Source of the DNA: Anoxynatronum buryatiense
GTDB lineage: Bacteria > Bacillota > Clostridia > Peptostreptococcales > Tindalliaceae
DNA length: 64,000 bases
Direction of reading: 5' to 3'
NCBI RefSeq assembly: GCF_900182905.1
Contig: NZ_FXUF01000004.1
Location: forward strand, 124,001 to 188,000
Shown here: positions 1 to 64,000 of the stretch, one piece after another
How the letters are laid out: each line of letters opens with the position of its first letter
Position numbering within the stretch: the stretch's first letter is position 1
Position numbers and translations under genes: made by a program
Notes under the pieces: model-generated
Databases searched by the model: none
The model's input: the letters and a program-made list of their open reading frames with translations, nothing else
What the model was told of the DNA's origin: nothing

Positions 1-132
1 GCCGCCAACACCATTCCCCTGCCACCTGAAAAGCAACTGGATAAGATTAAAACCGTCACGGTGGCACCCGTGTTTGCAGAAGCCATCAGCCGTATTTACA
101 AGAACAAGTCGGTTTCCACCCTTTTTGATTAA
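1..132 (+). CDS. prs: Ribose-phosphate pyrophosphokinase, C-terminal fragment
   Basis: This is the last 43 codons of a gene that begins before the window; the frame is open from base 1 to the TAA at 130-132. The tail contains PPEKQL, then VAPVFAEAI and a final SVSTLFD, which is the characteristic C-terminus of bacterial PRPP synthetase. That enzyme makes 5-phosphoribosyl 1-diphosphate from ribose 5-phosphate and ATP in the cytosol. The position just upstream of pth matches the common Bacillota order prs-pth-mfd. Catalytic residues lie outside the window, so only the family can be called. Confidence 0.85.
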   Translation, partial: AANTIPLPPEKQLDKIKTVTVAPVFAEAISRIYKNKSVSTLFD

Positions 133-311
133 TTGCCAGCATGCATCACCCCGGGACACCCGGTTTCGATGTCACAGCTTTCACCGCAAACGCAGCAACG
201 ATGACACCGGTGATTCACGCATTGATGTCAAAGACCGCCTATCATCGACTCATTCCCAGGATCAGCCTGCAGAACGGGCTGATCCTCAACGTCTTTCAGG
301 AGGAACCAACC

Positions 312-938
312 ATGATCATCATCGCAGGACTGGGTAACCCCGGCGGCAAATACGATGCCACCCGGCACAATATCGGCTTTCACGTCATTGACGCCCTGGC
401 GGCCGGCCAACAGACGGCGGTGAACCAGAAAAAATTTAAATCCCATTTTACCGAGATTCGGGTGGGATCAGAAAAAGTATTGCTGGTGAAACCCCAAACC
501 TATATGAACCTCAGCGGCGAAAGCATCGGCCACTGGATGCGCTACTACCAACTGGCATCAGACCGGTTGCTGGTGGTGTACGACGACATGGATTTTGCAC
601 CGGGGGAGGTCCGGCTGCGCCAGAAAGGCAGTGCCGGGTCTCACAATGGGATGAAATCCATCATTCAGCATCTGGGAACCACAGAATTTCCCCGTTTACG
701 GGTGGGAATCGGCAAGCCCCTGTGGCAGGATGCCGCCAGCTTTGTGCTGGCCCGCTTCACACCGGAGGAAATCCCGGTGATGAGGGATGCAGTAACCACG
801 GCGGCTGAAGCGGCCCAGTGCTTTGTGCAAGAAGGCATCCAAATGGCCATGAACCGGTACAACCGGAAACCGGAAGAGCCGGTACAGGAAAAACCGGCCA
901 ACGAAACGGCACAGGAAAAGGAAGCGAATCAGCCATGA
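312..938 (+). CDS. pth: Peptidyl-tRNA hydrolase
   Basis: A 208-residue enzyme that cleaves peptidyl-tRNA released from stalled ribosomes. Visible family motifs are GLGNPG near the N-terminus, TRHNIGF with the catalytic histidine, YDDMD, and GSAGSHNGMKS. The frame is open further upstream, but the ATG at 312 is preceded by AGGAGG at good spacing and gives the conserved MIIIAGLGNPG start. The C-terminus carries an extra run of about 20 residues rich in E, P and A beyond the usual end of the fold; it looks like a disordered tail. The stop overlaps the mfd start (ATGA), so the two genes are translationally coupled. Confidence 0.95.
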   Translation: MIIIAGLGNPGGKYDATRHNIGFHVIDALAAGQQTAVNQKKFKSHFTEIRVGSEKVLLVKPQTYMNLSGESIGHWMRYYQLASDRLLVVYDDMDFAPGEVRLRQKGSAGSHNGMKSIIQHLGTTEFPRLRVGIGKPLWQDAASFVLARFTPEEIPVMRDAVTTAAEAAQCFVQEGIQMAMNRYNRKPEEPVQEKPANETAQEKEANQP

Positions 939-3900
939 ATTTATCTGCCTCTGTCGCGCTGCAGCCACTCCAACAATCCAGGGAGTTTGTGCAGCTCACC
1001 GACGCTTTAAGAACCAAAGAGCATACCCTGGGGGTCTATGGGCTTGTTGATTCCCAAAAATCCCATCTGGCCGCCGCCCTGCAACACCATCGGGGCAGAC
1101 AGCTGTTACTGATCACTGAAACAGAAGTTCAGGCCCGCCAGCTGGCGGAAGACCTGAGCTTTTATTTGGGTGCCCAGGCTCATCTTTTTCCCTCCCGTCA
1201 ACCGGTGCTCTATGAGACAGAAGCCAGCAGTGTCAGCACGGGTGATGAGCGCCTGAAAACACTGGCATTTCTGGCGGCAGAGCAACCCGCCGTGATCACG
1301 GCCTCCATGGACGCTCTTTTTGTGAAATTACCGCCTCCCGCCCTTTTTCGACGGCTGCAGCTCACCTTCCGCGTGGGCGAAACCATTCCCCGGGAAACCA
1401 TGCTGCAAATGCTGGTGGCCCAGGGTTATCAGCGCGCCGATCAGGTGGAGGAAAAAGGTCAGTTCAGTATTCGTGGAGATATCATCGACCTGTTTTCGCC
1501 GGTGGAAACGGCCCCCTGCCGAATTGAACTCTTTGATGAAGAAGTGGATTCCATCCGCTATTTTGACCTGGCCACCCAGCAATCCATCGATAAAATCAGC
1601 GCCATCACCATTAGCCCTGCCACTGAATGGATTCTGGAAGAAAAGGACCGCCGGCGGATGGTGGACGTCCTGAAGCGGATGAAGAACCAGTCCCGCCCGG
1701 GAAGCGGTGATGCCTCCGGCTGTGAACCGCCGGAACGGTGCGCCCATTTAACGGTGCGTCTTGAAGAAAACCGGGTGCCTCATGACATGGAGGGTCTGCA
1801 GGATCTGGCTTACGAAAAGGCTGCCTCTCTGCTGGACTACTTGATGCCTGACAGTCTGGTGCTGCTGGACGAGCCCCAGCGGCTGCGCAGCCGGGCCGAA
1901 GGAGCAATGGATGAGTGGAAGGAGCATTTCACCGTATTGCTGGAAAGACAGCAGGTGCTGCCCATACAGGCCCATTGCCTGTTCACCTATTCAGAACTGG
2001 TGGTTAAAATCAGGGAAAAAACAGTGGTGACACTCCACCTGCTTCCCCGAAGCGAAAAAGAATTTCCGGCGCAGACAGTGGTGAATTTTGTCACCCGCAG
2101 TGTTCCCAGCTTTCAGGGGAAAATGAACTGGCTTTTCGACGAGTTAAGAAATCTTGTGAAAAAACAGTACCGCCTGGTATTGTTGGCAGCCACCAAGGAA
2201 AAAGCGCTGAAGCTGACAGATGCGCTTCGGGAAGCCGGGCTGCCGGTGCAGTATCTCGCCGGCGGTGATGCCGGGAACACCGGGGGAGGCGCCGGAGACA
2301 GCGCTGCTATCACCTCCGAAACCCTTCCGCCCGGGAAGGTGACCATTCTGCCGGGCAGTGTTCACCGGGGATTTGAATATGTGGGATGCCAGTACCTGCT
2401 GCTGTCAGATTATGAACTTTATGGCGCCCATAAAAAGAAAACCACCAGACCCCGACGCCGTGACGGTCGTGCCATTCAGTCCTTTGTGGAACTGAAACCC
2501 GGCAGTTTTGTGGTGCATGAAAATCACGGTATTGGCCGTTACGAAGGCATTGAAAGCCTCACGGTGGACGGTATCACCCGGGATTACCTGAAAATCAGTT
2601 ATGCCGGTGCCGATCACCTGTATGTGCCCACCGATCAGATGGATATGATTCAAAAATACATTGGAGCGGAAGATAAAACACCCCGGATGAATCGGCTGGG
2701 CGGGACCGACTGGGCCAAAACCAAGAGCCGGGTTAAAAAAGCCATTGAAGACATGGCAGACGATCTGCTGGAGCTTTACGCCAAACGGAACCGGCAGAAG
2801 GGGTATGTCTTTTCATTGGATACAGAGCTGCAACAACAGTTTGAATACCTGTTTCCCTATGAGGAAACCCCGGATCAGCTGAAAGCCATTGAGGAAGTGA
2901 AGGCAGATATGGAAGCAGAACGCCCCATGGACCGTCTTCTCTGCGGGGATGTGGGTTATGGCAAGACCGAGGTGGCTCTCAGAGCTGCTTTTAAGTGTGC
3001 CGCCGACAGCAAGCAGTGTGCCGTACTGGTGCCCACCACCATTTTGGCTCAGCAGCATTTCAACACCTTCCGGGAACGGTTTTCTCCCTTTCCGGTGCGG
3101 GTGGAAATGCTCAGCCGTTTCCGCACCCCCACCCAGATTCAAAAAATCATGAAAGACATTAAAAACGGATTGGTGGATGTGGTGATCGGCACTCACCGCC
3201 TGCTGTCAAAAGACGTTGCCTTTAAAGATCTGGGCCTGCTCATCGTGGATGAAGAGCAGCGCTTCGGAGTGAAGCACAAGGAACGGCTGAAGCAGTTGAA
3301 AGCCAATGTGGACGTGCTCACCCTCACCGCCACTCCCATTCCCCGCACCCTCCACATGGCCATGAGTGGCATCCGGGACATGAGTGTCATCGAAGATCCG
3401 CCGGAGGAACGTTTCCCGGTGCAAACCTATGTGGTGGCCTGGAACCCTTCTTTGGTGGCAGATGCCATTCTCCGTGAAACCTCCCGGGGCGGGCAGGTGT
3501 ACTACCTCTACAACCGGGTGGAGGGAATTTACACCATTGCCAATCAGCTGGCAGACAGGTTCCCGGAGCTGCGCATTGGCGTCGGTCACGGGCAGATGAA
3601 CGAAACTGAACTGGAGAAAGTGATGCTGGACTATTATGAGGGCCACTACGATGTACTGGTATGCACCACCATCATCGAAAACGGACTGGATATTCCCAAT
3701 GCCAACACCATACTGGTTCACGATGCCGACCAGCTGGGCCTCTCCCAGCTCTATCAGCTCCGGGGGCGGGTGGGACGCTCCACCCGTCAGGGCTATGCCT
3801 ACCTCATGTTCCAGCGGGACAAGATATTGTCTGAAGTGGCCGAAAAGCGGTTGAAGGCCATCAAAGAGTTCACTGAGTTTGGCTCCGGTTTTAAAATTGC

Positions 3901-4504
3901 CATGCGTGACCTGGAAATCAGGGGCGCTGGCAATCTGCTGGGAGGCGAACAGCATGGGCACATGGCCGCCATTGGGTACGATCTCTATGTGAAACTGCTG
4001 GAGGAAACCATGCAGAAAACCCGGGGTGAAACCGTTGAAGCCGAACCGGAGGTCACCATAGAGCTGAACGTTGATGCTTACATTCCCAAAGAGTACATTG
4101 GAAATGCCGGCCACAAAATTGATATTTATAAAAAAATAGCCGCCATACGCAGTATCGAAGATCGGTATGAAGTTGAAAATGAAATTGAAGACCGGTTTGG
4201 GGATATCCCAGGCATTGTACGCAACCTGGTGACTGTTTCCGCACTGAAGGCCATGGCACTGAAGGCAGGTATTAGTCACATTTCCCAGAAAGACGACACC
4301 ATTCGCATTCAGTTTGGTTCCGGGCTGCGCCTGAACCCGGAAGCATTGGCCAGAGTCATTCATGATTTTGGCCGGCGCATTCAGTTCAATGCCGGACAGC
4401 AGCCTTATTTCACCTACAAGGCAGCTGTTATAAGAGACGCAAGCCAGCTTCTGCGGGAACTGACAGCCATTGTGGAGATCCTGTCAGGAGACGCTGCAGC
4501 GTGA
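935..4504 (+). CDS. mfd: Transcription-repair coupling factor Mfd
   Basis: A 1189-residue DNA translocase that removes RNA polymerase stalled at lesions and recruits UvrA. The order is a UvrB-like N-terminal region, a CarD-type RNA polymerase interaction domain around residues 500-560 ([17 protein letters not shown]), a superfamily 2 helicase core with Walker [10 protein letters not shown] and the DEEQRFG box, a RecG-like translocation motif, and the C-terminal TRCF domain. Length matches the family (about 1150-1180). The ATG at 935 overlaps the pth stop. A low-complexity Gly/Ala patch near residue 450 is a probable linker. No frame damage is seen. Confidence 0.96.
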
Positions 4505-4534
4505 TTCACCGTATCCAAATGCACCTGTTTCCTG

Positions 4535-4540
4535 TATAAT
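4535..4540 (+). promoter_or_regulatory. Possible -10 element between mfd and the foldase gene
   Basis: A perfect TATAAT lies 170 bases before the foldase start, in the 205-base gap after mfd. No convincing -35 hexamer sits 16-18 bases upstream, so this is only a weak promoter candidate. Confidence 0.3.
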
Positions 4541-4709
4541 GTACAGCATAACCAAATAATGAACAACATAACCAGTATCAGATGAAACGAAACCTTTCCT
4601 TTTACCGTATACATGGGTGGGGAAATCAACCAGTTTGCAATCATTCGACCCGGCACTGAACAGAGCATGAGTCGAGTGGCTGGAAAGAACTTAAAAGGAG
4701 CTGAATGGA

Positions 4710-5690
4710 TTGAAATTAAATGGAATGAAAAAAATGCAGCGCAAGACGGGCGTAAACCTCCTGCTGGTGCTGCTGGCAGTTACCCTGCTGCTGACGGCTT
4801 GCGGTGGGAATGGTGAAGCGGCAATTCCTGAAGATGCTGTGGCGGTGGTGAATGGGACACCCATTTCCAACCAGGATTTTGAAAACACCCTGGCACTGAT
4901 GAAAATGAACTATGAGATGGAAATGGGTCCCGGGTTCTTTGATGAACCGGACAACGAAGAAGGCATGACCCTGCTGGACACCATCAAAGAACAGGTGCTG
5001 GAAAGACTGATTTTTACAGAAATCATTCTGCAGGAAGCAGCCACCCATGACATTGCACTGAACGAGGAAGAATTCAATGAAACCATGGAAATGTTCATGG
5101 GCTTCATTAAAGATGATGAAGAACTGATGAATTTCATGGAGCAAAACAACATCGATGAAACCTATTTTCGGCGGGAAATGGAAAAAGAACTGCTGATGAT
5201 GGAGTTCCAGGATTACTATCTGTCGTATATTGAAGTGACAGATGAAGATGCCCAGGCCTACTTCGATGCCAACCCCGATCTCTTCACCTTCGACCAGGTG
5301 GCTGCCAGCCACATTCTGGTGGACACAGAGGAAAAAGCCCGGGAGCTGCGCAGCCAGCTGGATGAAGGCGCAGACTTTGCCTTGCTGGCAGCTGAGCATT
5401 CCACCTGCCCTTCGGCGGCGCAGGGGGGAGACTTGGGATCCTTTGGCCGTGGACAAATGGTACCCGCCTTTGAAAACGCCGCCTTCAGCATGGAGGCAGG
5501 TGACATCAGCGACCCGGTGCAGACAGAGTTTGGATGGCATGTGATTCTGGTAAATGAGCGTATCAACGAAACCGATGATTTCGAAGAAGCGAAAGATTAC
5601 ATCATTTCCCAGCTGCGGCAAGACCAGCTGATGGCACATATCGAAGCCCTCAGAGAGTCTGCAGAGGTTCAGCGCCGGGAGGGTCTGTAA
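4710..5690 (+). CDS. PrsA/SurA-like peptidyl-prolyl isomerase lipoprotein
   Basis: A 326-residue extracytoplasmic foldase. It starts with a basic stretch and hydrophobic helix ending in the lipobox LTAC, so it should be a membrane-anchored lipoprotein. A SurA-type N-terminal segment ([13 protein letters not shown]) is followed by an acidic, methionine-rich helical region. A parvulin PPIase domain lies at about residues 195-290, with [25 protein letters not shown] and FGWHVILV. The start is TTG at 4710, nine bases after AAAAGGAG; an in-frame ATG follows at 4725. The same position in related genomes (after mfd) often holds a prsA homologue. It probably assists folding of secreted proteins. Confidence 0.88.
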
Positions 5691-5772
5691 AGACCGTGTA
5701 CTGGTGAAGCCTGTTGAGGGAAAGAACTGAAGAAAGCATCCGGCAGCAGACAGACAATCCGGACCGATGACT

Positions 5773-5820
5773 GACAGTGGTGTGTGGGCCAGAGGGCCCG
5801 GCAAACCACTGTCGGTTTTT
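5773..5820 (+). terminator. Rho-independent terminator after the foldase gene
   Basis: GACAGTGGT (5773-5781) pairs with ACCACTGTC (5805-5813), with an inner GGGCC/GGCCC stem, and is followed by GGTTTTT. It ends the mfd-foldase unit. Confidence 0.8.
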
Positions 5821-5872
5821 ACTGCGGTTAATCCTTCGTCATGTCGACGGCTGCCTTGGGAGGAAACACATC

Positions 5873-7474
5873 ATGAGCAAAAAAGAAACCTATTTGAAGG
5901 GCGCCATGTTTCTGGGAGCCGCAGGCATTCTGGTGAAAATCATGGGGGCACTGTTCCGCATTCCCCTGGGGCGGGCCATGGGGTCCGAGGGCATGGGCTA
6001 TTACCAGGTGGGGTACACCGTCTACAATTTTCTGCTGGCTTTCACCTATGCCGGATTTCCCACCGCTGTTTCAAAGCTGGTGTCTGAGAAAAAAGCCAAA
6101 GGACAGCACGCCCATGCCCATGCCATCTTTCTCACCACTCTGAAGCTGCTCACTTTTTTGGGACTGGCAGGGTCGTTGCTGCTGGCTTTTGGAGCCCGCT
6201 ACCTGGTGGATGTGGTTTTTGAAAGTCCGCTGGCTTATCATGCAGTGCTGGCACTGGCTCCCACCATTTTTTTCATCTCAGTTCTGGCGGCCTACCGAGG
6301 CTATTTTCAGGGTATGAAAGACATGAAACCCACTGCCCTGTCGCAGGTGGTGGAACAGTTGGGCAGAGTGGTGGTGGGGCTTTTCCTTGCTTTTATGTTG
6401 TTGCGTACGCTGGGTGAACCCATCGCTGCAGCCGGCGCCGTTCTGGGGGCTGGTGCCGGCGGTGTGGCTGCCCTGGGGTTTATGATTTATTTTTACACCC
6501 AGCGCCGTCGTCGTGAAACCTTCCCGGTGACAGATCAGCTGGGAATGGAACCGGAATCCACCCCCGTCATTATCAGGAACGTGCTGAAGATTGCAGTGCC
6601 CATTGCCATTGGAGCTGCTGTCATGCCCCTTATTAACATGCTGGATACCGCCATTGTGTTGCGCCGGCTTCAGGCCAGCGGCTATACTTATGAGCAGGCC
6701 AACTCCCTTTACGGCCAGCTTCAGGGCATGGCTTCCACCATGGTGAATCTGCCCCAGGTGATCACCATTGCCCTGGCCATGAGTATTGTGCCCGCTGTCT
6801 CAGACGCTGCCGCCCGGGATGACTGGGCCAGTGTGCGGGCAGACAGCGCTTCCGTGTTCCGGGTGAGCATGATGCTGGGGCTGCCGGCTTCAGCGGGCCT
6901 GGTGGCACTGGCCGATCCCATCATGCGCATGCTCTTTCCGGCTGAGCCCGCCTCTCTGGGGCAGATCATGTTTATCATGGGCTTTGCGGTTCTGTTTCTC
7001 ACCCAGCTTCAAACCCTTACCGGCATTATTCAGGGGTTGGGACGCCCTGATATCCCGGTGCGTAACCTGATGACCGGTGCCCTCTTTAAACTGGTGATCA
7101 CCTATACCCTCACTGCCACTTTTCTCCACGTGAGAGGTGCCGCCATCGGCACCGTCACTGCCTATTTTGTGGCCTTTATCCTCAATCTCCGGGCGGTGAA
7201 ACGCTTAACGGGTCTGAAACTGGACAGAACTCAAATGATTTACAAACCACTGCTCTGCGTAGGGGTGATGGCAGCTGTGGCCTATGGCCTTCACCGGGTG
7301 ATGGAACCCATTACCGGTAATACCCTGGCCGTGCTGGCTGCTGTCGGCGCCGGCGCCCTGGTTTACGGTCTCATGCTTCTGAAAACCAATTCGCTGGAAG
7401 AACGTGACTTTGACATGCTTCCCAAAGGCCGGCAAATGGCGGCTCTGTTTCGAAAGCTGAAATTGATGCAATAA
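5873..7474 (+). CDS. SpoVB/MurJ-like polysaccharide flippase
   Basis: A 533-residue integral membrane protein of the MATE-like oligosaccharide flippase family, to which Bacillus SpoVB and YabM belong. About 14 hydrophobic helices can be counted. The start MSKKETYLKGAMFLGAAG and the GSEGMGYYQVGY motif are typical. GGGAGG lies at 5858-5863, about 10 bases before the ATG at 5873; the longer open frame upstream runs through a terminator hairpin and is not coding. Members move lipid-linked glycans across the membrane, for spore cortex or wall synthesis. The location between prsA-like and yabN genes is conserved in Bacillota. The exact substrate cannot be read from sequence. Confidence 0.88.
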   Translation: MSKKETYLKGAMFLGAAGILVKIMGALFRIPLGRAMGSEGMGYYQVGYTVYNFLLAFTYAGFPTAVSKLVSEKKAKGQHAHAHAIFLTTLKLLTFLGLAGSLLLAFGARYLVDVVFESPLAYHAVLALAPTIFFISVLAAYRGYFQGMKDMKPTALSQVVEQLGRVVVGLFLAFMLLRTLGEPIAAAGAVLGAGAGGVAALGFMIYFYTQRRRRETFPVTDQLGMEPESTPVIIRNVLKIAVPIAIGAAVMPLINMLDTAIVLRRLQASGYTYEQANSLYGQLQGMASTMVNLPQVITIALAMSIVPAVSDAAARDDWASVRADSASVFRVSMMLGLPASAGLVALADPIMRMLFPAEPASLGQIMFIMGFAVLFLTQLQTLTGIIQGLGRPDIPVRNLMTGALFKLVITYTLTATFLHVRGAAIGTVTAYFVAFILNLRAVKRLTGLKLDRTQMIYKPLLCVGVMAAVAYGLHRVMEPITGNTLAVLAAVGAGALVYGLMLLKTNSLEERDFDMLPKGRQMAALFRKLKLMQ

Positions 7475-7596
7475 GATCAGGCTGACGGATTAGGCCGGAA
7501 GAAAGGAAAGGCTGTCAAAATCGTTGCCGTTAATGAGTTGGAAGCTTTGCTGAAAGCAGAAAGTAAGCTGATGAACCTGCAAAGGAGGTTTTTGTC

Positions 7597-8700
7597 ATGC
7601 CCACCCTCACCATCGCCGGCTTGGGGCCAGGTGCTCTGGAGCAGCTGCCGCTGGGAACATGGCAGCTGTTGAAAGCCCACCCGTCCATTTGCCTGCGCAC
7701 AGAAAAACATCCCCTGGTGGCAGACCTGAAGGCCCAGGGCATCCACTTTCAAACCTTCGACCACATCTATGAAACGGAAGAGAACTTTGAAGATGTATAC
7801 CGGGAAATAGTGCGTCAGGTACTGGCCTTGGCTTCAGAAGGGGATCTTCTTTATGCCGTGCCGGGTCACCCCAATGTGGCTGAGGAAACTGTCCGGCTGC
7901 TGCGAAAAGCCCTGCAAGCCGCTTCTGAGGAAGAAACGCCTGTCCTGGCGGAGGGCATCACCCTGAAAATTGTGCCTGCCATGAGCTTTCTTGATGTCAT
8001 TTTCCCCCTCATTGATCATGACCCTGTGGATGGGTTCATGCTCATTGACGCCCTGTCTTTCCACCGGCAGCCCCCCGACACCAATATGGATGTGATCATC
8101 ACCCAGGTCTATGATCCCTACGTGGCCTCAGAACTGAAATTGGGCCTCATGCATTATTATGATGCCGAACAACCGATAAAGGTCATCAAAAGCGCTGGAG
8201 TTGTTGGGGAAGAAGAGGTGCGGGAGATTCCGCTATACCAGCTGGATCATCAAAAAGACCTTGATTACCTTACAAGTATTTATATTGCAAGGGTTGACAG
8301 GTTTTCTAAAATACATTATAATATGAATCATCTTATGGACATGTTGGAAAAACTACGTGGCAGCGATGGTTGTCCCTGGGATCGAAAACAAACCCATGAG
8401 AGTCTAAAACCCTATCTGACAGAAGAAAGTCAGGAAGTGCTGGATGCCATCGACGGTGGCGATGATGATGATTTGTGTGAAGAGCTGGGCGATGTATTGT
8501 TGCAGGTAGTCTTCCACAGCCAAATCGCCAAAGAGCGGGGCGCGTTTACCATGCATGAAGTGGTTCATGGCATCACCCAAAAAATCATTTTCAGACATCC
8601 CCATGTCTTCGGTGATGAAACCGCCGAAACACCGGAGGATGTGAAAGCCATTTGGGCAATCCAAAAGGCGAAAGAAAAGACCCGCCGGGAACAGACATGA
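7597..8700 (+). CDS. mazG: YabN-like tetrapyrrole methylase/MazG fusion, short form
   Basis: A 367-residue fusion. Residues 1-220 resemble the SAM-dependent tetrapyrrole (corrin/porphyrin) methylase fold, starting LTIAGLGPGALEQLPLG. Residues about 245-345 form a MazG nucleotide pyrophosphohydrolase domain, with LRGSDGCPWDRKQTHESL, the metal-binding EESQEVLDAI and EELGDVLLQVVFH. Bacillus YabN is near 490 residues and has two MazG repeats; here the protein stops soon after the first (IQKAKEKTRREQT). It probably hydrolyses non-canonical NTPs. The AAAGGAGG ribosome site and GTC spacer support the ATG at 7597. Neighbours spoVB and hup match the usual order. Confidence 0.9.
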   Translation: MPTLTIAGLGPGALEQLPLGTWQLLKAHPSICLRTEKHPLVADLKAQGIHFQTFDHIYETEENFEDVYREIVRQVLALASEGDLLYAVPGHPNVAEETVRLLRKALQAASEEETPVLAEGITLKIVPAMSFLDVIFPLIDHDPVDGFMLIDALSFHRQPPDTNMDVIITQVYDPYVASELKLGLMHYYDAEQPIKVIKSAGVVGEEEVREIPLYQLDHQKDLDYLTSIYIARVDRFSKIHYNMNHLMDMLEKLRGSDGCPWDRKQTHESLKPYLTEESQEVLDAIDGGDDDDLCEELGDVLLQVVFHSQIAKERGAFTMHEVVHGITQKIIFRHPHVFGDETAETPEDVKAIWAIQKAKEKTRREQT

Positions 8701-8831
8701 GCCAGCCAGTGAAACAGCGGCGCGGAACACATTTAAACCAGTTGAGCGGAAGGTGCTGAACCAGGCCGCTCTGGTGAGATAGACAGCAAAGGAATCGTAT
8801 CATTTTCTTAAATACTTAAGGAGGGGATTTT

Positions 8832-9110
8832 GTGAACAAAGCGGAATTAGTAGCAAAAATGGCAGAAATGAGCGGACTGACCAAGAAGGATGCAGAAACA
8901 GCCCTGAACGCCTTTATGGAGACTGTTGAAGAAACACTGGTTGAGGGTGGAAAAGTACAACTGGTGGGCTTTGGCACCTTCGATGTTCGTGAAAGAAAGC
9001 CAAGAAAAGGCAGAAACCCCAGAAATCCGGACCAAGTAATTGACATTCCGGCTTCCAAGGCACCTGTTTTCAAAGCAGGTAAAACACTGAAAGAAAAAAT
9101 TAACGGATAA
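8832..9110 (+). CDS. hup: HU family DNA-binding protein
   Basis: A 92-residue histone-like protein. It contains the family signature GFGTF-(x)n-RKGRNPRNPDQVIDIPA and the C-terminal PVFKAGKTLKEK. It binds DNA as a dimer through beta-arms and bends it. The start is GTG at 8832 with AAGGAGGGG just upstream. The gene sits between yabN and rqcP, as in many Bacillota. Confidence 0.96.
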   Translation: MNKAELVAKMAEMSGLTKKDAETALNAFMETVEETLVEGGKVQLVGFGTFDVRERKPRKGRNPRNPDQVIDIPASKAPVFKAGKTLKEKING

Positions 9111-9170
9111 ATTGTGAACATTGTCCTGATGAAAACTGCTGAAGCGGGACACTGACAGAGGATGCAATGA

Positions 9171-9194
9171 AATCAGGCCTAGGCCTGATTTTGT
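9171..9194 (+). terminator. Palindromic terminator after hup
   Basis: A perfect 20-base palindrome (AATCAGGCCT then AGGCCTGATT) is followed by TTTTGTTGTT. It can form a stem of seven to eight pairs with a CTAG loop. It lies between hup and rqcP. Confidence 0.65.
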
Positions 9195-9212
9195 TGTTAT
9201 GAGGAGGAAGCC

Positions 9213-9458
9213 ATGCGTCTCGATAAATACCTGAAAGTTGCCCGGATCATCAAACGTCGCACCATTGCCCGGGAGGCCTGTGATAAAGGGCTGGTTGTCA
9301 TCAATGGAAAAACAGCAAAAGCCGGCAGTGAGGTGGCGGTTGGCGACCGGCTCACCCTGGCCATCAGCCAGCCACCCCTTGAGGTGGAGGTGCTGCAGGT
9401 AACAGAGCATGTGAAAAAGGAAGATGCCGACAGCCTCTATCGTCTGATCAAAGAGTAA
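9213..9458 (+). CDS. rqcP: S4-domain ribosome quality-control protein RqcP
   Basis: An 81-residue protein that is almost entirely an S4 RNA-binding domain (MRLDKYLKVARIIKRR then GLVVINGKTAKAGSEV). It matches the YabO/HslR-like family renamed RqcP in Bacillus, which binds stalled 50S-peptidyl-tRNA complexes and supports C-terminal alanine tailing by RqcH. The GAGGAGG site precedes the ATG. Its place between hup and divIC is conserved in Bacillota. Confidence 0.9.
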   Translation: MRLDKYLKVARIIKRRTIAREACDKGLVVINGKTAKAGSEVAVGDRLTLAISQPPLEVEVLQVTEHVKKEDADSLYRLIKE

Positions 9459-9518
9459 CCTTTCAGTCATTAAACCTGGCGGCGAGGCGGATGCTGCCGG
9501 ATTAAAGGAGCGGTTCCC

Positions 9519-9821
9519 ATGAAACAACGCCGTCGAAAATCCAGTTTTGGCCGAAAAATCCTATGGCTGTTTTTATTGCTGCTGGTCTTTTCCAGTCTGC
9601 GCACCTGGTATATGCAAGAGCAGGAAAGCCGCAATCTTGCCAGAGAAGAGCAACAGGTACAGGACAGAATCGACGAACTGGAAAAGGAAATTCAGCGGTT
9701 GAGGGGAACACTGGAAAACATCACCGATGACGCCTACATTGAATCAATTGCCCGAAAGAACCTGAAAATGGTGAAAGAGGATGAGTGGGTGCTCGTTGAC
9801 ATCCAGCATGGAAAAGATTGA
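9519..9821 (+). CDS. divIC: Septum formation initiator DivIC/FtsB-like
   Basis: A 100-residue bitopic protein. A basic N-terminus (KQRRRKSSFGRK) is followed by one transmembrane helix (about 13-30), then a coiled coil (about 35-70, DRIDELEKEIQRLRGTLEN) and the conserved end YIESIARKNLKMVKEDEW. DivIC works with FtsL and DivIB at the division septum. AAAGGAG precedes the ATG. The order rqcP-divIC-yabR is as expected. Confidence 0.9.
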   Translation: MKQRRRKSSFGRKILWLFLLLLVFSSLRTWYMQEQESRNLAREEQQVQDRIDELEKEIQRLRGTLENITDDAYIESIARKNLKMVKEDEWVLVDIQHGKD

Positions 9822-9850
9822 AGATAGCAGGTTCTTTTTTTCAGAAAATG

Positions 9851-9859
9851 TGCTATAAT
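9851..9859 (+). promoter_or_regulatory. Extended -10 promoter for yabR
   Basis: TGCTATAAT is a perfect extended -10 element (TGnTATAAT), 50 bases before the yabR start. There is no good -35, as is common with extended -10 promoters. Confidence 0.5.
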
Positions 9860-9908
9860 GACAGTTGTAAGATAATGGGATCATATAACAAGGAGGAGTA
9901 AACAGTTT

Positions 9909-10322
9909 ATGCCGGTTGAGGTTGGAAAGATTATCGAAGGTACCGTTGCAGGCATTACCAATTTCGGGGCGTTTATCGATCTTGGAGAAGGCAAAACAGG
10001 CCTTGTACATATCTCGGAGGTAGCTGACGACTACGTCAAAAATATCCGGGATTACATCAGTGACAAGGAAAAGGTCAAAGTCAAGGTGTTGGCCATTGGC
10101 AGCGATGGCAAGATCAGTTTGTCCATTCGCCAGGCGGCCGAAAGAAAGAAGAAGACCCCCGCACCGGCAGAACTGGAATGGGGCGCACCCCAGCGCGTCG
10201 ATTCTCTGACCCTTGATGACAAAATCAGCAAATTCATGAAAGACAGCGACGAAAAAATGCAGGGTGCAAAAAGTCGCATGAAACCCACCCGTCGCGGCAA
10301 CGGTTTTGGAAAAGGCGTCTAA
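9909..10322 (+). CDS. S1 RNA-binding domain protein (YabR-like)
   Basis: A 137-residue protein with an N-terminal S1 domain (residues 3-72: GKIIEGTVAGITNFGAFIDL, then GLVHISEVA and KVKVLAIGSDGKISLSIR). The C-terminal half is basic and low in complexity. Bacillus YabR, in the same position after divIC, is the closest named relative. It is probably ribosome- or RNA-associated, but the exact role is unknown. AAGGAGGAG precedes the ATG. Confidence 0.88.
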   Translation: MPVEVGKIIEGTVAGITNFGAFIDLGEGKTGLVHISEVADDYVKNIRDYISDKEKVKVKVLAIGSDGKISLSIRQAAERKKKTPAPAELEWGAPQRVDSLTLDDKISKFMKDSDEKMQGAKSRMKPTRRGNGFGKGV

Positions 10323-10360
10323 ACCGGTTGATCAGTGACAGGCATCAAAGATGAGTGCAG

Positions 10361-10391
10361 CCGCCGAATCCTATGTGTTCGGTGGTTTTTT
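10361..10391 (+). terminator. Terminator after yabR
   Basis: CCGCCGAA (10361-10368) pairs with TTCGGTGG (10379 onward) and is followed by TTTTTT. It separates the housekeeping block from tspO. Confidence 0.75.
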
Positions 10392-10432
10392 GTACCCCGC
10401 TGTTATCTGTTGATTTTGAAGGGGAGGATCTC

Positions 10433-10843
10433 ATGACCCGACCATACAGCACGGTCTACACTGAACTGGCAAAACCGCCTTTATCGCCTCCGGGCTGGGT
10501 GTTTGGGCCAGTCTGGACAATTTTGTATATACTGATGGGAATCGCAGCCTTTCGGGTTTTTTCAGCGGGGATTCAGCGGGGCGAGGTGAAGCGGGCGCTG
10601 GCTGTGTTCTTTGTACAGCTGGGACTTAATCTGCTATGGCCGTACCTTTACTTTACATTGAATGTCAGGGGAGTTGCTTTTGTGGAGCTGTTGCTGCTCC
10701 TTTTTGTGATCGGCCTGACAATTTTCCTTTTCCACACCATTGATAAACTGGCAGCTTACCTAATGCTGCCCTACATGGCGTGGGTATTGTTTGCAGGATA
10801 TCTTAACGGAGCCACCTGGTGGCTAAACCGGGGCATCAACTGA
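10433..10843 (+). CDS. TspO/MBR-like membrane protein lacking the first helix
   Basis: A 136-residue membrane protein of the TspO family (porphyrin and sterol binding sensors). Family motifs visible are KPPLSPPGWVFGPVWTILY, GLNLLWPYLYF and PYMAWVLFAGYLNGATWWLN. Usual TspO proteins are 150-165 residues with five helices. This one begins only ten residues before the KP-x-PP motif, so the first transmembrane helix appears to be absent. GGGGAGG supports the ATG at 10433, and the terminator just upstream leaves no room for a longer start. It may be a four-helix variant or a decaying copy. Confidence 0.8.
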   Translation: MTRPYSTVYTELAKPPLSPPGWVFGPVWTILYILMGIAAFRVFSAGIQRGEVKRALAVFFVQLGLNLLWPYLYFTLNVRGVAFVELLLLLFVIGLTIFLFHTIDKLAAYLMLPYMAWVLFAGYLNGATWWLNRGIN

Positions 10844-10892
10844 CAAAAAACAAACACGCTGCTGAATACGCTGACATGAAAGGAGTGGCACG

Positions 10893-11480
10893 ATGGCAGG
10901 CCATGACCATGCACATGACCTTCCCCGTTGTGGGTGGGTGGATCTGAAAAACCCGCTGTATGTGGCATACCATGACGAAGAATGGGGTGTTCCCCTTCAT
11001 GATGAGAGGAAGCATTTCGAAATGCTGGTGCTGGAAGGGGCGCAGGCGGGTCTTTCCTGGGCGACCATTCTCAAGCGCCGTGAAGGCTACCGCCAGGCAT
11101 TTGATAACTTTGAGCCGGAAAAAGTGGCCGCTTACGATGAATCTAAAATCGAGGCACTGCTCCAAAATCCGGCAATCATTCGCAATCGGCTGAAAGTTAG
11201 ATCTGCAGTGAAGAATGCCCGGGTGTTTTTGGAGATTCAGCGGGAGTTCGGCTCCTTTGACAATTATATTTGGGGTTTTGTGAACCATGTGCCGGTGGTG
11301 AATTGTTTTCAGCATCTTGAAGAGATTCCTGCACAGACACCTTTATCGGTGGATATTTCGAAGGATCTGAAAAAGCGGGGCATGACCTTCGTGGGCCCCA
11401 CCATTATGTACGCCCATATGCAGGCCATCGGCCTGGTGAACGATCATCAGACACATTGCTTCAAACGGCAAATGCCCTGA
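10893..11480 (+). CDS. tag: DNA-3-methyladenine glycosylase I
   Basis: A 195-residue base-excision enzyme that removes 3-methyladenine from alkylated DNA. Conserved segments include RCGWVDLKNPLYVAYHDEEWG near the start, LEGAQAGLSWATILKRR, YIWGFVN and the end MTFVGPTIMYAHMQAIGLVNDH. The zinc ligands expected in Tag are present (Cys near residue 14, His near 28, and the C-terminal His and Cys of DHQTHCF). AAAGGAG precedes the ATG. The stop codon lies inside a strong hairpin (11474-11494). Confidence 0.94.
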   Translation: MAGHDHAHDLPRCGWVDLKNPLYVAYHDEEWGVPLHDERKHFEMLVLEGAQAGLSWATILKRREGYRQAFDNFEPEKVAAYDESKIEALLQNPAIIRNRLKVRSAVKNARVFLEIQREFGSFDNYIWGFVNHVPVVNCFQHLEEIPAQTPLSVDISKDLKKRGMTFVGPTIMYAHMQAIGLVNDHQTHCFKRQMP

Positions 11481-11494
11481 CCGTAGGTCAGGGC
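11474..11494. terminator. Hairpin over the tag stop codon, between convergent genes
   Basis: GCCCTGACC (11474-11482), loop GTA, then GGTCAGGGC (11486-11494). The stem is nine perfect pairs and includes the tag stop codon. No T-run follows, so termination strength is uncertain. It lies between convergent tag and the small membrane protein gene. Confidence 0.45.
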
Positions 11495-11518
11495 ATCAGG
11501 CTGAAAAATCCACACCCA

Positions 11519-11671
11519 TTACTTAAAGGGATTGCGGCCCTGTATGATTCGAATGAGAACGGCACCCACAGCCAGCACCAGCAGAATGTGGATAAAGCCA
11601 CCCATGGTGTTGCTGGAAACCATTCCCAACAGCCATAACACAAAAAGTACGATAAAGATGAATTTTAGCAT
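11519..11671 (-). CDS. Small Lmo0937-family membrane protein
   Basis: A 50-residue protein with two hydrophobic segments, starting MLKFIFIVLFVLWLLGMVSS and ending RIIQGRNPFK. This is the pattern of the Lmo0937/DUF5670 family of tiny membrane proteins, whose function is unknown and which are often stress related. The frame is open far upstream, but the ATG at 11671 has a good AGGAG eleven bases ahead. It is convergent with tag. Confidence 0.75.
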   Translation of the reverse strand: MLKFIFIVLFVLWLLGMVSSNTMGGFIHILLVLAVGAVLIRIIQGRNPFK

Positions 11672-11804
11672 AGAGGTCACTCCTGTTCTTTGATGAAAAT
11701 CACCATTGATGGTTTGGTTTTTTTTTACCCGGAAGACAGGGTGGTCAAACAGTTGAAGGATGGGGACACTTAACCCACAATATGCTCGGCGAAACCTGAT
11801 ATGG

Positions 11805-11834
11805 TTGACAGTCGGTGACGGGCTGTCATATAAT
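11805..11834 (+). promoter_or_regulatory. Sigma-70-type promoter for the lysine-riboswitch leader
   Basis: TTGACA (11805-11810), an 18-base spacer, then a perfect TATAAT (11829-11834). The predicted start is near 11842, about 20 bases before the riboswitch P1 helix. Confidence 0.75.
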
Positions 11835-11862
11835 GACCGTGAAAGCCCGTGGACAACAGGAT

Positions 11863-12085
11863 AGATGAATAGAGGTGCAACCGGCAGGGTAAGGGAAGCA
11901 TGCCAAGAAGGGTCGCCTTCGAAGGCTTCTCTGAAGGCTGTCGTTGCCGAAGGCAGCCACCAGGTGACCCGGTATATGCCTGACAGAAGGAGACAGCCTT
12001 CTTCTGTTGTCATACTTACTGGCGTCAGCCGGGGTATGGAGCGCTATGCATGCAAGGAAGTTCCTTGTTGTCATGGCGTTTTTTT
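11863..12085 (+). ncRNA. Lysine riboswitch (L-box) with terminator; probable ON switch
   Basis: The leader contains L-box landmarks in the right order: P1 5' strand ATGAATAG (11865-11872) merging into AGAGGTGCAA (11871-11880), a GTA internal-loop element (11889-11891), CTGAAGG, GCCGAAG (11946-11952) with its helix closing near ATGCC, a CAGAAGG/CCTTCTTCTG hairpin, TGTCA, a hairpin with CTGGC/GCCGG, TGGAG, and P1 3' strand CTATGCAT (12044-12051). The terminator is CGCTATG (12042-12048) with CATGGCG (12072-12078), an inner AAGGA/TCCTT stem, then seven T. Its 5' arm overlaps P1, so lysine-stabilised P1 should block termination. The downstream gene, kal, degrades a lysine-derived intermediate, which fits lysine induction. 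Confidence 0.85.
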
Positions 12086-12142
12086 GATGAACTGACCGCT
12101 GGCAATAATGGAAAAATGAAAACAGGAACAGGAGGAAATGTC

Positions 12143-12562
12143 ATGATCGGAGAAAAAGTTATCATTCGAACCCGCATGAGCACTGCCGATGCCCACTACG
12201 CAGGTGACCTGGTTAACGGTTCGAAAATCCTTGATTTTTTTGGAGATGTGGCCACGGAACTGCTGATTCGTCTTGACGGCGATGAAGGCCTCTTTAGAGC
12301 CTATGAGCAGGTGGATTTCCTGGCACCCATTTACGCAGGGGATTTCATGGAATATCACGGGTGGATTGAAGAAGTGGGCAACAGCTCCCGGAAGGCGAAA
12401 TTCGAAGCCTACAAAGTGATTCAACTGGTCAATGATCCCGGCATGTCTGAATCAGCGGCAGAAGTGCTGGAAGAGCCGATTCTCTGTGGAACCGCCACCG
12501 GTGTGATGGTGGTGAAAAAGGAGCTGCAGCGGGGCGCGCAGGATCCGGCTTTTCAGCGGTAG
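12143..12562 (+). CDS. kal: 3-aminobutyryl-CoA ammonia-lyase
   Basis: A 139-residue hotdog-fold enzyme that eliminates ammonia from L-3-aminobutyryl-CoA to give crotonyl-CoA, a late step of lysine fermentation. Recognised family segments are [51 protein letters not shown] and [17 protein letters not shown]. The ATG at 12143 follows AGGAGG at good spacing. The gene stands alone between a lysine riboswitch and a terminator; the other lysine-fermentation genes (kam, kdd) are not in this window. The BKACE gene at 23.7 kb might or might not be the partner Kce. Confidence 0.85.
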
Positions 12563-12603
12563 TAAACAGGATAAGCCGGCTTTTCTGATCAAGAAGGCCA
12601 TGA

Positions 12604-12638
12604 AAATGACCTGCCCAGTGGTGCAGGTCATTTTTTAT
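12604..12638 (+). terminator. Terminator after kal
   Basis: AAATGACCTGC (12604-12614) pairs perfectly with GCAGGTCATTT (12623-12633), followed by further T. It makes kal a single-gene unit. Confidence 0.85.
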
Positions 12639-12747
12639 GGCATCAGAAACAGTGCACGCAAAAGAACTGAAGATATAATTGACAGAGAGAACCCTCTTCA
12701 GTCAGATTTGAGAGGGGGTTGAAATAGATTACCAGTCACTTCGAATA

Positions 12748-12756
12748 TGGTATAAT
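12748..12756 (+). promoter_or_regulatory. Extended -10 promoter before the GGDEF/EAL gene
   Basis: TGGTATAAT is an extended -10 element about 100 bases before the gene. The -35 (TTACCA at 12729) is weak. Confidence 0.5.
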
Positions 12757-12857
12757 GGACACATGCGCCGCCAATTGTCCGAAAGATCAAAGGCAGGGCT
12801 TCAATTGAGAAATATTGGGCGGCAAAAAACAGGAAAGAATTGAGGACTGGACGATAC

Positions 12858-15185
12858 ATGAAATCTATTCGCATACAGATGCTGGCATGGTTGCTGCTGG
12901 GAGCCCTGATCCTGTTTGCGGGACTAGGCTTTTTCACAGAACAGCGCCTGAGAAAACTGCCGCCGGCCATTGAAGCTCAGTATATGGAAATTGCCGCTGC
13001 AAGAGCCGATGAAGTGGGCAAGCAGCTGAAAATATACATAGACCAAGTGCGCATGCTGGCTCAGTCAGAAGTGATTCAGTCCATGGACCGTCAACAGATT
13101 GATCTTTTTTTACCCCAAATGGTGCTGGAAGACATCGAGCGCAATCTGACCGTCGTCTGGCCCGACGGACGTGGCATCACCAGCCGGGGGTTGGTGGTAA
13201 ATGTTTCAGAGCAGGAGCAGTATGAAAAAATCTTTCTGGAAGGCGAAGAAACGTGGATTTCCAGCCCTTTCGTTAGTCCTTATGTGGAAACGGGTAAACC
13301 CATCACCATTGTCTCCCAGTCGGTGCGGCGAAACGGGGAAACCGTGGGCCTGATCAATGCAGTGGTGGAAATTGAATTTATCAACGACATTGTTCGCAGT
13401 GTGAACCTTCGGGAAACCGGCTACAGCTGGATTGTGGACCAACACGGTATGGTGGTGGCTCATCCGGATTCATCAAAACCCCTTCACCAGGCAGCGGCAG
13501 AAATATTTGGCGAAGAGATGAACATCTGCGAAGCCTTTTTAACGGAGGCGTCCGGTCTCCACCGTTACCATGAAGCGGGTGCCGCCATGGTGGCGCTGCA
13601 CCGGGCCATTCCCCACACCCCGGGATGGACCTTTATCATTTCCATACCGGAAGCTGAAATGTACCAGGAGGTGAAGGCTGTTTCCCGGGGGGTGCTGGCA
13701 GCCATCGGGTTGGGCCTGGCACTGGTGATAGTGTTCTCGCTGGCATATTCTGAAACGCTTTCCCGCCCCATTCTTGAGATGAAGGCGGTTTTCGAAAGAG
13801 CAGCGGCAGGCAATCTGAATGTACGGGCCAATGAACAGGTTGCCAATGAAGTGGGGCAGGCAGCTGCCAGCTTCAACCAGATGCTGGCAAAAATCAGACA
13901 CCTGACCTACCAGGATCCTCTGACCAACTTGAACAACTATCATGGTTTTTTGCTGGATCTTCCCTATAAACTGGAAAAGCTTCAACAACACCAGGCGGTC
14001 ACTGGCCTGGCCATTGTATCGGTGGATGACTTCAAGCGGATCAACAGTATCAGCGGGTATGAGCTGGGGAATGAGGTGCTGCTCACTCTGGCAGATCGAA
14101 TTCAGCGATTCCTGCAGCCCGGTGAATGTGCCGCCAGGCATTTTGGAGATGAGTTTGTGGTGCTGCTGGGAGAACAGCATGAAGATGCCTTCGAAGAGCG
14201 GGTGGTGCGTCTCTGGGAGGCCTGCAACACACTGCTGACGCTGAAAGATAACGAGTATATGCTGCGCACCAGCGTGGGAACCTGCAGCTTTCAGCCTGGC
14301 CGGGAACTGGATGAAGTGATGAACCGGGCCACCATGGCAAAGCTGTTCATTAAGCAAAAGGGTGGCAATGGCGTCCATCTCTTCAATGAAAGCCTTGAAG
14401 AAACCCTGAAAGAAGAACAGGATATTGAACGGGAGCTTTTTCATGCACTGGAAGAAAACCAGCTGAAACTGGTTTATCAACCGGTGATTCGCCTTGACAC
14501 CGAACAGATCACCGGCCACGAGGCACTGTTAAGGTGGCAGCATCCCCGCTATCATTCGCTGTCGGTGAACCGGCTGATTCATGTGGCTGAACAAACCGGC
14601 TACATCATTGAAATCGGGCGGTGGGTGATGCGTGAAGCCTGCCGTCAGAACAGGAAGTGGCATGAGGCTGGGCATGAGGCGCTGGTGGTGGCTGTGAACG
14701 TGTCTGCACTTCAGTTTGAACAGCCTTCTTTTGTGAACATGGTGCAGGAAATCCTTCAGGAAACCGGTTTGCCGGCCCACTGCCTGGAGCTGGAAATCAC
14801 AGAGCGGATTGCCATGATGGGAGTTCAGGAAAAAATGGCCAAAATGCGCCAACTGAAGGCCATGGGCGTCAGAATTGCCATTGATGATTTTGGCACCGGC
14901 TACTCTTCTCTGGCCTATTTTACCCAGTTTCCCATTGATACCCTGAAAATCGACAGGTCTTTTATCAACCAGATGATGGAAGACACCCATGCTGACACCA
15001 TTGTCGACACGATCATTACCATGGCCCAGGGCATGCGGGTGAGCACCATCGCCGAAGGAGTGGAAACGGCTGAACAGCAGGAGCGGCTGAAAGAAAAGGG
15101 CTGTGACCAGATGCAGGGCTACTGGTTTGCCCGACCCTTGTCACCGGAAGAGGCATTCAGCCGGTTGGAGACTGAAAGCGACTGA
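12858..15185 (+). CDS. Membrane GGDEF-EAL protein with extracytoplasmic sensor domain
   Basis: A 775-residue c-di-GMP protein. A helix at about residues 8-25 is followed by an extracellular dCache-like sensor (about 35-265), a second helix (about 280-298) and HAMP. The GGDEF domain has FGDEF in place of GGDEF (HFGDEFVVLL), so cyclase activity is doubtful. The C-terminal EAL domain keeps EALLRW, ELEITER, IDDFGTGYSSL and TLKIDRSF, so phosphodiesterase activity is likely. The ATG at 12858 is preferred over an upstream TTG because GAGG sits 11 bases upstream. It could lower the c-di-GMP sensed by the riboswitch at 20.7 kb, but no direct link is shown. Confidence 0.9.
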   Translation: MKSIRIQMLAWLLLGALILFAGLGFFTEQRLRKLPPAIEAQYMEIAAARADEVGKQLKIYIDQVRMLAQSEVIQSMDRQQIDLFLPQMVLEDIERNLTVVWPDGRGITSRGLVVNVSEQEQYEKIFLEGEETWISSPFVSPYVETGKPITIVSQSVRRNGETVGLINAVVEIEFINDIVRSVNLRETGYSWIVDQHGMVVAHPDSSKPLHQAAAEIFGEEMNICEAFLTEASGLHRYHEAGAAMVALHRAIPHTPGWTFIISIPEAEMYQEVKAVSRGVLAAIGLGLALVIVFSLAYSETLSRPILEMKAVFERAAAGNLNVRANEQVANEVGQAAASFNQMLAKIRHLTYQDPLTNLNNYHGFLLDLPYKLEKLQQHQAVTGLAIVSVDDFKRINSISGYELGNEVLLTLADRIQRFLQPGECAARHFGDEFVVLLGEQHEDAFEERVVRLWEACNTLLTLKDNEYMLRTSVGTCSFQPGRELDEVMNRATMAKLFIKQKGGNGVHLFNESLEETLKEEQDIERELFHALEENQLKLVYQPVIRLDTEQITGHEALLRWQHPRYHSLSVNRLIHVAEQTGYIIEIGRWVMREACRQNRKWHEAGHEALVVAVNVSALQFEQPSFVNMVQEILQETGLPAHCLELEITERIAMMGVQEKMAKMRQLKAMGVRIAIDDFGTGYSSLAYFTQFPIDTLKIDRSFINQMMEDTHADTIVDTIITMAQGMRVSTIAEGVETAEQQERLKEKGCDQMQGYWFARPLSPEEAFSRLETESD

Positions 15186-15226
15186 TCCCCATGGGATGAT
15201 GAAAATCTGAAGCAGGAGATGATGGC

Positions 15227-15883
15227 ATGCAGCATTATATCGTGCGCACATTGCGCATGTTGACCGGTCTTTTTGTATTTGCCGTTGGCATTGTGATGAC
15301 CATTCATGCCAATATTGGACTGGCGCCCTGGGATGTGTTTCACCAGGGACTTTCCAATGTGCTGGGAGTTACCATGGGTCAGGCCAGTATTCTGGTGGGT
15401 CTGACAGTGGTGGCCATCGATTTTTTTGCCGGCGAACGCATTGGCTGGGGAACACTTGGCAATATGGTTCTGATCGGTCTGTTCATTGATTTTCTCATGC
15501 TCAATGGGTTGGTACCCCATATGCAGCATTTTTTAACCGGGGTGATTCAAATGGTGGCCGGGCTCTTTGTCATCGGGCTTGCCAGCGTACTGTATATTGG
15601 TGCCGGCATGGGCTGCGGCCCCCGGGACGGTCTGATGGTGGCATTGTTAAAGCGCACCGGCCAGTCAGTGGGGACAATTCGCGGTCTGCTGGAAGGGGCT
15701 GCCCTCGTTGGCGGCTGGCTGCTGGGGGGCACCGTGGGCCTGGGAACGGTCATTACAGCAGTTCTCACAGGTCCGGTGGTGCAGATATCCTTCCGTTTGC
15801 TGCGGTTTGATGTGAAAAGCGTTCGCCATACCTATGTGGACGAAGATTTGAAAGCACTGGGAAGAAAGCTGAAAAAATCATAA
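15227..15883 (+). CDS. YczE-like integral membrane protein
   Basis: A 218-residue membrane protein with five or six hydrophobic helices. The segments ANIGLAPWDVFHQGL, GQASILVGLTVV and GAGMGCGPRDGLMVAL are typical of the YczE/YitT-type family. The function is not established. It follows the GGDEF/EAL gene by 41 bases and may be cotranscribed. The AGGAG site supports the ATG. The C-terminal 30 residues are charged and probably cytoplasmic. Confidence 0.8.
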   Translation: MQHYIVRTLRMLTGLFVFAVGIVMTIHANIGLAPWDVFHQGLSNVLGVTMGQASILVGLTVVAIDFFAGERIGWGTLGNMVLIGLFIDFLMLNGLVPHMQHFLTGVIQMVAGLFVIGLASVLYIGAGMGCGPRDGLMVALLKRTGQSVGTIRGLLEGAALVGGWLLGGTVGLGTVITAVLTGPVVQISFRLLRFDVKSVRHTYVDEDLKALGRKLKKS

Positions 15884-15923
15884 ATGGTTTTGCCATTTAA
15901 ACGTTGAAAGTGGAGGGATCTGA

Positions 15924-16697
15924 TTGACAATAGAGGCTCAAAAAAGCAACCTGCCGGAAATCCAAAAGAGGAAACGGTTTCAACGCACCCTGTGCATGAT
16001 AGTAGCCCTTCTTGTCATTTCGGTTCAGTCCGTTGCGGCTGCCGATGCGCTTTACAGAATGCTCCACGGCGAACAGACTGTCCTGCTGTTGGGAGAAATC
16101 ACCGGCGCAGGGGAAACGCAACTGGACGTAAAAGTCATTCGCACCTTTCAGGGAAAAGCCTCAGCAGATACCATTCTGGTGGACAGGCGTTTCACTTACT
16201 TCGGTATGACCTCAGAAAACGGAAGCCCCCAGGTGGGGGACTATGCCGTTATGTCACTGGACCTGGAAGGCGAAGCATACCGCCCCGCCTGGTATATGGC
16301 CAAGGCCGACAGTGGTCATTTTCGCACCCTGTCCCTGCACTATGAAGAAGAGACAGGCGGACGGGGTGATCTGGCGGCCCTGAAGTATTACGTGAACACC
16401 AACGGACGTCATCAAGATTTCTATTTTGATGGCGAGCAGGTTTTCGCCCGGCGCAGCCTGCTGGAGGATGTGGATGTGTCCGATGGCCCTGTCCCATGGG
16501 AGGCGGCAGCGCCACAGGCAGCAGAGACCATCAGTGATCTGGAGACAGCGGGCAGTGAAGAAAGCACCACCGGCGGATTCACATGGGGTGTCTTTTTCAG
16601 CGGTGTGATGGTGATCTTTTTCGTGCTGGTGATTTTTGTGCGGTTGCGCATGGTTTTTTTAACCCTGCGCCATCAGAAACGGCAGGCGGGTCAATAG
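15924..16697 (+). CDS. Unknown protein with one N-terminal and one C-terminal membrane helix
   Basis: A 257-residue protein whose family I do not recognise. The start is TTG at 15924, seven bases after GGAGG. A basic N-terminus leads into a hydrophobic segment ending VQSVAAADA, a likely signal peptide. Residues about 45-200 form a soluble, probably beta-rich region (VLLLGEITGAGETQLDVKVI, GDYAVMSLDLEGEAY). A Ser/Thr/Glu-rich linker follows, then a helix at about 220-240 and a basic tail. This gives an extracytoplasmic domain anchored by a C-terminal helix. It lies 40 bases after the YczE-like gene, likely the same operon. Confidence 0.6.
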   Translation: MTIEAQKSNLPEIQKRKRFQRTLCMIVALLVISVQSVAAADALYRMLHGEQTVLLLGEITGAGETQLDVKVIRTFQGKASADTILVDRRFTYFGMTSENGSPQVGDYAVMSLDLEGEAYRPAWYMAKADSGHFRTLSLHYEEETGGRGDLAALKYYVNTNGRHQDFYFDGEQVFARRSLLEDVDVSDGPVPWEAAAPQAAETISDLETAGSEESTTGGFTWGVFFSGVMVIFFVLVIFVRLRMVFLTLRHQKRQAGQ

Positions 16698-16745
16698 GAG
16701 TTCATTGAGAAAAGAAAAGCGTTCTAACCCTGATGTTTAACAAAA

Positions 16746-16768
16746 AATCGCCTTAGGCGGTTTTTTTT
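16746..16768. terminator. Bidirectional terminator
   Basis: AATCGCC (16746-16752), loop TTA, GGCGGTT, then T8 on the plus strand and T6 on the minus strand. It serves the plus-strand unknown gene and the convergent kinase gene, whose stop lies at its edge. Confidence 0.75.
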
Positions 16769-18278
16769 ATTCGCACTGATCCATCTCCATTAGGCAGATG
16801 AAGCAGCTGCCTTTGCCAGGCTGACTTTCAGCCTGAAGGTCTCCCTGCATCATGCGAGCCAGGTTGCGGGTGATGGAGAGTCCCAGACCGGTGCCCCCAT
16901 ATTGCCGGGTGGTGGCAGTGTCTGCCTGTTCGAAAGGATCAAACAAACGTTGCAGCTCTTGCGGGTTGATGCCAATGCCTGTATCGGTCACCCGCAGCTC
17001 CAGGGTAAAGCGGCGGTTATTCAGCGGTGTTGCCTGCACATGGACCTGAACACTACCTTCACGGGTAAATTTCAGGGCATTGCTCACCAGATTGTTCACA
17101 ATCTGCTTCAGGCGCAGGGTGTCTGCCTCAAGGCATTCGGGAATATCCGGGGCAAGGGTTAGTGAAAGGGTCAGCTTCTTTTCTGCGGCAGTGATCTGAA
17201 AAGGTGCCAGGGTATCATTCATAAAAGAAGGCAGGTGGAAGGGGTGGGGGTCCAGCAGTAACTTGCCCGCTTCCATTTTTGACAAATCCAGCAGATCATT
17301 GATGAGATGAAGAAGCGATTCGGCTGAGGATTTCAGATGATAGACATACTCTGCTTCCGCCGGGGGAAGATCGGCCAGGTCCAACAGCTGGGAAAAACCA
17401 ATGATGCCGTTGAGAGGTGACCGCAGCTCGTGGCTCACATTGGCTAGAAAACGGCTTTTGGCCTGGCTGGCAGACTCAGCAGCTTCTTTGGCCTGCACCA
17501 GTGCCTCCTCTGCCTGACGACGCCAGGTAATATCCCGGGCGATACCTGCATAGCGCACAACAGCAAGGGCTTCATTGCGAACGGGAATAAAACGTGAAAA
17601 AATCCATCTGACTTCACCATTGGGGCGGCAGATGCGGTATTCACGTTCATAAGGATGCTCTATTGGTTGATCGCTGCCGAGGGAAACCAGTGCCCGGTCA
17701 TCCGGGTGAACGCTCTTTAAAAAGATGGCGGGATCAGCATACAGGGCGTCACAGCTCTGGCCCCAGACCTGTTCGAAAGAGGGGTTGACATAAAGTATTT
17801 TTGCCTCGGCGGCTGATTCCAGCCAAAAAACTTCTTCCATATTTTCGGTGATCTGGCGCAGTTTCTCTTCGTTCTCCTGAGTTTGGGCCATGAGCCGGTC
17901 CCGTTCCATCACCAGACGGTTGGCTCCCAGTGCGATGGTTTTCAACTCCCGGTAGGGAATTTCAGTCACATCGATTTGAATTGGCTGGGTGGCTGCTTGT
18001 GAAAAAAAAGTTGCAAATTCCTGAAGCAGTTGGTCAATGTGGCGAAAGTGGCGGTTGATGATCACACCGGCAGCAGTGATCACTGCCAACACCACCAGCA
18101 GCACAGTCAACAGGCTCTCCAGTAAGACCTGGGAAAAACGTTCCATGGTGAGGGTGCCAAAGACATGCACATAGAGGCCGATGAAAAAAACCAGCAATAT
18201 GGCAGTGAGCAGTAATGGAAGCAGAATAAACCAGCGCAGGACTGCCTGCCGCAGGCTGGAAGATGATTTCTTAGGCAT
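16767..18278 (-). CDS. Membrane PAS-domain sensor histidine kinase
   Basis: A 503-residue kinase. Two hydrophobic helices (about 15-40 and 55-80) precede a HAMP-like linker and a PAS/PAC region (about 145-265: [29 protein letters not shown]). The H-box is [20 protein letters not shown]. The ATPase domain shows the N-box [17 protein letters not shown] and FDPFEQAD...GGTGLGLSI. The start at 18278 has GGGG a few bases upstream and is better than the ATG six codons earlier. No receiver domain or response regulator gene lies nearby, so it is an orphan kinase. The signal is unknown. Confidence 0.88.
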
Positions 18279-18406
18279 GGGAATTCCCCGTTTCATGTGT
18301 TGGGTGAAAGATCACTATTATTGTACATGAAGAAATGGACATGGGCAATTGAGGGATGAGTTGATGATAAGATTATTTACTTTTCTGAGTGGTTGAAAAG
18401 AATCAG

Positions 18407-18436
18407 ATGACAGAAATAAAGAAAATAGGGTATGAT
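18407..18436 (+). promoter_or_regulatory. Promoter for psuK
   Basis: ATGACA (18407-18412), an 18-base spacer, then TATGAT (18431-18436); each hexamer has five of six consensus bases. It lies 30 bases before the ribosome site of psuK. Confidence 0.55.
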
Positions 18437-18467
18437 GACAGTAGTGACGATGATGGGAGGAATGGGC

Positions 18468-19406
18468 ATGGGCAGTTGCGTGGCAGCCATCGGCGCTGCC
18501 AATATTGATCTGTTGGGATTTACCGATAAAACCCTTCGCATGCGGGACTCAAACCCGGGCCGCATCGAATCATGTTTGGGAGGAGTGGCCCGTAACATTT
18601 CAGAAAACCTGGTACGTCTGGGGATTTCCACCAGTCTCATCACAGCCATCGGGGATGATGCCGGCGGCACCCAGATCCGTGAATCCTGCCGGCAATTGGG
18701 GATCGATCTGACATGCAGTCTGGAGGTGGCGGATCATCCTTCATCCACTTATATGGCCATGATGGATGAGCAGGGAGATATGGCCCTGGCCCTTTCGGAT
18801 ATGCGTATTTTGGACCGGCTGACGGTGGACCACCTGAAAACCTGCGAACCGTTGCTGGAAGACGCCGCTGTCATTGTGGCAGATGCCGGGCTGACAACTG
18901 AAGCCATGGCGTGGCTGGTGGATCGGTGGCCTGAAAAACGCATTTATCTTGACCCGGTCTCCATTGGGAAGTGCCGGCGAATGGAAATGCTCACGGGCCG
19001 GTTCCATTGTATCAAAATGAATCGCCTGGAAGCGGGATACCTGGCCGGGATGATCATCAGCGGCGAAACCGATCTGGAAGAAGCATCCCGGCGCCTGCTC
19101 GATAAAGGTGTGAAAAAGCTGTTCATTACCCTGGGAGAGCAGGGGGTGTATTATGCTGATGAAGCACTGCAGGGCATGACACCCGCTTTTCCCCTGAAGC
19201 CGGTAAATGCGACAGGTGCAGGGGATGCCTTTACGGCCGCCGTGGTTTATGGTGACCTTCAGGGCTGGTCAATGGAAGCCACTGCAAGGTTTGCAGTGCG
19301 GGCGTCGGCAGTGGCCCTTTTAAGCAGGCACACCGTCAGCGAAGACATGTCTGTGGAGACAGTCAATGCCCTTGAAGACGGACTGACAAAGGAGAAGAAC
19401 TGCTGA
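18468..19406 (+). CDS. psuK: Pseudouridine kinase (PfkB family)
   Basis: A 312-residue sugar kinase of the PfkB/ribokinase family. It contains AAIGAANIDLLG, the GG motif of CLGGVARNISENLVRLG, and the ATP/anion-hole motif NATGAGDAFTAA. The next gene is psuG, so the substrate is best assigned as pseudouridine, giving pseudouridine 5'-phosphate. The ATG at 18468 is seven bases after GGGAGG. The frame is open upstream, but that part overlaps the promoter -10. The two genes are separated by about 150 bases holding a hairpin. Confidence 0.85.
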   Translation: MGSCVAAIGAANIDLLGFTDKTLRMRDSNPGRIESCLGGVARNISENLVRLGISTSLITAIGDDAGGTQIRESCRQLGIDLTCSLEVADHPSSTYMAMMDEQGDMALALSDMRILDRLTVDHLKTCEPLLEDAAVIVADAGLTTEAMAWLVDRWPEKRIYLDPVSIGKCRRMEMLTGRFHCIKMNRLEAGYLAGMIISGETDLEEASRRLLDKGVKKLFITLGEQGVYYADEALQGMTPAFPLKPVNATGAGDAFTAAVVYGDLQGWSMEATARFAVRASAVALLSRHTVSEDMSVETVNALEDGLTKEKNC

Positions 19407-19505
19407 TAAATGCTACGGGCAGCGAGGGCCACATAAAGCAGCGGCCGAATGCATGAGGGGGCTTTAACTCAATGCAAGCCGGTGTGAAGACAAATAAAAT
19501 TCGAG

Positions 19506-19532
19506 AAAAACAGCTGACTCAACAGCTGTTTT
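19506..19532 (+). other. Intercistronic hairpin between psuK and psuG
   Basis: AAAACAGCTG pairs with CAGCTGTTTT around the loop ACTCAA, a ten-base-pair stem ending in T4. It could be a weak terminator or processing site that sets the psuG level. Confidence 0.5.
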
Positions 19533-19554
19533 CAGGAATGATCAAAGGAGATTG

Positions 19555-20508
19555 ATGAAAATGGAATCGAGTCAACTATTAAAGGACCGGCTGGTCATTG
19601 CGCCGGAAGTGAAAGAAGCGCTCCAGCAGGGTAAACCGGTGGTGGCTTTGGAGTCCACCATTATCACCCATGGCATGTCTTATCCCGAAAACATTGAAAG
19701 TGCGCAGACTTCTGAAGCGATGATCCGCCAGGAAGGTGCCACGCCGGCCACCATCGCCGTCATAGGTGGAAAAATTCGTGTAGGACTGGACGCGGATGAA
19801 CTGACCTATATGGGGAAAAACAGCAGTATTCGAAAAGTGAGCCGCCGGGATTTGCCCATGATTTTGGCCAAAGAGCTGGATGGTGCCACCACTGTGGCCA
19901 CCACCATGATCGGTGCCGGCCTGGCGGGCATTCGGGTATTTGCCACGGGTGGCATTGGCGGGGTTCACCGGGGAGCCTCGGAAACCTTTGATGTTTCTGC
20001 AGATCTGATGGAGCTGGCACAAACCCCGGTGGCAGTGGTTTGCGCCGGTGCCAAGTCAATCCTGGATATCGGCCTCACCCTTGAAGTGCTGGAAACTCAC
20101 GGTGTACCGGTGGTTGGCTATCAAACCCAAGCATTTCCAGGTTTTTATGTGCGGGACAGCGGCTATGGAGTGGACGACTGTGTCGATGATGTGAAGGAAA
20201 TCGCCCGGGCCATGCAACTGAAATGGCGGTTGGGCTTAAAGGGCGGGATGGTGGTGGCAAACCCCATTCCGGAAGCGTATGAAATGGATCCGGTGCTCAT
20301 CGGCAAGAGTATCGACGAAGCAGTTGAAGCTGCTGAGGCACAGGGCGTTCGGGGAAAAGAAATCACGCCCTTCATTCTCGCCCGGCTGCACCGGGCCACT
20401 GCAGGTAAAAGTCTGGCAGCAAACAAGCAGCTGGTGTACCATAATGCCCGGGTGGCGGCACGGCTGGCGGCAGCCTATGCGTCACTGGAGACGCAGGCTG
20501 CCGATTAA
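19555..20508 (+). CDS. psuG: Pseudouridine-5'-phosphate glycosidase
   Basis: A 317-residue enzyme that splits pseudouridine 5'-phosphate into uracil and ribose 5-phosphate. Family segments include VALESTIITHGMSYPEN, EGATPATIAVIGGKI, ATGGIGGVHRGA, VVCAGAKSILDI and VANPIPE. AAAGGAG lies just upstream; ATG at 19555 or at 19561 are both possible starts. It works with PsuK to salvage RNA-derived pseudouridine. Length agrees with the family (about 310). Confidence 0.95.
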   Translation: MKMESSQLLKDRLVIAPEVKEALQQGKPVVALESTIITHGMSYPENIESAQTSEAMIRQEGATPATIAVIGGKIRVGLDADELTYMGKNSSIRKVSRRDLPMILAKELDGATTVATTMIGAGLAGIRVFATGGIGGVHRGASETFDVSADLMELAQTPVAVVCAGAKSILDIGLTLEVLETHGVPVVGYQTQAFPGFYVRDSGYGVDDCVDDVKEIARAMQLKWRLGLKGGMVVANPIPEAYEMDPVLIGKSIDEAVEAAEAQGVRGKEITPFILARLHRATAGKSLAANKQLVYHNARVAARLAAAYASLETQAAD

Positions 20509-20573
20509 AGCAGCCGGTTTGCAGTGAACGCCAATTAAAATGAGCGGAAATTCACAATTATTGGACGAAAACC

Positions 20574-20603
20574 TTTACAAAAAGAACAAACCCATGGTAT
20601 AAT
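20574..20603 (+). promoter_or_regulatory. Promoter for the c-di-GMP riboswitch leader
   Basis: TTTACA (20574-20579), 18-base spacer, and TATAAT (20598-20603) with an extended TGG. The predicted start is near 20610. Confidence 0.65.
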
Positions 20604-20680
20604 GTTGACATAAGATAGGACTCCAGCATCAAATATAAAAAAATTGAAGTTGGAGTTGAAGTCGAGTTCCATGGTATAAA

Positions 20681-20777
20681 AATGGCAAAACCGTCCGAAA
20701 GGCGGTGACGCAAAGCCACGAGTCTACGTTCCCAGCCAATGAACCAGGGGAGGGGAATATGATCGTCGGGTTGCCTG
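20681..20777 (+). ncRNA. c-di-GMP-I (GEMM) riboswitch
   Basis: The sequence shows the GEMM-I signature: GGCAAAACC starting P1, a GAAA tetraloop closing GTCC/GGC, GACGCAAAGCCACGAGTCTA, and the 3' P1 strand CGGGTTGCC (20767-20775). The following terminator 5' arm GACCCGTT could pair with CGGGT of P1. Ligand binding would then free the terminator, which suggests an OFF switch (inference). It controls two very small genes at 20938 and 21144. A further hairpin with a GGTGG/CCACC stem (20783-20797) lies between aptamer and terminator. Confidence 0.92.
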
Positions 20778-20819
20778 CGACTGGTGGCAGTGCCACCAAT
20801 GACATGAGTCACATCCGGC

Positions 20820-20847
20820 GACCCGTTTTCACAACGGGTCGCTTTTT
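20820..20847 (+). terminator. Terminator of the c-di-GMP riboswitch
   Basis: GACCCGTT (20820-20827), loop TTCAC, AACGGGTC (20833-20840), then GCTTTTT. It is the expression platform of the preceding aptamer. Confidence 0.85.
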
Positions 20848-20937
20848 GCACACTCACAAGGAAAACCTTTACATGCACACTTCGTTTGCAGATGCTGGTT
20901 CCAATACCATCAAAAAGGACATGAGGAGAACTGGATC

Positions 20938-21147
20938 ATGGAAAAATGGACGGTGAAAACAGTTGTGTGTGAGGAGAATATGTGCTTAGCCGAACATTTA
21001 ATGAACCCTTTTGGCGTGGTGATTGTGCCGGCAGGAACGCCTCTGACACCGGGACTAAAAATAACACTGGCAGCAATGGGGATTGACAGAATTCCCGTTT
21101 GTGAAATGGACAGCAAGGAGAACTCATGGAGGAGGAACAGCGCATGA
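20938..21147 (+). CDS. Small c-di-GMP-riboswitch-controlled protein 1
   Basis: A 69-residue soluble protein with no signal or membrane segment. The core (CLAEHLMNPFGVVIVPAGTP then LAAMGIDRIPV) resembles the second small protein immediately downstream. It also resembles a short beta-rich module found at the N-terminus of many clostridial HD-GYP phosphodiesterases (LA-D-G-LL-KGT-LT pattern). That resemblance is from memory and is not proof of function. GAGGAG precedes the ATG. Its stop overlaps the next start (ATGA), so the two are translationally coupled. It is the first gene after the GEMM riboswitch. Confidence 0.65.
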   Translation: MEKWTVKTVVCEENMCLAEHLMNPFGVVIVPAGTPLTPGLKITLAAMGIDRIPVCEMDSKENSWRRNSA

Positions 21148-21347
21148 AAAAAGAACGGATTCCCATTGACAAATGTGATGGCAGCATGGTTTTATCAGAA
21201 GATCTCTATAATGACGTGGGTTTACTCTTATTAACCAAAGGCACCCGGTTGACCCAGGACAAAGTTTCGGTGCTGGTGCGTCGGGGAGTTACCTGCGTGC
21301 CGGTTGAAGTGGAACAACTTCAATCGATGCAAATTGGGGCACAATGA
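21144..21347 (+). CDS. Small c-di-GMP-riboswitch-controlled protein 2 (paralogue)
   Basis: A 67-residue protein with core MVLSEDLYNDVGLLLLTKGT then LVRRGVTCVPV. It aligns with protein 1 (G-V/L-hydrophobic, GT-P/R-LT, then G-I/V-x-x-x-PV), so the pair probably arose by duplication. GGAGGAGG nine bases upstream favours the ATG at 21144 over the one at 21126. No catalytic motif is visible. It could be a regulatory subunit or a free-standing copy of the HD-GYP leader module; the function is unknown. Confidence 0.65.
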   Translation: MKKERIPIDKCDGSMVLSEDLYNDVGLLLLTKGTRLTQDKVSVLVRRGVTCVPVEVEQLQSMQIGAQ

Positions 21348-21423
21348 CTCGGATTGAGGCTGTTTTCTACAAAAATAACCACGTCGCGCCAAAAACACTT
21401 TGAAAAAGAGGATGAAAGAATCG

Positions 21424-21460
21424 CCAGGAATAACCGTTTTCGGATAATTCCTGTTTTTTT
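21424..21460 (+). terminator. Terminator after the two small genes
   Basis: CAGGAAT (21424-21430) pairs with ATTCCTG (21446-21452), with an inner CCG/CGG stem, followed by eight or more T. Confidence 0.85.
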
Positions 21461-21477
21461 TGCCTTTTTTCTTGGAA

Positions 21478-21491
21478 TACAAACGTTTTCA
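21478..21491 (+). promoter_or_regulatory. Upstream cre-like site
   Basis: TACAAACGTTTTCA matches 12 of 14 positions of the CcpA operator TGWAANCGNTNWCA. Its centre lies 28 bases upstream of a better copy. Confidence 0.45.
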
Positions 21492-21505
21492 GAGCAATAT
21501 TAAAA

Positions 21506-21519
21506 TGAAAACGTTTTCT
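21506..21519 (+). promoter_or_regulatory. cre-like CcpA operator
   Basis: TGAAAACGTTTTCT matches 13 of 14 positions of the catabolite-responsive element consensus. It abuts the -35 of the promoter at 21524, a position from which CcpA could repress or activate. Confidence 0.6.
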
Positions 21520-21523
21520 TCTA

Positions 21524-21552
21524 TTGAAATATCATGTAAAGATGTGTATAAT
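21524..21552 (+). promoter_or_regulatory. Promoter for DUF3870 and the downstream catabolic genes
   Basis: TTGAAA (21524-21529), 17-base spacer, perfect TATAAT (21547-21552). The start would be near 21559, about 40 bases before the DUF3870 gene. Confidence 0.75.
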
Positions 21553-21597
21553 TCTAAACAAGAATCTTTCGAATATTTCGCAACGGTGGTGAAGCAA

Positions 21598-21966
21598 ATG
21601 AGTTCCTATCCACAAGAGACGGTCTACTTCATTTCTTACGCCAAACTGCCGGGCGAAATTCCGGCGGCAACCATGCATCGTGTGGTGGGCATTGGACTCA
21701 TTATCCACCAGGAAACCGGCGAAATTCTGGATGTTTCCTGCACGCTGCTTACCCGGGAAGCCCGTGAGTTTCTAAAATCAGTGCTGCAGGGTCATAATGT
21801 TCACGAAGAGGAATCAGAAGCCATTGTGGAACTGATTCGAAGCCGTTACCATGGATTGGCGCAAAAAGCTGTCTGTGTGGCCGTCAAAGGTTCCATTGAG
21901 CGGTACTTTCAGTGGAAAAATTCCGGGCAGTCCACAGAACCGGTATTAAACGACAAAGAATCCTGA
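21598..21966 (+). CDS. DUF3870 domain protein
   Basis: A 122-residue protein of the uncharacterised DUF3870 family. Segments include ETVYFISYAKLPGEIPA, GIGLIIHQETGEILDVSCTL, LTREAREFL and SRYHGLAQKAVCVAVK. The frame is open upstream, but the promoter -10 lies inside that part. GGTGGTGA seven bases ahead of the ATG at 21598 sets the start. In this window it leads a catabolic unit of aminotransferase, BKACE and TAXI-TRAP transporter, and my recollection is that the family is often found next to such genes. It may be a small-molecule sensor or an enzyme accessory protein; no function is known. Confidence 0.75.
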   Translation: MSSYPQETVYFISYAKLPGEIPAATMHRVVGIGLIIHQETGEILDVSCTLLTREAREFLKSVLQGHNVHEEESEAIVELIRSRYHGLAQKAVCVAVKGSIERYFQWKNSGQSTEPVLNDKES

Positions 21967-22011
21967 AAGAAGAACTGAATAAGATCGCCTGATCTGCTGC
22001 TTTGCTGACAT

Positions 22012-22034
22012 CCATGATGATCACCCCATCATGG
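22012..22034 (+). other. Hairpin in the leader of the aminotransferase gene
   Basis: CCATGATG (22012-22019), loop of seven, CATCATGG (22027-22034). It lies just before the larger terminator-like structure. Confidence 0.45.
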
Positions 22035-22046
22035 AAAAGTGAGTGA

Positions 22047-22133
22047 AATCCAGTAATACAGGATCTGGTTTACGCTGTTGTCACCCTTTTTCAATGGGCA
22101 GCAGCCACCGGAACCTGTTCTGCTGGATTTTTT
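22047..22133 (+). terminator. Large attenuator-like terminator before the aminotransferase gene
   Basis: AATCCAG (22047-22053) pairs with CTGGATT (22123-22129) and ACAGG (22058-22062) with CCTGT (22114-22118). A further GCTGTTG/CAGCAGC-type stem lies inside, and T6 follows. The 87-base structure ends about 58 bases before the aminotransferase start. It may only end the DUF3870 transcript, or it may attenuate read-through into the catabolic genes. Confidence 0.6.
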
Positions 22134-22190
22134 GTCGTCTTTATGAATCTTTTTCATGGTTAGACGAAGCATCAGAAAGGGGGAAAATGC

Positions 22191-23549
22191 ATGAGTCAGA
22201 ACAAAGCGCCAAAGAACCATGTGTTTTATCGAAACCAGAACTGGAAGTATCCCCGAATTGAACGGGGAGAAGGTGTATACCTTGTGGGTGAGGATGGCAG
22301 GCGGTATATTGATGCCTGTTCCGGATCTGCCGTCGCCAATATTGGCCACGGCAACAAAGAAGTGGCAGCCTTCGCCAAAGAACAAATGGAGCGGGTGGCC
22401 TTTACTCATCTGTCCCGGTGGACGGTGGACACCATTGAAAAATGTGCTGAAAAAGTGTGCCAATGGACGCCGGGAGACTTGAACCACGTCTATTTTGTCT
22501 CCGGCGGTTCAGAATCGACAGAGACCGCCATTAAAATGGCCCGGCAGTACTTTGTGGAGCGGGATGGCAAAGACAGTCCCAAATGGAAGGTGATCACCAA
22601 ATGGAACTCCTTCCATGGCAATACCCTGGGTGCCCTTTCCATGACGGGTATTCCGGGACGCCGGCAGATTTATGAGCCCATGCTCATTGATTTTCCCAAG
22701 ATTCCTCAATTTTACCATTACCGCAATCCCTGGAATGCAGCCACCCTGGAAGAAACCAGCCGGCTGGCAGCCCAGGCGCTGGAAACAGAAATTCTGAAGC
22801 AAGGTGCGGCATCTGTTGCTGCCTTTATTACAGAACCTGTGGTGGGGTCGGCCATACCGGGAGTTCATCCTGACAAAATTTATTTTGATATGGTGCGTGA
22901 GATCTGCACCAAATACGATGTGCTCCTCATTATGGATGAGGTAATGGCGGGTTTTGGCCGTACGGGAAAACATTTTGCCTCCGACCACTACCAGGTGGTG
23001 CCTGACATCATCACCTGCGCCAAGGGCATGAGCTCAGGCTATACACCAATTGGAGCCGCCGTCTGCAACGAAGAGATATTTGACACCATCATGGTGAAAG
23101 GTTCCGGTAATTTTATTCATGGCCATACCTACGCCAGCAACCCCCTTTCCTGCGGGATCGCCTGGAAGGTGCTGGAGATCATTGAACGGGAAGGCTACGT
23201 GGCCAATGCTGCCCTACAGGGTGCATATTTTGGGGAACGCCTCGAAGAGCTGTACCGGTACCCCATAGTGGGAGATATCCGGGGCAAAGGACTGATGATG
23301 GGAATTGAATTTGTGAAAGAAAAAACAAGCAAAGAACCCTTCGACACTGCAGCCAATTGCAAAGGAAAGTTCACACTCAATTGCCTGGATGCGGGACTGG
23401 TTCCCTATCCCGGTGGTGGATCGGTGGATGGCAGCCGGGGCGACGATACCCTGCTGGCACCGCCCATTACCATCACCAGGGAAGAGGTGGATGAGTTGAT
23501 GGAAGGTCTGCACACAGCCATTGCCAAGACCTGTGAAGAACTTCTCTAA
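22191..23549 (+). CDS. Class III PLP-dependent aminotransferase
   Basis: A 452-residue fold-type I aminotransferase of the class III (omega-amino acid/aspartate aminotransferase-like) family. Visible motifs are SGSAVANIGHG, the PLP phosphate site SGGSESTETAIK, KWNSFHGNT, the DEVMAGFGRTG motif with the cofactor-binding Asp, and the Schiff-base lysine in TCAKGMSSGYTPIGA. AAAGGGGG precedes the ATG. It is followed by a BKACE enzyme and a TAXI-TRAP transporter. It probably removes the amino group from an imported amino acid to yield a keto acid for the BKACE enzyme. The actual substrate cannot be read from the sequence. Confidence 0.88.
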   Translation: MSQNKAPKNHVFYRNQNWKYPRIERGEGVYLVGEDGRRYIDACSGSAVANIGHGNKEVAAFAKEQMERVAFTHLSRWTVDTIEKCAEKVCQWTPGDLNHVYFVSGGSESTETAIKMARQYFVERDGKDSPKWKVITKWNSFHGNTLGALSMTGIPGRRQIYEPMLIDFPKIPQFYHYRNPWNAATLEETSRLAAQALETEILKQGAASVAAFITEPVVGSAIPGVHPDKIYFDMVREICTKYDVLLIMDEVMAGFGRTGKHFASDHYQVVPDIITCAKGMSSGYTPIGAAVCNEEIFDTIMVKGSGNFIHGHTYASNPLSCGIAWKVLEIIEREGYVANAALQGAYFGERLEELYRYPIVGDIRGKGLMMGIEFVKEKTSKEPFDTAANCKGKFTLNCLDAGLVPYPGGGSVDGSRGDDTLLAPPITITREEVDELMEGLHTAIAKTCEELL

Positions 23550-23688
23550 AGGGAGACAGTCATCAGGGAGTATGGACTAGGGTTGACGGCCTCTCATTTC
23601 ATCATCGCCAGTCATTACGCGCCACAAGGCACGTCATCTGAAGCGAGTGAACCGACAATTGAAGCAAGTGAATGGAGGAGAATTCTGA

Positions 23689-24504
23689 ATGGATAAATTG
23701 ATTATCACCATTGCCCCCACGGGAAATGTGCCGACAAAAGAGCTGAATCCCACCACGCCGGTGACGCCGGCTGAAATAGTGGCAGATCTGAAGGCCTGTG
23801 AGGCCATGGGAGCCGCCATTGCCCATATTCATGTGAGAGACGAAGAACAGCGCCCCACCTGCGACCGGTCGATTTTCGCGGAAGTACTGGATATCATGAA
23901 AAAAGAAAATGTCTCTCTTATTCGGCAGGTATCCACGGGAGCCAGGGGCGGCGGTAACACAGCCCAGTGGCGCAGCCAGATGCTGGATCTCAATGTGGAA
24001 ATGGCCAGTCTGTCCACCGGTTCATCCAACTTTCCCAATGGGGTGAATGCCAACCCGCCGGAACTGATTGAGCATCTCATAAATAAAATGACGGCCCATA
24101 ACGTGAAACCGGAGATTGAAGCCTTTGACGTGGCCATGATTGATAACGCCACGTATTTGATGAAAAAAGGGGTTCTGAAGGCCCCCCTTCATTTCAATCT
24201 GGTGATGAACGTTCCTGGTTCCATTGCAGGAACCCCCAAAAATCTCATGCATATGATTGAAAGCCTTCCACAGGGATCCACCTTCAGCGTGATGGGGGTG
24301 GGAAGAGCCCAGGTGCAGATGCTGGCCCTGTCCATTGCCATGGGAGGCCACGTACGCACCGGCCTTGAAGATGTGCTGGTGATGCCGGATAAAACGCCCG
24401 CCAGTAACCGGCTGTTGATGCAGCAGGTGGTGAACATCGCCAAAGCGCTGGGAAGAGAAATCGCCACACCGGATGAAGCCCGGCAGATACTGGGGTTGAT
24501 CTGA
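23689..24504 (+). CDS. BKACE family beta-keto acid cleavage enzyme (Kce-like)
   Basis: A 271-residue TIM-barrel enzyme of the BKACE (DUF849) family, which condenses a beta-keto acid with acetyl-CoA to give acetoacetate and a CoA ester. Metal-binding HIHVRD lies near residue 45, EIEAFD near 144, and GVGRAQ and EDVLVMPD later; the end AREIL-like EIATPDEARQILGL is typical. Kce, the 3-keto-5-aminohexanoate cleavage enzyme of lysine fermentation, is one member, so a lysine role is possible given kal at 12.1 kb. The aminotransferase and transporter context suggests another amino-derived substrate instead. GGAGGAG precedes the ATG. Confidence 0.85.
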   Translation: MDKLIITIAPTGNVPTKELNPTTPVTPAEIVADLKACEAMGAAIAHIHVRDEEQRPTCDRSIFAEVLDIMKKENVSLIRQVSTGARGGGNTAQWRSQMLDLNVEMASLSTGSSNFPNGVNANPPELIEHLINKMTAHNVKPEIEAFDVAMIDNATYLMKKGVLKAPLHFNLVMNVPGSIAGTPKNLMHMIESLPQGSTFSVMGVGRAQVQMLALSIAMGGHVRTGLEDVLVMPDKTPASNRLLMQQVVNIAKALGREIATPDEARQILGLI

Positions 24505-24667
24505 TCAGCCAGGCAGTCCGGCGGCAGCCCATGATATTCAACGTGGATCAAAGACTTTTGGATGGTGCTACACAACTGTCTGAGAAGTCATGATCATAGA
24601 AAGGAAGCAGCAACACAAGCAGCCAGGTAAGAGAACCATCAGTCAGGAAAATGAAAAGGGGGATTTT

Positions 24668-25708
24668 ATGAAAAAGCGACAAATGAGTTTGTTATTGGCC
24701 CTGGTATTGGTAGTCAGCCTGATGTTGGCGGGCTGTGGCGGCGGCGGAGCCTCTGAACCGGCACCGGCACCTGAAAACGGTGAAGAAACACCGGCCCCGG
24801 CCCCGGCAGCTTCCGCCGGCTCTCAGGAACTACTTTTCGCCACCGGCGGAACAGCGGGCACTTACTACCCATTGGGTGGTGCCATTGCAGCCATGTGGAA
24901 CGACAACATTGACAATGTGAACGTCACCATTCAGCCTTCAGGCGCTTCTGTGGAAAACCTGCGCTTGCTGAATACCCGGGATGCCGACATTGTGATGGCC
25001 ATGAACAATATCGCCGAAGATGCATGGCTGGGGCAGGGCTCCTTTGACGGTACCGCCGTTCAGGGATTCCGGGCTGTGGGCGTCATATATCCTGAAATCA
25101 TTCAGGGTGTTGGTCTGGTGGAAAGCGGCGTGCTTACCATGAATGACCAAATCGGTAAAACTGTTGCAGGCGGCCCTCCGGGAAGCGGAACTGCTGCCAC
25201 CACACCCCATATTTTCGAGGCTTATGGTATTGGTGAAGGGGACATGACCGTTGTGAACGACACCTTTGGTGATGCGGTTGATAAAATGAAAGACGGCCAT
25301 GTGGATGCTGCCTGGAACGTACTGGGAGCACCGGCTTCAGCCATCGTTGATCTGCTGACGGTACGCGAAGTGGCCTTCCTGGAAATCACCGGTGACGAAC
25401 TGGAAGCCCTGCAGGATTCTTTCCCGCTGATCGCTCCCTGGGTGATTCCTGCCGGTACTTACAGCTATCGGGGCACCGACTATCCTGACATCCACACCAT
25501 CGCCCTGCAGGCGGTTCTCTACGTACGGGATGACATGGATGAAGAAACAGTTTACAACCTGGTTAAGTACATGTATGAAGAAACCGACGCCATCACCCGT
25601 TCACACCAAACCGGCAGCCAGATTTTGCTGGAAAATGCCCTTAACGGTATTACCACAGAGTTTCACCCGGGTGCTGTGCGCTACTATGAAGAACAGGGTA
25701 TGATGTAA
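24668..25708 (+). CDS. TAXI-family TRAP transporter solute-binding lipoprotein
   Basis: A 346-residue periplasmic-type binding lipoprotein. The signal ends in LMLAGC, followed by a Pro/Ala/Glu-rich linker. The mature start FATGGTAGTYYPLGGAIA is the TAXI signature, and PPGSGTAATTPHIFEAYG follows. AAGGGGG supports the ATG at 24668. It delivers substrate to the fused TRAP permease at 26508. A strong hairpin follows the gene and may stabilise this part of the mRNA, giving extra binding protein. Confidence 0.9.
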   Translation: MKKRQMSLLLALVLVVSLMLAGCGGGGASEPAPAPENGEETPAPAPAASAGSQELLFATGGTAGTYYPLGGAIAAMWNDNIDNVNVTIQPSGASVENLRLLNTRDADIVMAMNNIAEDAWLGQGSFDGTAVQGFRAVGVIYPEIIQGVGLVESGVLTMNDQIGKTVAGGPPGSGTAATTPHIFEAYGIGEGDMTVVNDTFGDAVDKMKDGHVDAAWNVLGAPASAIVDLLTVREVAFLEITGDELEALQDSFPLIAPWVIPAGTYSYRGTDYPDIHTIALQAVLYVRDDMDEETVYNLVKYMYEETDAITRSHQTGSQILLENALNGITTEFHPGAVRYYEEQGMM

Positions 25709-25759
25709 CCGGAAAAACAGCTTTGATGCAGTCTGGAAAACGCGATTCTGAAGATATTG

Positions 25760-25780
25760 CCGGGCGGCAGCGCCGCCCGG
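25760..25780 (+). other. Stable stem-loop after the binding-protein gene
   Basis: CCGGGCGGC (25760-25768), three-base loop, GCCGCCCGG (25772-25780). No T-run follows. Such hairpins often protect the mRNA of a solute-binding protein from 3' decay. Confidence 0.6.
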
Positions 25781-25848
25781 TAGTATTTACATGTGACACC
25801 CCTTTCAATGATCAAAAAAGGGGAAGCGGTGAAGGGACCATCCATCGA

Positions 25849-26544
25849 ATGAAGGACCCCGTAAAAAGCATAAGAGGCATAAAAAGTATAAATAGCGTAA
25901 AAAGCAGTGGAAAACAGCGTCAGGAAAGTCTGTCGGTCAATGAATCGGCTGGAATGCCTGAATGCATGGTTGATAACAGACGCAAGATGAAGTGTTTTAA
26001 GCCGTTGGGGTTCCTGACGGCAGGACTGGCGTTGGTGTTGCTGTATCTGTATTGGATGCCGGTGACGGTGCTGCAGATTTATGAAGAAGAGTGGCAGCCA
26101 TCATCCATCACACGCCTGGCACAGTATCCCATTGAAAAGGGTGAAACCTTTACCATTATCTGGACTCATTCCGTCACCCGACAGCCGGTGACAGAAGTCT
26201 ACCGGCTCAATGACGATCTGACCATTGGCATTGAGGAAATGCTTTTTAACGAGCATGGCCCCAACCTGCCATCCGGGCCGGAGGGCAGCACTCTGTGGGA
26301 AATCAAGAACGGCATGTTTCGAGTTTATAACTATGATATGGTCTTTGAAGCGTTGCCGGTACGCATCGGCCAAATGGTGGCTGATCATACACTGGTGATT
26401 CGTCATAAGACCATCCCCCTTCAGGAACTGTCGCGTCCGGGAGGCTTCATCACCATTCATCCGCAACAGACCAATGCATTACAGTATTTGTTTGAGGAGG
26501 GAAGACTGTGGCTGATAACGAAAATAAGCAAGGAAACCGCATAG
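25849..26544 (+). CDS. DUF1850 protein of the TAXI-TRAP system
   Basis: About 231 residues from the ATG at 25849; starts at 25966 or further upstream cannot be excluded. A low-complexity Lys/Ser stretch precedes a single membrane helix (FLTAGLALVLLYLYWMP). The domain after it has FTIIWTHSVTRQPVTEVYRL, EMLFNEHGPNLPSGPEG and LSRPGGFITI, the DUF1850 pattern. Genes of this family accompany TAXI-type TRAP transporters; the role is unknown. It overlaps the permease start by 37 bases. The AAGGGA 11 bases before 25849 is the best ribosome site seen. Confidence 0.72.
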   Translation: MKDPVKSIRGIKSINSVKSSGKQRQESLSVNESAGMPECMVDNRRKMKCFKPLGFLTAGLALVLLYLYWMPVTVLQIYEEEWQPSSITRLAQYPIEKGETFTIIWTHSVTRQPVTEVYRLNDDLTIGIEEMLFNEHGPNLPSGPEGSTLWEIKNGMFRVYNYDMVFEALPVRIGQMVADHTLVIRHKTIPLQELSRPGGFITIHPQQTNALQYLFEEGRLWLITKISKETA

Positions 26545-28526
26545 AGGAATCTCAGACAGAAGAACCAACGGTGGAATCTCTCATTGCGGGAGGAATAGAC
26601 GAAGCCAAGCAGGAAGAAATCAAGGCAAAGTTCGACCGGGAGTTTGCCTACCGCCGTCTCGCCGGCATTCTCAGCAAGATCATCACCGTGGTGGCCATCA
26701 CCTGGTCCTGCATTCAGTTGTACACAGCGGCCTTCGGAGTGTACCCCACCACCATTCAGCGGGGTCAGCACGTGGGCTTTGCCCTGTTTCTGGTATTTAT
26801 TCTTTACCCCATGAGAAAAGCCATTAAGGGAGACAAGGTTCCCTGGTACGATTACATATTTGCCGCCGCTGGTGCCTATGTCGCCTTTTATCATATCCTG
26901 AACTACCGGGATATCATTCATCGTGCAGGTGCCTATACCCAGTTGGACATCATCGTGTCCATCGTCGCAGTGCTGCTGGTGTTGGAAGCTACCCGAAGAA
27001 TCGCGGGACCGGTGCTGGTGACGGTAGCCTCCATTTTTTTACTATATGCATACCTGGGGCCCATGTTTCCCGGGTTCTTATCCCACCGGGGGTACAGTAT
27101 TCAACGAATTGCCACGTATATGTGGATGTCCACAGAAGCCATTTTAGGGATTCCCATCGGGGTATCCTCCACCTTTATCTTTCTCTTTCTTGTTTTTGCC
27201 ACCTACTTGAAAAAAACAGGCATTGGCGACTGGCTGACTGATCTGGCCATGGGGGTTGCCGGTGGCTCCACGGGTGGCCCCGCGAAAGCGGCGGTCATTG
27301 CCAGTGCCAGTCAGGGTACCATCTCCGGCAGTTCAGTTGCCAATACCGTTGGCACCGGCTCTGTCACCATACCGCTGATGAAAAGCATTGGCTACCGGCC
27401 TGAATTTGCCGCCGCAACAGAAGCTGCCGCCTCCACTGGTGGTCAGCTGATGCCGCCGGTGATGGGAGCCGCTGCCTTCATCATGACAGAATTCACCGGT
27501 CTGCCCTATGTCACCATTGCCCTGTCGGCAGCCATTCCTGCATTTCTTTACTTTACCGGTGTGTTCATGATGGTTCACCAGGAAGCCAAAAAAACAGGAC
27601 TGAAGGGGCTTTCCCGGGATCAGCTTCCCAACCCCTTTCGCCTCATCAAAGAAAAATGGTTTCTGGCACTGCCCATCTTTGTCATTGTCTACCTGCTGGT
27701 ATCGGGACGCACCCCCATGCGGGCGGCCCTCTTTGCCATTATTTCCGCCATTGCCGTCTCCTTTATTCGAAGAGATACCCGAATGAAGCTGATTGAAATT
27801 GTGGAAGGACTGGAAGAAGGCGCCCGGTCTGCTCTGCCGGTGGTCATGGCCTGCGCCACCGCCGGAATCATTGTGGGGATTGTCACCCTCACCGGCCTGG
27901 GAGTCAAATTTTCAACGGGAATATTGCTTCTTTCCGGCGGAAACATCTATCTGGCCATGATGTTCACCATGTTTGCCTCCATTATTCTGGGCATGGGCAT
28001 GCCCACCACCGCCAACTACATCGTTCAGGCCACCATTGCCGCACCGGTACTGGTGGAGCTGGGGATTCCGGTGATTGCCGCCCATCTCTTTGTGTTTTAT
28101 TTTGGGATTATTGCCGATATCACACCTCCGGTGGCCCTGGCCGCCTTCGCCGGTTCCGGCATTGCCGGTTCCAACCCCTTCAAAACCGGCGTTGAAGCCT
28201 CCAAACTGGCCTTTGCCGCCTATCTGGTGCCCTACATGTTCGCCATGCATCCCGAGCTGGTACTGGTGGACTGGGCGCCCGCTTCCCTGGCCTTCTCCCT
28301 TGCCACTGCCCTTATTGGCATGTACGCCATCGCCATGGGTGTCAGCGGATTTGCCAATGAACGCATTGGGCCACTGACCCGGCTGCTGCTGGCAGCCGGC
28401 GGTCTGATGCTCATCGATCCCCGCATGGTCACCAATGTGGGAGGAATTGCAATTGTGGTGGTGGTGTATGGCTTGCTGTACCTGCGCAATAAAAAACGCA
28501 ATGCAGCCGCCTCCGCTTCATCATAA
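26508..28526 (+). CDS. TRAP transporter fused permease (4TM/12TM)
   Basis: A 672-residue membrane protein in which the small and large TRAP subunits are fused, as in TAXI systems. The N-terminal 50 residues are charged and cytoplasmic; then four helices and about twelve more. Typical segments are SQGTISGSSVANTVGTGSVTIP, seen at about residues 264-285, GGQLMPPVMGAAAFIM, GMGMPTTANYI and GIIADITPPVALAAFAGSGIAG. It imports an organic acid or amino acid driven by the ion gradient. The start is GTG at 26508 after GAGGAGGG, inside the DUF1850 gene. A terminator follows at 28594. Confidence 0.92.
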   Translation: MADNENKQGNRIEESQTEEPTVESLIAGGIDEAKQEEIKAKFDREFAYRRLAGILSKIITVVAITWSCIQLYTAAFGVYPTTIQRGQHVGFALFLVFILYPMRKAIKGDKVPWYDYIFAAAGAYVAFYHILNYRDIIHRAGAYTQLDIIVSIVAVLLVLEATRRIAGPVLVTVASIFLLYAYLGPMFPGFLSHRGYSIQRIATYMWMSTEAILGIPIGVSSTFIFLFLVFATYLKKTGIGDWLTDLAMGVAGGSTGGPAKAAVIASASQGTISGSSVANTVGTGSVTIPLMKSIGYRPEFAAATEAAASTGGQLMPPVMGAAAFIMTEFTGLPYVTIALSAAIPAFLYFTGVFMMVHQEAKKTGLKGLSRDQLPNPFRLIKEKWFLALPIFVIVYLLVSGRTPMRAALFAIISAIAVSFIRRDTRMKLIEIVEGLEEGARSALPVVMACATAGIIVGIVTLTGLGVKFSTGILLLSGGNIYLAMMFTMFASIILGMGMPTTANYIVQATIAAPVLVELGIPVIAAHLFVFYFGIIADITPPVALAAFAGSGIAGSNPFKTGVEASKLAFAAYLVPYMFAMHPELVLVDWAPASLAFSLATALIGMYAIAMGVSGFANERIGPLTRLLLAAGGLMLIDPRMVTNVGGIAIVVVVYGLLYLRNKKRNAAASASS

Positions 28527-28593
28527 CCATCATCATCATAACCATCATCAGCACCCAGAATTGCTTTCGACACTCAAAACAATCGTGAAGAGC

Positions 28594-28635
28594 AACACCC
28601 GGCAGCCTTAAACGGGCATTTGCCGGGTGTTTTTT
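28594..28635 (+). terminator. Terminator after the TRAP permease
   Basis: ACACCCGGCA pairs with TGCCGGGTGT (28621-28630) and is followed by T6. It closes the catabolic unit. The 313-base gap 28527-28839 also holds a short ATCATC-type repeat near 28530 and a promoter-like element. Confidence 0.85.
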
Positions 28636-28775
28636 GGGAGAGATGCTTTTTTGATTTAAAGAGAACGATCACTGGGTTGCTGCGAATGATGTAATCATCA
28701 TCATGCGCGGTGGATGAGGTGATATGAATTATGACCAGATCTTAATAGTTACTACTTTATTTTTGCATTCAAATC

Positions 28776-28784
28776 TGATACAAT
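28776..28784 (+). promoter_or_regulatory. Extended -10 promoter before the flavoprotein gene
   Basis: TGATACAAT is an extended -10 element about 55 bases before the gene. No clear -35 is seen. Confidence 0.4.
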
Positions 28785-28839
28785 GAATCTATCGCGGCAA
28801 CAGGCCGAAGAAATGAATTGAAGATAAGGAGTCGATGAC

Positions 28840-29922
28840 ATGAAAATACCGCCATTGACCATTGGCGATCTCACTGTTCCGGTACCAATCATTCAGGGCG
28901 GCATGGGAGTGGGCGTGTCCCTTTCCAGGCTGGCGGCGGCTGTGGCTAACGCCGGTGGTGTGGGCGTCATGGCCGGCGTTCAAATGGGCTTTGACGAGCC
29001 CGATTTTGCCACCAACAGTCAGGCAGCCAATGAACGGGCCTTGCGGCGGCATATTCGCACCGCCAGAGAGCTGAGCCCCCAGGGAGTCATTGGCATCAAC
29101 GTCATGACAGCTATCAACCATTATCGGGAAACAGTGAAGGCCGCTGTGGAAGAAAAAATTGACCTGATTATTTCTGGTGCAGGGCTCCCGTCAGAACTGC
29201 CTGGCCTGGTAAAGGGGTCGGCCACCAAAATTGCTCCCATTGTTTCTTCCGGCAAAGCCGCTGCCCTCATTGCCAAAATGTGGGATCGAAAGCACGGCGT
29301 TGCACCAGATTTGGTGATTGTGGAAGGACCTGAAGCTGGCGGTCACCTGGGATTCTCCCGGGAAGAGCTGACGCAGACACCGCCCATCAAGCTGGAAACC
29401 CTGGTGCGGGATGTGTTGGAAGCCATGAAAGCCACCGAAGAAAAATACCGCAAAAAAATACCGGTGATTGCCGCCGGAGGCATCTTCAATGGGGCCGACA
29501 TTGCCCGGTTCTTAAAGATGGGGGCTGCCGGTGTTCAAATGGGAACCCGCTTTGTGGCCACCGAAGAATGTGATGCCCATCCCAGCTTCAAAGAAGCCTA
29601 CGTGAAATCTGTCAAAGAAACCATTGATCTGGTGTTGAGCCCCGTGGGAATGCCTGGTCGGGCAGTGATCAACGCCTTCATGGAAAAAACCCGTCAGGTG
29701 CGGGTGCCGGCAGAGCGGTGTTCCAATTGCCTGAAGCCCTGTAATCCTGCCGAAACCCCCTATTGCATCTCCGATGCCCTCATACGGGCAGTGCAGGGAA
29801 ACCTGGAAGAAGGCCTGATTTTCACCGGCAGCAATGCCTGGCGCATTGAGGGCATCACCACGGTGAAAGCACTGATGAACACGTTGATTTCAGAAACAGA
29901 ATCGGCATTAGCCATGGAATAA
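28840..29922 (+). CDS. Nitronate monooxygenase/FabK-like flavoprotein
   Basis: A 360-residue FMN-dependent TIM-barrel enzyme of the 2-nitropropane dioxygenase family. Motifs are IQGGMGVGVSLSRLA, GINVM, the phosphate-binding EGPEAGGHLG, PVIAAGGIFNGADI and GVQMGTRFVAT. A cysteine-containing segment (RCSNCLKPCNPAETPYCIS) near residue 300 is seen in the clostridial nitronate monooxygenase/enoyl-reductase-like branch. In strict anaerobes the physiological reaction is uncertain. AAGGAG precedes the ATG. It appears to be a single-gene unit between two terminators. Confidence 0.85.
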   Translation: MKIPPLTIGDLTVPVPIIQGGMGVGVSLSRLAAAVANAGGVGVMAGVQMGFDEPDFATNSQAANERALRRHIRTARELSPQGVIGINVMTAINHYRETVKAAVEEKIDLIISGAGLPSELPGLVKGSATKIAPIVSSGKAAALIAKMWDRKHGVAPDLVIVEGPEAGGHLGFSREELTQTPPIKLETLVRDVLEAMKATEEKYRKKIPVIAAGGIFNGADIARFLKMGAAGVQMGTRFVATEECDAHPSFKEAYVKSVKETIDLVLSPVGMPGRAVINAFMEKTRQVRVPAERCSNCLKPCNPAETPYCISDALIRAVQGNLEEGLIFTGSNAWRIEGITTVKALMNTLISETESALAME

Positions 29923-29923
29923 G

Positions 29924-29947
29924 GCGCCTGAAAAGGCGCTTTTTTTC
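29924..29947 (+). terminator. Terminator after the flavoprotein gene
   Basis: GCGCCT (29924-29929), GAAAA loop, AGGCGC (29934-29939), then T7. It lies between convergent genes. Confidence 0.85.
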
Positions 29948-29988
29948 TTGGGGTGCATCCGTTCACTTCAAGGGGGCGTAGCAAGCAT

Positions 29989-30519
29989 TTACTTATATAC
30001 CATGACCGACATCGTTTTAAAAATAACATAGAGTTCAACATCTTTATCAATGTGTAGCTTCACCAGAGATTTTCTGGTAATGAGGGCATTGATGGGTATG
30101 CCGATGTCCACTGTGACCAATACTCGGGTATCAACATTCTCTATGTCTGTGACAATGCCTTTGTGCATGTTCCTGGCGCTACTGACAAAGGTGCCCCTGC
30201 TGAGGATCACGTGCTCTGGCCGGATGGAAACATTCACTTGTCCCTGATGATGGGTTTCCACGTACAGGTTGACGGGGCCCACCGTTGCATAGGTTTCGTC
30301 TTCCTCTCGGTACAAGGTGGCTTCGAAGATGTTATCATAGCCTTTGGCCTTTAGCAGGTACACATCATATTGAGTCTGAGAAATCCGGATATGCCGGCCT
30401 ACCCGGTGGGCCTCCAGATTCCCTCGTTTGATCATTTCATAGACGGTGCCCTTGGTAATTTTCAGCTTTTGTGCAATTTCTTCCGGTGTGAACAGAACAT
30501 CTTCTTGCAATTGCCTCAC
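29989..30519 (-). CDS. Excisionase-type HTH regulator with molybdate-binding TOBE domain
   Basis: A 176-residue regulator. Residues about 8-58 form an excisionase-like helix-turn-helix (LFTPEEIAQKLKITKGTVYE, RVGRHIRI). The C-terminal part (SARNMHKGIVTDIENVD then ALITRKSLVKL) is a Mop/TOBE domain that binds molybdate or tungstate. This is a common alternative to ModE in Bacillota. It is divergent from modABC and surely controls it; a 10-bp-periodic repeat array lies between them. The start is taken as GTG at 30519; a TTG three codons later is possible. A minus-strand promoter candidate TTACCA-N17-TAAGAT lies upstream. Confidence 0.85.
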   Translation of the reverse strand: MRQLQEDVLFTPEEIAQKLKITKGTVYEMIKRGNLEAHRVGRHIRISQTQYDVYLLKAKGYDNIFEATLYREEDETYATVGPVNLYVETHHQGQVNVSIRPEHVILSRGTFVSSARNMHKGIVTDIENVDTRVLVTVDIGIPINALITRKSLVKLHIDKDVELYVIFKTMSVMVYK

Positions 30520-30656
30520 CCGCCTTGTCTCTTTTTATGGTGCTCACCGTAATGATATCAACTATATCTTATCACAGGATGTCCGGGATGGTAACAAAAA
30601 AAGGCGAGGAATGGAGATCGAATGTAGACGGCTGAGTTGAGTTATGTTACAATTGT

Positions 30657-30726
30657 TTTAAAACTATTTAGATCTGTTTAGTTTGTTTTGGCTTGGTTTA
30701 GTTTGATTTAGTTAGGTTTACAATTG
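30657..30726 (+). repeat. Seven head-to-tail 10-bp repeats before modA
   Basis: Units starting with TTTA (one TTTG) begin exactly every ten bases at 30657, 30667, 30677, 30687, 30697, 30707 and 30717. The best units are TTTAGATCTG, TTTAGTTTGT, TTTAGTTTGA and TTTAGTTAGG. An 11-base sequence TTACAATTGTT occurs at both edges (30647-30657 and 30718-30728). The spacing is about one helical turn, so every unit faces the same side of the DNA. The divergent regulator has an excisionase-type HTH, a class that can bind head-to-tail; operator function is an inference. Confidence 0.7.
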
Positions 30727-30786
30727 TTGCAAACATCGAACTTGGCAGAGCCAACAAAAGCACACATCTGAAAGAGGAGGAAAAAC

Positions 30787-31566
30787 ATGAAAAGAAGCAT
30801 GCGTTTTCTGGGATTAATCCTTGGCTTGGCAATGATACTCACTGGTTGTGGTCAAAGCGCTTCTCAGGAGGAAGAATCCGTGATCACTCTCGCAGCGGCA
30901 GCCAGCTTGAAGAACTGTCTGGATGGTGAACTCATTCCTATGTTCAGGGAGCAATACCCGGAAATACAGGTGGAGGCCACCTACGACAGCTCCGGAAAAC
31001 TACAGGCGCAAATTGAAGAAGGGGCACCCATCAATGTGTTTATATCTGCGGCCATGAAGCAGATGGAGGCACTAGATGAAAAAGAACTAATAATTAAGGA
31101 CAGCATCAAGGCCCTTTTAGAAAATAAAATTGTACTAATTGTACCGGCCGACAGTGACACTTTCATTGAGACCTTCGAAGAGATCGTTAAAATGGAACGG
31201 ATTGCGGTAGGTGACCCGGACAGCGTACCGGCAGGCCAGTATGCCAAAGAGGCCTTAATCAACCTGAACTTGTGGGAAATAGTGGAATCCAAAGCCAGTC
31301 TGGGAACCAATGTCACCGAAGTGCTGAACTGGGTGGCTGAAGGTAGTGCCGATGCTGGTATTGTATATTCAACTGACGCAGCTTTTACAGATAAGGTAAA
31401 GGTAGTGGCGGAGGCACCGGCAGAATCGGTAGCACAAATCATTTACCCTGTGGGTATTGTAAAATCCACAGAAGGAGAAGAAGCGGCAAGAAAATTCATT
31501 GTCTTTCTGGAAACAGAGGAAGCTAAAGCGGTGTTTGAATCTTACGGATTTACGGCAAACCAATAG
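30787..31566 (+). CDS. modA: Molybdate ABC transporter substrate-binding lipoprotein
   Basis: A 259-residue binding protein. The signal peptide ends in the lipobox LTGC. The mature part has ITLAAAASLKNCLDGELIP, ATYDSSGKLQAQIEEGAPINVF and SLGTNVTEVLNWVAEGSADAGIVYSTDA, all typical of ModA. It captures molybdate or tungstate outside the cell. AGAGGAGG precedes the ATG. It is first in modABC, with the repeat array upstream, so expression is likely repressed when molybdate is ample. Confidence 0.93.
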   Translation: MKRSMRFLGLILGLAMILTGCGQSASQEEESVITLAAAASLKNCLDGELIPMFREQYPEIQVEATYDSSGKLQAQIEEGAPINVFISAAMKQMEALDEKELIIKDSIKALLENKIVLIVPADSDTFIETFEEIVKMERIAVGDPDSVPAGQYAKEALINLNLWEIVESKASLGTNVTEVLNWVAEGSADAGIVYSTDAAFTDKVKVVAEAPAESVAQIIYPVGIVKSTEGEEAARKFIVFLETEEAKAVFESYGFTANQ

Positions 31567-31577
31567 GAGCAGTTAAC

Positions 31578-32249
31578 ATGCAGCTTTCGCCCATTCTTAT
31601 TTCACTGAAAACGGCTTCTGTGGCCATCTTTTTCACTTTTTTGCTGGGGCTTTTTGCTGCACAGTGGGTTGTGAAGATTCAATCAAAAAAGGTGAAGATG
31701 ATTATGGATGGAATTTTAACCTTGCCGCTGGTGCTGCCGCCAACAGTGGTGGGCTTTTTCCTTCTCTTTGTTTTTGGCGTCAACCGTCCTCTTGGCAGGT
31801 TTCTGCTCCATTATTTAGGAGTGAGAATTATTTTTTCCTGGCCGGCCACCGTTATTGCAGCAGTGGTGGTCTCTTTTCCCCTCATGTACCGCTCTGCCAG
31901 GGGCGCATTTGAACAGGTAGATCAAAACTTGATCATGGCGGCCAGAACCTTGAGACTGTCTGAACGCCAGGTTTTTTGGCGCATCCTCATGCCCCAGGCT
32001 TTGCCCGGGGTTGTGGGAGGCGGGATTTTGGCCTTTGCCAGAGGCTTGGGCGAATTTGGAGCTACCGCCATGATTGCCGGCAACATTGAAAACCGAACCA
32101 GAACACTGCCCATGGCCATCTATTCTGAAGTGGCAGCAGGGAACATGGACACTGCCGGCTATTATGTGATTATTGTGTTGACCATCTCTTTCCTGGTGGT
32201 GGTGCTCACCAACTACGTGTCCATCAAAGAAGGAAACCATGAAAAGTGA
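31578..32249 (+). CDS. modB: Molybdate ABC transporter permease
   Basis: A 223-residue membrane protein with five or six helices. It contains LTLPLVLPPTVVGFFLL and the EAA loop (AARTLRLSERQVFWRILMPQALPGVVGG) that contacts the ATPase, plus ARGLGEFGATAMIAGN. This matches ModB. The spacing to modA is 11 bases and to modC 9 bases, so the three form one operon. Confidence 0.94.
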   Translation: MQLSPILISLKTASVAIFFTFLLGLFAAQWVVKIQSKKVKMIMDGILTLPLVLPPTVVGFFLLFVFGVNRPLGRFLLHYLGVRIIFSWPATVIAAVVVSFPLMYRSARGAFEQVDQNLIMAARTLRLSERQVFWRILMPQALPGVVGGGILAFARGLGEFGATAMIAGNIENRTRTLPMAIYSEVAAGNMDTAGYYVIIVLTISFLVVVLTNYVSIKEGNHEK

Positions 32250-32258
32250 GGAAATAGT

Positions 32259-33326
32259 ATGAGTTTGATGGTGGATATTGAGAAGAAAGTGAAGGGCTTT
32301 CACCTGAAAGTGTCCTTGGAAACGGAGGGAGACTACCTGGGGATCCTGGGAGCTTCCGGCAGTGGCAAAAGCATGACTCTCAGGTGCATTGCCGGCATCG
32401 AAACTCCGGACAGGGGGCGGATTATTCTCAACGACAAGGTTCTTTTTGACGCGGACACCAACATCAACTTGATGCCCCAACAGCGAAACACCGGCTACCT
32501 GTTTCAAAACTATGCCCTGTTTCCCCACATGACCGTGGAAGAAAACATCGGCATCGGTTTGCGTCTGCCGGAAAAAAACCGAAATGAGCAAGTGGGAAGC
32601 ATGATGGAAGCTTTTCAGTTGCAAGGTTTGGGAAAGAAGTTTCCGGGGCAGCTCTCCGGAGGCCAGCAGCAACGGGTGGCCTTGGCCAGGTGTCTTGTTT
32701 ACAAACCGGATATACTCATGCTGGACGAACCTTTTTCTGCTCTGGACGCTCATTTGAAGGAGCAGCTTCAGGAGGGCGTGCGAAAACTATTGAAACTGTA
32801 TGATGGGGATGTGCTGATGGTGACACATAGTCGGGAAGAAGTGTACAGCTTCTGTCAAAAGTTAGTGGTGTTTGAAGAGGGAGTGTCCATTCTATACGGG
32901 GACACGAAAGCTATTTTTAAGCGGCCCAAGTACCACGCCGTTGCCAGGCTGACCAGTTGTAAAAATATCTCTCCCTGTTACAGGGTGTCTGACCACCAGG
33001 TTTACGCAATGAACTGGGATCTGGTGCTGACGTCAGCAGACCCTGTCACATCGGCTGTCAAATATGTAGGTGTTCGAGCTCACGACCTTCACCTGGTCAA
33101 TGAAAGGCGGGTGGCAAATCGGGATAACCTGATTCGGTGGAACATGAACAAAGTGATCGAAGATGTCTTTGAATACCATGTGTACCTGGATAAGGGGGAT
33201 GCAGGGAAAGCAAAGGCTGATGCAATCCTGTTGTGCAAAGTGGCTAAAGAAAAATGGAATCAACGAGCTTTAGGGGAGGAAGTGATGGTCAATATTCCCC
33301 GGGAAGCTGTCTTGTTATTAGAGTAA
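32259..33326 (+). CDS. modC: Molybdate ABC transporter ATPase
   Basis: A 355-residue ATPase. Walker A is GASGSGKS, the Q-loop is FQNYALF, the signature is LSGGQQQRVALAR, Walker B is ILMLDEPFSALD and the switch His is in VTHSREEVY. Residues about 230-355 form a TOBE/Mop-like regulatory region; its conserved sequence is less clear than in classical ModC. It energises molybdate uptake. GAGG lies eight bases before the ATG. Confidence 0.92.
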   Translation: MSLMVDIEKKVKGFHLKVSLETEGDYLGILGASGSGKSMTLRCIAGIETPDRGRIILNDKVLFDADTNINLMPQQRNTGYLFQNYALFPHMTVEENIGIGLRLPEKNRNEQVGSMMEAFQLQGLGKKFPGQLSGGQQQRVALARCLVYKPDILMLDEPFSALDAHLKEQLQEGVRKLLKLYDGDVLMVTHSREEVYSFCQKLVVFEEGVSILYGDTKAIFKRPKYHAVARLTSCKNISPCYRVSDHQVYAMNWDLVLTSADPVTSAVKYVGVRAHDLHLVNERRVANRDNLIRWNMNKVIEDVFEYHVYLDKGDAGKAKADAILLCKVAKEKWNQRALGEEVMVNIPREAVLLLE

Positions 33327-33352
33327 TGTGAAAGAATTTGGTTTCATAAAAT

Positions 33353-33396
33353 GAAAAATGCCAGAAGTGTTGATTGAAAACGAACCTGGCATTTTC
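33353..33396 (+). terminator. Terminator after modC
   Basis: GAAAAATGCCAG (33353-33364) pairs with CTGGCATTTTC (33386-33396), apart from one extra A. The stem ends in T4 and closes the mod operon. Confidence 0.6.
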
Positions 33397-33445
33397 AGTG
33401 GTTCTTGGTGATCTCCAAAAAGACTGAACATTCAACCGACGGTGA

Positions 33446-33474
33446 TTGACATGATCATTTATCTGAGTTATCAT
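33446..33474 (+). promoter_or_regulatory. Sigma-70-type promoter for the Moco-riboswitch leader
   Basis: A perfect TTGACA (33446-33451), 17-base spacer and TATCAT (33469-33474). The predicted start near 33481 lies 15-20 bases before the candidate aptamer. This is the first of two promoters for the Mo hydroxylase gene. Confidence 0.75.
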
Positions 33475-33495
33475 TTAATGTAACAATTTCATTGA

Positions 33496-33604
33496 GTAAC
33501 TCCGAGCTTTAGGACCTACAACACGTGTCACGGTCTTGAAGCCTGAAGGGTATTGTTGGAAACGGCAGTGCCTCCCGGTGCGGAAAGGAGGATGAGTCGG
33601 AGAT
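33496..33604 (+). ncRNA. Candidate molybdenum/tungsten cofactor (Moco) riboswitch
   Basis: CTCCGA (33500-33505) and TCGGAG (33597-33602) close a compact structured RNA. Inside are GCCTGAAGGG, GTTGGAAACGGCAGTGCC and CCTCCCGGTGCGGAAAGGAGG, the last folding as a stable stem. Arrangement and sequence resemble the Moco RNA motif as I remember it. It sits right after modABC, ahead of a molybdopterin enzyme, and is followed by a terminator, all as expected for cofactor-controlled premature termination. A covariance search is needed to separate Moco from a tungsten-cofactor variant. Confidence 0.72.
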
Positions 33605-33655
33605 GTTGATTTGTATCGTGTCTTTGATCGGAACGCTCGTTTAGTGTGAGTGACA

Positions 33656-33685
33656 AAACTCCCTTGCATCGAAGGAGTTTTTTTT
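33656..33685 (+). terminator. Terminator of the Moco leader
   Basis: AACTCC plus CTT pairs with AAGGAGTT (one bulged C), followed by T8. It is the likely expression platform of the preceding riboswitch. The next 245 bases up to 33930 hold palindromes but no gene. Confidence 0.8.
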
Positions 33686-33841
33686 ATTGCGTCGTATCTT
33701 CTTGTGCATTGCCTTTGTCCTTTGATTTGCAGGTGAAGGGGCAGAATACGTGGAAATGGTCTGTGGCGGAACGGTGCAGGTAATCATCAAGTTCTAAATT
33801 CTGTCAGTTAATTAATCTATTGAGTTTAAATACGATCAATA

Positions 33842-33882
33842 ATCGAACGTTCGATTTTTGATCGCTCAAATTTCGAACGTTC
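33842..33882 (+). promoter_or_regulatory. Paired palindromes, probable sigma-54 activator sites
   Basis: ATCGAACGTTCGAT (33842-33855) is a perfect 14-base palindrome. TCGAACGTTC recurs at 33873-33882. The common core repeats at 30 bases, three helical turns. They lie 50-90 bases upstream of a perfect -24/-12 promoter, the normal place for activator binding sites. The activator gene at 42167 is the obvious candidate (inference). Confidence 0.7.
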
Positions 33883-33930
33883 CTAACACTTGAATCTCGC
33901 GAACACGTTGGAATTACTCACATAAAATGT

Positions 33931-33946
33931 TGGCACACTATTTGCA
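33931..33946 (+). promoter_or_regulatory. Sigma-54 (-24/-12) promoter for the Mo hydroxylase cluster
   Basis: TGGCACACTATTTGCA fits TGGCAC-N5-TTGCA exactly. It is 38 bases before the hydroxylase start codon. A sigma-54 enhancer-binding protein gene closes the same gene cluster, so this is the inducible promoter. Confidence 0.92.
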
Positions 33947-33983
33947 ACATTTTGCAGATATTCCATGAAAAGGAGGTTCAAAG

Positions 33984-36713
33984 ATGCTTAAGAAAAAAGT
34001 GTTTGTGAACGGAGTGCAGAGAAGTGTTGTTGTTGACCCGGAGGCGACGTTAGCGCAGCTGCTAAGAAAGCAAATGTGTTTGACAGGAACGAAGGTGGGA
34101 TGTGGGATTGGCGAATGTGGAAGTTGTTCAGTGATCATGGATGGCAAAGTTGTCAGATCCTGCATTATCAAAATGAAAAAAGTTCCCGATGACGCTAAAA
34201 TCATCACCATCGAAGGAGTGGGGACCCATGATCATCTGCATCCTCTGCAGCTTGCCTGGATGATTCATGGCGGCGCACAGTGCGGCTTCTGTACACCAGG
34301 ATTCATCGTATCGGCCAAAGCACTTCTTGAGGAAAATGCTACCCCTACTCGGGAAGATATCCGAAACTGGTTCCATAAGCATAAAAACATCTGTCGTTGT
34401 ACTGGGTATAAGCAGTTGGTGGATGCAGTCATGGATGCAGCAAAAATGATGCGAGGTGAAATTAGAAAGGAAGATTTGTGGTTTGAGTTAAAAGACGGCG
34501 ACAGTCTGCTGGGTTCTTCAGCGGTGCGTCCATCAGCCATTGCGAAGGTTACCGGTACATGGGATTACGGCGCAGATCTAGGGCTGAAGCTTCCGGAAAA
34601 CACCTTGCATATCAAGCTGGTACAAGCAACAGTTTCACATGCGAATATCCTCTCGATTGATACATCAGAGGCTGAAAAAATGCCAGGTGTTTTCAAAGTC
34701 ATCACTTGGAAAGATGTGCCCGGTACCAATAGAATTAATGGCCTGGCATTCCCGCAAAACAAAGGTGACGGAAAAGAAAGACCCATTCTTAATGATAAAA
34801 AAGTTTTTCAGTTTGGCGATGCAATCGCCATGGTGCTTGCTGATACACCAACACAAGCTGAAGAAGCTGCAAAAACCGTTAAGATTGAGTTGGAAGAATT
34901 GCCAGCCTACATGAGTGCGCCTGAAGCCATGGCGGAGGATGCAATCGAAATTCATCCAGGAACGCCGAATGTGTATTTTTCAACGCAGCGAGTGAAGGGT
35001 GAGGAGACAGCCCCATTAATGGACAGCCTTCCCTATGTAATTGAAGATGATTTTTATGTGGGTAGACAGCCGCACCTTGTGTTGGAACCTGATGTCGGAT
35101 TTGCCTATATCGATGAAAAAGGCGTCTTAAATGTACACTCCAAAAGTATTGCCATGCACTTTCACCACTTGATGACAGCAGAAGGCATTGGAGTTGCTCC
35201 AGAGAAGTTTGTGATTGTACAGAATCCCACAGGTGCAACCTTCGGGTATAAATTCAGTCCTACAAATGAAGCGCTGCTTGGTGTTGCAGCCCTTGTGGCC
35301 CAAAGACCGGTCTTTCTGGAATTTAACATGTATCAACAGATCACTTATACCGGAAAACGTTCGCCCTTCTTTATTAATCTGAAGCTTGGAGCAGATAAAA
35401 ATGGCAAACTGGTGGCCATGGAATCTGACTACTCCATCGACCACGGTCCCTACTGCGAGTTTGGCGACCTGCTTGCCATGAGAGGCACCCAGTTTATTGG
35501 TGCGGGTTACAACATCCCCAATATCCGCGGGGAAGGCAGAACTGTTGCCACCAACCATGCCTGGGGTTCAGCGTTTAGATCTTACGGATCTCCCCAGAGC
35601 TTATTCGCGTCAGAAACCCTGGTGGATATGCTGGCTGAAAAAATAGGGATGGATCCCCTGGAATTTAGATATTTGAATGTCTATCGCGAAGGTTCCACAA
35701 CGCCAACGGGCTGTGCTCCTGATGTTATTGCCTTCCCGCAAGCTATTGATACGCTCCGACCACTTTACAAAGAAGCGAAGGAACGGGCAAAAGCCAAGAA
35801 TGATAAGGGCGGAGACATCAAGTATGGAATCGGGGTATCGTTGAATATGTACGGCTGCGGTCTTGACGGGGCTGATGCTTCAGAAGCATGGGTAGAGCTG
35901 ACGCCAGAAGGAGTCACCGTGGGGAACACCTGGGAAGACCATGGTCAGGGAGCTGATATGGGAACCTTAACCTTCGCACATGAAGCTTTGCGGCCAATAG
36001 GTATCAAACCAGATCAAATCAAACTGGTCATGAATGACATGGAGTTCACACCAAACAGCGGACCATCAGGCGGCAGTCGCCAAAATGTGGTTACCGGTAA
36101 TGCCATCAAGGCGGGATGCCAAAACCTGCTGGCTGCGATGAAAAAACCGGAGGGTACCTATAGAACCTATGATGAGATGGTCGCAGAAAACCTGCCCCTC
36201 AGGTATGAAGGGAAATGGTCTGCACCGAATACAGCATGCGATGTGGCAACCGGGCAGGGAGATCCTTTCTCAACCTATATGTATGGCGTGCTATTAGCCG
36301 AAGTGGCGGTGGACACAACAACGGGCAAAACAAAGGTTGAAAAACTGACAATGGTATCGGATTGCGGAACCATTACCAACAAGCTGGTTCTGGAAGGGCA
36401 AATCTATGGTGGCCTTGTTCAGGGAATCGGTCTGGCGCTGAGTGAGGATTTTGAAGACCTGAAAAAACATACCACTCTAACGGGCTGTGGAATTCCTCAG
36501 ACCAAAGATGCGCCAGATGATATGGTCATCATTCATCAGGAGACTCCAAGACCCAATGGTCCATATGGGGCATCTGGAGCTGGCGAAATGCCACTATCAG
36601 CACCTCATGCAGCCATCGCCAATGCCATCTACAATGCCTGCAGTGTACGTATCAAGCGATTACCTGCATATCCGGAAAAGGTACTTGCTGGTTTAAAGGA
36701 ACTGAATCAATAA
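33984..36713 (+). CDS. Molybdenum hydroxylase, aldehyde oxidoreductase/xanthine dehydrogenase type, single chain
   Basis: A 909-residue enzyme with the layout of Desulfovibrio aldehyde oxidoreductase: plant-type [2Fe-2S] domain (residues 1-80, CGIGECGSC), second [2Fe-2S] domain (80-160, CGFCTPG and CRCTG), then a linker and the molybdopterin domains (about 190-909). There is no FAD domain. Mo-site features include GATFGYKFSPT, FRSYGSPQ, GPSGGSRQN and, near the C-terminus, GASGAGEMPLSAPHAA with the base-catalyst glutamate. It hydroxylates an aldehyde or N-heterocycle and passes electrons to a partner, probably the next gene product. AAAGGAGG precedes the ATG. The AT-rich codon use differs from the flanking genes. 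The substrate is unknown. Confidence 0.93.
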   Translation: MLKKKVFVNGVQRSVVVDPEATLAQLLRKQMCLTGTKVGCGIGECGSCSVIMDGKVVRSCIIKMKKVPDDAKIITIEGVGTHDHLHPLQLAWMIHGGAQCGFCTPGFIVSAKALLEENATPTREDIRNWFHKHKNICRCTGYKQLVDAVMDAAKMMRGEIRKEDLWFELKDGDSLLGSSAVRPSAIAKVTGTWDYGADLGLKLPENTLHIKLVQATVSHANILSIDTSEAEKMPGVFKVITWKDVPGTNRINGLAFPQNKGDGKERPILNDKKVFQFGDAIAMVLADTPTQAEEAAKTVKIELEELPAYMSAPEAMAEDAIEIHPGTPNVYFSTQRVKGEETAPLMDSLPYVIEDDFYVGRQPHLVLEPDVGFAYIDEKGVLNVHSKSIAMHFHHLMTAEGIGVAPEKFVIVQNPTGATFGYKFSPTNEALLGVAALVAQRPVFLEFNMYQQITYTGKRSPFFINLKLGADKNGKLVAMESDYSIDHGPYCEFGDLLAMRGTQFIGAGYNIPNIRGEGRTVATNHAWGSAFRSYGSPQSLFASETLVDMLAEKIGMDPLEFRYLNVYREGSTTPTGCAPDVIAFPQAIDTLRPLYKEAKERAKAKNDKGGDIKYGIGVSLNMYGCGLDGADASEAWVELTPEGVTVGNTWEDHGQGADMGTLTFAHEALRPIGIKPDQIKLVMNDMEFTPNSGPSGGSRQNVVTGNAIKAGCQNLLAAMKKPEGTYRTYDEMVAENLPLRYEGKWSAPNTACDVATGQGDPFSTYMYGVLLAEVAVDTTTGKTKVEKLTMVSDCGTITNKLVLEGQIYGGLVQGIGLALSEDFEDLKKHTTLTGCGIPQTKDAPDDMVIIHQETPRPNGPYGASGAGEMPLSAPHAAIANAIYNACSVRIKRLPAYPEKVLAGLKELNQ

Positions 36714-36758
36714 GCTGTGATTAAGGGCATGAGCACACTAAAGGTTGTTTAAAAATAT

Positions 36759-36817
36759 GGAATTGAGAATGTACTTTTGCTTGCTGAGAAGCAAAGAAAG
36801 TTCTCAATTCCTCTTTT
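36759..36817 (+). terminator. Intra-operon terminator-like hairpin
   Basis: GGAATTGAGAA (36759-36769) pairs perfectly with TTCTCAATTCC (36801-36811), with an inner TTTGCTT/AAGCAAA stem and a T-rich end. It lies between the hydroxylase and the electron-transfer gene, and may keep hydroxylase message in excess. Confidence 0.7.
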
Positions 36818-36836
36818 TAAATAGGAGGCGAAGTTC

Positions 36837-39188
36837 ATGGATTTAGAAAAACTGCTGGAAACAGGAGAGCGATGTATTCATAATGAACCACCGGCCTGTA
36901 TGGCGGGCTGTCCGGTTCATTTGGATGTCATCGCTTTCATGACAGAAATCGAAAACGGAGACTTTAAAAAAGCCTACAAACTCATGGAAAATAGGATTCC
37001 ATTTGCACGAATAATCGGGATGATTTGTGATCACCCATGCGAAAACCTTTGTGTCAGAGGGGAGATTGACAGTGCGGTGAGCATATCAGATCTTGAAAAA
37101 GCTGCCATACGCCATGGATACACTGCCTCCAAACGTTTATTGGCACTGCCGAAGACAAAGGGCAAGGTAGCCATTGTGGGAGGCGGTATCGGCGGAATGA
37201 CCGCAGCCTATGAGTTGGATAAAAAAGGATACCAAGTAACGCTTTATGAAAAACAGGAAAGATTAGGTGGGCGCATTTGGTCTTATGAAGGGCACGAACT
37301 GGTGAAGGAAGTTATCGAAGAAGAGCTTCAGATAATGATGAAACTGAATATTCGGGTGAAACTAAACACTGCTATTAATCAACAAAATTTGGAAGACATC
37401 ATTCAGGACTATGATGCAGTGTTCCTGGGGACGGGTTCATGGGAGAAAAAAATGCAGATCAATCCGGTTACCTTTCAGGTGGAAAACACGTCATTGTTTG
37501 CCGGCGGGGAACTTGAGGACAATCGGCGGTCGATGATTTATGCTGCCAGCTCGGGAAAAAGAGCAGCCATATCGATTGATAGATACATCCGAAAAGTTTC
37601 ACTTACAGCATCGAGGGAAAGGGAAGGGGCTTTTGTTACGCCTTTGAAACTTAAGACAGAAGAGGTCGAAGTGGTGAATAGAGTGAATAAAACAATGGAT
37701 GTGTATACGGGAATCGAAGCTGTTGATGAAGCGGCCAGGTGCTTGAAATGCCAGTGCATCGAGTGTATTAAGCCCTGCAGCCATATGAAACGGTTTAATG
37801 TTTCGCCAGATGCCTATGCGAGGCAGATCAATCACAATGAGCGAATTATTCTGGGAACCCACTATGCCAATAAAATGATTAACGCCTGTACGCTTTGTGG
37901 ATTATGCAAGGAACAGTGTTTTTTGGATATCAGCATGAAAGACGTCATACAGGAAACCAGAGAAAGTATGGTAGAGAAAAATAAAATGCCTGTGTCTGCC
38001 CATGATTTCGCATTGAAGGACATGAAATTCAGTAATAGTCATCGGTTTTCAATGTTTCGAAAACAACCAAGCAAAGAACAGTCAAAAGATTCCTTCTATT
38101 ATCCGTTGATTTCCTATTCGAAATATGTGCAGGGCCTCTACAGAGGTACTGGTAAAACAGCTTATCTCTTTTATCCGGGATGCCAGTTGCCGGCGTCACA
38201 TCCTGATAAAATTGGAGAAATATACAAATATCTAGTAGCACACATGTGGGAGGATGTGGGCATTTATTTGGGGTGTTGCGGTGCTCCGGCAGCCTGGGCA
38301 GGCAGGCAGGAGTTGATGGATGAAACCATTCAGTACATCAAAGAGACTTGGGCAGAAATGGATCATCCCACCTTTATACTGGCTTGCCCAAGTTGCTGCA
38401 GCATATTTAAAAAACATCTGCCAGAAATCAATTACATCTCACTTTGGGAAGTGTTTGATAAGCACGGGCTTCCCAACAATGACAGGATCACCCATGAACA
38501 TACACTCAATATACATGATGCCTGCGCCACAAGATATGATCAACGTATCCACCAGAGTATCCGAAAGATTGTCACCTCATTGGGGTACGATATCCAGGAA
38601 TTAAAGTATCAACAGGATAAAACGAAGTGTTGTGGGTATGGCGGTCTGGTTTATTATGCCAACCGGGAACAAGCAAAAGACTTTATTGATGACAGAATTG
38701 ATGAAAGCACTAATGACCTGCTGGTGTATTGTGCCATGTGCAAAGATTTATTCGTTAGCAGTGGTAAAAGAACCTATCATATTTTGGACTTGATTTATGG
38801 GACGGATCAGGAAGATGCTGGCATGAAAAAAATGCCAACACTGTCCCAGCGTCATCAAAACAGAGCAAACGTCAAACGCTGGCTTCTAAAGGAGATTTGG
38901 GGTGAAGAGGAGAAAATGGATCATACAAAAGCACGGAATTATGAACTAGTGATTTCGGAAGAAGTGATTGAACTCATGGAAGACAGATATATCCTATTTG
39001 AAGATATTGAGAAAGTGATTGACAGTGCGCGAATAAACAAAGAGCGCTTCCATAATCCGGCAGACAATAGCTATCTGGCAAGACTGCGACTGGAAAATGT
39101 CACCTACTGGGTAAGGTATGAAGAAAGCGGGGGAAAAATTGTTGTCAACCGTGTATACAGCCACAGAATGGAAGTTGTGGAGGGATGA
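36837..39188 (+). CDS. Flavin/Fe-S electron-transfer protein with GltD-like and CCG (HdrB-like) domains
   Basis: A 783-residue fusion. Residues 1-100 carry a GltD-type double [4Fe-4S] domain (CMAGCPVHLD, CDHPCENLCVRG). Residues about 107-250 form an FAD/NAD(P) fold (VAIVGGGIGGMTAAYEL). A further cysteine cluster follows (CLKCQCIECIKPC, then CTLCGLCKEQC). Residues about 440-640 form a CCG domain pair (CCGAPAAWAG and KCCGYGG), as in HdrB/GlpC. The tail from about 690 is a small extra domain. It matches the pyridine nucleotide-disulfide oxidoreductase/dicluster family that accompanies this hydroxylase type in Desulfovibrio (DVU1558-like, from memory). It probably moves electrons between the hydroxylase and NAD(P) or thiols. 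Confidence 0.82.
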   Translation: MDLEKLLETGERCIHNEPPACMAGCPVHLDVIAFMTEIENGDFKKAYKLMENRIPFARIIGMICDHPCENLCVRGEIDSAVSISDLEKAAIRHGYTASKRLLALPKTKGKVAIVGGGIGGMTAAYELDKKGYQVTLYEKQERLGGRIWSYEGHELVKEVIEEELQIMMKLNIRVKLNTAINQQNLEDIIQDYDAVFLGTGSWEKKMQINPVTFQVENTSLFAGGELEDNRRSMIYAASSGKRAAISIDRYIRKVSLTASREREGAFVTPLKLKTEEVEVVNRVNKTMDVYTGIEAVDEAARCLKCQCIECIKPCSHMKRFNVSPDAYARQINHNERIILGTHYANKMINACTLCGLCKEQCFLDISMKDVIQETRESMVEKNKMPVSAHDFALKDMKFSNSHRFSMFRKQPSKEQSKDSFYYPLISYSKYVQGLYRGTGKTAYLFYPGCQLPASHPDKIGEIYKYLVAHMWEDVGIYLGCCGAPAAWAGRQELMDETIQYIKETWAEMDHPTFILACPSCCSIFKKHLPEINYISLWEVFDKHGLPNNDRITHEHTLNIHDACATRYDQRIHQSIRKIVTSLGYDIQELKYQQDKTKCCGYGGLVYYANREQAKDFIDDRIDESTNDLLVYCAMCKDLFVSSGKRTYHILDLIYGTDQEDAGMKKMPTLSQRHQNRANVKRWLLKEIWGEEEKMDHTKARNYELVISEEVIELMEDRYILFEDIEKVIDSARINKERFHNPADNSYLARLRLENVTYWVRYEESGGKIVVNRVYSHRMEVVEG

Positions 39189-39190
39189 TC

Positions 39191-39424
39191 ATGAATGAAC
39201 AAAACAATCAAAAAGAAGATGGAGAACAAAAAGAGCATGATCATCAATGGATGTGTGATAAATGTCATGAGAAGCTGGAAATGAGCAAAGTAAGGGTGCG
39301 CTATCTTGACGGCAATTTCGAGGTGGATCTTTTGAGATGTCCAACCTGCCGAATGGTCTTCATTGGTGAAGAGCTTGCTCTTGGAAAAATGCTGGAAATT
39401 GAAAAGGGACTGGAGGATAAGTAA
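39191..39424 (+). CDS. Small double-CxxC redox protein (DVU1557-like)
   Basis: A 77-residue protein. After an acidic, polar N-terminus it has CDKCHEKLEMSKVRVRYLDG and then CPTC, two CxxC pairs that could bind a metal (rubredoxin- or zinc-ribbon-like). GGAGGG favours the ATG at 39191 rather than the one at 39185, which overlaps the previous stop. Its place between the dicluster protein and the methyltransferase matches the Desulfovibrio DVU1555-1559 gene set as I remember it. It may be a small electron carrier or a metallochaperone for the hydroxylase. Confidence 0.75.
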   Translation: MNEQNNQKEDGEQKEHDHQWMCDKCHEKLEMSKVRVRYLDGNFEVDLLRCPTCRMVFIGEELALGKMLEIEKGLEDK

Positions 39425-40159
39425 GTGAAGTGCTGTAATGTCTACGAGAATGATGCGATGAAAGAAGCGATGGGCGAAACACTGCGTCCGGGAGGGTTCA
39501 GCCTGACAGAAAAAGGAGTTGTGTTTTGTGGGTTTTCTGCGAAAGATTCAATTCTAGACGTTGGTTGCGGAAGAGGTGCGACAGTGGGTTATCTCTCTGA
39601 AAAACATGCCATTCAGGCCAGTGGGATTGACCCCTCTGAAAAACTGTTGGCCGATGCCAGACAGAACCACCCTGGGGGGCACTTTGTTACCGGGAAAGGA
39701 GAATCACTCCCCTTTAAGGATGAAAGCTTTCATGGCGTATTTGCAGAATGCACCCTTTCCCTGATGGACAATGTACACCTGGCGCTTAAAGAGGCGAGCC
39801 GGGTCTTGAAACCGAAAGGCTGGTTGATTATCACTGATGTGTATGCGAAAAGGCCGGCGTTTATCAATGAGTTAGAGGCATTTTCCTTTAATAGCTGCAT
39901 GAGGGGATTGCATGATGTGAATCTGTTCGAAAAAAATTTAAAAGCGCTGGGGTTTAGTATTGCCATGAAAGAAGACTGTAGCGAATTGTTGAAATCCCTA
40001 TTGGTAAACATCATCCTCACCCACGGATCCATGGGTGCTTTCTGGAGTAAAACCACTGATCAGTGTACAGAAGGCCATCGATTTCAGGCAATTCTGCAAG
40101 CATGCAAACCAGGGTATTTCATGATTATCGGAAGAAAAGGAGAAATACATCATGAATGA
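39425..40159 (+). CDS. SAM-dependent methyltransferase (DVU1556-like)
   Basis: A 244-residue class I methyltransferase. The SAM site is LDVGCGRGATVGYL, followed by GIDPSEKLLADAR, GKGESLPFKDESF and a late ASRVLKPKGWLIITD. The substrate is not evident. The start is GTG at 39425, eight bases after GGAGG, and directly abuts the preceding stop. The end overlaps the next gene by eight bases. Its constant company with this hydroxylase type suggests a role in cofactor or enzyme maturation (inference). Confidence 0.82.
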   Translation: MKCCNVYENDAMKEAMGETLRPGGFSLTEKGVVFCGFSAKDSILDVGCGRGATVGYLSEKHAIQASGIDPSEKLLADARQNHPGGHFVTGKGESLPFKDESFHGVFAECTLSLMDNVHLALKEASRVLKPKGWLIITDVYAKRPAFINELEAFSFNSCMRGLHDVNLFEKNLKALGFSIAMKEDCSELLKSLLVNIILTHGSMGAFWSKTTDQCTEGHRFQAILQACKPGYFMIIGRKGEIHHE

Positions 40160-40601
40160 AATTGAAATTAAAATGTTTCAGTTGGTTAATGCTGGATTTT
40201 GTTGTACCCAGGTCATGATGAAACTGGCACTGGAAGAAGAAGAAAAGGAAAACGAAGATTTGATCAGGGCTGTCGGTGGATTGTGCAAGGGGATTGGAGG
40301 CAGACAAAAAACATGTGGTGTCCTTACGGGAGGCATTGCAATTATTGGACTTTACGCAGGAAAGGGCAATGTCGCAGAATACCCCCAGAGTAATTATGGC
40401 AGCATGGTGGAAGACTACATCAACTGGTTTGAAGAAGTGTTTAAAAGCCTGGAATGTATGGATATTATCGGAGTACACAATTTTACAGATCATGAAAACA
40501 ATGTGTATCCATTAAAATGCGGAGATATACTTGTGAAGAGTTACGTGAAGCTTCAGGAAATACTCAAGGACTACGACTATGAATATGGGTGTAGAGAATG
40601 A
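40152..40601 (+). CDS. C-GCAxxG-C-C family redox protein (DVU1555-like)
   Basis: A 149-residue protein with the spaced cysteines of the C-GCAxxG-C-C family: FCCTQVMMKLA near residue 17, GGLCKGIGGRQKTCGVLTGG around 44-63, and later ECMDIIG and LKCGDI. These proteins are thought to bind a metal or act in redox chemistry. AAAGGAG precedes the ATG, and the gene overlaps the methyltransferase. Its stop overlaps the ATG of the decayed radical-SAM gene (ATGA). Confidence 0.8.
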   Translation: MNEIEIKMFQLVNAGFCCTQVMMKLALEEEEKENEDLIRAVGGLCKGIGGRQKTCGVLTGGIAIIGLYAGKGNVAEYPQSNYGSMVEDYINWFEEVFKSLECMDIIGVHNFTDHENNVYPLKCGDILVKSYVKLQEILKDYDYEYGCRE

Positions 40602-41049
40602 CCCAAGAGAAAACCTCGGGCAAATGCAACATACAGTTCTCGGGGGGAGAACCCACTATCAGAAATGACCTGCTCGTTATCATCAAAATGGGAACTGATA
40701 TCAACGGCTCAGAGGCTGTGCACTGTTCGCCATAAAAGTGAAGATTATTGAGAATTGCATCAAGCACGACATCGGCGTGGTACTGGCTCCAACCATCGTT
40801 AGGGGTGTCAATGAAGATCAGATCGGCGGGATCATTGATTTTGCATCGGAGCGGGTACCTGGGATAAGAGGCGTGCATTTTCAACCTGCCAGTTACTTTG
40901 GGAGAATGCCCGTTGTTCCAACAGATGAAGACCGGGTAACACTGCCGGAAGTCATAGAGGCAATTGAAAGGCAGACTCAAGGAAGAGTCGACCGAGATAG
41001 CTTCTGTCCCCCGGGGTGCGAGAATATCTTTAAGAAGGGAATGTCACAG
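40598..41049 (+). pseudogene. Decayed radical-SAM (TrsS-like) gene
   Basis: Two out-of-frame pieces of one radical-SAM protein remain. The first (40598-40735) reads CNIQFSGGEPTIRNDLLVII and then a stop. The second, open from 40699, reads LRGCALFAIKVKIIENC, GVVLAPTIVRGVN, GVHFQPASYFGR and ends SFCPPGCEN. In the family these segments are joined by about 45-50 residues that are missing here, and the N-terminal CxxxCxxC cluster-binding region is also absent. The gene therefore shows an N-terminal loss, an internal deletion and a frameshift. The second piece runs in frame into xdhC. The parent resembles the radical SAM (seleno)protein TrsS found in this gene set. Confidence 0.78.
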
Positions 41050-42105
41050 ATGCAGGACATATTTGAATGGATCTATGAATGTTTAACCCGGAAAGAAAGC
41101 TTTGTACTGGCAACATTTATCAAAAAAAACGGTTCGCCTCATCGGGAAGAAAGCAAAAAAATGCTGATTAGGAAAGATTTTTCGATTTACGGAACCATTG
41201 GCGGAGGATTGGTGGAAGCGCTAACCATTCAATTATCTGCAAAGATGTTCCAAAGGAGGGGAAGCATCCTTGAAGACTTCAGTAAGTCTCACAAGGATGT
41301 TGAGATTCTAGAGAGGGTTTGCGGAGGTAATACAACTGTTTTGCTGGAATATGTAGACTGCGATGACGTTCAAACAGTAGAACTGTACCAAAAAGCACTA
41401 ATGCTTAAAAAAGAGGGTGCAGGTCTGTTCCTGATAACAAAAATAGAGAAAAACCATCGAAAAGCGGGGAGTTTGTCTAAATGGATTTGCACCGAAACGG
41501 GCTTCTTTGGCTCTGAAAATGAAGAAGTACAGAGTGTGATCAAGCATATAAGGGAAAATGGTGAGCATGTGAACATGCAGGTACTATTAGTGGCAGATGA
41601 AACGTATTTAATAGAACCTTATTTAAATGATGAGCTTGCCTGCATTATAGGGGCAGGTCATGTGGCACAAAAAATTGCAGAACTAGCAAAAATGATTGGA
41701 CTTAAGGTTGTGATCATCGATGATCGGGAAGAATTTGCCAATAAAGAAAGATTCAATATGGCTGACGAGATTATCGTCATCCCTTCATTTGAAAACTTGA
41801 CAGATCATTATACGGTTAATCGTAATAGCTACGTAATCATTGTCACGCGGGGACACGACTACGATCAGGATGTCCTATCGCAAATGCTGAAAACAGATGC
41901 AAAATACATCGGCATGATAGGAAGTTTGAATAAGCGGGAATATGTCTACAAAAATCTGTTGGATGAGGGCTTTACACTGAAAGATCTGGAAAGGGTTTAC
42001 GCTCCAATCGGGCTGAAAATTGACGCGGATACTCCTGAGGAAATTGCAATCAGCATTGCCGCGGAATTGATCAAAGTAAAACGGAATTCGGGAGATATCA
42101 AATGA
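41050..42105 (+). CDS. XdhC/CoxI-family molybdenum hydroxylase maturation factor
   Basis: A 351-residue protein of the XdhC family, which binds molybdopterin cofactor and inserts it, sulfurated, into Mo hydroxylases. Conserved parts are FIKKNGSPHREESKKML, GTIGGGLVEAL, the Rossmann-like IIGAGHVAQKIAELA, VTRGHDYDQDVL and GMIGSLNKR, ending APIGLKIDADTPEEIAISIAAEL. The frame is open upstream into the radical-SAM remnant, giving an apparent fusion from GTG 40738. GGGA nine bases before the ATG at 41050 marks the real start. It presumably matures the hydroxylase at 33984. Confidence 0.88.
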   Translation: MQDIFEWIYECLTRKESFVLATFIKKNGSPHREESKKMLIRKDFSIYGTIGGGLVEALTIQLSAKMFQRRGSILEDFSKSHKDVEILERVCGGNTTVLLEYVDCDDVQTVELYQKALMLKKEGAGLFLITKIEKNHRKAGSLSKWICTETGFFGSENEEVQSVIKHIRENGEHVNMQVLLVADETYLIEPYLNDELACIIGAGHVAQKIAELAKMIGLKVVIIDDREEFANKERFNMADEIIVIPSFENLTDHYTVNRNSYVIIVTRGHDYDQDVLSQMLKTDAKYIGMIGSLNKREYVYKNLLDEGFTLKDLERVYAPIGLKIDADTPEEIAISIAAELIKVKRNSGDIK

Positions 42106-42166
42106 GCGGCAAGGCACGTCAAGGATGCCAATCATCCAGACAGTGTGATAAAGGAGTCGTTACATA

Positions 42167-44035
42167 ATGAATGAGATTTATCGATCCGTTATAGATCTGT
42201 CGCTTGAAAGATGTAAAAAAATAGGCATTCAGGATAGTCAGGTCTTCAGTAACAAAATTACCAATGAAACAGAGCTTCAGGAAAAATTTTCCCAAAAAAG
42301 GGATATGGTCTTAACGGCTTCACCTTATATGGAGCGATTGATACAGTTTGTGAAAGGGCATCACTTTTTTGCACTCCTGACAGATGGAGACGGATGCATC
42401 TTGAATGCTATTGGAGATGATAAGATCCTCTCTGAGGCTTTTGATTTAAAGATGATTCCAGGAGCGTACATGAATGAGGAGAACATAGGCACCAATGCGA
42501 TGGCCATTGTCATCAAAACCGGGAAGCCGGTTCAATTGTCAGGAAAAGACCATTTTATCAAAGCATATCATCGATGGACCTGTTCAGCAGCGCCAATCAA
42601 GGATGATCAAGGAAATCTCATCGGTGTGCTGGACCTGACGGGGTATATCGACAGCGTTCATCCGCACACGCTGGGCATGGTCATCGCAGCTTCAAATGCG
42701 ATCGAGGAGATGCTGAAAGCAAAAGAATACAATCGGCTTCAAAGCATGAATGACAAGCACATCAAAACCATCTTTAACACCATGCCGGTGGCAATTGTTA
42801 CTTCTGATCTTGAGGGAAAAATTAAAATATTCAATAAAAAAGCGCTGGATTTATTGGGAAGCAAAGATAAGCAGTTAAAATCAAAAGAAATGGAAAAAAT
42901 CATTGATGAGTGGGAAGATGTCAAAGAAGCAATTTGCAAAGGTGAAAGCCTGTCACAGAAAGTGAATATCATCTCATTGCGAAACATGTTTCCCTGTCAT
43001 CTAACAGCGAATCCTATCTATAACCCTCAATATGACAGCATTGAAATTGTATACGTGTTTGAAGACATTAAAAAAGTGAAAACAAGAGGTGTTCATCAGG
43101 CATACTATACATTCGACAAAATCATTGGTGAAGATGAGAACTTTTTAAAGATTGTGCAGTATGCTAAAAAAATTGCAAACAGCAAATCAACCATACTGAT
43201 ATTAGGCGAAAGTGGCACAGGAAAAGAAGTTTTTGCACAGTCGATTCATAATTTCAGCAAGCGGATGGATGGCCCTTTTATTGCGCTGAATTGCGGTGCG
43301 ATACCTAACCAGTTGATTGAATCTGAGCTTTTTGGCTATGAAGAAGGTGCCTATACTGGAGCAAAAAAAGGAGGGAATATAGGCAAATTCGAATCAGCTC
43401 ATGGAGGTACCGTCATGTTGGATGAAATTGGCGAAATGCCTCTTGATATGCAGATAAAATTGCTTCGTGTTTTGCAGGAAGGGACCATTACGCGCATTGG
43501 TAGCCAAAAATCCGTTCATGTGGATGTGCGGGTTATTGCTGCATCCAATAAAGAACTGAAGAAAGAGGTTGAACTGGGAAGATTTCGAAAAGATTTGTTT
43601 TACAGACTCAATGTACTACCATTGTATTTGCCACCTTTACGAAAAAGAAAAGCGGATATCCCCCTGCTCATAAAATATTTTGGTAAAAGCATCGCTGAAA
43701 ACCTAAATAAAAGAAATGTTGAAATCCCGACAGCCTATCTGGATAAAATAATGAGCTATCATTGGCCGGGAAACATTAGGGAACTGGAGAATGTTGTCGA
43801 ATTGATTATCAACACAGAAGCAATTCCTTCGGAATACTTTGATCAGCAGATCAACGGCGATGAAATTGCCTTTAATTCGAACTATGATTCATTGCACATA
43901 GAACATGTTGAAAAAGAACATCTGGTAAGGGTGCTGAAAATATTTAACGGAAACATCACCCAATCAGCACAAGCCATGGGTATCAGACGTAATACGCTTT
44001 ACAGTAAAATTAAAAAATACGAAATAGAAATGTAA
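42167..44035 (+). CDS. Sigma-54-dependent activator (GAF-PAS-AAA-Fis)
   Basis: A 622-residue enhancer-binding protein. A GAF-like sensor (about 50-190) is followed by a PAS domain (about 200-310). The AAA+ domain (about 320-560) has Walker A GESGTGKE, the sigma-54 contact loop as GAYTGA (GAFTGA variant), and Walker B VMLDEIGEMP. A Fis-type HTH (NITQSAQAMGIRRNTLYSK) ends the protein. AAGGAG precedes the ATG. It almost certainly drives the -24/-12 promoter at 33931 through the palindromes at 33842-33882. The small-molecule inducer is unknown; the layout resembles AcoR. Confidence 0.92.
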   Translation: MNEIYRSVIDLSLERCKKIGIQDSQVFSNKITNETELQEKFSQKRDMVLTASPYMERLIQFVKGHHFFALLTDGDGCILNAIGDDKILSEAFDLKMIPGAYMNEENIGTNAMAIVIKTGKPVQLSGKDHFIKAYHRWTCSAAPIKDDQGNLIGVLDLTGYIDSVHPHTLGMVIAASNAIEEMLKAKEYNRLQSMNDKHIKTIFNTMPVAIVTSDLEGKIKIFNKKALDLLGSKDKQLKSKEMEKIIDEWEDVKEAICKGESLSQKVNIISLRNMFPCHLTANPIYNPQYDSIEIVYVFEDIKKVKTRGVHQAYYTFDKIIGEDENFLKIVQYAKKIANSKSTILILGESGTGKEVFAQSIHNFSKRMDGPFIALNCGAIPNQLIESELFGYEEGAYTGAKKGGNIGKFESAHGGTVMLDEIGEMPLDMQIKLLRVLQEGTITRIGSQKSVHVDVRVIAASNKELKKEVELGRFRKDLFYRLNVLPLYLPPLRKRKADIPLLIKYFGKSIAENLNKRNVEIPTAYLDKIMSYHWPGNIRELENVVELIINTEAIPSEYFDQQINGDEIAFNSNYDSLHIEHVEKEHLVRVLKIFNGNITQSAQAMGIRRNTLYSKIKKYEIEM

Positions 44036-44045
44036 AACCTCCACA

Positions 44046-44120
44046 ATCATCAGGCGGACCGGCGACGAGGTTGATTTTGTGCTGGCCGCTGTTCAGACCT
44101 TCGAAGACGTGGTAGGATAA
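44046..44120 (+). pseudogene. Possible 3' remnant of an unknown gene at a composition boundary
   Basis: Right after the AT-rich block, GC-rich sequence reads IRRTGDEVDFVLAAVQTFED and stops at TAA 44118-44120. It has no start and no ribosome site, and the upstream frame lies in the activator gene. The pattern resembles the C-terminus of a PLP-type enzyme such as a class V aminotransferase, but it is too short to assign. It could be the stump of a gene cut when the Mo block arrived. Confidence 0.3.
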
Positions 44121-44164
44121 TGATAGCAAGGCTGTTGAAGAACACAGAAAAAGGAGGCAGTGCC

Positions 44165-45571
44165 ATGATTCTTGGAAAAACCCGTGAACAGTGGCTGGAA
44201 GCCATTCCTCTATTAAAACCCCTCACAGAAGCGGCTCCTTTCTGGTGGCTAAATCCCAACCGAATCTCCACTGCCAGGGCATTGCCGGATCTTCCGCTGC
44301 AAATGGCAGACGTGATGGCGGCCTCACGACGACTGGACCGCTTTGCGCCTTATCTGGCACAGGTATTTCCAGAGCTGAAAGTCTCTGAGGGGATCATCGA
44401 ATCACCGCTTCGCGCCATTCCCCGCATGCAGCGGGAGGGCGAAACATTTTTTAAGACTTCATTGCCGGGGCAGCTGTGGCTGAAGCTGGACAGCCACCTG
44501 CCGGTTTCCGGCTCTATTAAAGCCAGGGGCGGTATCTATGAGGTGCTGGCCCATGCTGAAACCCTGGCCCTACATGGGGGGCTGCTGCACCCCGACGACG
44601 ATTACCGGGTGCTGGACACTCCCCCGGCCAGAGCGTTTTTTTCCCAGCACTGCATCGAAGTGGGTTCCACTGGAAATCTGGGTTTGAGTATCGGGCTCAT
44701 GGGTGCCCGCATGGGCTTTCGGGTGACGGTCCACATGTCCCAGGATGCCAGGGAGTGGAAAAAAGACCTGTTGCGGGAGCGGGGTGTCACCGTGCGGGAA
44801 TATGCCAGTGATTACAGCCTGGCGGTGGCTTCCGGCCGCCGTGAGTCGGCACTGAACCCTGTCAGTTACTTTGTGGATGATGAAAATTCCCAGTCGTTGT
44901 TTTTGGGATACACGGTGGCAGCCCTGCGGCTGCAGCAACAGTTTCAAGAGGTGGGGATCACCGTCAATGCAGAGCACCCCCTGATGGTGTACCTGCCCTG
45001 CGGAGTGGGGGGCGGCCCGGGAGGAGTGGCTTTTGGCCTGAAGATGGTTTTTGGAGATCATGTGCATTGCTTTTTTGCAGAACCCACCCACTCCCCGGCG
45101 GTGTTGCTGGGCCTGCTCACGGAAGCCCATGACGCCGTCTGCGTCCAGGATTTTGGCCTGGATAATCGAACCGCCGCCGACGGTCTGGCGGTGGGACGAC
45201 CCTCCGGCCTGGTGTGCACCATGATGAAACCGCTGCTGACAGGGGCTTATACCGTACCTGACGAAATGCTCTTTCAACTGCTGGGCCTGCTGAATGAAAC
45301 AGAAGAACTTCAACTGGAGCCTTCTGCCCTGGCGGGCATGCCCGGCCCTTTTCAACTGATGGGCTTGCCGGAAACTACTCAGTGGCTGACGGAACAGGGG
45401 CTTCAGGAAAAAATGCACCAGGCTGCCCATCTGGTATGGGCCACAGGCGGCAGCATGGTACCGGCATCGGAAATGGCCGGCTACTTGGCAAAGGCTGCTG
45501 AAACGTCACCAGCCACATCAGCCACATCACCCACATCATTCAAAAGAACGCCAAATATAAAAGATCACTGA
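44165..45571 (+). CDS. dsdA: D-serine ammonia-lyase
   Basis: A 468-residue PLP enzyme that converts D-serine to pyruvate and ammonia. The PLP lysine is in SGSIKARGGIYEVL. Others are EVGSTGNLGLSIGLMGARMGF, VYLPCGVGGGPGGVAFGLK and the late glycine-rich ATGGSMVP. The ATG at 44165 follows GGAGG; the frame is open 15 codons further. The last 20 residues contain a Thr/Ser/Pro/Ala repeat (encoded by tandem CACATCA-like units). Pyruvate formation fits an amino-acid fermenter. It is convergent with ilvE. Confidence 0.92.
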   Translation: MILGKTREQWLEAIPLLKPLTEAAPFWWLNPNRISTARALPDLPLQMADVMAASRRLDRFAPYLAQVFPELKVSEGIIESPLRAIPRMQREGETFFKTSLPGQLWLKLDSHLPVSGSIKARGGIYEVLAHAETLALHGGLLHPDDDYRVLDTPPARAFFSQHCIEVGSTGNLGLSIGLMGARMGFRVTVHMSQDAREWKKDLLRERGVTVREYASDYSLAVASGRRESALNPVSYFVDDENSQSLFLGYTVAALRLQQQFQEVGITVNAEHPLMVYLPCGVGGGPGGVAFGLKMVFGDHVHCFFAEPTHSPAVLLGLLTEAHDAVCVQDFGLDNRTAADGLAVGRPSGLVCTMMKPLLTGAYTVPDEMLFQLLGLLNETEELQLEPSALAGMPGPFQLMGLPETTQWLTEQGLQEKMHQAAHLVWATGGSMVPASEMAGYLAKAAETSPATSATSPTSFKRTPNIKDH

Positions 45572-45574
45572 ACA

Positions 45575-45621
45575 AAAACGCCCTGAACACCGGTTGTCAA
45601 ACCGATCTTCAGGGCGTTTGT
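45575..45621. terminator. Bidirectional terminator between dsdA and ilvE
   Basis: AACGCCCTGAA (45577-45587) pairs with TTCAGGGCGTT (45608-45618), with an inner CGGTT/AACCG stem. The minus strand ends in a T-rich run after the stem, and the plus strand in TTTGTTGTT. Confidence 0.75.
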
Positions 45622-45632
45622 TGTTAGCGGCA

Positions 45633-46658
45633 TTAATCCACCTTTACCAGCCAGCCTTCAGGGGCTTCAACGTCGCCGAACTGAATACCGCAAAGGGTGT
45701 CGTAGAGCTTTTTCGTCACGGGGCCCACTTCGGTTTCGCTGTGGAACACATGAAGCTTGCCCTTGTAAGAAACACCGCCAATGGGAGTGATGACAGCAGC
45801 GGTGCCGCAGGCGCCGGCCTCGGCAAATTCATCCAGATGGTCGATGAGCACATCCCGCTCAGAAACCTTCATCTTCAGATAGTGCTCTGCCAGATACAAC
45901 AGGGAGTACTTGGTGATACTGGGAAGAATGGAAGGTGATTTGGGGGTGATAAACTCATTGTCTTTGGTGATGCCAAAGAAGTTGGCGGCTCCCACTTCCT
46001 CAATTTTGGTGTGGGTCAGGGGATCCAGGTAAATGCAGTCGGCAAAGCCCTGTTCCACTGCCTGTTCGTGGGGCATCAGGCTGCCGGCGTAGTTGCCCCC
46101 CACCTTGGCGGCACCGGTGCCATAGGGTGCTGCCCGGTCAAACTCAGAAACCATAAAGTTTACGGGAGCCATGCCCCCCTTGAAATAGGGGCCCACCGGC
46201 AGGCAGAAAACACTGAAAATGAACTCAGGAGCCGGCTTCACGCCAATATTGTCGCCCACACCAATGACAAAGGGGCGCAAATAGAGGGTGGCGCCAGTGC
46301 CGTAAGGGGGAACATAATCCAGGTTGGCCTTGACCACCTGAAGGCAGGCGTCGATGAACATGTCCTCAGGTACACGGGGCATTAACACACGGTCACAGCT
46401 CTGATGCATCCGCCGGGCATTCTGGTCGGGGCGGAAGAGCTGCACACTGCCGTCTTTGGTGCGGTAAGCTTTCAAACCTTCAAAACACTGCTGGCCATAG
46501 TGCAGGGCCGTGGAGGATTCGCTGATGTGCAGGGTATTGTCCTCTGTCAGTTCTCCTTCGTTCCATTGGCCGTCTTTCCAGCGGGCAATGTAGCGGTAAG
46601 GGGTTTTAAAGTACGAAAATCCCAGTTGACTCCAATCAATGGATACCGATGTGCTCAT
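45633..46658 (-). CDS. ilvE: Branched-chain amino acid aminotransferase
   Basis: A 341-residue fold-type IV PLP enzyme. The PLP lysine lies in [12 protein letters not shown]; other motifs are [42 protein letters not shown] and [13 protein letters not shown]. It exchanges amino groups between branched-chain amino acids and 2-oxoglutarate. The ATG at 46658 follows AGGAGGG; an upstream ATG without a ribosome site is rejected. Length agrees with the eukaryote-like IlvE branch (about 340-360). Confidence 0.93.
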
Positions 46659-46753
46659 ACAATCCCTCCTGATTCTTGATGATGATCTGTGAAAGTGGTG
46701 ATTCACTTCAACCCTATTATATCATATTGAAGGCGGATGTGAGGCTGCCGCCA

Positions 46754-47455
46754 TCACCCTTCAGTAGCGGGTCTGGCGGTCAATGATTCAATTTGCCAGT
46801 CAATGGGAACAATCCCGTGAGAGGCTAAAAATTCATTCGCCTGACTGAAGCATTTGCATCCGAAAAATCCCCGGTAAACCGAAAGCGGGCTTGGATGAGG
46901 TGCTTTTAAAACCAAATGATGTGAATTGGTGAGCATTTTTTCCTTGGCCTGTGCCGGTTTACCCCACAAAAAAATAACAATGGGGCGATTTTGTTCATTG
47001 ACGACACGAATCACTGCGTCGGTGAACAGTTCCCACCCCATATCTTTATGGGAATGAGCTTCGTGGGCTCTGACAGTCAGCACCGTGTTAAGGAGCAGCA
47101 CTCCCTGGTCAGCCCATTTTTTCAGATAACCATGGGCGGGAATGGTGCAGCCCAGGTCATCCTGCAGCTCCTGATAGATGTTTTGAAGGGAAGGGGGAAT
47201 TCTCTGACCGGGAAGCACCGAGAAGGAGAGGCCATGGGCCTGGTTCTCCCCATGGTAAGGGTCCTGCCCCAGCAACAGCACCTTCACATCAGCCAGGGAA
47301 GTGTAGTGCAGGGCATTGAAAATATCATGCATGGGAGGATACACCTGGTTGGTCTTGTACTCCCGGATCAAAAATGTTCTTAATTTTTGATAATAGTCTT
47401 TTTCAAATTCGGCGGATAGAAACAGATGCCAGTCATTTTTTAGAATTTGTGCCAT
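46754..47455 (-). CDS. ung: Uracil-DNA glycosylase
   Basis: A 233-residue family 1 enzyme that removes uracil from DNA. The catalytic water-activating motif LLGQDPYHG and the minor-groove loop HPSPLSVYRGFFG are both intact, as is LLLNTVLTVR. AAAGG is 12 bases before the ATG at 47455; the ATG at 47467 almost touches that site and is less likely. It lies on the minus strand between ilvE and a divergent regulator. Confidence 0.95.
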   Translation of the reverse strand: MAQILKNDWHLFLSAEFEKDYYQKLRTFLIREYKTNQVYPPMHDIFNALHYTSLADVKVLLLGQDPYHGENQAHGLSFSVLPGQRIPPSLQNIYQELQDDLGCTIPAHGYLKKWADQGVLLLNTVLTVRAHEAHSHKDMGWELFTDAVIRVVNEQNRPIVIFLWGKPAQAKEKMLTNSHHLVLKAPHPSPLSVYRGFFGCKCFSQANEFLASHGIVPIDWQIESLTARPATEG

Positions 47456-47632
47456 TTTTGAAGACATCCTTTCGGTTGAGTCGTCTTCTATATTGTAACA
47501 ATTTTACAGAAGGGCTTCAATGGAAAAAGGGTCGTCATAAGTGAAAGAACGGTAAGTTGAGGCATTTTGCGCCAATTGCCGACGGAAATCATCAGAAAGA
47601 CGACAATTTCCTGGATTTTAACAGGATTGCCC

Positions 47633-47662
47633 TTGACATCAGTGGCTTAATTTTGTCATGAT
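47633..47662 (+). promoter_or_regulatory. Candidate promoter for the HTH sensor gene
   Basis: TTGACA (47633-47638), 18-base spacer, CATGAT (47657-47662, four of six). The gap 47468-47907 otherwise holds no gene. The 240-base leader from this promoter contains short inverted pieces but no structure I recognise. Confidence 0.4.
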
Positions 47663-47907
47663 ATAAGAAGCTAAAAATCTAAGTCTTCAGACAAAGTGAA
47701 TCACTGAGCCTTTCGCCGGATGACTTTCAGGGCAAGACATCAACGACCATTGACAGACATTCACAAGTATGACAGGTACATGGACGCGGATGGCACTGAT
47801 CATACAGTGCCTGCCGGTGAAAATCAGGAGAATTGACAAAACCAAAGAAACACCCTGACCACAGAAGAACGTGCCGACGGAAGTTGTGAGAAAATGGAGG
47901 AACCTTT

Positions 47908-49539
47908 ATGGATTTTGCAGAGAAGCTTAACGCTTTGATGGACCTGTTCAGCATCAGTAACAGCCGGCTGGCGAAAAGGCTGAGTGTTGATCCGTCGCTG
48001 ATCAGCAAATGGCGTCACGGTAATCGTCTGCCTGCCCGCAGTGCCGGTTATGTCAAAGAAATCGTGTTTTTTTTCTATGAGCAGTATGTGGAAAGTGATG
48101 CCCTGTTGCAACACCGGCTGCGACGTATTCTGGGCGAATCGGCTGAACTGCATCTGGACGACAGTGAGATGGCATTGAAGCAGTTTCTGCTGGAATGGCT
48201 GATCGCAGAGGAAAATGGGGAAAACCAGGAAGGCATGTCGCCCTCCAGCGCCCAGGGGCGCCAGGTGATTCAACTGATGCAGCAACTGATGAATGTGGAA
48301 GCGGCTCCGGTTCCCCAACCTTCAATGGCCGCCCCGGCACCCATTGGTGGAAATATCCACCAGTATCATTTGCATGCCGGTCGTTCCGGGCGACGGAAAG
48401 CAGTCATTGAGTTTTTGGATCTGGTGCTAGAAATGAAGCCACCCCAGGAGTTGTTGCTTCTCAGTCAGGAAAACCTGGGATGGATGATGGAAGATCCGGC
48501 CTTCATAGCAGAATGGAACCGAAAGCTGACGGCGGTTCTCGCCAGCGGTCATCAGGTAACCATCATTCATCACATGGATCGCGAAAATGACGATCTGTTG
48601 AATATTATGAAATACTGGATTCCCCTGCATTTAACCGGCAATGTGCGGTCCTGGTATTTTCCCCGGTACCGTGAGCTGCCCTTTCAGAATACCTACTTCA
48701 TTATTCGCAACCAGGCGGCGGTGTTTGCCTCTGTCAATGAAGAGACACCTGAAGATCAGTATTACACCTTTTTCTTCAGAGATCCGCTGGTGGCCAGAAT
48801 TCTGGAAAACAGTTACCAAAGCCTGCTGAAGGAATGCATGCCGCTGGTGCGCTTTTATACCGCAACCCGGCTTGAAAGCTATATGGAACAGGTAGTGAAG
48901 CTGGAAGAGGAGGCTGGTACCTGGATTGGCTGGAAGAACGGGTTGTCGGGGTCATGCCTCAGTCTGCCACTGTATGAGCAGCTGATGGTACAGGAAGGCA
49001 TTAAAAGCGAAGAACGATGGCGGCGGTTGCAGTTGCATCAAAAGCGACTGGAAGCCTTCCGCAAAAACATTCCCCACTTCAGTTATGTGGAAGTGCTGCC
49101 ACTTAATCTGCTGAACCAGCTTTCCCGGGGCACTCAGGCGGTGTTGAACCCACTGGAAAGTTTCACCACGAAACCCCTGCGCCTAAAGGAAGAACAGGTG
49201 ATCAGCCTGCTGGAATCCATGGTGGACCGCCTGCGAAAATACCCCAATTATGAGGTGTACCTGGCCAATAAAAACCCTTTGTGGCAGGATTTAAACATGA
49301 GCCTTGGTTACAAGGAAAACCAGGCCGCTTTAGCGGGAAGTCTCGGGCCGGGAAAAGAACGCCCGGTAACCCTCCTGACAGGAGAAGGCAATATGACACA
49401 GGTATTTGAAGGTTTTCTGGATACGGCACTTGACAGTATTCCTGGAAACTTCAGAAACCGGCAGCGGGTCATCGCCAAGCTGGAGAAGGTCATTGCCTAC
49501 CATCGAAACCGTTACCAGAACAGCTGGAACCGGGGGTAA
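47908..49539 (+). CDS. XRE-like HTH protein with a large unfamiliar C-terminal domain
   Basis: A 543-residue protein. Residues about 1-65 form a helix-turn-helix (NSRLAKRLSVDPSLISKWRHG). The remaining 480 residues do not match a domain I know. Around 170-320 there is an alpha/beta region (LLLLSQENLGWMMEDPAF, VLASGHQVTIIHHMDRENDD, NTYFIIRNQAAVFASVNEE) with a layout reminiscent of a phospholipase-D-like or WYL-type ligand domain. A basic helical C-terminus follows. There is no membrane helix. AAATGGAGG precedes the ATG. It is probably a ligand-sensing regulator; the target is unknown. Confidence 0.65.
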   Translation: MDFAEKLNALMDLFSISNSRLAKRLSVDPSLISKWRHGNRLPARSAGYVKEIVFFFYEQYVESDALLQHRLRRILGESAELHLDDSEMALKQFLLEWLIAEENGENQEGMSPSSAQGRQVIQLMQQLMNVEAAPVPQPSMAAPAPIGGNIHQYHLHAGRSGRRKAVIEFLDLVLEMKPPQELLLLSQENLGWMMEDPAFIAEWNRKLTAVLASGHQVTIIHHMDRENDDLLNIMKYWIPLHLTGNVRSWYFPRYRELPFQNTYFIIRNQAAVFASVNEETPEDQYYTFFFRDPLVARILENSYQSLLKECMPLVRFYTATRLESYMEQVVKLEEEAGTWIGWKNGLSGSCLSLPLYEQLMVQEGIKSEERWRRLQLHQKRLEAFRKNIPHFSYVEVLPLNLLNQLSRGTQAVLNPLESFTTKPLRLKEEQVISLLESMVDRLRKYPNYEVYLANKNPLWQDLNMSLGYKENQAALAGSLGPGKERPVTLLTGEGNMTQVFEGFLDTALDSIPGNFRNRQRVIAKLEKVIAYHRNRYQNSWNRG

Positions 49540-49572
49540 ACCCGCTCTAAACCCATCATCATACCGAAAAAA

Positions 49573-49599
49573 AGTCACCCCTGTCATTTAAGGGTGACT
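49573..49599 (+). repeat. First copy of a repeated hairpin
   Basis: AGTCACCC, ten-base spacer, then GGGTGACT. The same hairpin with nearly the same loop (CTGTCATT) recurs 111 bases downstream. This copy lacks a T-run on the plus strand but has a good T-run on the minus strand (A-rich 5' flank). Confidence 0.7.
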
Positions 49600-49644
49600 C
49601 AGACTGCAGACAAAATACGATGAAGACAAGGGATTTGGTATTGG

Positions 49645-49679
49645 AATCAGCTGTCCTGACCAAAGTCCTTTGTCTTCAA
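49645..49679 (+). repeat. 35-bp dispersed repeat, copy left of arginase
   Basis: The 35 bases ending TTTGTCTTCAA closely resemble 50844-50878 (start TCAGCTG, then CCTG-CCAAA, end TTGTCTTCAA). The two direct copies flank the arginase gene 1.2 kb apart. This copy also pairs in part with GAAGACAAGGG at 49622. Confidence 0.6.
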
Positions 49680-49683
49680 CCTC

Positions 49684-49716
49684 AGTCACCCCTGTCATTC
49701 AAGGGTGACTTTTTTC
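49684..49716 (+). terminator. Second hairpin copy, terminator
   Basis: AGTCACCC (49684-49691) pairs with GGGTGACT (49703-49710) followed by T6. It ends the HTH gene transcript; arginase is convergent and ends at 49743. Confidence 0.75.
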
Positions 49717-49742
49717 GGCTGTTAATAATTATTTCAGAAGGC

Positions 49743-50648
49743 TCATTTCAACTGGTCACCCAGCAAAGAGCCCATGAGGGCGACGGCCACCTTGGCAGTT
49801 CGATTTTTTTCATCGAGAATGGGGTTGATTTCCACAAATTCCGCTGAAACCACAATGCCCGATTCTGCCAGCATTTCCATGGCCAGATGACTTTCCCGGT
49901 AAGAAATACCCCCCATCACCGGCGTGCCCACACCCGGAGCATCTGTGGGATCGACGCCGTCAAGGTCAAGGGAAAGGTGAACCCCGTCGGTGCGTTCCTT
50001 CAGATAATCAATGGCTTCCCGCATCACGGCAGCCATCCCCATCCGGTCAATTTCGTGCATGGTGTATACCCGCAGGCCCTTTTGACGTATCAGCTCTTTT
50101 TCGCCCTGATCCAGCGCGCGGGCACCAATGATCACCAGATTTTCCGGTTTCACTTTTGGTCCGTAGCCTCCCAGGCCGGTGAGTGCCGGATGCCCCACAC
50201 CCATGCTGGAAGCCAGGGGCATACCATGAATGTTGCCGGAGGGAGAGGTGTCGGCGGTATTCAGGTCGCCGTGAGCGTCGAACCAGATGACACCCAGATC
50301 TTCATAGTGACGGGAGACTCCTGCCAGGGTACCGATGGCAATGCTGTGATCACCACCCAGCACCAGTGGAAAGTGACCCTCCTGTACCACCTGATCCACC
50401 AACTGGGCCAGCCGGGTGTTGGCCTGCTCGATGGCTTTCAGGTTTCGCAGATTGTGGGCGGGATCGCTGTGAACCCGTTCAGGCATGTCAATCTGAATAT
50501 CTCCCATATCTTCCACTTCCAGGTCAATGCTCTCCAGCTTTTCCAACACGCCGGCATATCGAATGGCGCTGGGGCCCATGTCCACACCCCTGCGGTTCTG
50601 CCCCAGGTCCATGGGGACACCAATAATCGAGACTTTTTTCACATTCAT
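49743..50648 (-). CDS. rocF: Arginase
   Basis: A 301-residue manganese enzyme that hydrolyses arginine to ornithine and urea. Metal motifs are [20 protein letters not shown] and SLDLDGVDP, and the start [20 protein letters not shown] is typical of bacillar RocF. GGGAGG is nine bases before the ATG at 50648; an ATG three codons earlier touches the ribosome site. Upstream are a strong promoter (TTGACA-N17-TATATT) and an ARG-box-like operator, which suggest arginine-responsive control by ArgR/AhrC. Ornithine could feed Stickland pathways. Confidence 0.93.
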
Positions 50649-50725
50649 TCGGCACATCCTCCCGTTTTTTCAGAATCAGGGCAGCCCTCGACGAAAAAGC
50701 ACCGGTAAGCCACACTTCTTCTTCA

Positions 50726-50754
50726 AATATACATGAATGCATAAAGCCTGTCAA
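50726..50754 (-). promoter_or_regulatory. Arginase promoter
   Basis: Read on the minus strand: TTGACA (50754-50749), 17-base spacer, TATATT (50731-50726). The start would be near 50719, about 70 bases before the gene. Confidence 0.75.
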
Positions 50755-50785
50755 CGGCGAAAAGATTGATATTTCAACGGTTGGA

Positions 50786-50799
50786 TGAATTATTATGCA
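50786..50799 (-). promoter_or_regulatory. ARG-box-like operator upstream of arginase
   Basis: On the plus strand TGAATTATTATGCA differs at one base from the ArgR pattern TGAAT-W4-ATTCA. It is centred about 74 bases upstream of the predicted start, a position compatible with activation, as for roc genes in Bacillus. The assignment is an inference. Confidence 0.55.
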
Positions 50800-50843
50800 C
50801 AAAATCAGCCGGAGGATTGCATAAAATAATCTGCCGCAGGGGA

Positions 50844-50878
50844 AGTCAGCTGCCCTGGCCAAATCCTTTTGTCTTCAA
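50844..50878 (+). repeat. 35-bp dispersed repeat, copy right of arginase
   Basis: The 35 bases GTCAGCTGCCCTGGCC... ending TTTGTCTTCAA match the copy at 49645-49679 at most positions with a one-base shift in the middle. Both are in the same orientation. Confidence 0.6.
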
Positions 50879-50934
50879 TTAACGATTCTATCAACAACGC
50901 TCTCCGCAGAGGGAGGGCGTTATGAGAGGTGCTT

Positions 50935-51264
50935 CTATAAAAAGTCTTCCCGCACGGGGGTGAAGGTTTCAATGACCTGTGCTGTTTCGAGAACGGTCAC
51001 CTGATGGGGCACATCGCCGCCAATAGACCAGCTGTCTCCAGGCTTCATCTCGATTTCCCTGCCATCGATTACAAAAAGAGCTCGCCCGGAGATCAGATAC
51101 CCCGTCTGTTCGTGGGGGTGCTGGTGGAGAGGTAAGACAACCCCTTCTTTCAGATGAAACTCACAGAGCATGGTTTCTTTTCCCACCACCAGGTTGCGCC
51201 GTTTGACGCCGGGTATCATATCAACAAAATGGCCTTCTCCCTGATTCACTGAGAATGAGTTCAT
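50935..51264 (-). CDS. Small cupin-domain protein
   Basis: A 109-residue single-domain cupin. The metal-binding motif 1 is LPLHQHPHEQTGYLISGRA with two His and a Glu, and motif 2 is PGDSWSIGGDVPHQVTVL. Such proteins bind a small ligand or metal; no reaction can be named. AGGAAGG precedes the ATG. It lies between arginase and the chemoreceptor gene on the same strand. A hairpin with an AACGC/GCGTT stem lies downstream (50896-50921). Confidence 0.85.
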   Translation of the reverse strand: MNSFSVNQGEGHFVDMIPGVKRRNLVVGKETMLCEFHLKEGVVLPLHQHPHEQTGYLISGRALFVIDGREIEMKPGDSWSIGGDVPHQVTVLETAQVIETFTPVREDFL

Positions 51265-51304
51265 TCAATCAACCTTCCTTTCCTGCCCCTGTAACAGCGG
51301 GTGT

Positions 51305-53215
51305 CTAATATTTGAAAACAGCAATGGCGTTGCGCAGTTCCTGAGACAAAGATGCCAGTTCGGTGGACGATTCGGCAATTTCATTGATGGCGGCGGTTTG
51401 TTCCTCGGCGCTGGCAGATACCTGCTGGGCCGAGGCGGCGGTTTCTTCAGATACAGCCGACATACTTTCGAAATGCCCTACCACTGTGCCACTGTTGGCA
51501 TTCACTTCTTTCACCAGGTCAGTCACCTGATCAATCTGCTGGGTAATATGGTTGATTTCCTGCAGAATGGATTCAAAGTGGCTGCTGGCCTCGTTGACAA
51601 TACCGGTGCCGCTGATGACTTTCTCGCTGTTGGCTTCCATGGAAGCCACGGCCTCGTGAATCTGCTTTTGAATACCGTCGATGATGGTGGCAATCTGGTT
51701 GGAAGACTGGGAAGACTGTTCTGCCAGTTTGCGAATTTCATCAGCCACCACGGCAAAACCACGACCGGCATCACCGGCACGGGCTGCTTCAATGGCAGCA
51801 TTCAGCGCCAGAAGATTGGTCTGGTCGGCAATGGCACCGATGGAATCAACAATTTTGACAATTTCCCGTGAAGCCTGATCCAGCGCTTTCACAGAGACAG
51901 CGGTTTCATCGGTGGCGGTGCGAATCTGGGTCATGGTATCCACCGCCTTGCGGGCGGCACCACGGCCACTCTCGGCAGAAGCCAATGTGGTACGGGAACC
52001 GCTTAACACTTCGTCAATGCTGGCAGTCACCTGTTGCAAATGGCCTGCGATGCTGTTCATTCCCCGGTTGCTTTCCTCAACAGAAGTTGCCTGTTCTCCC
52101 GTGGCCCGGGAAACTTCGTGGATGGTCTTGGCCACTTCTTCAGAAGAAGCGGCAGCCTCTTCGGCGGTGGCGGCCAGCTCTTCGCTGGTGGACGCCACCT
52201 GTTCAGAAATGAAGTCACTGGATTTGATCAGCCCCTTCAGGCTGATGATCATTTGATTCACCGCCACTGCCAGCTGACCGGTTTCGTCATTGGACATCAC
52301 CGGCACTTCCTGGCGCAAATCTCCCTCGGCAACGGCATTGGCAGCAGCCAAAACCTGCTTTAGTGGTTTGGTAATGCGGCTGGACACGATGAGGGCCAGG
52401 GCGGCGGCAACGAGGACAGCAACAGCAATGGCAACACCAATCAGGTTAACCACACGGTTTTGAGCTCCCATCAGAGCTTCTCCGGTGGCCAAAAACTCCT
52501 TCTGACGGGATTCGGAGATCAGTTTAGCCTGCTGAATCAGCTGGGTGCCTTCCGGTGCCATTCGTTCACTGACCACTTTGGCGGCTTCTTCATGGCGGCC
52601 ATTCACGTAAAGGGGAATCACCTCGCCTGTTGCAATGCGCCGCCAGGTCAGGCTTCTTTCAATAAATTCAATATCTTCCGGCCGGTCGGAGAGTTCACTG
52701 AGGCGTTCGATCATTTCGTCACTGACAGCCGAAATTTGATAAAATGAATCCAGATATGAGCGGGTACCGGTGAGCACGTAATTGGAAATCAGGCTGCTGC
52801 GCTCTGAAATAGCCAGGGTCATTTCCTGATAGAGCTGGTACACAATGATTTCCTGCTCCAGCAAATGGGCAGTGTCGACCGCCATTCGCCGCACCTGGGT
52901 GAGGGTGTAGCCGGCGGAAGCCACCAGCAGCAGCACAATGATGAGGAATCCTGCCAGAATTTTGATGCGGATGCTGCCGGTGAATTTTCTGTTGGAAGAG
53001 GCGGACTCACTGGAAGAAGTGAGGGTTTGGGCGGCTTCCATGGGTGGTTTGTCAAGGGTATTTTCCGGAAGGGTTGTAGTTTCAACGTCGTCCGGAAAAT
53101 ATCCTTCGGCGGTGCTTGTTTCATGAAGTTCAGATGTTTCGAGTGTTGACTGCTCCGGCTCATTCAGGTGTGTCTCATTGGTCTCAAGATGCGCTTTTCT
53201 TTCATCATAGCTCAT
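51305..53215 (-). CDS. Methyl-accepting chemotaxis protein
   Basis: A 636-residue chemoreceptor. An unusual polar, acidic N-terminal extension of about 80 residues precedes the first membrane helix (about 83-106). A four-helix-bundle-like sensor (about 107-260) and second helix (about 265-290) lead to HAMP ([20 protein letters not shown]). The signalling hairpin contains [20 protein letters not shown] and [26 protein letters not shown] precedes the ATG. The start overlaps the preceding Fe-S protein gene by 11 bases. No CheW-type pentapeptide tether is visible. The ligand is unknown. Confidence 0.92.
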
Positions 53216-54035
53216 TCAGTGAACCCTCCTTATGATTGCGGGCATCAGGGGAGCCCGCTGGTGATGGGGTCAGTCTGCTCGTCGGATTCACTCCGGAACA
53301 GGGCAGGCCAACAGTACATTTGCCGCAGACATCCGCCAGTCCCATGGACGACAGGGCAGATGCATTTTCAAGGCACATCTCATAACAGCGATGGCGATCA
53401 AAAGCATCCAAAGTCAAAGATCCGTTGACGCACCGCTGTACACACAAACCGCAGGAACCATTATACCTGTAAAGACAGGTTTCCGCAGGTGTCATGGGCT
53501 GACAGGTGACGAGAGCGCTGGTCACAAGGGTGCCCACCCGTCCACAACAGCCCTTTTCGGTGATGAGCATATTGTTCAGGCCAAAATTTCCCAGCCCGGC
53601 CAGATAAGCCACATGGCGATGTGACCATACACTCATGAGAGTTGTTTCATCAAAGTTATGAGTGGCCTGGGCGAAGGCAGCCTTGAAGCCGGCTTGTTCC
53701 AGCTGATCTTTCAGAAAAAGATTGAGATCGGCAATGAGCTGATTTGTCAGGAGATACGCTCTTCCCCACTCCCGGGAGGCCAGTCGGCCATTTCGGTTGC
53801 TGTGGGGGATTACCGGCAGAAAAGGGAGGAAGTAGGCCACAACGGTACGTGCTTCAGGTAGAAGATCGGAAGGAAGCTGGTGTTTCGGCTGTCCCCAGTT
53901 TTTGATGTGATGAAATCGGGGATCCTCGGCAGGAGCAAAGGCTGTCAAGGGAGACTGCCAACAGTTTTCCAGTGCTTTCTGCCCGGGATAATCTGCCACA
54001 TATTGTTGAATCCACTCTCGTATTAAGAGTTCCAT
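53205..54035 (-). CDS. QueG-like [4Fe-4S] reductase-family protein
   Basis: A 276-residue protein resembling the epoxyqueuosine reductase family without the corrinoid-type QueG signature being clear. N-terminal and middle parts carry [13 protein letters not shown] and [19 protein letters not shown]. The C-terminus has a cysteine set ([13 protein letters not shown], then CYEMCLENA and [10 protein letters not shown]) able to hold two Fe-S clusters. In anaerobes such proteins are often of unknown function. AAAGG favours the ATG at 54035 over a TTG two codons earlier. It is cotranscribed with the chemoreceptor. Confidence 0.75.
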
Positions 54036-54170
54036 TTCCAACCGCCTTTCGTGAAGCAGGACTTCGCTGTGTGAATCGTCGATTTAGCTGGATGCTTCTA
54101 TTCTATCCTAAATGAAAGAAAAATTCCATGGTTGATGGAAACATCACGCCATAGATTCCTGTTAAATTGA

Positions 54171-54186
54171 AACAGATGCATCTGTT
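54171..54186. repeat. Perfect 16-base palindrome
   Basis: AACAGATGCATCTGTT lies in the divergent gap between the Fe-S protein gene and the yqeB-like gene. It may be an operator; no regulator can be named. Confidence 0.35.
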
Positions 54187-54357
54187 ACCCCGCTAAGCCG
54201 GTAAAATGTGGCGGCATAAAAGAGGATCATCAGCGACAAAAGTGAGGTGAATGGGGTACAATAAAGATTGGGCTGGGTACAGTCAAGAATAGTGGACACA
54301 GATGAATTCAAGATGAACCCGCTGCCCGCATTATCTGATGTATGGAAGGAGTCCGTC

Positions 54358-55161
54358 ATGGAAAATCAACTGATAGTCATCAGAGGTGGTGGTGATCTGG
54401 CCTCCGGCGTGGCACACCGGCTTTATCAATGTGGTTTTCGGCTGCTGATCACTGAACAGCAACAACCCACTGTGATTCGTCGAACCGTGGCCTTTGCCAA
54501 TGCTGTTTTTGAAAATCAGATGGCGGTGGAAGGGGTTACAGCCCGGTACATTCGGTCTCTGGCAGAGGCACCCGCTCTTTGGCAGCAGGGTGTGATCCCT
54601 GTCATGTCGGCAGAGGCCGCAGAAATATGCCGGGAGCTGTCACCTGCAGCTCTCGTGGATGCCACCCTTGCGAAAAAGAACACGGGTGTTCAGCGGTGCA
54701 TGGCACCAGTGGTGATTGGTGTGGGGCCGGGGTTCACTGCCGGTGACGATGTGGATGCGGTGGTGGAGAGTCGGCGGGGCCACTGGCTGGGGCGCGTGAT
54801 TTATGAAGGCAGCGCGCAGCCCAACACCGGAGTGCCGGGAATCATTGCCGGTGTTGGCAGTGAGCGCGTGCTTCGCTCACCCGCCAGCGGCATTTTCAGA
54901 GCTGGGGCAGTCATCGGCGATGTGGTGGAAGCGGGCCAGACGGTGGCGCTGGTTGACGGGATACCTGTCACAACGGCCATCGGCGGCCTGCTGAGAGGCT
55001 TGTTGGCGGATGGTCTGCAGGTCACACCCGGGTTTAAGGTGGGAGACGTTGATCCCCGCATTTACCCGGAATATTGCCACCAGATCTCTGATAAGGCGCG
55101 GGCCATTGGCGGCGGTGTTCTGGAGGCGCTATTGCATCTTCAATGGAAAAGGAAGGGTTAG
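54358..55161 (+). CDS. yqeB: YqeB/EF2563-family selenium-dependent molybdenum hydroxylase accessory protein
   Basis: A 267-residue protein starting MENQLIVIRGGGDLASGVAHRLY, the signature of the EF2563/YqeB family. These genes cluster with selD, xdhC and Mo hydroxylases that carry a labile selenium ligand. AAGGAG is seven bases before the ATG at 54358; the frame is open 30 codons upstream through AT-rich non-coding sequence. A TACAAT element at about 54259 may be its promoter. It is followed 143 bases later by an xdhC gene. It presumably helps make or insert selenated Mo cofactor. Confidence 0.85.
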   Translation: MENQLIVIRGGGDLASGVAHRLYQCGFRLLITEQQQPTVIRRTVAFANAVFENQMAVEGVTARYIRSLAEAPALWQQGVIPVMSAEAAEICRELSPAALVDATLAKKNTGVQRCMAPVVIGVGPGFTAGDDVDAVVESRRGHWLGRVIYEGSAQPNTGVPGIIAGVGSERVLRSPASGIFRAGAVIGDVVEAGQTVALVDGIPVTTAIGGLLRGLLADGLQVTPGFKVGDVDPRIYPEYCHQISDKARAIGGGVLEALLHLQWKRKG

Positions 55162-55304
55162 TTCCTGAAAAGTTCAAGGTATGTGGAAGAAAGAGTTATT
55201 TGGTGGAACCTTCAAATCATATCAAGAGAACTGTCATGAAATGCTTCCATCGAATAATCGAATAAACAATCGAAGTTTTTGAGAGCGAAAGGGGTTTGTT
55301 GCTT

Positions 55305-56132
55305 ATGGAAATCAACGTGTTGAAACGTGTGACGGAGGAAATGACAGGAAACCGGTCAGTGGCCCTGATTACTGTCACAGAAGCCACGGGATCGACGCCG
55401 GGAAAAACCGGTGCCATGATGGCCGTACTGGCCGATGGCACCAGCTATGGCACAGTGGGTGGTGGCAAACTGGAAGGGGAAGTCACCAAAACTGCCCGGG
55501 AATGCCTGAAAACAGGAGAAGACCGGTTGCTGAACTACCACCTGAAAGATGATGCTGCCGGCATCGGCATGCAGTGCGGTGGTGATGCGCAGGTGTTCAT
55601 CAAAGTATTCAGGCCTCAAAATCAGCTGATTCTGGTGGGGGGAGGTCATATCGCCCAGGCCCTGTACCATCTGGGCATGATGCTGGGTTTCCGTGTGACA
55701 GTGGTGGAAGACCGAAAAGAATTCGCCAGCCGGGAACGATTTCCGGAAGCAGAACAGCTGCTGCTGGGAGACATGGGAGAGCTGATGGCCTCCATGCCCC
55801 TGAACAACGGCAGTTATGTGGTGATTGTCAGCCGGGGCCATCAGATGGACGAACTGGCTTTACGGGCAGTGCTGGGAAAACCTGCCGCTTATGTGGGAAT
55901 GATCGGAAGCCGAACCAAGGTGGCACATACCGTCAAATCCCTGCGGGAAACCGGTGTGTCTGAAGAACAGATTCGCCAGGTGTACATGCCCATTGGCCTT
56001 GATCTGGGCGGACAAAGGCCGGAGGAAATTGCCGTGAGCATCATGGCTCAAATTATGTCGGTGAAATATGGAACGACACCCAGACACCTGAAAATGCTGG
56101 AAACTGAATCAGAGTCCGCACCAAACCTATGA
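55305..56132 (+). CDS. XdhC-family maturation factor, second copy
   Basis: A 275-residue XdhC/CoxI protein. Visible parts are TEATGSTPGKTGAMM, GTVGGGKLEGEV, GMQCGGDAQVFIKVF, LVGGGHIAQALYHLG, VSRGHQMDELALRAVLG, MIGSRTK and PIGLDLGGQRPEEIAVSIMAQI. It differs clearly from the copy at 41050 and uses the GC-rich codon style of the backbone. AAAGGGG favours the ATG at 55305 over two upstream TTG codons. With yqeB it forms a Mo hydroxylase maturation pair; no hydroxylase gene is adjacent. Confidence 0.9.
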   Translation: MEINVLKRVTEEMTGNRSVALITVTEATGSTPGKTGAMMAVLADGTSYGTVGGGKLEGEVTKTARECLKTGEDRLLNYHLKDDAAGIGMQCGGDAQVFIKVFRPQNQLILVGGGHIAQALYHLGMMLGFRVTVVEDRKEFASRERFPEAEQLLLGDMGELMASMPLNNGSYVVIVSRGHQMDELALRAVLGKPAAYVGMIGSRTKVAHTVKSLRETGVSEEQIRQVYMPIGLDLGGQRPEEIAVSIMAQIMSVKYGTTPRHLKMLETESESAPNL

Positions 56133-56136
56133 AAAA

Positions 56137-56162
56137 AGCCGCTCCGGTTAAAGGGAGCGGCT
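56137..56162. terminator. Terminator between xdhC and the soluble kinase gene
   Basis: AGCCGCTCC (56137-56145) pairs with GGGAGCGGCT (56153-56162). The plus strand lacks a long T-run; the minus strand is followed by T6, so it mainly serves the convergent kinase gene. Confidence 0.65.
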
Positions 56163-56193
56163 CTTCAGCTTAACGGTTGATGGCTGACCAGCT

Positions 56194-57387
56194 TCACTTG
56201 ATTTTTTCCTGACGAAAAGGCAGGCGTAGGGTAAAGGTGGCCCCGCCCCAGTGGTTGGTGGAGATGCTGATGTCTCCCTGATACTTGTTGACAATGACAT
56301 CATAAGCGAAAGAAAGACCCAGTCCAGAACCGCTGTGGAGTGGTTTGGTGGAAAAGAGGGGTTCGAAAATTTTCATTTGGTTGCATTCGGGAACTCCCAT
56401 GCCATTATCGGAAATGTGACAGATCAGATGGTTACCCTCTTTCAAAGTCTCCACTTTCAGCAGATTGGTATCTCTGGCGCCCCGACCGGCCAGCACGGCA
56501 TTTTTCTGGACGGCTTCATCGATGGCATTTTTAATAATGACCTGAATCACCTGACACAGATCAAACCGGTTACAGTCCATAAGAGGCAGATGGCTGTCCA
56601 AAGCCAGGTCCACCTCGTCAAAAATGGCTAAATCTGTTTGCAGCAGCGAGATCACCTGCTGAATCAGCTCATTTAAAGACTCCTTGTGAAGGCCGGCAGG
56701 AACAGAAAGATCGAGAGAAGAAACTGGTTTTAAGGAGCCGCCATCAGTCTGAATCCGGTTAAGGAGCTGTCGGATATTTTGATCTTTCCGGTCCAGCGCC
56801 TCGTTGGCATTCAGGTAATCCTTTTCACAACGCAGGCGGGCAAAGGCGCCGGAAAAAATGTCGGCAATGAGCCGTAATGAAAACAGACTGCTGTCATCCC
56901 AGTGACGGTATTGAGTGGTGTCATCCAATCCAAGGTATCCGATGAGTTCATCTTTGATGTGAAGCGGTAATACCACCAGCGATTTAATTCCCTGGGCCAA
57001 TACCATCTGCTGTTCTGAATGGGCTTCCTTGGGCATTTCATCAGTTCGTGGAACTGTGATGATTTGGTTCTGGTGTAACTGCGCCATCCACCAGGGAAAA
57101 CCATCGGTTTTCAGATTCTGCAAATTCATTTTTTCTGCACTGACACCAGGGGCACACCATTCATACAGGTTATCCATATAGGTGTATTGGCATCGAAACA
57201 GAAAGACATAAGCCCTTGAAGCAGCTGTCTGCCTGCCCAGATCTGCCAAGCTTTCATCAATGAGATAATCGCTGGAAAGGTTCAGGTGAATCATTCTGGC
57301 GGAGAGTCTTGCAATCAGTTTCAGATATGGACCTTCCAGGGGATGCTGCGGTTGTTCCGGTTGCGTCGGGTTGGTTGTGGAAATCAT
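56194..57387 (-). CDS. Soluble GAF-domain histidine kinase-like protein without a clear H-box
   Basis: A 397-residue protein without membrane helices. Residues about 25-195 are GAF-like (AYVFLFRCQYTYMDNLYEW, VLPLHIKDELIGYLGLDD). Residues about 240-395 form a GHKL ATPase with VIIKNAIDEA, HISDNGMGVP and SGSGLGLSFAYDVI. The region between (about 200-250) lacks a normal H-box (no SHELR-type motif). It may phosphorylate through an atypical His, or act as an ATPase sensor without autophosphorylation. GGAGG precedes the ATG. No response regulator is adjacent. Confidence 0.78.
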   Translation of the reverse strand: MISTTNPTQPEQPQHPLEGPYLKLIARLSARMIHLNLSSDYLIDESLADLGRQTAASRAYVFLFRCQYTYMDNLYEWCAPGVSAEKMNLQNLKTDGFPWWMAQLHQNQIITVPRTDEMPKEAHSEQQMVLAQGIKSLVVLPLHIKDELIGYLGLDDTTQYRHWDDSSLFSLRLIADIFSGAFARLRCEKDYLNANEALDRKDQNIRQLLNRIQTDGGSLKPVSSLDLSVPAGLHKESLNELIQQVISLLQTDLAIFDEVDLALDSHLPLMDCNRFDLCQVIQVIIKNAIDEAVQKNAVLAGRGARDTNLLKVETLKEGNHLICHISDNGMGVPECNQMKIFEPLFSTKPLHSGSGLGLSFAYDVIVNKYQGDISISTNHWGGATFTLRLPFRQEKIK

Positions 57388-57706
57388 TGAATCGCCTCCA
57401 GGTGGTTAATCGAAACCAGGATTTCAGACAGAGCATTAACAATAAAAGAAATAAGAAGATGAAAAGGGGCACTAAGTGTCATCCATCAGCGTGCATCATC
57501 AAAACAGGGGTTGAACACAATTATCTCAAGGGAGCAAAGAACATCAGGTGAGTGAATGAACATAAGAGAATAGTGAGGCCGGTGAATGTTGAGATGCATG
57601 TCATAGATATAAGGTAAGTATAACACGTCAATAGTATAACATATGTGAAGGTGCTTTGGGAAAAAACATAGGACAAAAGACTACTTTTTTTAAGGAACAA
57701 CGTCAT
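57388..57706. other. Non-coding gap upstream of the soluble kinase
   Basis: This AT-rich stretch holds no credible gene. On the minus strand TGTTATACT (about 57641-57633) is an extended -10-like element followed by another TATA-rich segment, so the kinase promoter probably lies here. Confidence 0.4.
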
Positions 57707-57733
57707 AAGCCGCCCCTTTTACAGGAGCGGCTT
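57707..57733 (-). terminator. Terminator after grdD
   Basis: Read on the minus strand, AAGCCGC (57733-57727) pairs with GCGGCTT (57713-57707). The loop is of about 13 bases. It lies 53 bases after the grdD stop and ends the grd transcript. Confidence 0.6.
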
Positions 57734-57785
57734 TACTGTTGAAAGGTTGATTCACTATTCCGTGCACACGATCAACTGCATGACA

Positions 57786-58973
57786 TCAGCAGGTGTCACC
57801 TTCCATGCCCACATAACCGGCTTTGGCCAGCAACTGGGCAGCCTGAGACACTTTTTCTTCTGCCACCATCACCACAGGCCCGGTGCAGCCCATGCCGCTT
57901 TCGGCATAGATGCCGGCTTTCCAAAGCACCAGCACGGCATCTTCAATATCCATGACTTCGATGCCGGAAATGCTGCCAGTGACAATTTCCTTGGGGGGTG
58001 CCGTGATTTTCTCTTCGGTGGCTTCGGTTTTTTTCGTTTCGGCGGTGAGGCCTGCCAGAATGTCATCCAGGCCGGCTTTCTTCGCCTTGGCAAATTCATC
58101 CTTCATCACCTGAATCAGGCTGCCCTTCACCAGTGAGGCGGCATACTGGATGGCGTTGGCCACCACAGGGGTGCCGGAAGCTCTTGAAAGGATGAGAATG
58201 ATGCGCTTCTGGTCTTCCCCAATGCCGGGGCCATAGCCGTCACCCATGGCTTCGTAGCTGCCCCCGGTGGTATAGGAGGAGAAGACTTTCATCATGATGT
58301 TTCCGGTGAGGGTGTCGGTGACCATCACATCGGCAGACCCGGTCAACAGGTCGTTGCCCCGCATGATGCTGCCCCCGTCTGAGCGCACTGACTCTGAGAA
58401 GTTCAGGTCATACCCGTTGCTTTTCAGGGTTTTCAGGGCACGTTCCACCTGTTTGGCCCCGTCGAGGTTCAATACCCCCAAAGTGGGGTTTTCAATGCCC
58501 ATGGCTTTGGCGGTGATGATGCCGTAGAGGGCATTTTTCACCATGGCTGCCACCCGGTGGGTGGCGGCGGTGCCGGTGGTGGTGGCCACAAACATTTCCC
58601 GGCCAAAACCGGGTGTGACAACACGTCCCACGGTGGATACGCCGATGGGGAAGTTGTAATGCATGGTGACGCAGGCCTGAATACTGCCTTCGTCCAGCAG
58701 TTTTTCCATGACTTTGTGCATGTCGGCTTCATCGTTGACTTCAACGGTTTCCAGGGTGGTGTCCACCTTGGGGCCGATGAGAACCACTTCCAGGCCGGGG
58801 GATCGGCGTACGGCAGCCTCGGCTCCCTTAACCAGATGAATGGGTTCCAGCTCGCTGCCCAGGGTGGTGAGACCCACCCGTACTTTGGGGCCGAACTCTT
58901 CCCGGTCCAGTGCCTCTGCGAAGGAGAGAAGGGTGCGGCCGACTTCCTGCTTAATGGCTGTACGATCTGTCAT
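57786..58973 (-). CDS. grdD: Glycine/sarcosine/betaine reductase component C, subunit alpha
   Basis: A 395-residue subunit of protein C, which releases acetyl phosphate from the Se-carboxymethyl intermediate carried by GrdA. The fold resembles PlsX/phosphotransacetylase-type proteins (IGPKVDTTLETVEVN, GPGIGEDQKRIILILSRASG). A Cys near the C-terminus lies in YAESGMGCTGPVVMVAEE. The start is taken at 58973, seven to ten bases after AGGAGT; a GTG three codons earlier touches that site. It follows grdC by 11 bases. The final codon before the stop is Cys. Confidence 0.93.
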   Translation of the reverse strand: MTDRTAIKQEVGRTLLSFAEALDREEFGPKVRVGLTTLGSELEPIHLVKGAEAAVRRSPGLEVVLIGPKVDTTLETVEVNDEADMHKVMEKLLDEGSIQACVTMHYNFPIGVSTVGRVVTPGFGREMFVATTTGTAATHRVAAMVKNALYGIITAKAMGIENPTLGVLNLDGAKQVERALKTLKSNGYDLNFSESVRSDGGSIMRGNDLLTGSADVMVTDTLTGNIMMKVFSSYTTGGSYEAMGDGYGPGIGEDQKRIILILSRASGTPVVANAIQYAASLVKGSLIQVMKDEFAKAKKAGLDDILAGLTAETKKTEATEEKITAPPKEIVTGSISGIEVMDIEDAVLVLWKAGIYAESGMGCTGPVVMVAEEKVSQAAQLLAKAGYVGMEGDTC

Positions 58974-58984
58974 CGTTAACACTC

Positions 58985-60523
58985 CTATTCCTTCATCAGT
59001 TGAGCGGCCAGTTCTTTCATGGCTTCGACGATCATTTCCTTGATTTCGTTTTTGGAGACGCCGGTGCCGGGAGCTTCCACTTCGCCGGAGTTGCGTTCCA
59101 GCACCACTGAAACGCCATCGAAGAGGTTGGTCATACGGGCCAGGAAGAGGCTTCCCTTGCCAACGATCATGGTTTTGTTCAGGTCGCCAGTGGTCAGGTC
59201 TTGTTGAGCATAGCCCACATAGGGGATACCGGAGGGGATATGCCCCTGGGTGGGAGCCCAGCCGGGCATGCCGTGCTTGGTCACGAAGGCGGCCAGGTCT
59301 GCCCGTTCCAGATCACCCCGCTTCACACCCAAAGCGCCGATCATTTTGTAGTTGGCTTCCGGTACATCGCCGGCGCCGGCAGGCTTGGTGATATCCGGGT
59401 TCTGCATTTCCACGGAGTATTTGTCGATGTCGATGATTTTTAGACCACCCTTATCAAGGGGAGCAGTGATGAGGCTGGTGATCACCGCCTGGGGTGAAGA
59501 ACCGGTGCCCACGGTATGACGACCGATGAGATCAGTACGAATCACCGGGTTCACGCCGTCGTTCTGGGAAACCAGCACGGCAAAACCACCCACCACATCT
59601 TCCAGCAGGGGCATCTCTTTTTTCACGTGGTCTTTTCCGTTCATACCCAGCTTGGCTGTGGCACCACCGGCCACCACGACAACGTTCTCATAAACCCCTG
59701 CCTTTACCAGTGCGGCAGCTTCGATGAGGGCGTGGGTGGGTGCGGCGCAGAAGGCACGTAGGTCAGAACCGGTGGCGTTGACAGCCCCCACCACTTCGGC
59801 AATGGCTTTGGCGAAGTTGCCGCCGCCCCGCTGGTTCATGTCGCCGCAGGCTTCTTCGGAGCATTCAATCACATAGTCGATGCTGTTCACGTCAAGACCG
59901 GTTTTGTCCACCAGGTGTTTCATGGCCAACACGCCGGATGCCTTGGATACCAGGTTTTCGAAAATGATGTGGGCTGTCAGGCTGACATCCACGTCATGGG
60001 CCCGCTTCACGCAGCCCACCAGGTGACCTTCGTGAAACAGGGGATCGGCATGGTGATCTTTAATGAAGCGCTCCACGTCTGCCAGGGTGTCGCCGCTGCC
60101 CATTTTGGCCACATCTTCTTTGAAAAGGGGATGGGCTTCCAGCTTTTCCTTTGCTTTTTTCAAAAAGCCTTCCTCAAGACTGACCAGATCAAAGGCATCA
60201 GAAATTTTCATCAGGCCATAAAACTCGTCCTGGGGCATGATTTCACCGAAAGTACCCACCCGTTGGGCGTTCTCCAGGCCGTTTTGGAACCAGGGTGTGG
60301 GAACATTTCGCAGTTCTTCAGGATGCAGGTTGCCAATGTAGGTCTGGTTGGGGGCGTATGCCACCACGTCTTCGTAGGATCGGGTATGATCATTGAGGGA
60401 CTTCAGGTATTCGGAGTCTGGGTGTGCAGCCCGTTCAAGACTCTGGGTGGTGCCATGGTGATGCATGATATCCGGTGTATGAACCAGCACATAGCCGGTT
60501 CCTTTGATGACAGGAAAACTCAA
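58985..60523 (-). CDS. grdC: Glycine/sarcosine/betaine reductase component C, subunit beta
   Basis: A 512-residue subunit of protein C with a thiolase/KAS-III-like fold. Conserved parts are SFPVIKGTGYVLVHTPD at the start, ECSEEACGDMNQRGGGNFAK and the nucleophile region LRAFCAAPTHALIEAAALV. With GrdD it forms acetyl phosphate, the ATP-yielding product of glycine reduction. The start is a TTG at 60523, about seven bases after GGAGGTG; longer ATG starts (60538, 60547) would place the ribosome site inside the gene. A terminator lies just upstream, between grdA and grdC. Confidence 0.94.
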   Translation of the reverse strand: MSFPVIKGTGYVLVHTPDIMHHHGTTQSLERAAHPDSEYLKSLNDHTRSYEDVVAYAPNQTYIGNLHPEELRNVPTPWFQNGLENAQRVGTFGEIMPQDEFYGLMKISDAFDLVSLEEGFLKKAKEKLEAHPLFKEDVAKMGSGDTLADVERFIKDHHADPLFHEGHLVGCVKRAHDVDVSLTAHIIFENLVSKASGVLAMKHLVDKTGLDVNSIDYVIECSEEACGDMNQRGGGNFAKAIAEVVGAVNATGSDLRAFCAAPTHALIEAAALVKAGVYENVVVVAGGATAKLGMNGKDHVKKEMPLLEDVVGGFAVLVSQNDGVNPVIRTDLIGRHTVGTGSSPQAVITSLITAPLDKGGLKIIDIDKYSVEMQNPDITKPAGAGDVPEANYKMIGALGVKRGDLERADLAAFVTKHGMPGWAPTQGHIPSGIPYVGYAQQDLTTGDLNKTMIVGKGSLFLARMTNLFDGVSVVLERNSGEVEAPGTGVSKNEIKEMIVEAMKELAAQLMKE

Positions 60524-60544
60524 TTTGTCCACCTCCATTTTCTT

Positions 60545-60575
60545 CAAAAAAAAGGGTGATGGTTGCCATCACCCT
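60545..60575 (-). terminator. Terminator between grdA and grdC
   Basis: Read on the minus strand, AAGGGTGATGG, loop CAA, CCATCACCCTT, then T7. It is a near-perfect intrinsic terminator 31 bases after the grdA stop, so grdC and grdD depend on read-through or a separate start. Confidence 0.85.
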
Positions 60576-60606
60576 TGTTGTGTGTCACTGCCTGTGAGGC
60601 CTGTGA

Positions 60607-61077
60607 CTAGTACTTGCAGAACTCGCTGCGAATGTTGTTCATTTCTTCAACGATGCCGTCAACATCCAGCACCATTTCCATCATGCCAACCTGCTCATCA
60701 TACACGTCGGGATTGACAGCGTCCTTAAATTCAGGTTCTACTGCGTGGTATACCTTGAGTCCCAACTGGACTCCAGCCAAAGGACCTGCGAATGTGGGAT
60801 CCCCATTGGTAACGGTTTCGGCAGCCAGACCGGCAGATTCTGCTTCGGCGGCTCCCAGGAGAATTAACATATTCTCCGCTCCGTATTTTTCAGTCAGGGT
60901 TTTCACACGATTCTGGTTTTCCAGGTCCATGGCACCGGCGGCGGTTCAGACGAAGCATTCAGTGGAAGAGAAGACCACTTCAGCGCCGGTGTCTTTCAGG
61001 CATTCCACCATTGCTGGTGCGGGAATACCATCACGGTCACCAATAATGATGACTTTTTTACCATCTAACAAGCTCAT
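60607..61077 (-). CDS. grdA: Glycine reductase selenoprotein A (contains selenocysteine)
   Basis: A 156-residue selenoprotein. An in-frame UGA at 60948-60946 encodes selenocysteine in the motif [15 protein letters not shown] (U = Sec, residue 44). The reading frame before it starts [20 protein letters not shown], the normal GrdA N-terminus, with AAAGG upstream of the ATG at 61077. GrdA carries the carboxymethyl-selenoether between components B and C. A stem-loop starting eight bases after the UGA can act as SECIS. A standard gene caller would report only the part after the UGA. A terminator follows. Confidence 0.96.
60921..60938 (-). promoter_or_regulatory. Candidate SECIS stem-loop of grdA
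   Basis: On the minus strand CCGGT and ACC-T-GG pair around the loop GCCATGG, with one bulge. It begins eight bases after the Sec UGA, inside the coding region, where bacterial SECIS elements lie. Confidence 0.55.
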
Positions 61078-61151
61078 TATGACCATCCTTTCTTTTTTTT
61101 AGTGGTTTGGTTGCTGCTATGCATCAATCCCGATGAGGATTGGCGTTGCTG

Positions 61152-61472
61152 TTACAGGGCATGATCCTGAATCATTTTTTCGATACTGGCTTTGGTGGCT
61201 TCTTCCTTGGTTACCTCTGCAACCTTGGCACCATCTTTGTAAAGGGTGATGGTGGGCAGTCCGAGAACCTTTTGAGAAATGGCCAGACGACGGGCACCAG
61301 TGGTGTTCAGCTTGGTGAACTTCACTTTGTCACCGTAAGCTTCTGCCAATACTTCAATGTCTGGCAAAAGGGCCTTGCAGGGCTCGCAGCCGTCGCTCCA
61401 GTAGTCTACCAGTACAAAACCTTCGGCTTCCAGCACTTCTGCCTGAAACGTATCCTTGTCAAGTGCTAACAT
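61152..61472 (-). CDS. trxA: Glycine-reductase-type thioredoxin
   Basis: A 106-residue thioredoxin. The active site is GCEPC ([15 protein letters not shown]) in place of the classic WCGPC. This variant is typical of thioredoxins that serve glycine-type reductases. The cis-proline is in [11 protein letters not shown]. It passes electrons from TrxB to GrdA. AGGAGG precedes the ATG, and the gene lies 84 bases after trxB. Confidence 0.94.
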
Positions 61473-61556
61473 GGTTTCACCTCCTCCGTTGAATCACATG
61501 GGTTGAATCGGTTTGTTGCTCATTTTGAACAGGAGTCTTTGAATATGAGTCAGCGA

Positions 61557-62504
61557 CTATTCCTTGAAAGCGTGGGTAATGTATTTTTCAGCTTCGACGG
61601 CGGCAATGGCTCCGTCTGCGGCGGCAGTGATAACCTGGCGCAGGGTTTTCACCCGAATATCGCCGGCGGCGAAAACACCATCCGCATTGGTGTTCATCTG
61701 AGAATCGGTGATGATGTAGCCGGATTCGTCGGTGTTGATACAACCCTTGAATACCTGGCTCACCGGATCGTAGCCCACGAACACGAAAATGCCAAAGGTG
61801 CCGTCTTCTTCATCAGCGTGAATTTCAGTGGTTTCACCGGTTACCCGGTTATGAAAAACGGCGGATTCAACGATGCCGTCTCCTTTAATATCCACAATCA
61901 CACTGTTCCACATGAAGTCGATTTTGGGATTATTGAAAGCCATCTCCTGAATGGATTTGGCAGCCCGGAGCTCTTCCCGGCGATGGACTATGGTGACTTT
62001 TTTAGCAAATTTGGTGAGGTAAATGGCTTCTTCAACAGCGGTGTCGCCGCCTCCCACCACGAACACTTCCAAATCCTGGAAGAAATCGGCATCACAGGTG
62101 GCACAGTAGGAGACGCCTTTGCCGGTGAGTTCCACTTCTCCAGGGCAGCCAATCACCCGGGGGGTGGCTCCGGTGGCAATGATGATGCTTTTGCTGTGAT
62201 AAGTGCCTTTTTCGCCTTTAATGATCTTGACTTTACCTGTGAAGTCAACCGATACGGCGGTGTCTTTCACCCGTTCTGCACCGAACTCGTCAGCCTGTTC
62301 CACCATACGGGCGGTGAGGGTGGGACCGGTGGCATCGTGAATGGAACCGGGGTAGTTGGCCACTTCGCTGGTGATGGCAATCTGACCACCCACCTTTGTG
62401 CCTTCCAGCACAAGGGTCTTCATCTTGGCGCGGCCGGCATAGAGAGCTGCCGAAAGACCGGCTGGGCCGGCACCGATGATGACCACGTCATACACATTTT
62501 CCAT
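61557..62504 (-). CDS. trxB: Thioredoxin reductase
   Basis: A 315-residue FAD- and NAD(P)H-dependent reductase. The FAD site is VVIIGAGPAGLSAALYAGR, the redox-active pair is CATC in SYCATCDADFF, and the NADPH site is VFVVGGGDTAVEEAIYL; the C-terminal FAD motif is AAGDIRVKTLRQVITAAADG. It reduces the GCEPC thioredoxin and so powers the grd system. AGGAGG precedes the ATG. A strong promoter (TTTACA-N17-TATAAT) lies about 65 bases upstream, so trxB heads a trxB-trxA-grdA unit. Confidence 0.95.
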   Translation of the reverse strand: MENVYDVVIIGAGPAGLSAALYAGRAKMKTLVLEGTKVGGQIAITSEVANYPGSIHDATGPTLTARMVEQADEFGAERVKDTAVSVDFTGKVKIIKGEKGTYHSKSIIIATGATPRVIGCPGEVELTGKGVSYCATCDADFFQDLEVFVVGGGDTAVEEAIYLTKFAKKVTIVHRREELRAAKSIQEMAFNNPKIDFMWNSVIVDIKGDGIVESAVFHNRVTGETTEIHADEEDGTFGIFVFVGYDPVSQVFKGCINTDESGYIITDSQMNTNADGVFAAGDIRVKTLRQVITAAADGAIAAVEAEKYITHAFKE

Positions 62505-62569
62505 GAATTTGCCTCCTTACAAGGGTTTCTGATGGCGGAAAACAGCCGTGCATTGAATCTTTTGATGCC

Positions 62570-62598
62570 ATTATAGCATAGGGCAATAAAGGTGTAAA
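62570..62598 (-). promoter_or_regulatory. Promoter for trxB-trxA-grdA
   Basis: Minus strand: TTTACA (62598-62593), 17-base spacer, perfect TATAAT (62575-62570) with extended TGC. It is the strongest promoter seen in the grd block. Confidence 0.8.
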
Positions 62599-62601
62599 CA
62601 C

Positions 62602-62622
62602 AATCACGAAATAATCGTGATT
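62602..62622. repeat. Inverted repeat upstream of the trxB promoter
   Basis: AATCACGA, five-base spacer, TCGTGATT. It ends four bases upstream of the -35. A related palindrome, GAATCACGTGATTC, lies at 62757-62770. They could be operators or parts of the grdB terminator. Confidence 0.45.
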
Positions 62623-62756
62623 AATTTATCAAAATCTTTTGGATTGCTTTTCGGAAAGGGCAAGAAGACAGTATCATGCTTTGGCATGCTGTTTTGGAAT
62701 GCCGCTTTCAAATGGCTGTTTTCCGCCGATGATGCTCTATTTCCATGTTACCCAAA

Positions 62757-62770
62757 GAATCACGTGATTC
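62757..62770. repeat. Perfect 14-base palindrome after grdB
   Basis: GAATCACGTGATTC lies 27 bases downstream of the grdB stop. It shares the ATCACG/CGTGAT core with the inverted repeat at 62602. Confidence 0.45.
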
Positions 62771-62796
62771 ACGCAAAGATGTGTGATTCCATCAGA

Positions 62797-64000
62797 TTAT
62801 TCAATAACAGTTTGAGTTTCAATTTCTGTCTGCAGGGCCTTCATGGCTTTTTCAACCAGCTTGCGTCGCAGGGCTTTTTCTTCCTTGACATCCAGGGCAG
62901 GATTACCGAAGGGGTGGGGAATGGCAACTGCCGGAACGATCCGGTTGGCGCCCACTGTCATGGAAATGGGTACTACGGTGCATACATGAACCACGGGAAG
63001 GCCAAAACGCTCAATCTCTTTTACCATCGTTGCGCCGCAACGAGTGCAGGTACCTCAGGTGGAGGTGAGAAGAACGGCATCCACACCGGCTTCCCTCAGT
63101 TCCTTTCCAATTCTGATACCGAAGGCACGAGAGTTGCCAACGGATGTTCCATTTCCAACGGTGCTGTAGAAAAACTCATGAATGTGGCCGATGATGCCTT
63201 CCCGCTCCATGTCACGCAGTACGTCCAGAGGCATTACCCGATCAGGATCTTCGTTGGCATATACCGGGTCGTACCCGCCGTGGGCAGTTTCATATTCTTC
63301 GGCGGTCAGGTCTTCAACGCCTTCGATGGAATACTTGCCAAACTTGGAAGCGCTGGAGGACTCCACCCGGTCAGGGTTGGTTTTGGGAACAATGCCGCCG
63401 GAGGTCACCAATGCGATTTTCAGATGACTCAGGTCACCCACAGCATCAGCGGGGGGTACCCGGTCGAAATCGGGCATGGCATATTCAGTCTGATAGTCGT
63501 CTCCCTTCAGTTTCGCCAGCAGCATGTTCACAGCCCGGCGGGAACCGCGTTCTTCTTTGAAGACGTTACGGCGAATGCCTCGGGGAATGTAGCCTTCTTC
63601 AGCAGGCAGCCCAATGGGTTCGCCATGAAGCAGTTTCTTTGCCAGGCTCACCATTCCGGGGACAGCTTTGCGCATGGTGGCAGCAGAGTTGCCGGTTTCC
63701 ACAATGTAAACGGCCTTGCGGAACAAATCGGCTCCCGGGTTTTCAATGTACATACCGGTGAGGGCGGGAATCTTCAGTTCCTCCTGCACCAGCCAGGCCA
63801 CTGTGGCGCAGGCCACGCCGTAACGACCGGCGTTGAAAGCGGGGCCAGCCAGAAACAGGTCAGGCTCAAAGGGTTTGATCATTTCAAGAATTTTTTGCTT
63901 GGAGATCTCCGGGTTTTCATTGAAGTAGGAGTCGCCGCATACAATGGTGGCGACAATTTCGGCCTCTTCACCCAGGGCGGTGTTTAGTGCCATTCCGGGT
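62797..64000 (-). CDS. grdB: Glycine/sarcosine/betaine reductase component B selenoprotein subunit, partial
   Basis: The C-terminal about 400 residues of a GrdB/GrdF/GrdH-type selenoprotein; the start lies beyond base 64000. An in-frame UGA at 63057-63055 encodes selenocysteine in STU-GTCTRCGATMVKE, giving the family UxxCxxC motif. The sequence GGDDYQTEYAMP-like region and VPISMTVGANRIVPAVAIPHPFG agree with the family. This subunit binds the substrate as a Schiff base with its partner and hands the carboxymethyl group to GrdA. I cannot tell glycine, sarcosine and betaine versions apart. About 36 residues are missing. Confidence 0.93.
63027..63043 (-). promoter_or_regulatory. Candidate SECIS stem-loop of grdB
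   Basis: On the minus strand TCGTTGC and GCAACGA form seven perfect pairs around the loop GGC. It begins 11 bases after the Sec UGA. Confidence 0.6.

Follow-up and report, generated by a model that had tools for sequence, protein, structure and literature searches.

In Anoxynatronum buryatiense, a riboswitch of a known class, c-di-GMP-I (GEMM-I), drives an undescribed family of small proteins for which Pfam has no model. Its two coupled genes, P0001 and P0002, encode proteins that belong, on profile evidence, with the N-terminal leader module of clostridial HD-GYP enzymes, and the combination of riboswitch and standalone module is, as judged from genome comparison, conserved within the Tindalliaceae. 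What the proteins do is a more tentative matter: the reading preferred here, to which we give somewhat less than an even chance, is of an OFF-riboswitch two-gene unit that would make adaptor or regulatory HD-GYP-leader modules when c-di-GMP is low. ‘The window’ denotes below the whole stretch of DNA that was analysed, 64,000 nucleotides in length, in which the unit and its parts lie as follows.

20574–20603 (+): promoter-like site of sigma-70 type (TTTACA, 18 nt, TATAAT); 11/12 consensus matches, a consensus match only
20674–20778 (+): c-di-GMP-I (GEMM-I) riboswitch aptamer; RF01051, 67.3 bits, E 5.1e-11
20767–20775 (+): aptamer 3′ strand CGGGTTGCC, alternative partner of 20817–20825; duplex of −17.2 kcal/mol, the strand being unchanged across 5 genomes
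20817–20825 (+): GGCGACCCG, antiterminator partner of 20767–20775, overlapping the terminator 5′ arm; conserved in 5 genomes, with one transition in G003
20817–20847 (+): intrinsic terminator of the riboswitch, hairpin and T tract; −19.1 kcal/mol by folding, z −6.9
20938–21147 (+): P0001, 69-aa standalone HD-GYP-leader-like module; leader HMM E 2.1e-6, pLDDT 81, orthologue in congener G001
21144–21347 (+): P0002, 67-aa standalone HD-GYP-leader-like module; leader HMM E 1.7e-14, pLDDT 84, orthologues in G003, G004 and G005
21425–21461 (+): terminator-like hairpin with T8, closing the unit; −11.3 kcal/mol by folding, z −3.0

The riboswitch and the borders of its unit

The aptamer is a member of RF01051 by covariance-model match, which was full length (model 1–87) and scored well above the gathering score of 35. 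The hairpin that follows it was more stable on folding than any of its shuffled versions (0/200 as stable), so the clear GEMM-I aptamer with terminator of the original prediction is borne out; the start given there, 20574, is the −35 box of the promoter-like site. This terminator was absent from the pattern-scan list and clear by folding, the probable reason being that the stem runs on into the T tract through G-T pairs.

CGGGTTGCC and GGCGACCCG offer nine complementary bases, one G-U pair included, and the antiterminator that they form and the terminator are mutually exclusive pairings of similar energy (computed as −17.2 versus −18.1 kcal/mol); the expression platform is, by this architecture, able to switch. 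Both switch elements and the terminator were present in 5/5 genomes having the unit. Since binding of c-di-GMP holds the aptamer 3′ strand, which according to the architecture should permit termination, the riboswitch appears to be of OFF design in all five genomes, c-di-GMP terminating transcription, with the sign in vivo read from the pairing scheme. In C. difficile, all of the c-di-GMP riboswitches of class I that were tested turned out to be OFF switches (PMC6200980), and the element described here shares their aptamer class and, putatively, their OFF logic via an intrinsic terminator. GEMM-I elements of Clostridia such as C. difficile control flagellar, adhesin or protease genes, however, whereas here two standalone modules are controlled.

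P0001 and P0002 overlap by 4 nt (ATGA), and P0002 would be 73 aa long if ATG 21126 is its start. Upstream lie a PfkB kinase gene and an Indigoidine_A (pseudouridine-phosphate glycosidase-like) gene, and downstream of the second hairpin lies a DUF3870 gene with a promoter-like site of its own. That hairpin and that site confine the unit to P0001 and P0002, as had been claimed in the original prediction, which assigned to the riboswitch just two coupled genes of 69 and 67 residues.

Kinship with the HD-GYP leader module

Sequence kinship was assessed with an HMM made from 31 leaders of full-size HD-GYP frames, with the standalone proteins excluded, and run against every stop-to-stop frame that the window contains with a length of 30 aa or more, 1192 in total. 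The two best frames were those of P0002 (E 1.7e-14) and P0001 (E 2.1e-6), the next best having an E of 2.6; the leaders had been gathered with P0002-group profiles, by which the P0002 value is somewhat favoured, and P0001 was not in those profiles. Profile–profile comparison matched the standalone set to the HD-GYP leaders at 97.9% (E 4e-13), and the P0001 group alone at 95.0% (E 4e-8). The likeness to the HD-GYP leader that had been proposed from the bare sequence is, by these profile comparisons, real. The likeness of the two proteins to each other, proposed at the same time, is clear by profile methods and weak by direct BLASTP, there being no match at E≤100 in a pairwise comparison, and 30% identity at E 0.007 in a search of the genome. 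P0001 is as near to HD-GYP leaders as to P0002, or nearer, and it is in a broad sense that the two hold as paralogues on sequence. As was also foreseen, neither carries an enzyme: both are shorter than 75 aa, no match to an HD domain was found in them, and their surroundings contain no remnant of HD-GYP.

Scanned against Pfam, the two proteins gave no meaningful family (IalB, at E 0.19, was set aside as chance), and PF11871 (DUF3391) was matched neither by them at E≤10 nor by seven relatives at E≤1. In NCBIfam, P0002 matched NF053512 weakly (E 1.2e-4, well short of the cut-off) towards the C-terminus of the profile, from which it seems that the leader module may also occur C-terminally. By profile search, the N-terminal leader of clostridial HD-GYP (PF13487/HD_5) proteins is the same 50–60 residue module, but there it fronts an enzyme, whereas here it constitutes the complete protein, without an HD domain and in a transcription unit of its own. 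DUF3391 occupies the same position relative to HD-GYP in other HD-GYP proteins, and, as is predicted for the module here, is small, globular and rich in beta structure, with a helix or two (PMC12943098). P0001 and P0002 differ from it in being shorter, standalone and riboswitch-controlled, and PF11871 was not matched in the HD-GYP proteins scanned either.

Structure prediction and structural search, suggested with the original prediction as a check, gave confident AlphaFold models over the module for both proteins (mean pLDDT 83.9 for P0002 and 81.2 for P0001), with a nearly identical order of strands and helix and the same kinds of PDB neighbours. One small beta-rich fold is predicted for both, although the alignments used for the two models held many common relatives, HD-GYP leaders included, so that the likeness of the models is not fully independent. 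For both, the best structural neighbours were the MoeA/gephyrin-E subdomain and the small beta module of RNA polymerase beta′ (for P0002, a VIA Z of 9.5 across 66 residues; best Foldseek E 2e-3), folds that the sequence profile also touches, weakly. The predicted fold is the same, but here it stands without catalytic or assembly context and at about 25% identity; the likeness may simply be one of common arrangement, and the models point to fold, rather than function. The solved Bd1817 leader (3TM8, DUF3391) was absent among the structural matches listed for the models.

Conservation within the Tindalliaceae

Three genomes of the sister genus Tindallia (G003, G004 and G005, one of them Tindallia sp. 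MSAO_Bac2) have a GEMM-I element followed by just one P0002 orthologue, some 60 aa long, located between dihydroorotase-like and cupin-like genes. In congener G001, GEMM-I is followed by a single P0001-like protein of 66 aa and then by nitronate-monooxygenase-like, threonine-synthase-like and aminotransferase-like genes; all three are also found further down the window, so this is probably the syntenic site. P0001 diverges fast, with 32% identity to this orthologue. The proposal that the same gene pair be sought in relatives was thus answered in part: GEMM-I with a standalone module recurs in these four genomes, and the tandem pair was seen in the window genome (G000) only. Across the P0002 orthologues, substitution patterns indicate purifying selection, with dN/dS of about 0.1 for G003–G004 (the sole unsaturated Tindallia pair, with four changes in all), about 0.07 for G005–G003 (dS near-saturated) and 0.26 between genera, for G000–G005.

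Searches of G006 (genus Tindallia, 96% complete) and of G002, an incomplete congener, did not find the unit. Wider searches covered 394 genomes at the level of the order and 391 at that of the class, the class results being the strongest matches listed. Among the matches listed, frames were of HD-GYP size almost throughout, and no standalone module with GEMM-I was found outside the Tindalliaceae in these samples; nor was a standalone module present in a sample of 35 further GEMM-I regions of the order. A scan of genome contigs with P0001 gave no match; when it was made with a mixed alignment, the one standalone P0002 orthologue to emerge was that of Tindallia sp. MSAO_Bac2, and no match to the module was found in the viral contigs searched. 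Extra short P0001-like frames in G000:C3, G001:C1, G003:C2, G004:C7 and G005:C126 were inspected and are not convincing relatives. The short module frames checked elsewhere in the order and class were HD-GYP frames that are split, cut short or at the end of a contig, and none of them has a GEMM-I. A deltaproteobacterial frame of 120 aa (L075:2462–2824, +), the one other short frame from the mixed-alignment scan, consists of the leader module and a tail, again without GEMM-I, and represents another standalone use of the module.

Proposed role and alternatives

With c-di-GMP bound, the aptamer would retain 20767–20775, pairing with 20817–20825 would be prevented and the terminator would form; with c-di-GMP low, the antiterminator would form instead and P0001 and P0002 would be produced. 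The free modules could then act by binding HD-GYP enzymes, or a putative partner to which HD-GYP leaders bind, and might in this way let the level of c-di-GMP act back on the turnover of the messenger, through a supposed effect on phosphodiesterase, or on the low-level (motile-state) programme. The genetic position of the modules makes it plausible that they have a regulatory role in c-di-GMP signalling, and possible partners exist in the form of 14 HD-GYP-type (PF13487) proteins in the genome, one of which has the same leader and its own GEMM-I. Deletion of the DUF3391 leader left enzyme activity unchanged in some HD-GYP proteins, and that leader takes no part in c-di-GMP binding (PMC12943098); by this analogy a direct allosteric role is weakened, and docking is favoured over direct catalytic control. 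Also weighing against the preferred reading are the place of P0001, no nearer to P0002 than to HD-GYP leaders, its fast divergence, and the failure of the searches of G006 and G002 to find the unit. A feedback loop, in which modules made at low c-di-GMP compete with or complement the HD-GYP leader and so tune degradation of the very messenger that represses them, is conceivable but doubtful.

It is quite possible, if short of probable, that the modules are instead effectors that c-di-GMP represses and whose partner, for example a protein of motility, of the envelope or of transcription, has no part in c-di-GMP turnover; with HD-GYP leaders they would have only ancestry in common. The window genome, of 4.16 Mb, has ten GEMM-I copies, and most of their other targets are secreted or surface-located rather than c-di-GMP enzymes; moreover, the predicted fold is a small beta module of a generic kind, which MoeA and RNA polymerase have too, and the unit includes no c-di-GMP enzyme in any of the five genomes. 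Against this, nearly all of the closest sequence relatives listed when the order and the class were searched have the size of HD-GYP frames, and one of the GEMM-I targets of the same genome is itself an HD-GYP gene, whose product carries the same leader module. Elsewhere in this genome, tandem GEMM-I aptamers (L010 and L011; G000:C16:42028–42214, −) precede one secreted-protein-like gene.

That the modules are themselves small receptors for c-di-GMP or another nucleotide is unlikely. Control by a riboswitch for the same ligand, and a domain that is small and probably soluble, would suit such a function, but neither protein matched PilZ or any other known c-di-GMP-binding family in Pfam or NCBIfam, and the analogous DUF3391 leader, as noted above, is not involved in binding the messenger.

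Decay or frameshift of an HD-GYP gene, leaving a remnant behind a retained riboswitch, is disfavoured and very improbable. Downstream of standalone DUF3391 records, an HD domain with a frameshift is often present (PMC12943098), and the other short module frames checked in the class are incomplete (one split from an HD-GYP frame, others truncated, one at a contig end), but none of these short frames has a GEMM-I element. Beyond the module itself there is no HD-GYP sequence downstream in the window, in Tindallia or in G001, which argues that P0001 and P0002 are not decayed enzymes; terminator-like sequences close the short genes, and P0002 appears to have been under purifying selection across two genera. 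Least credible of all is that the small ORFs are incidental, the riboswitch transcript being the functional product or the riboswitch a relic, for although five C. difficile class I riboswitches have no detectable downstream coding sequence (PMC6200980), the ORFs here show leader homology and signs of purifying selection, and in five genomes the aptamer is followed by the same module.

The leader module fronts very many clostridial HD-GYP enzymes, and no known function was found for it. Natural free-standing copies, kept without an enzyme and under c-di-GMP control, therefore offer a minimal system for asking what the module binds. Should the tentatively preferred reading hold, and the free modules act on HD-GYP proteins, they would be small proteins of a new regulatory class, acting on c-di-GMP turnover with feedback built in; the maintenance of the unit in related bacteria suggests that c-di-GMP signalling has an overlooked small-protein arm.

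Other features of the window may be recorded here. A dCache-HAMP-GGDEF-EAL protein is encoded about 6 kb from the riboswitch unit (12840–15185, +) and is a possible source or sink of c-di-GMP. A Moco (molybdenum/tungsten cofactor) riboswitch (33488–33606, +; 70.4 bits) lies between genes for an ABC transporter of molybdate type and for a xanthine-dehydrogenase-like molybdoenzyme. At the right end of the window, a SECIS_4 element (63017–63054, −) adjoins a gene for a glycine-reductase-like subunit, and a selenoprotein is therefore probably encoded there.
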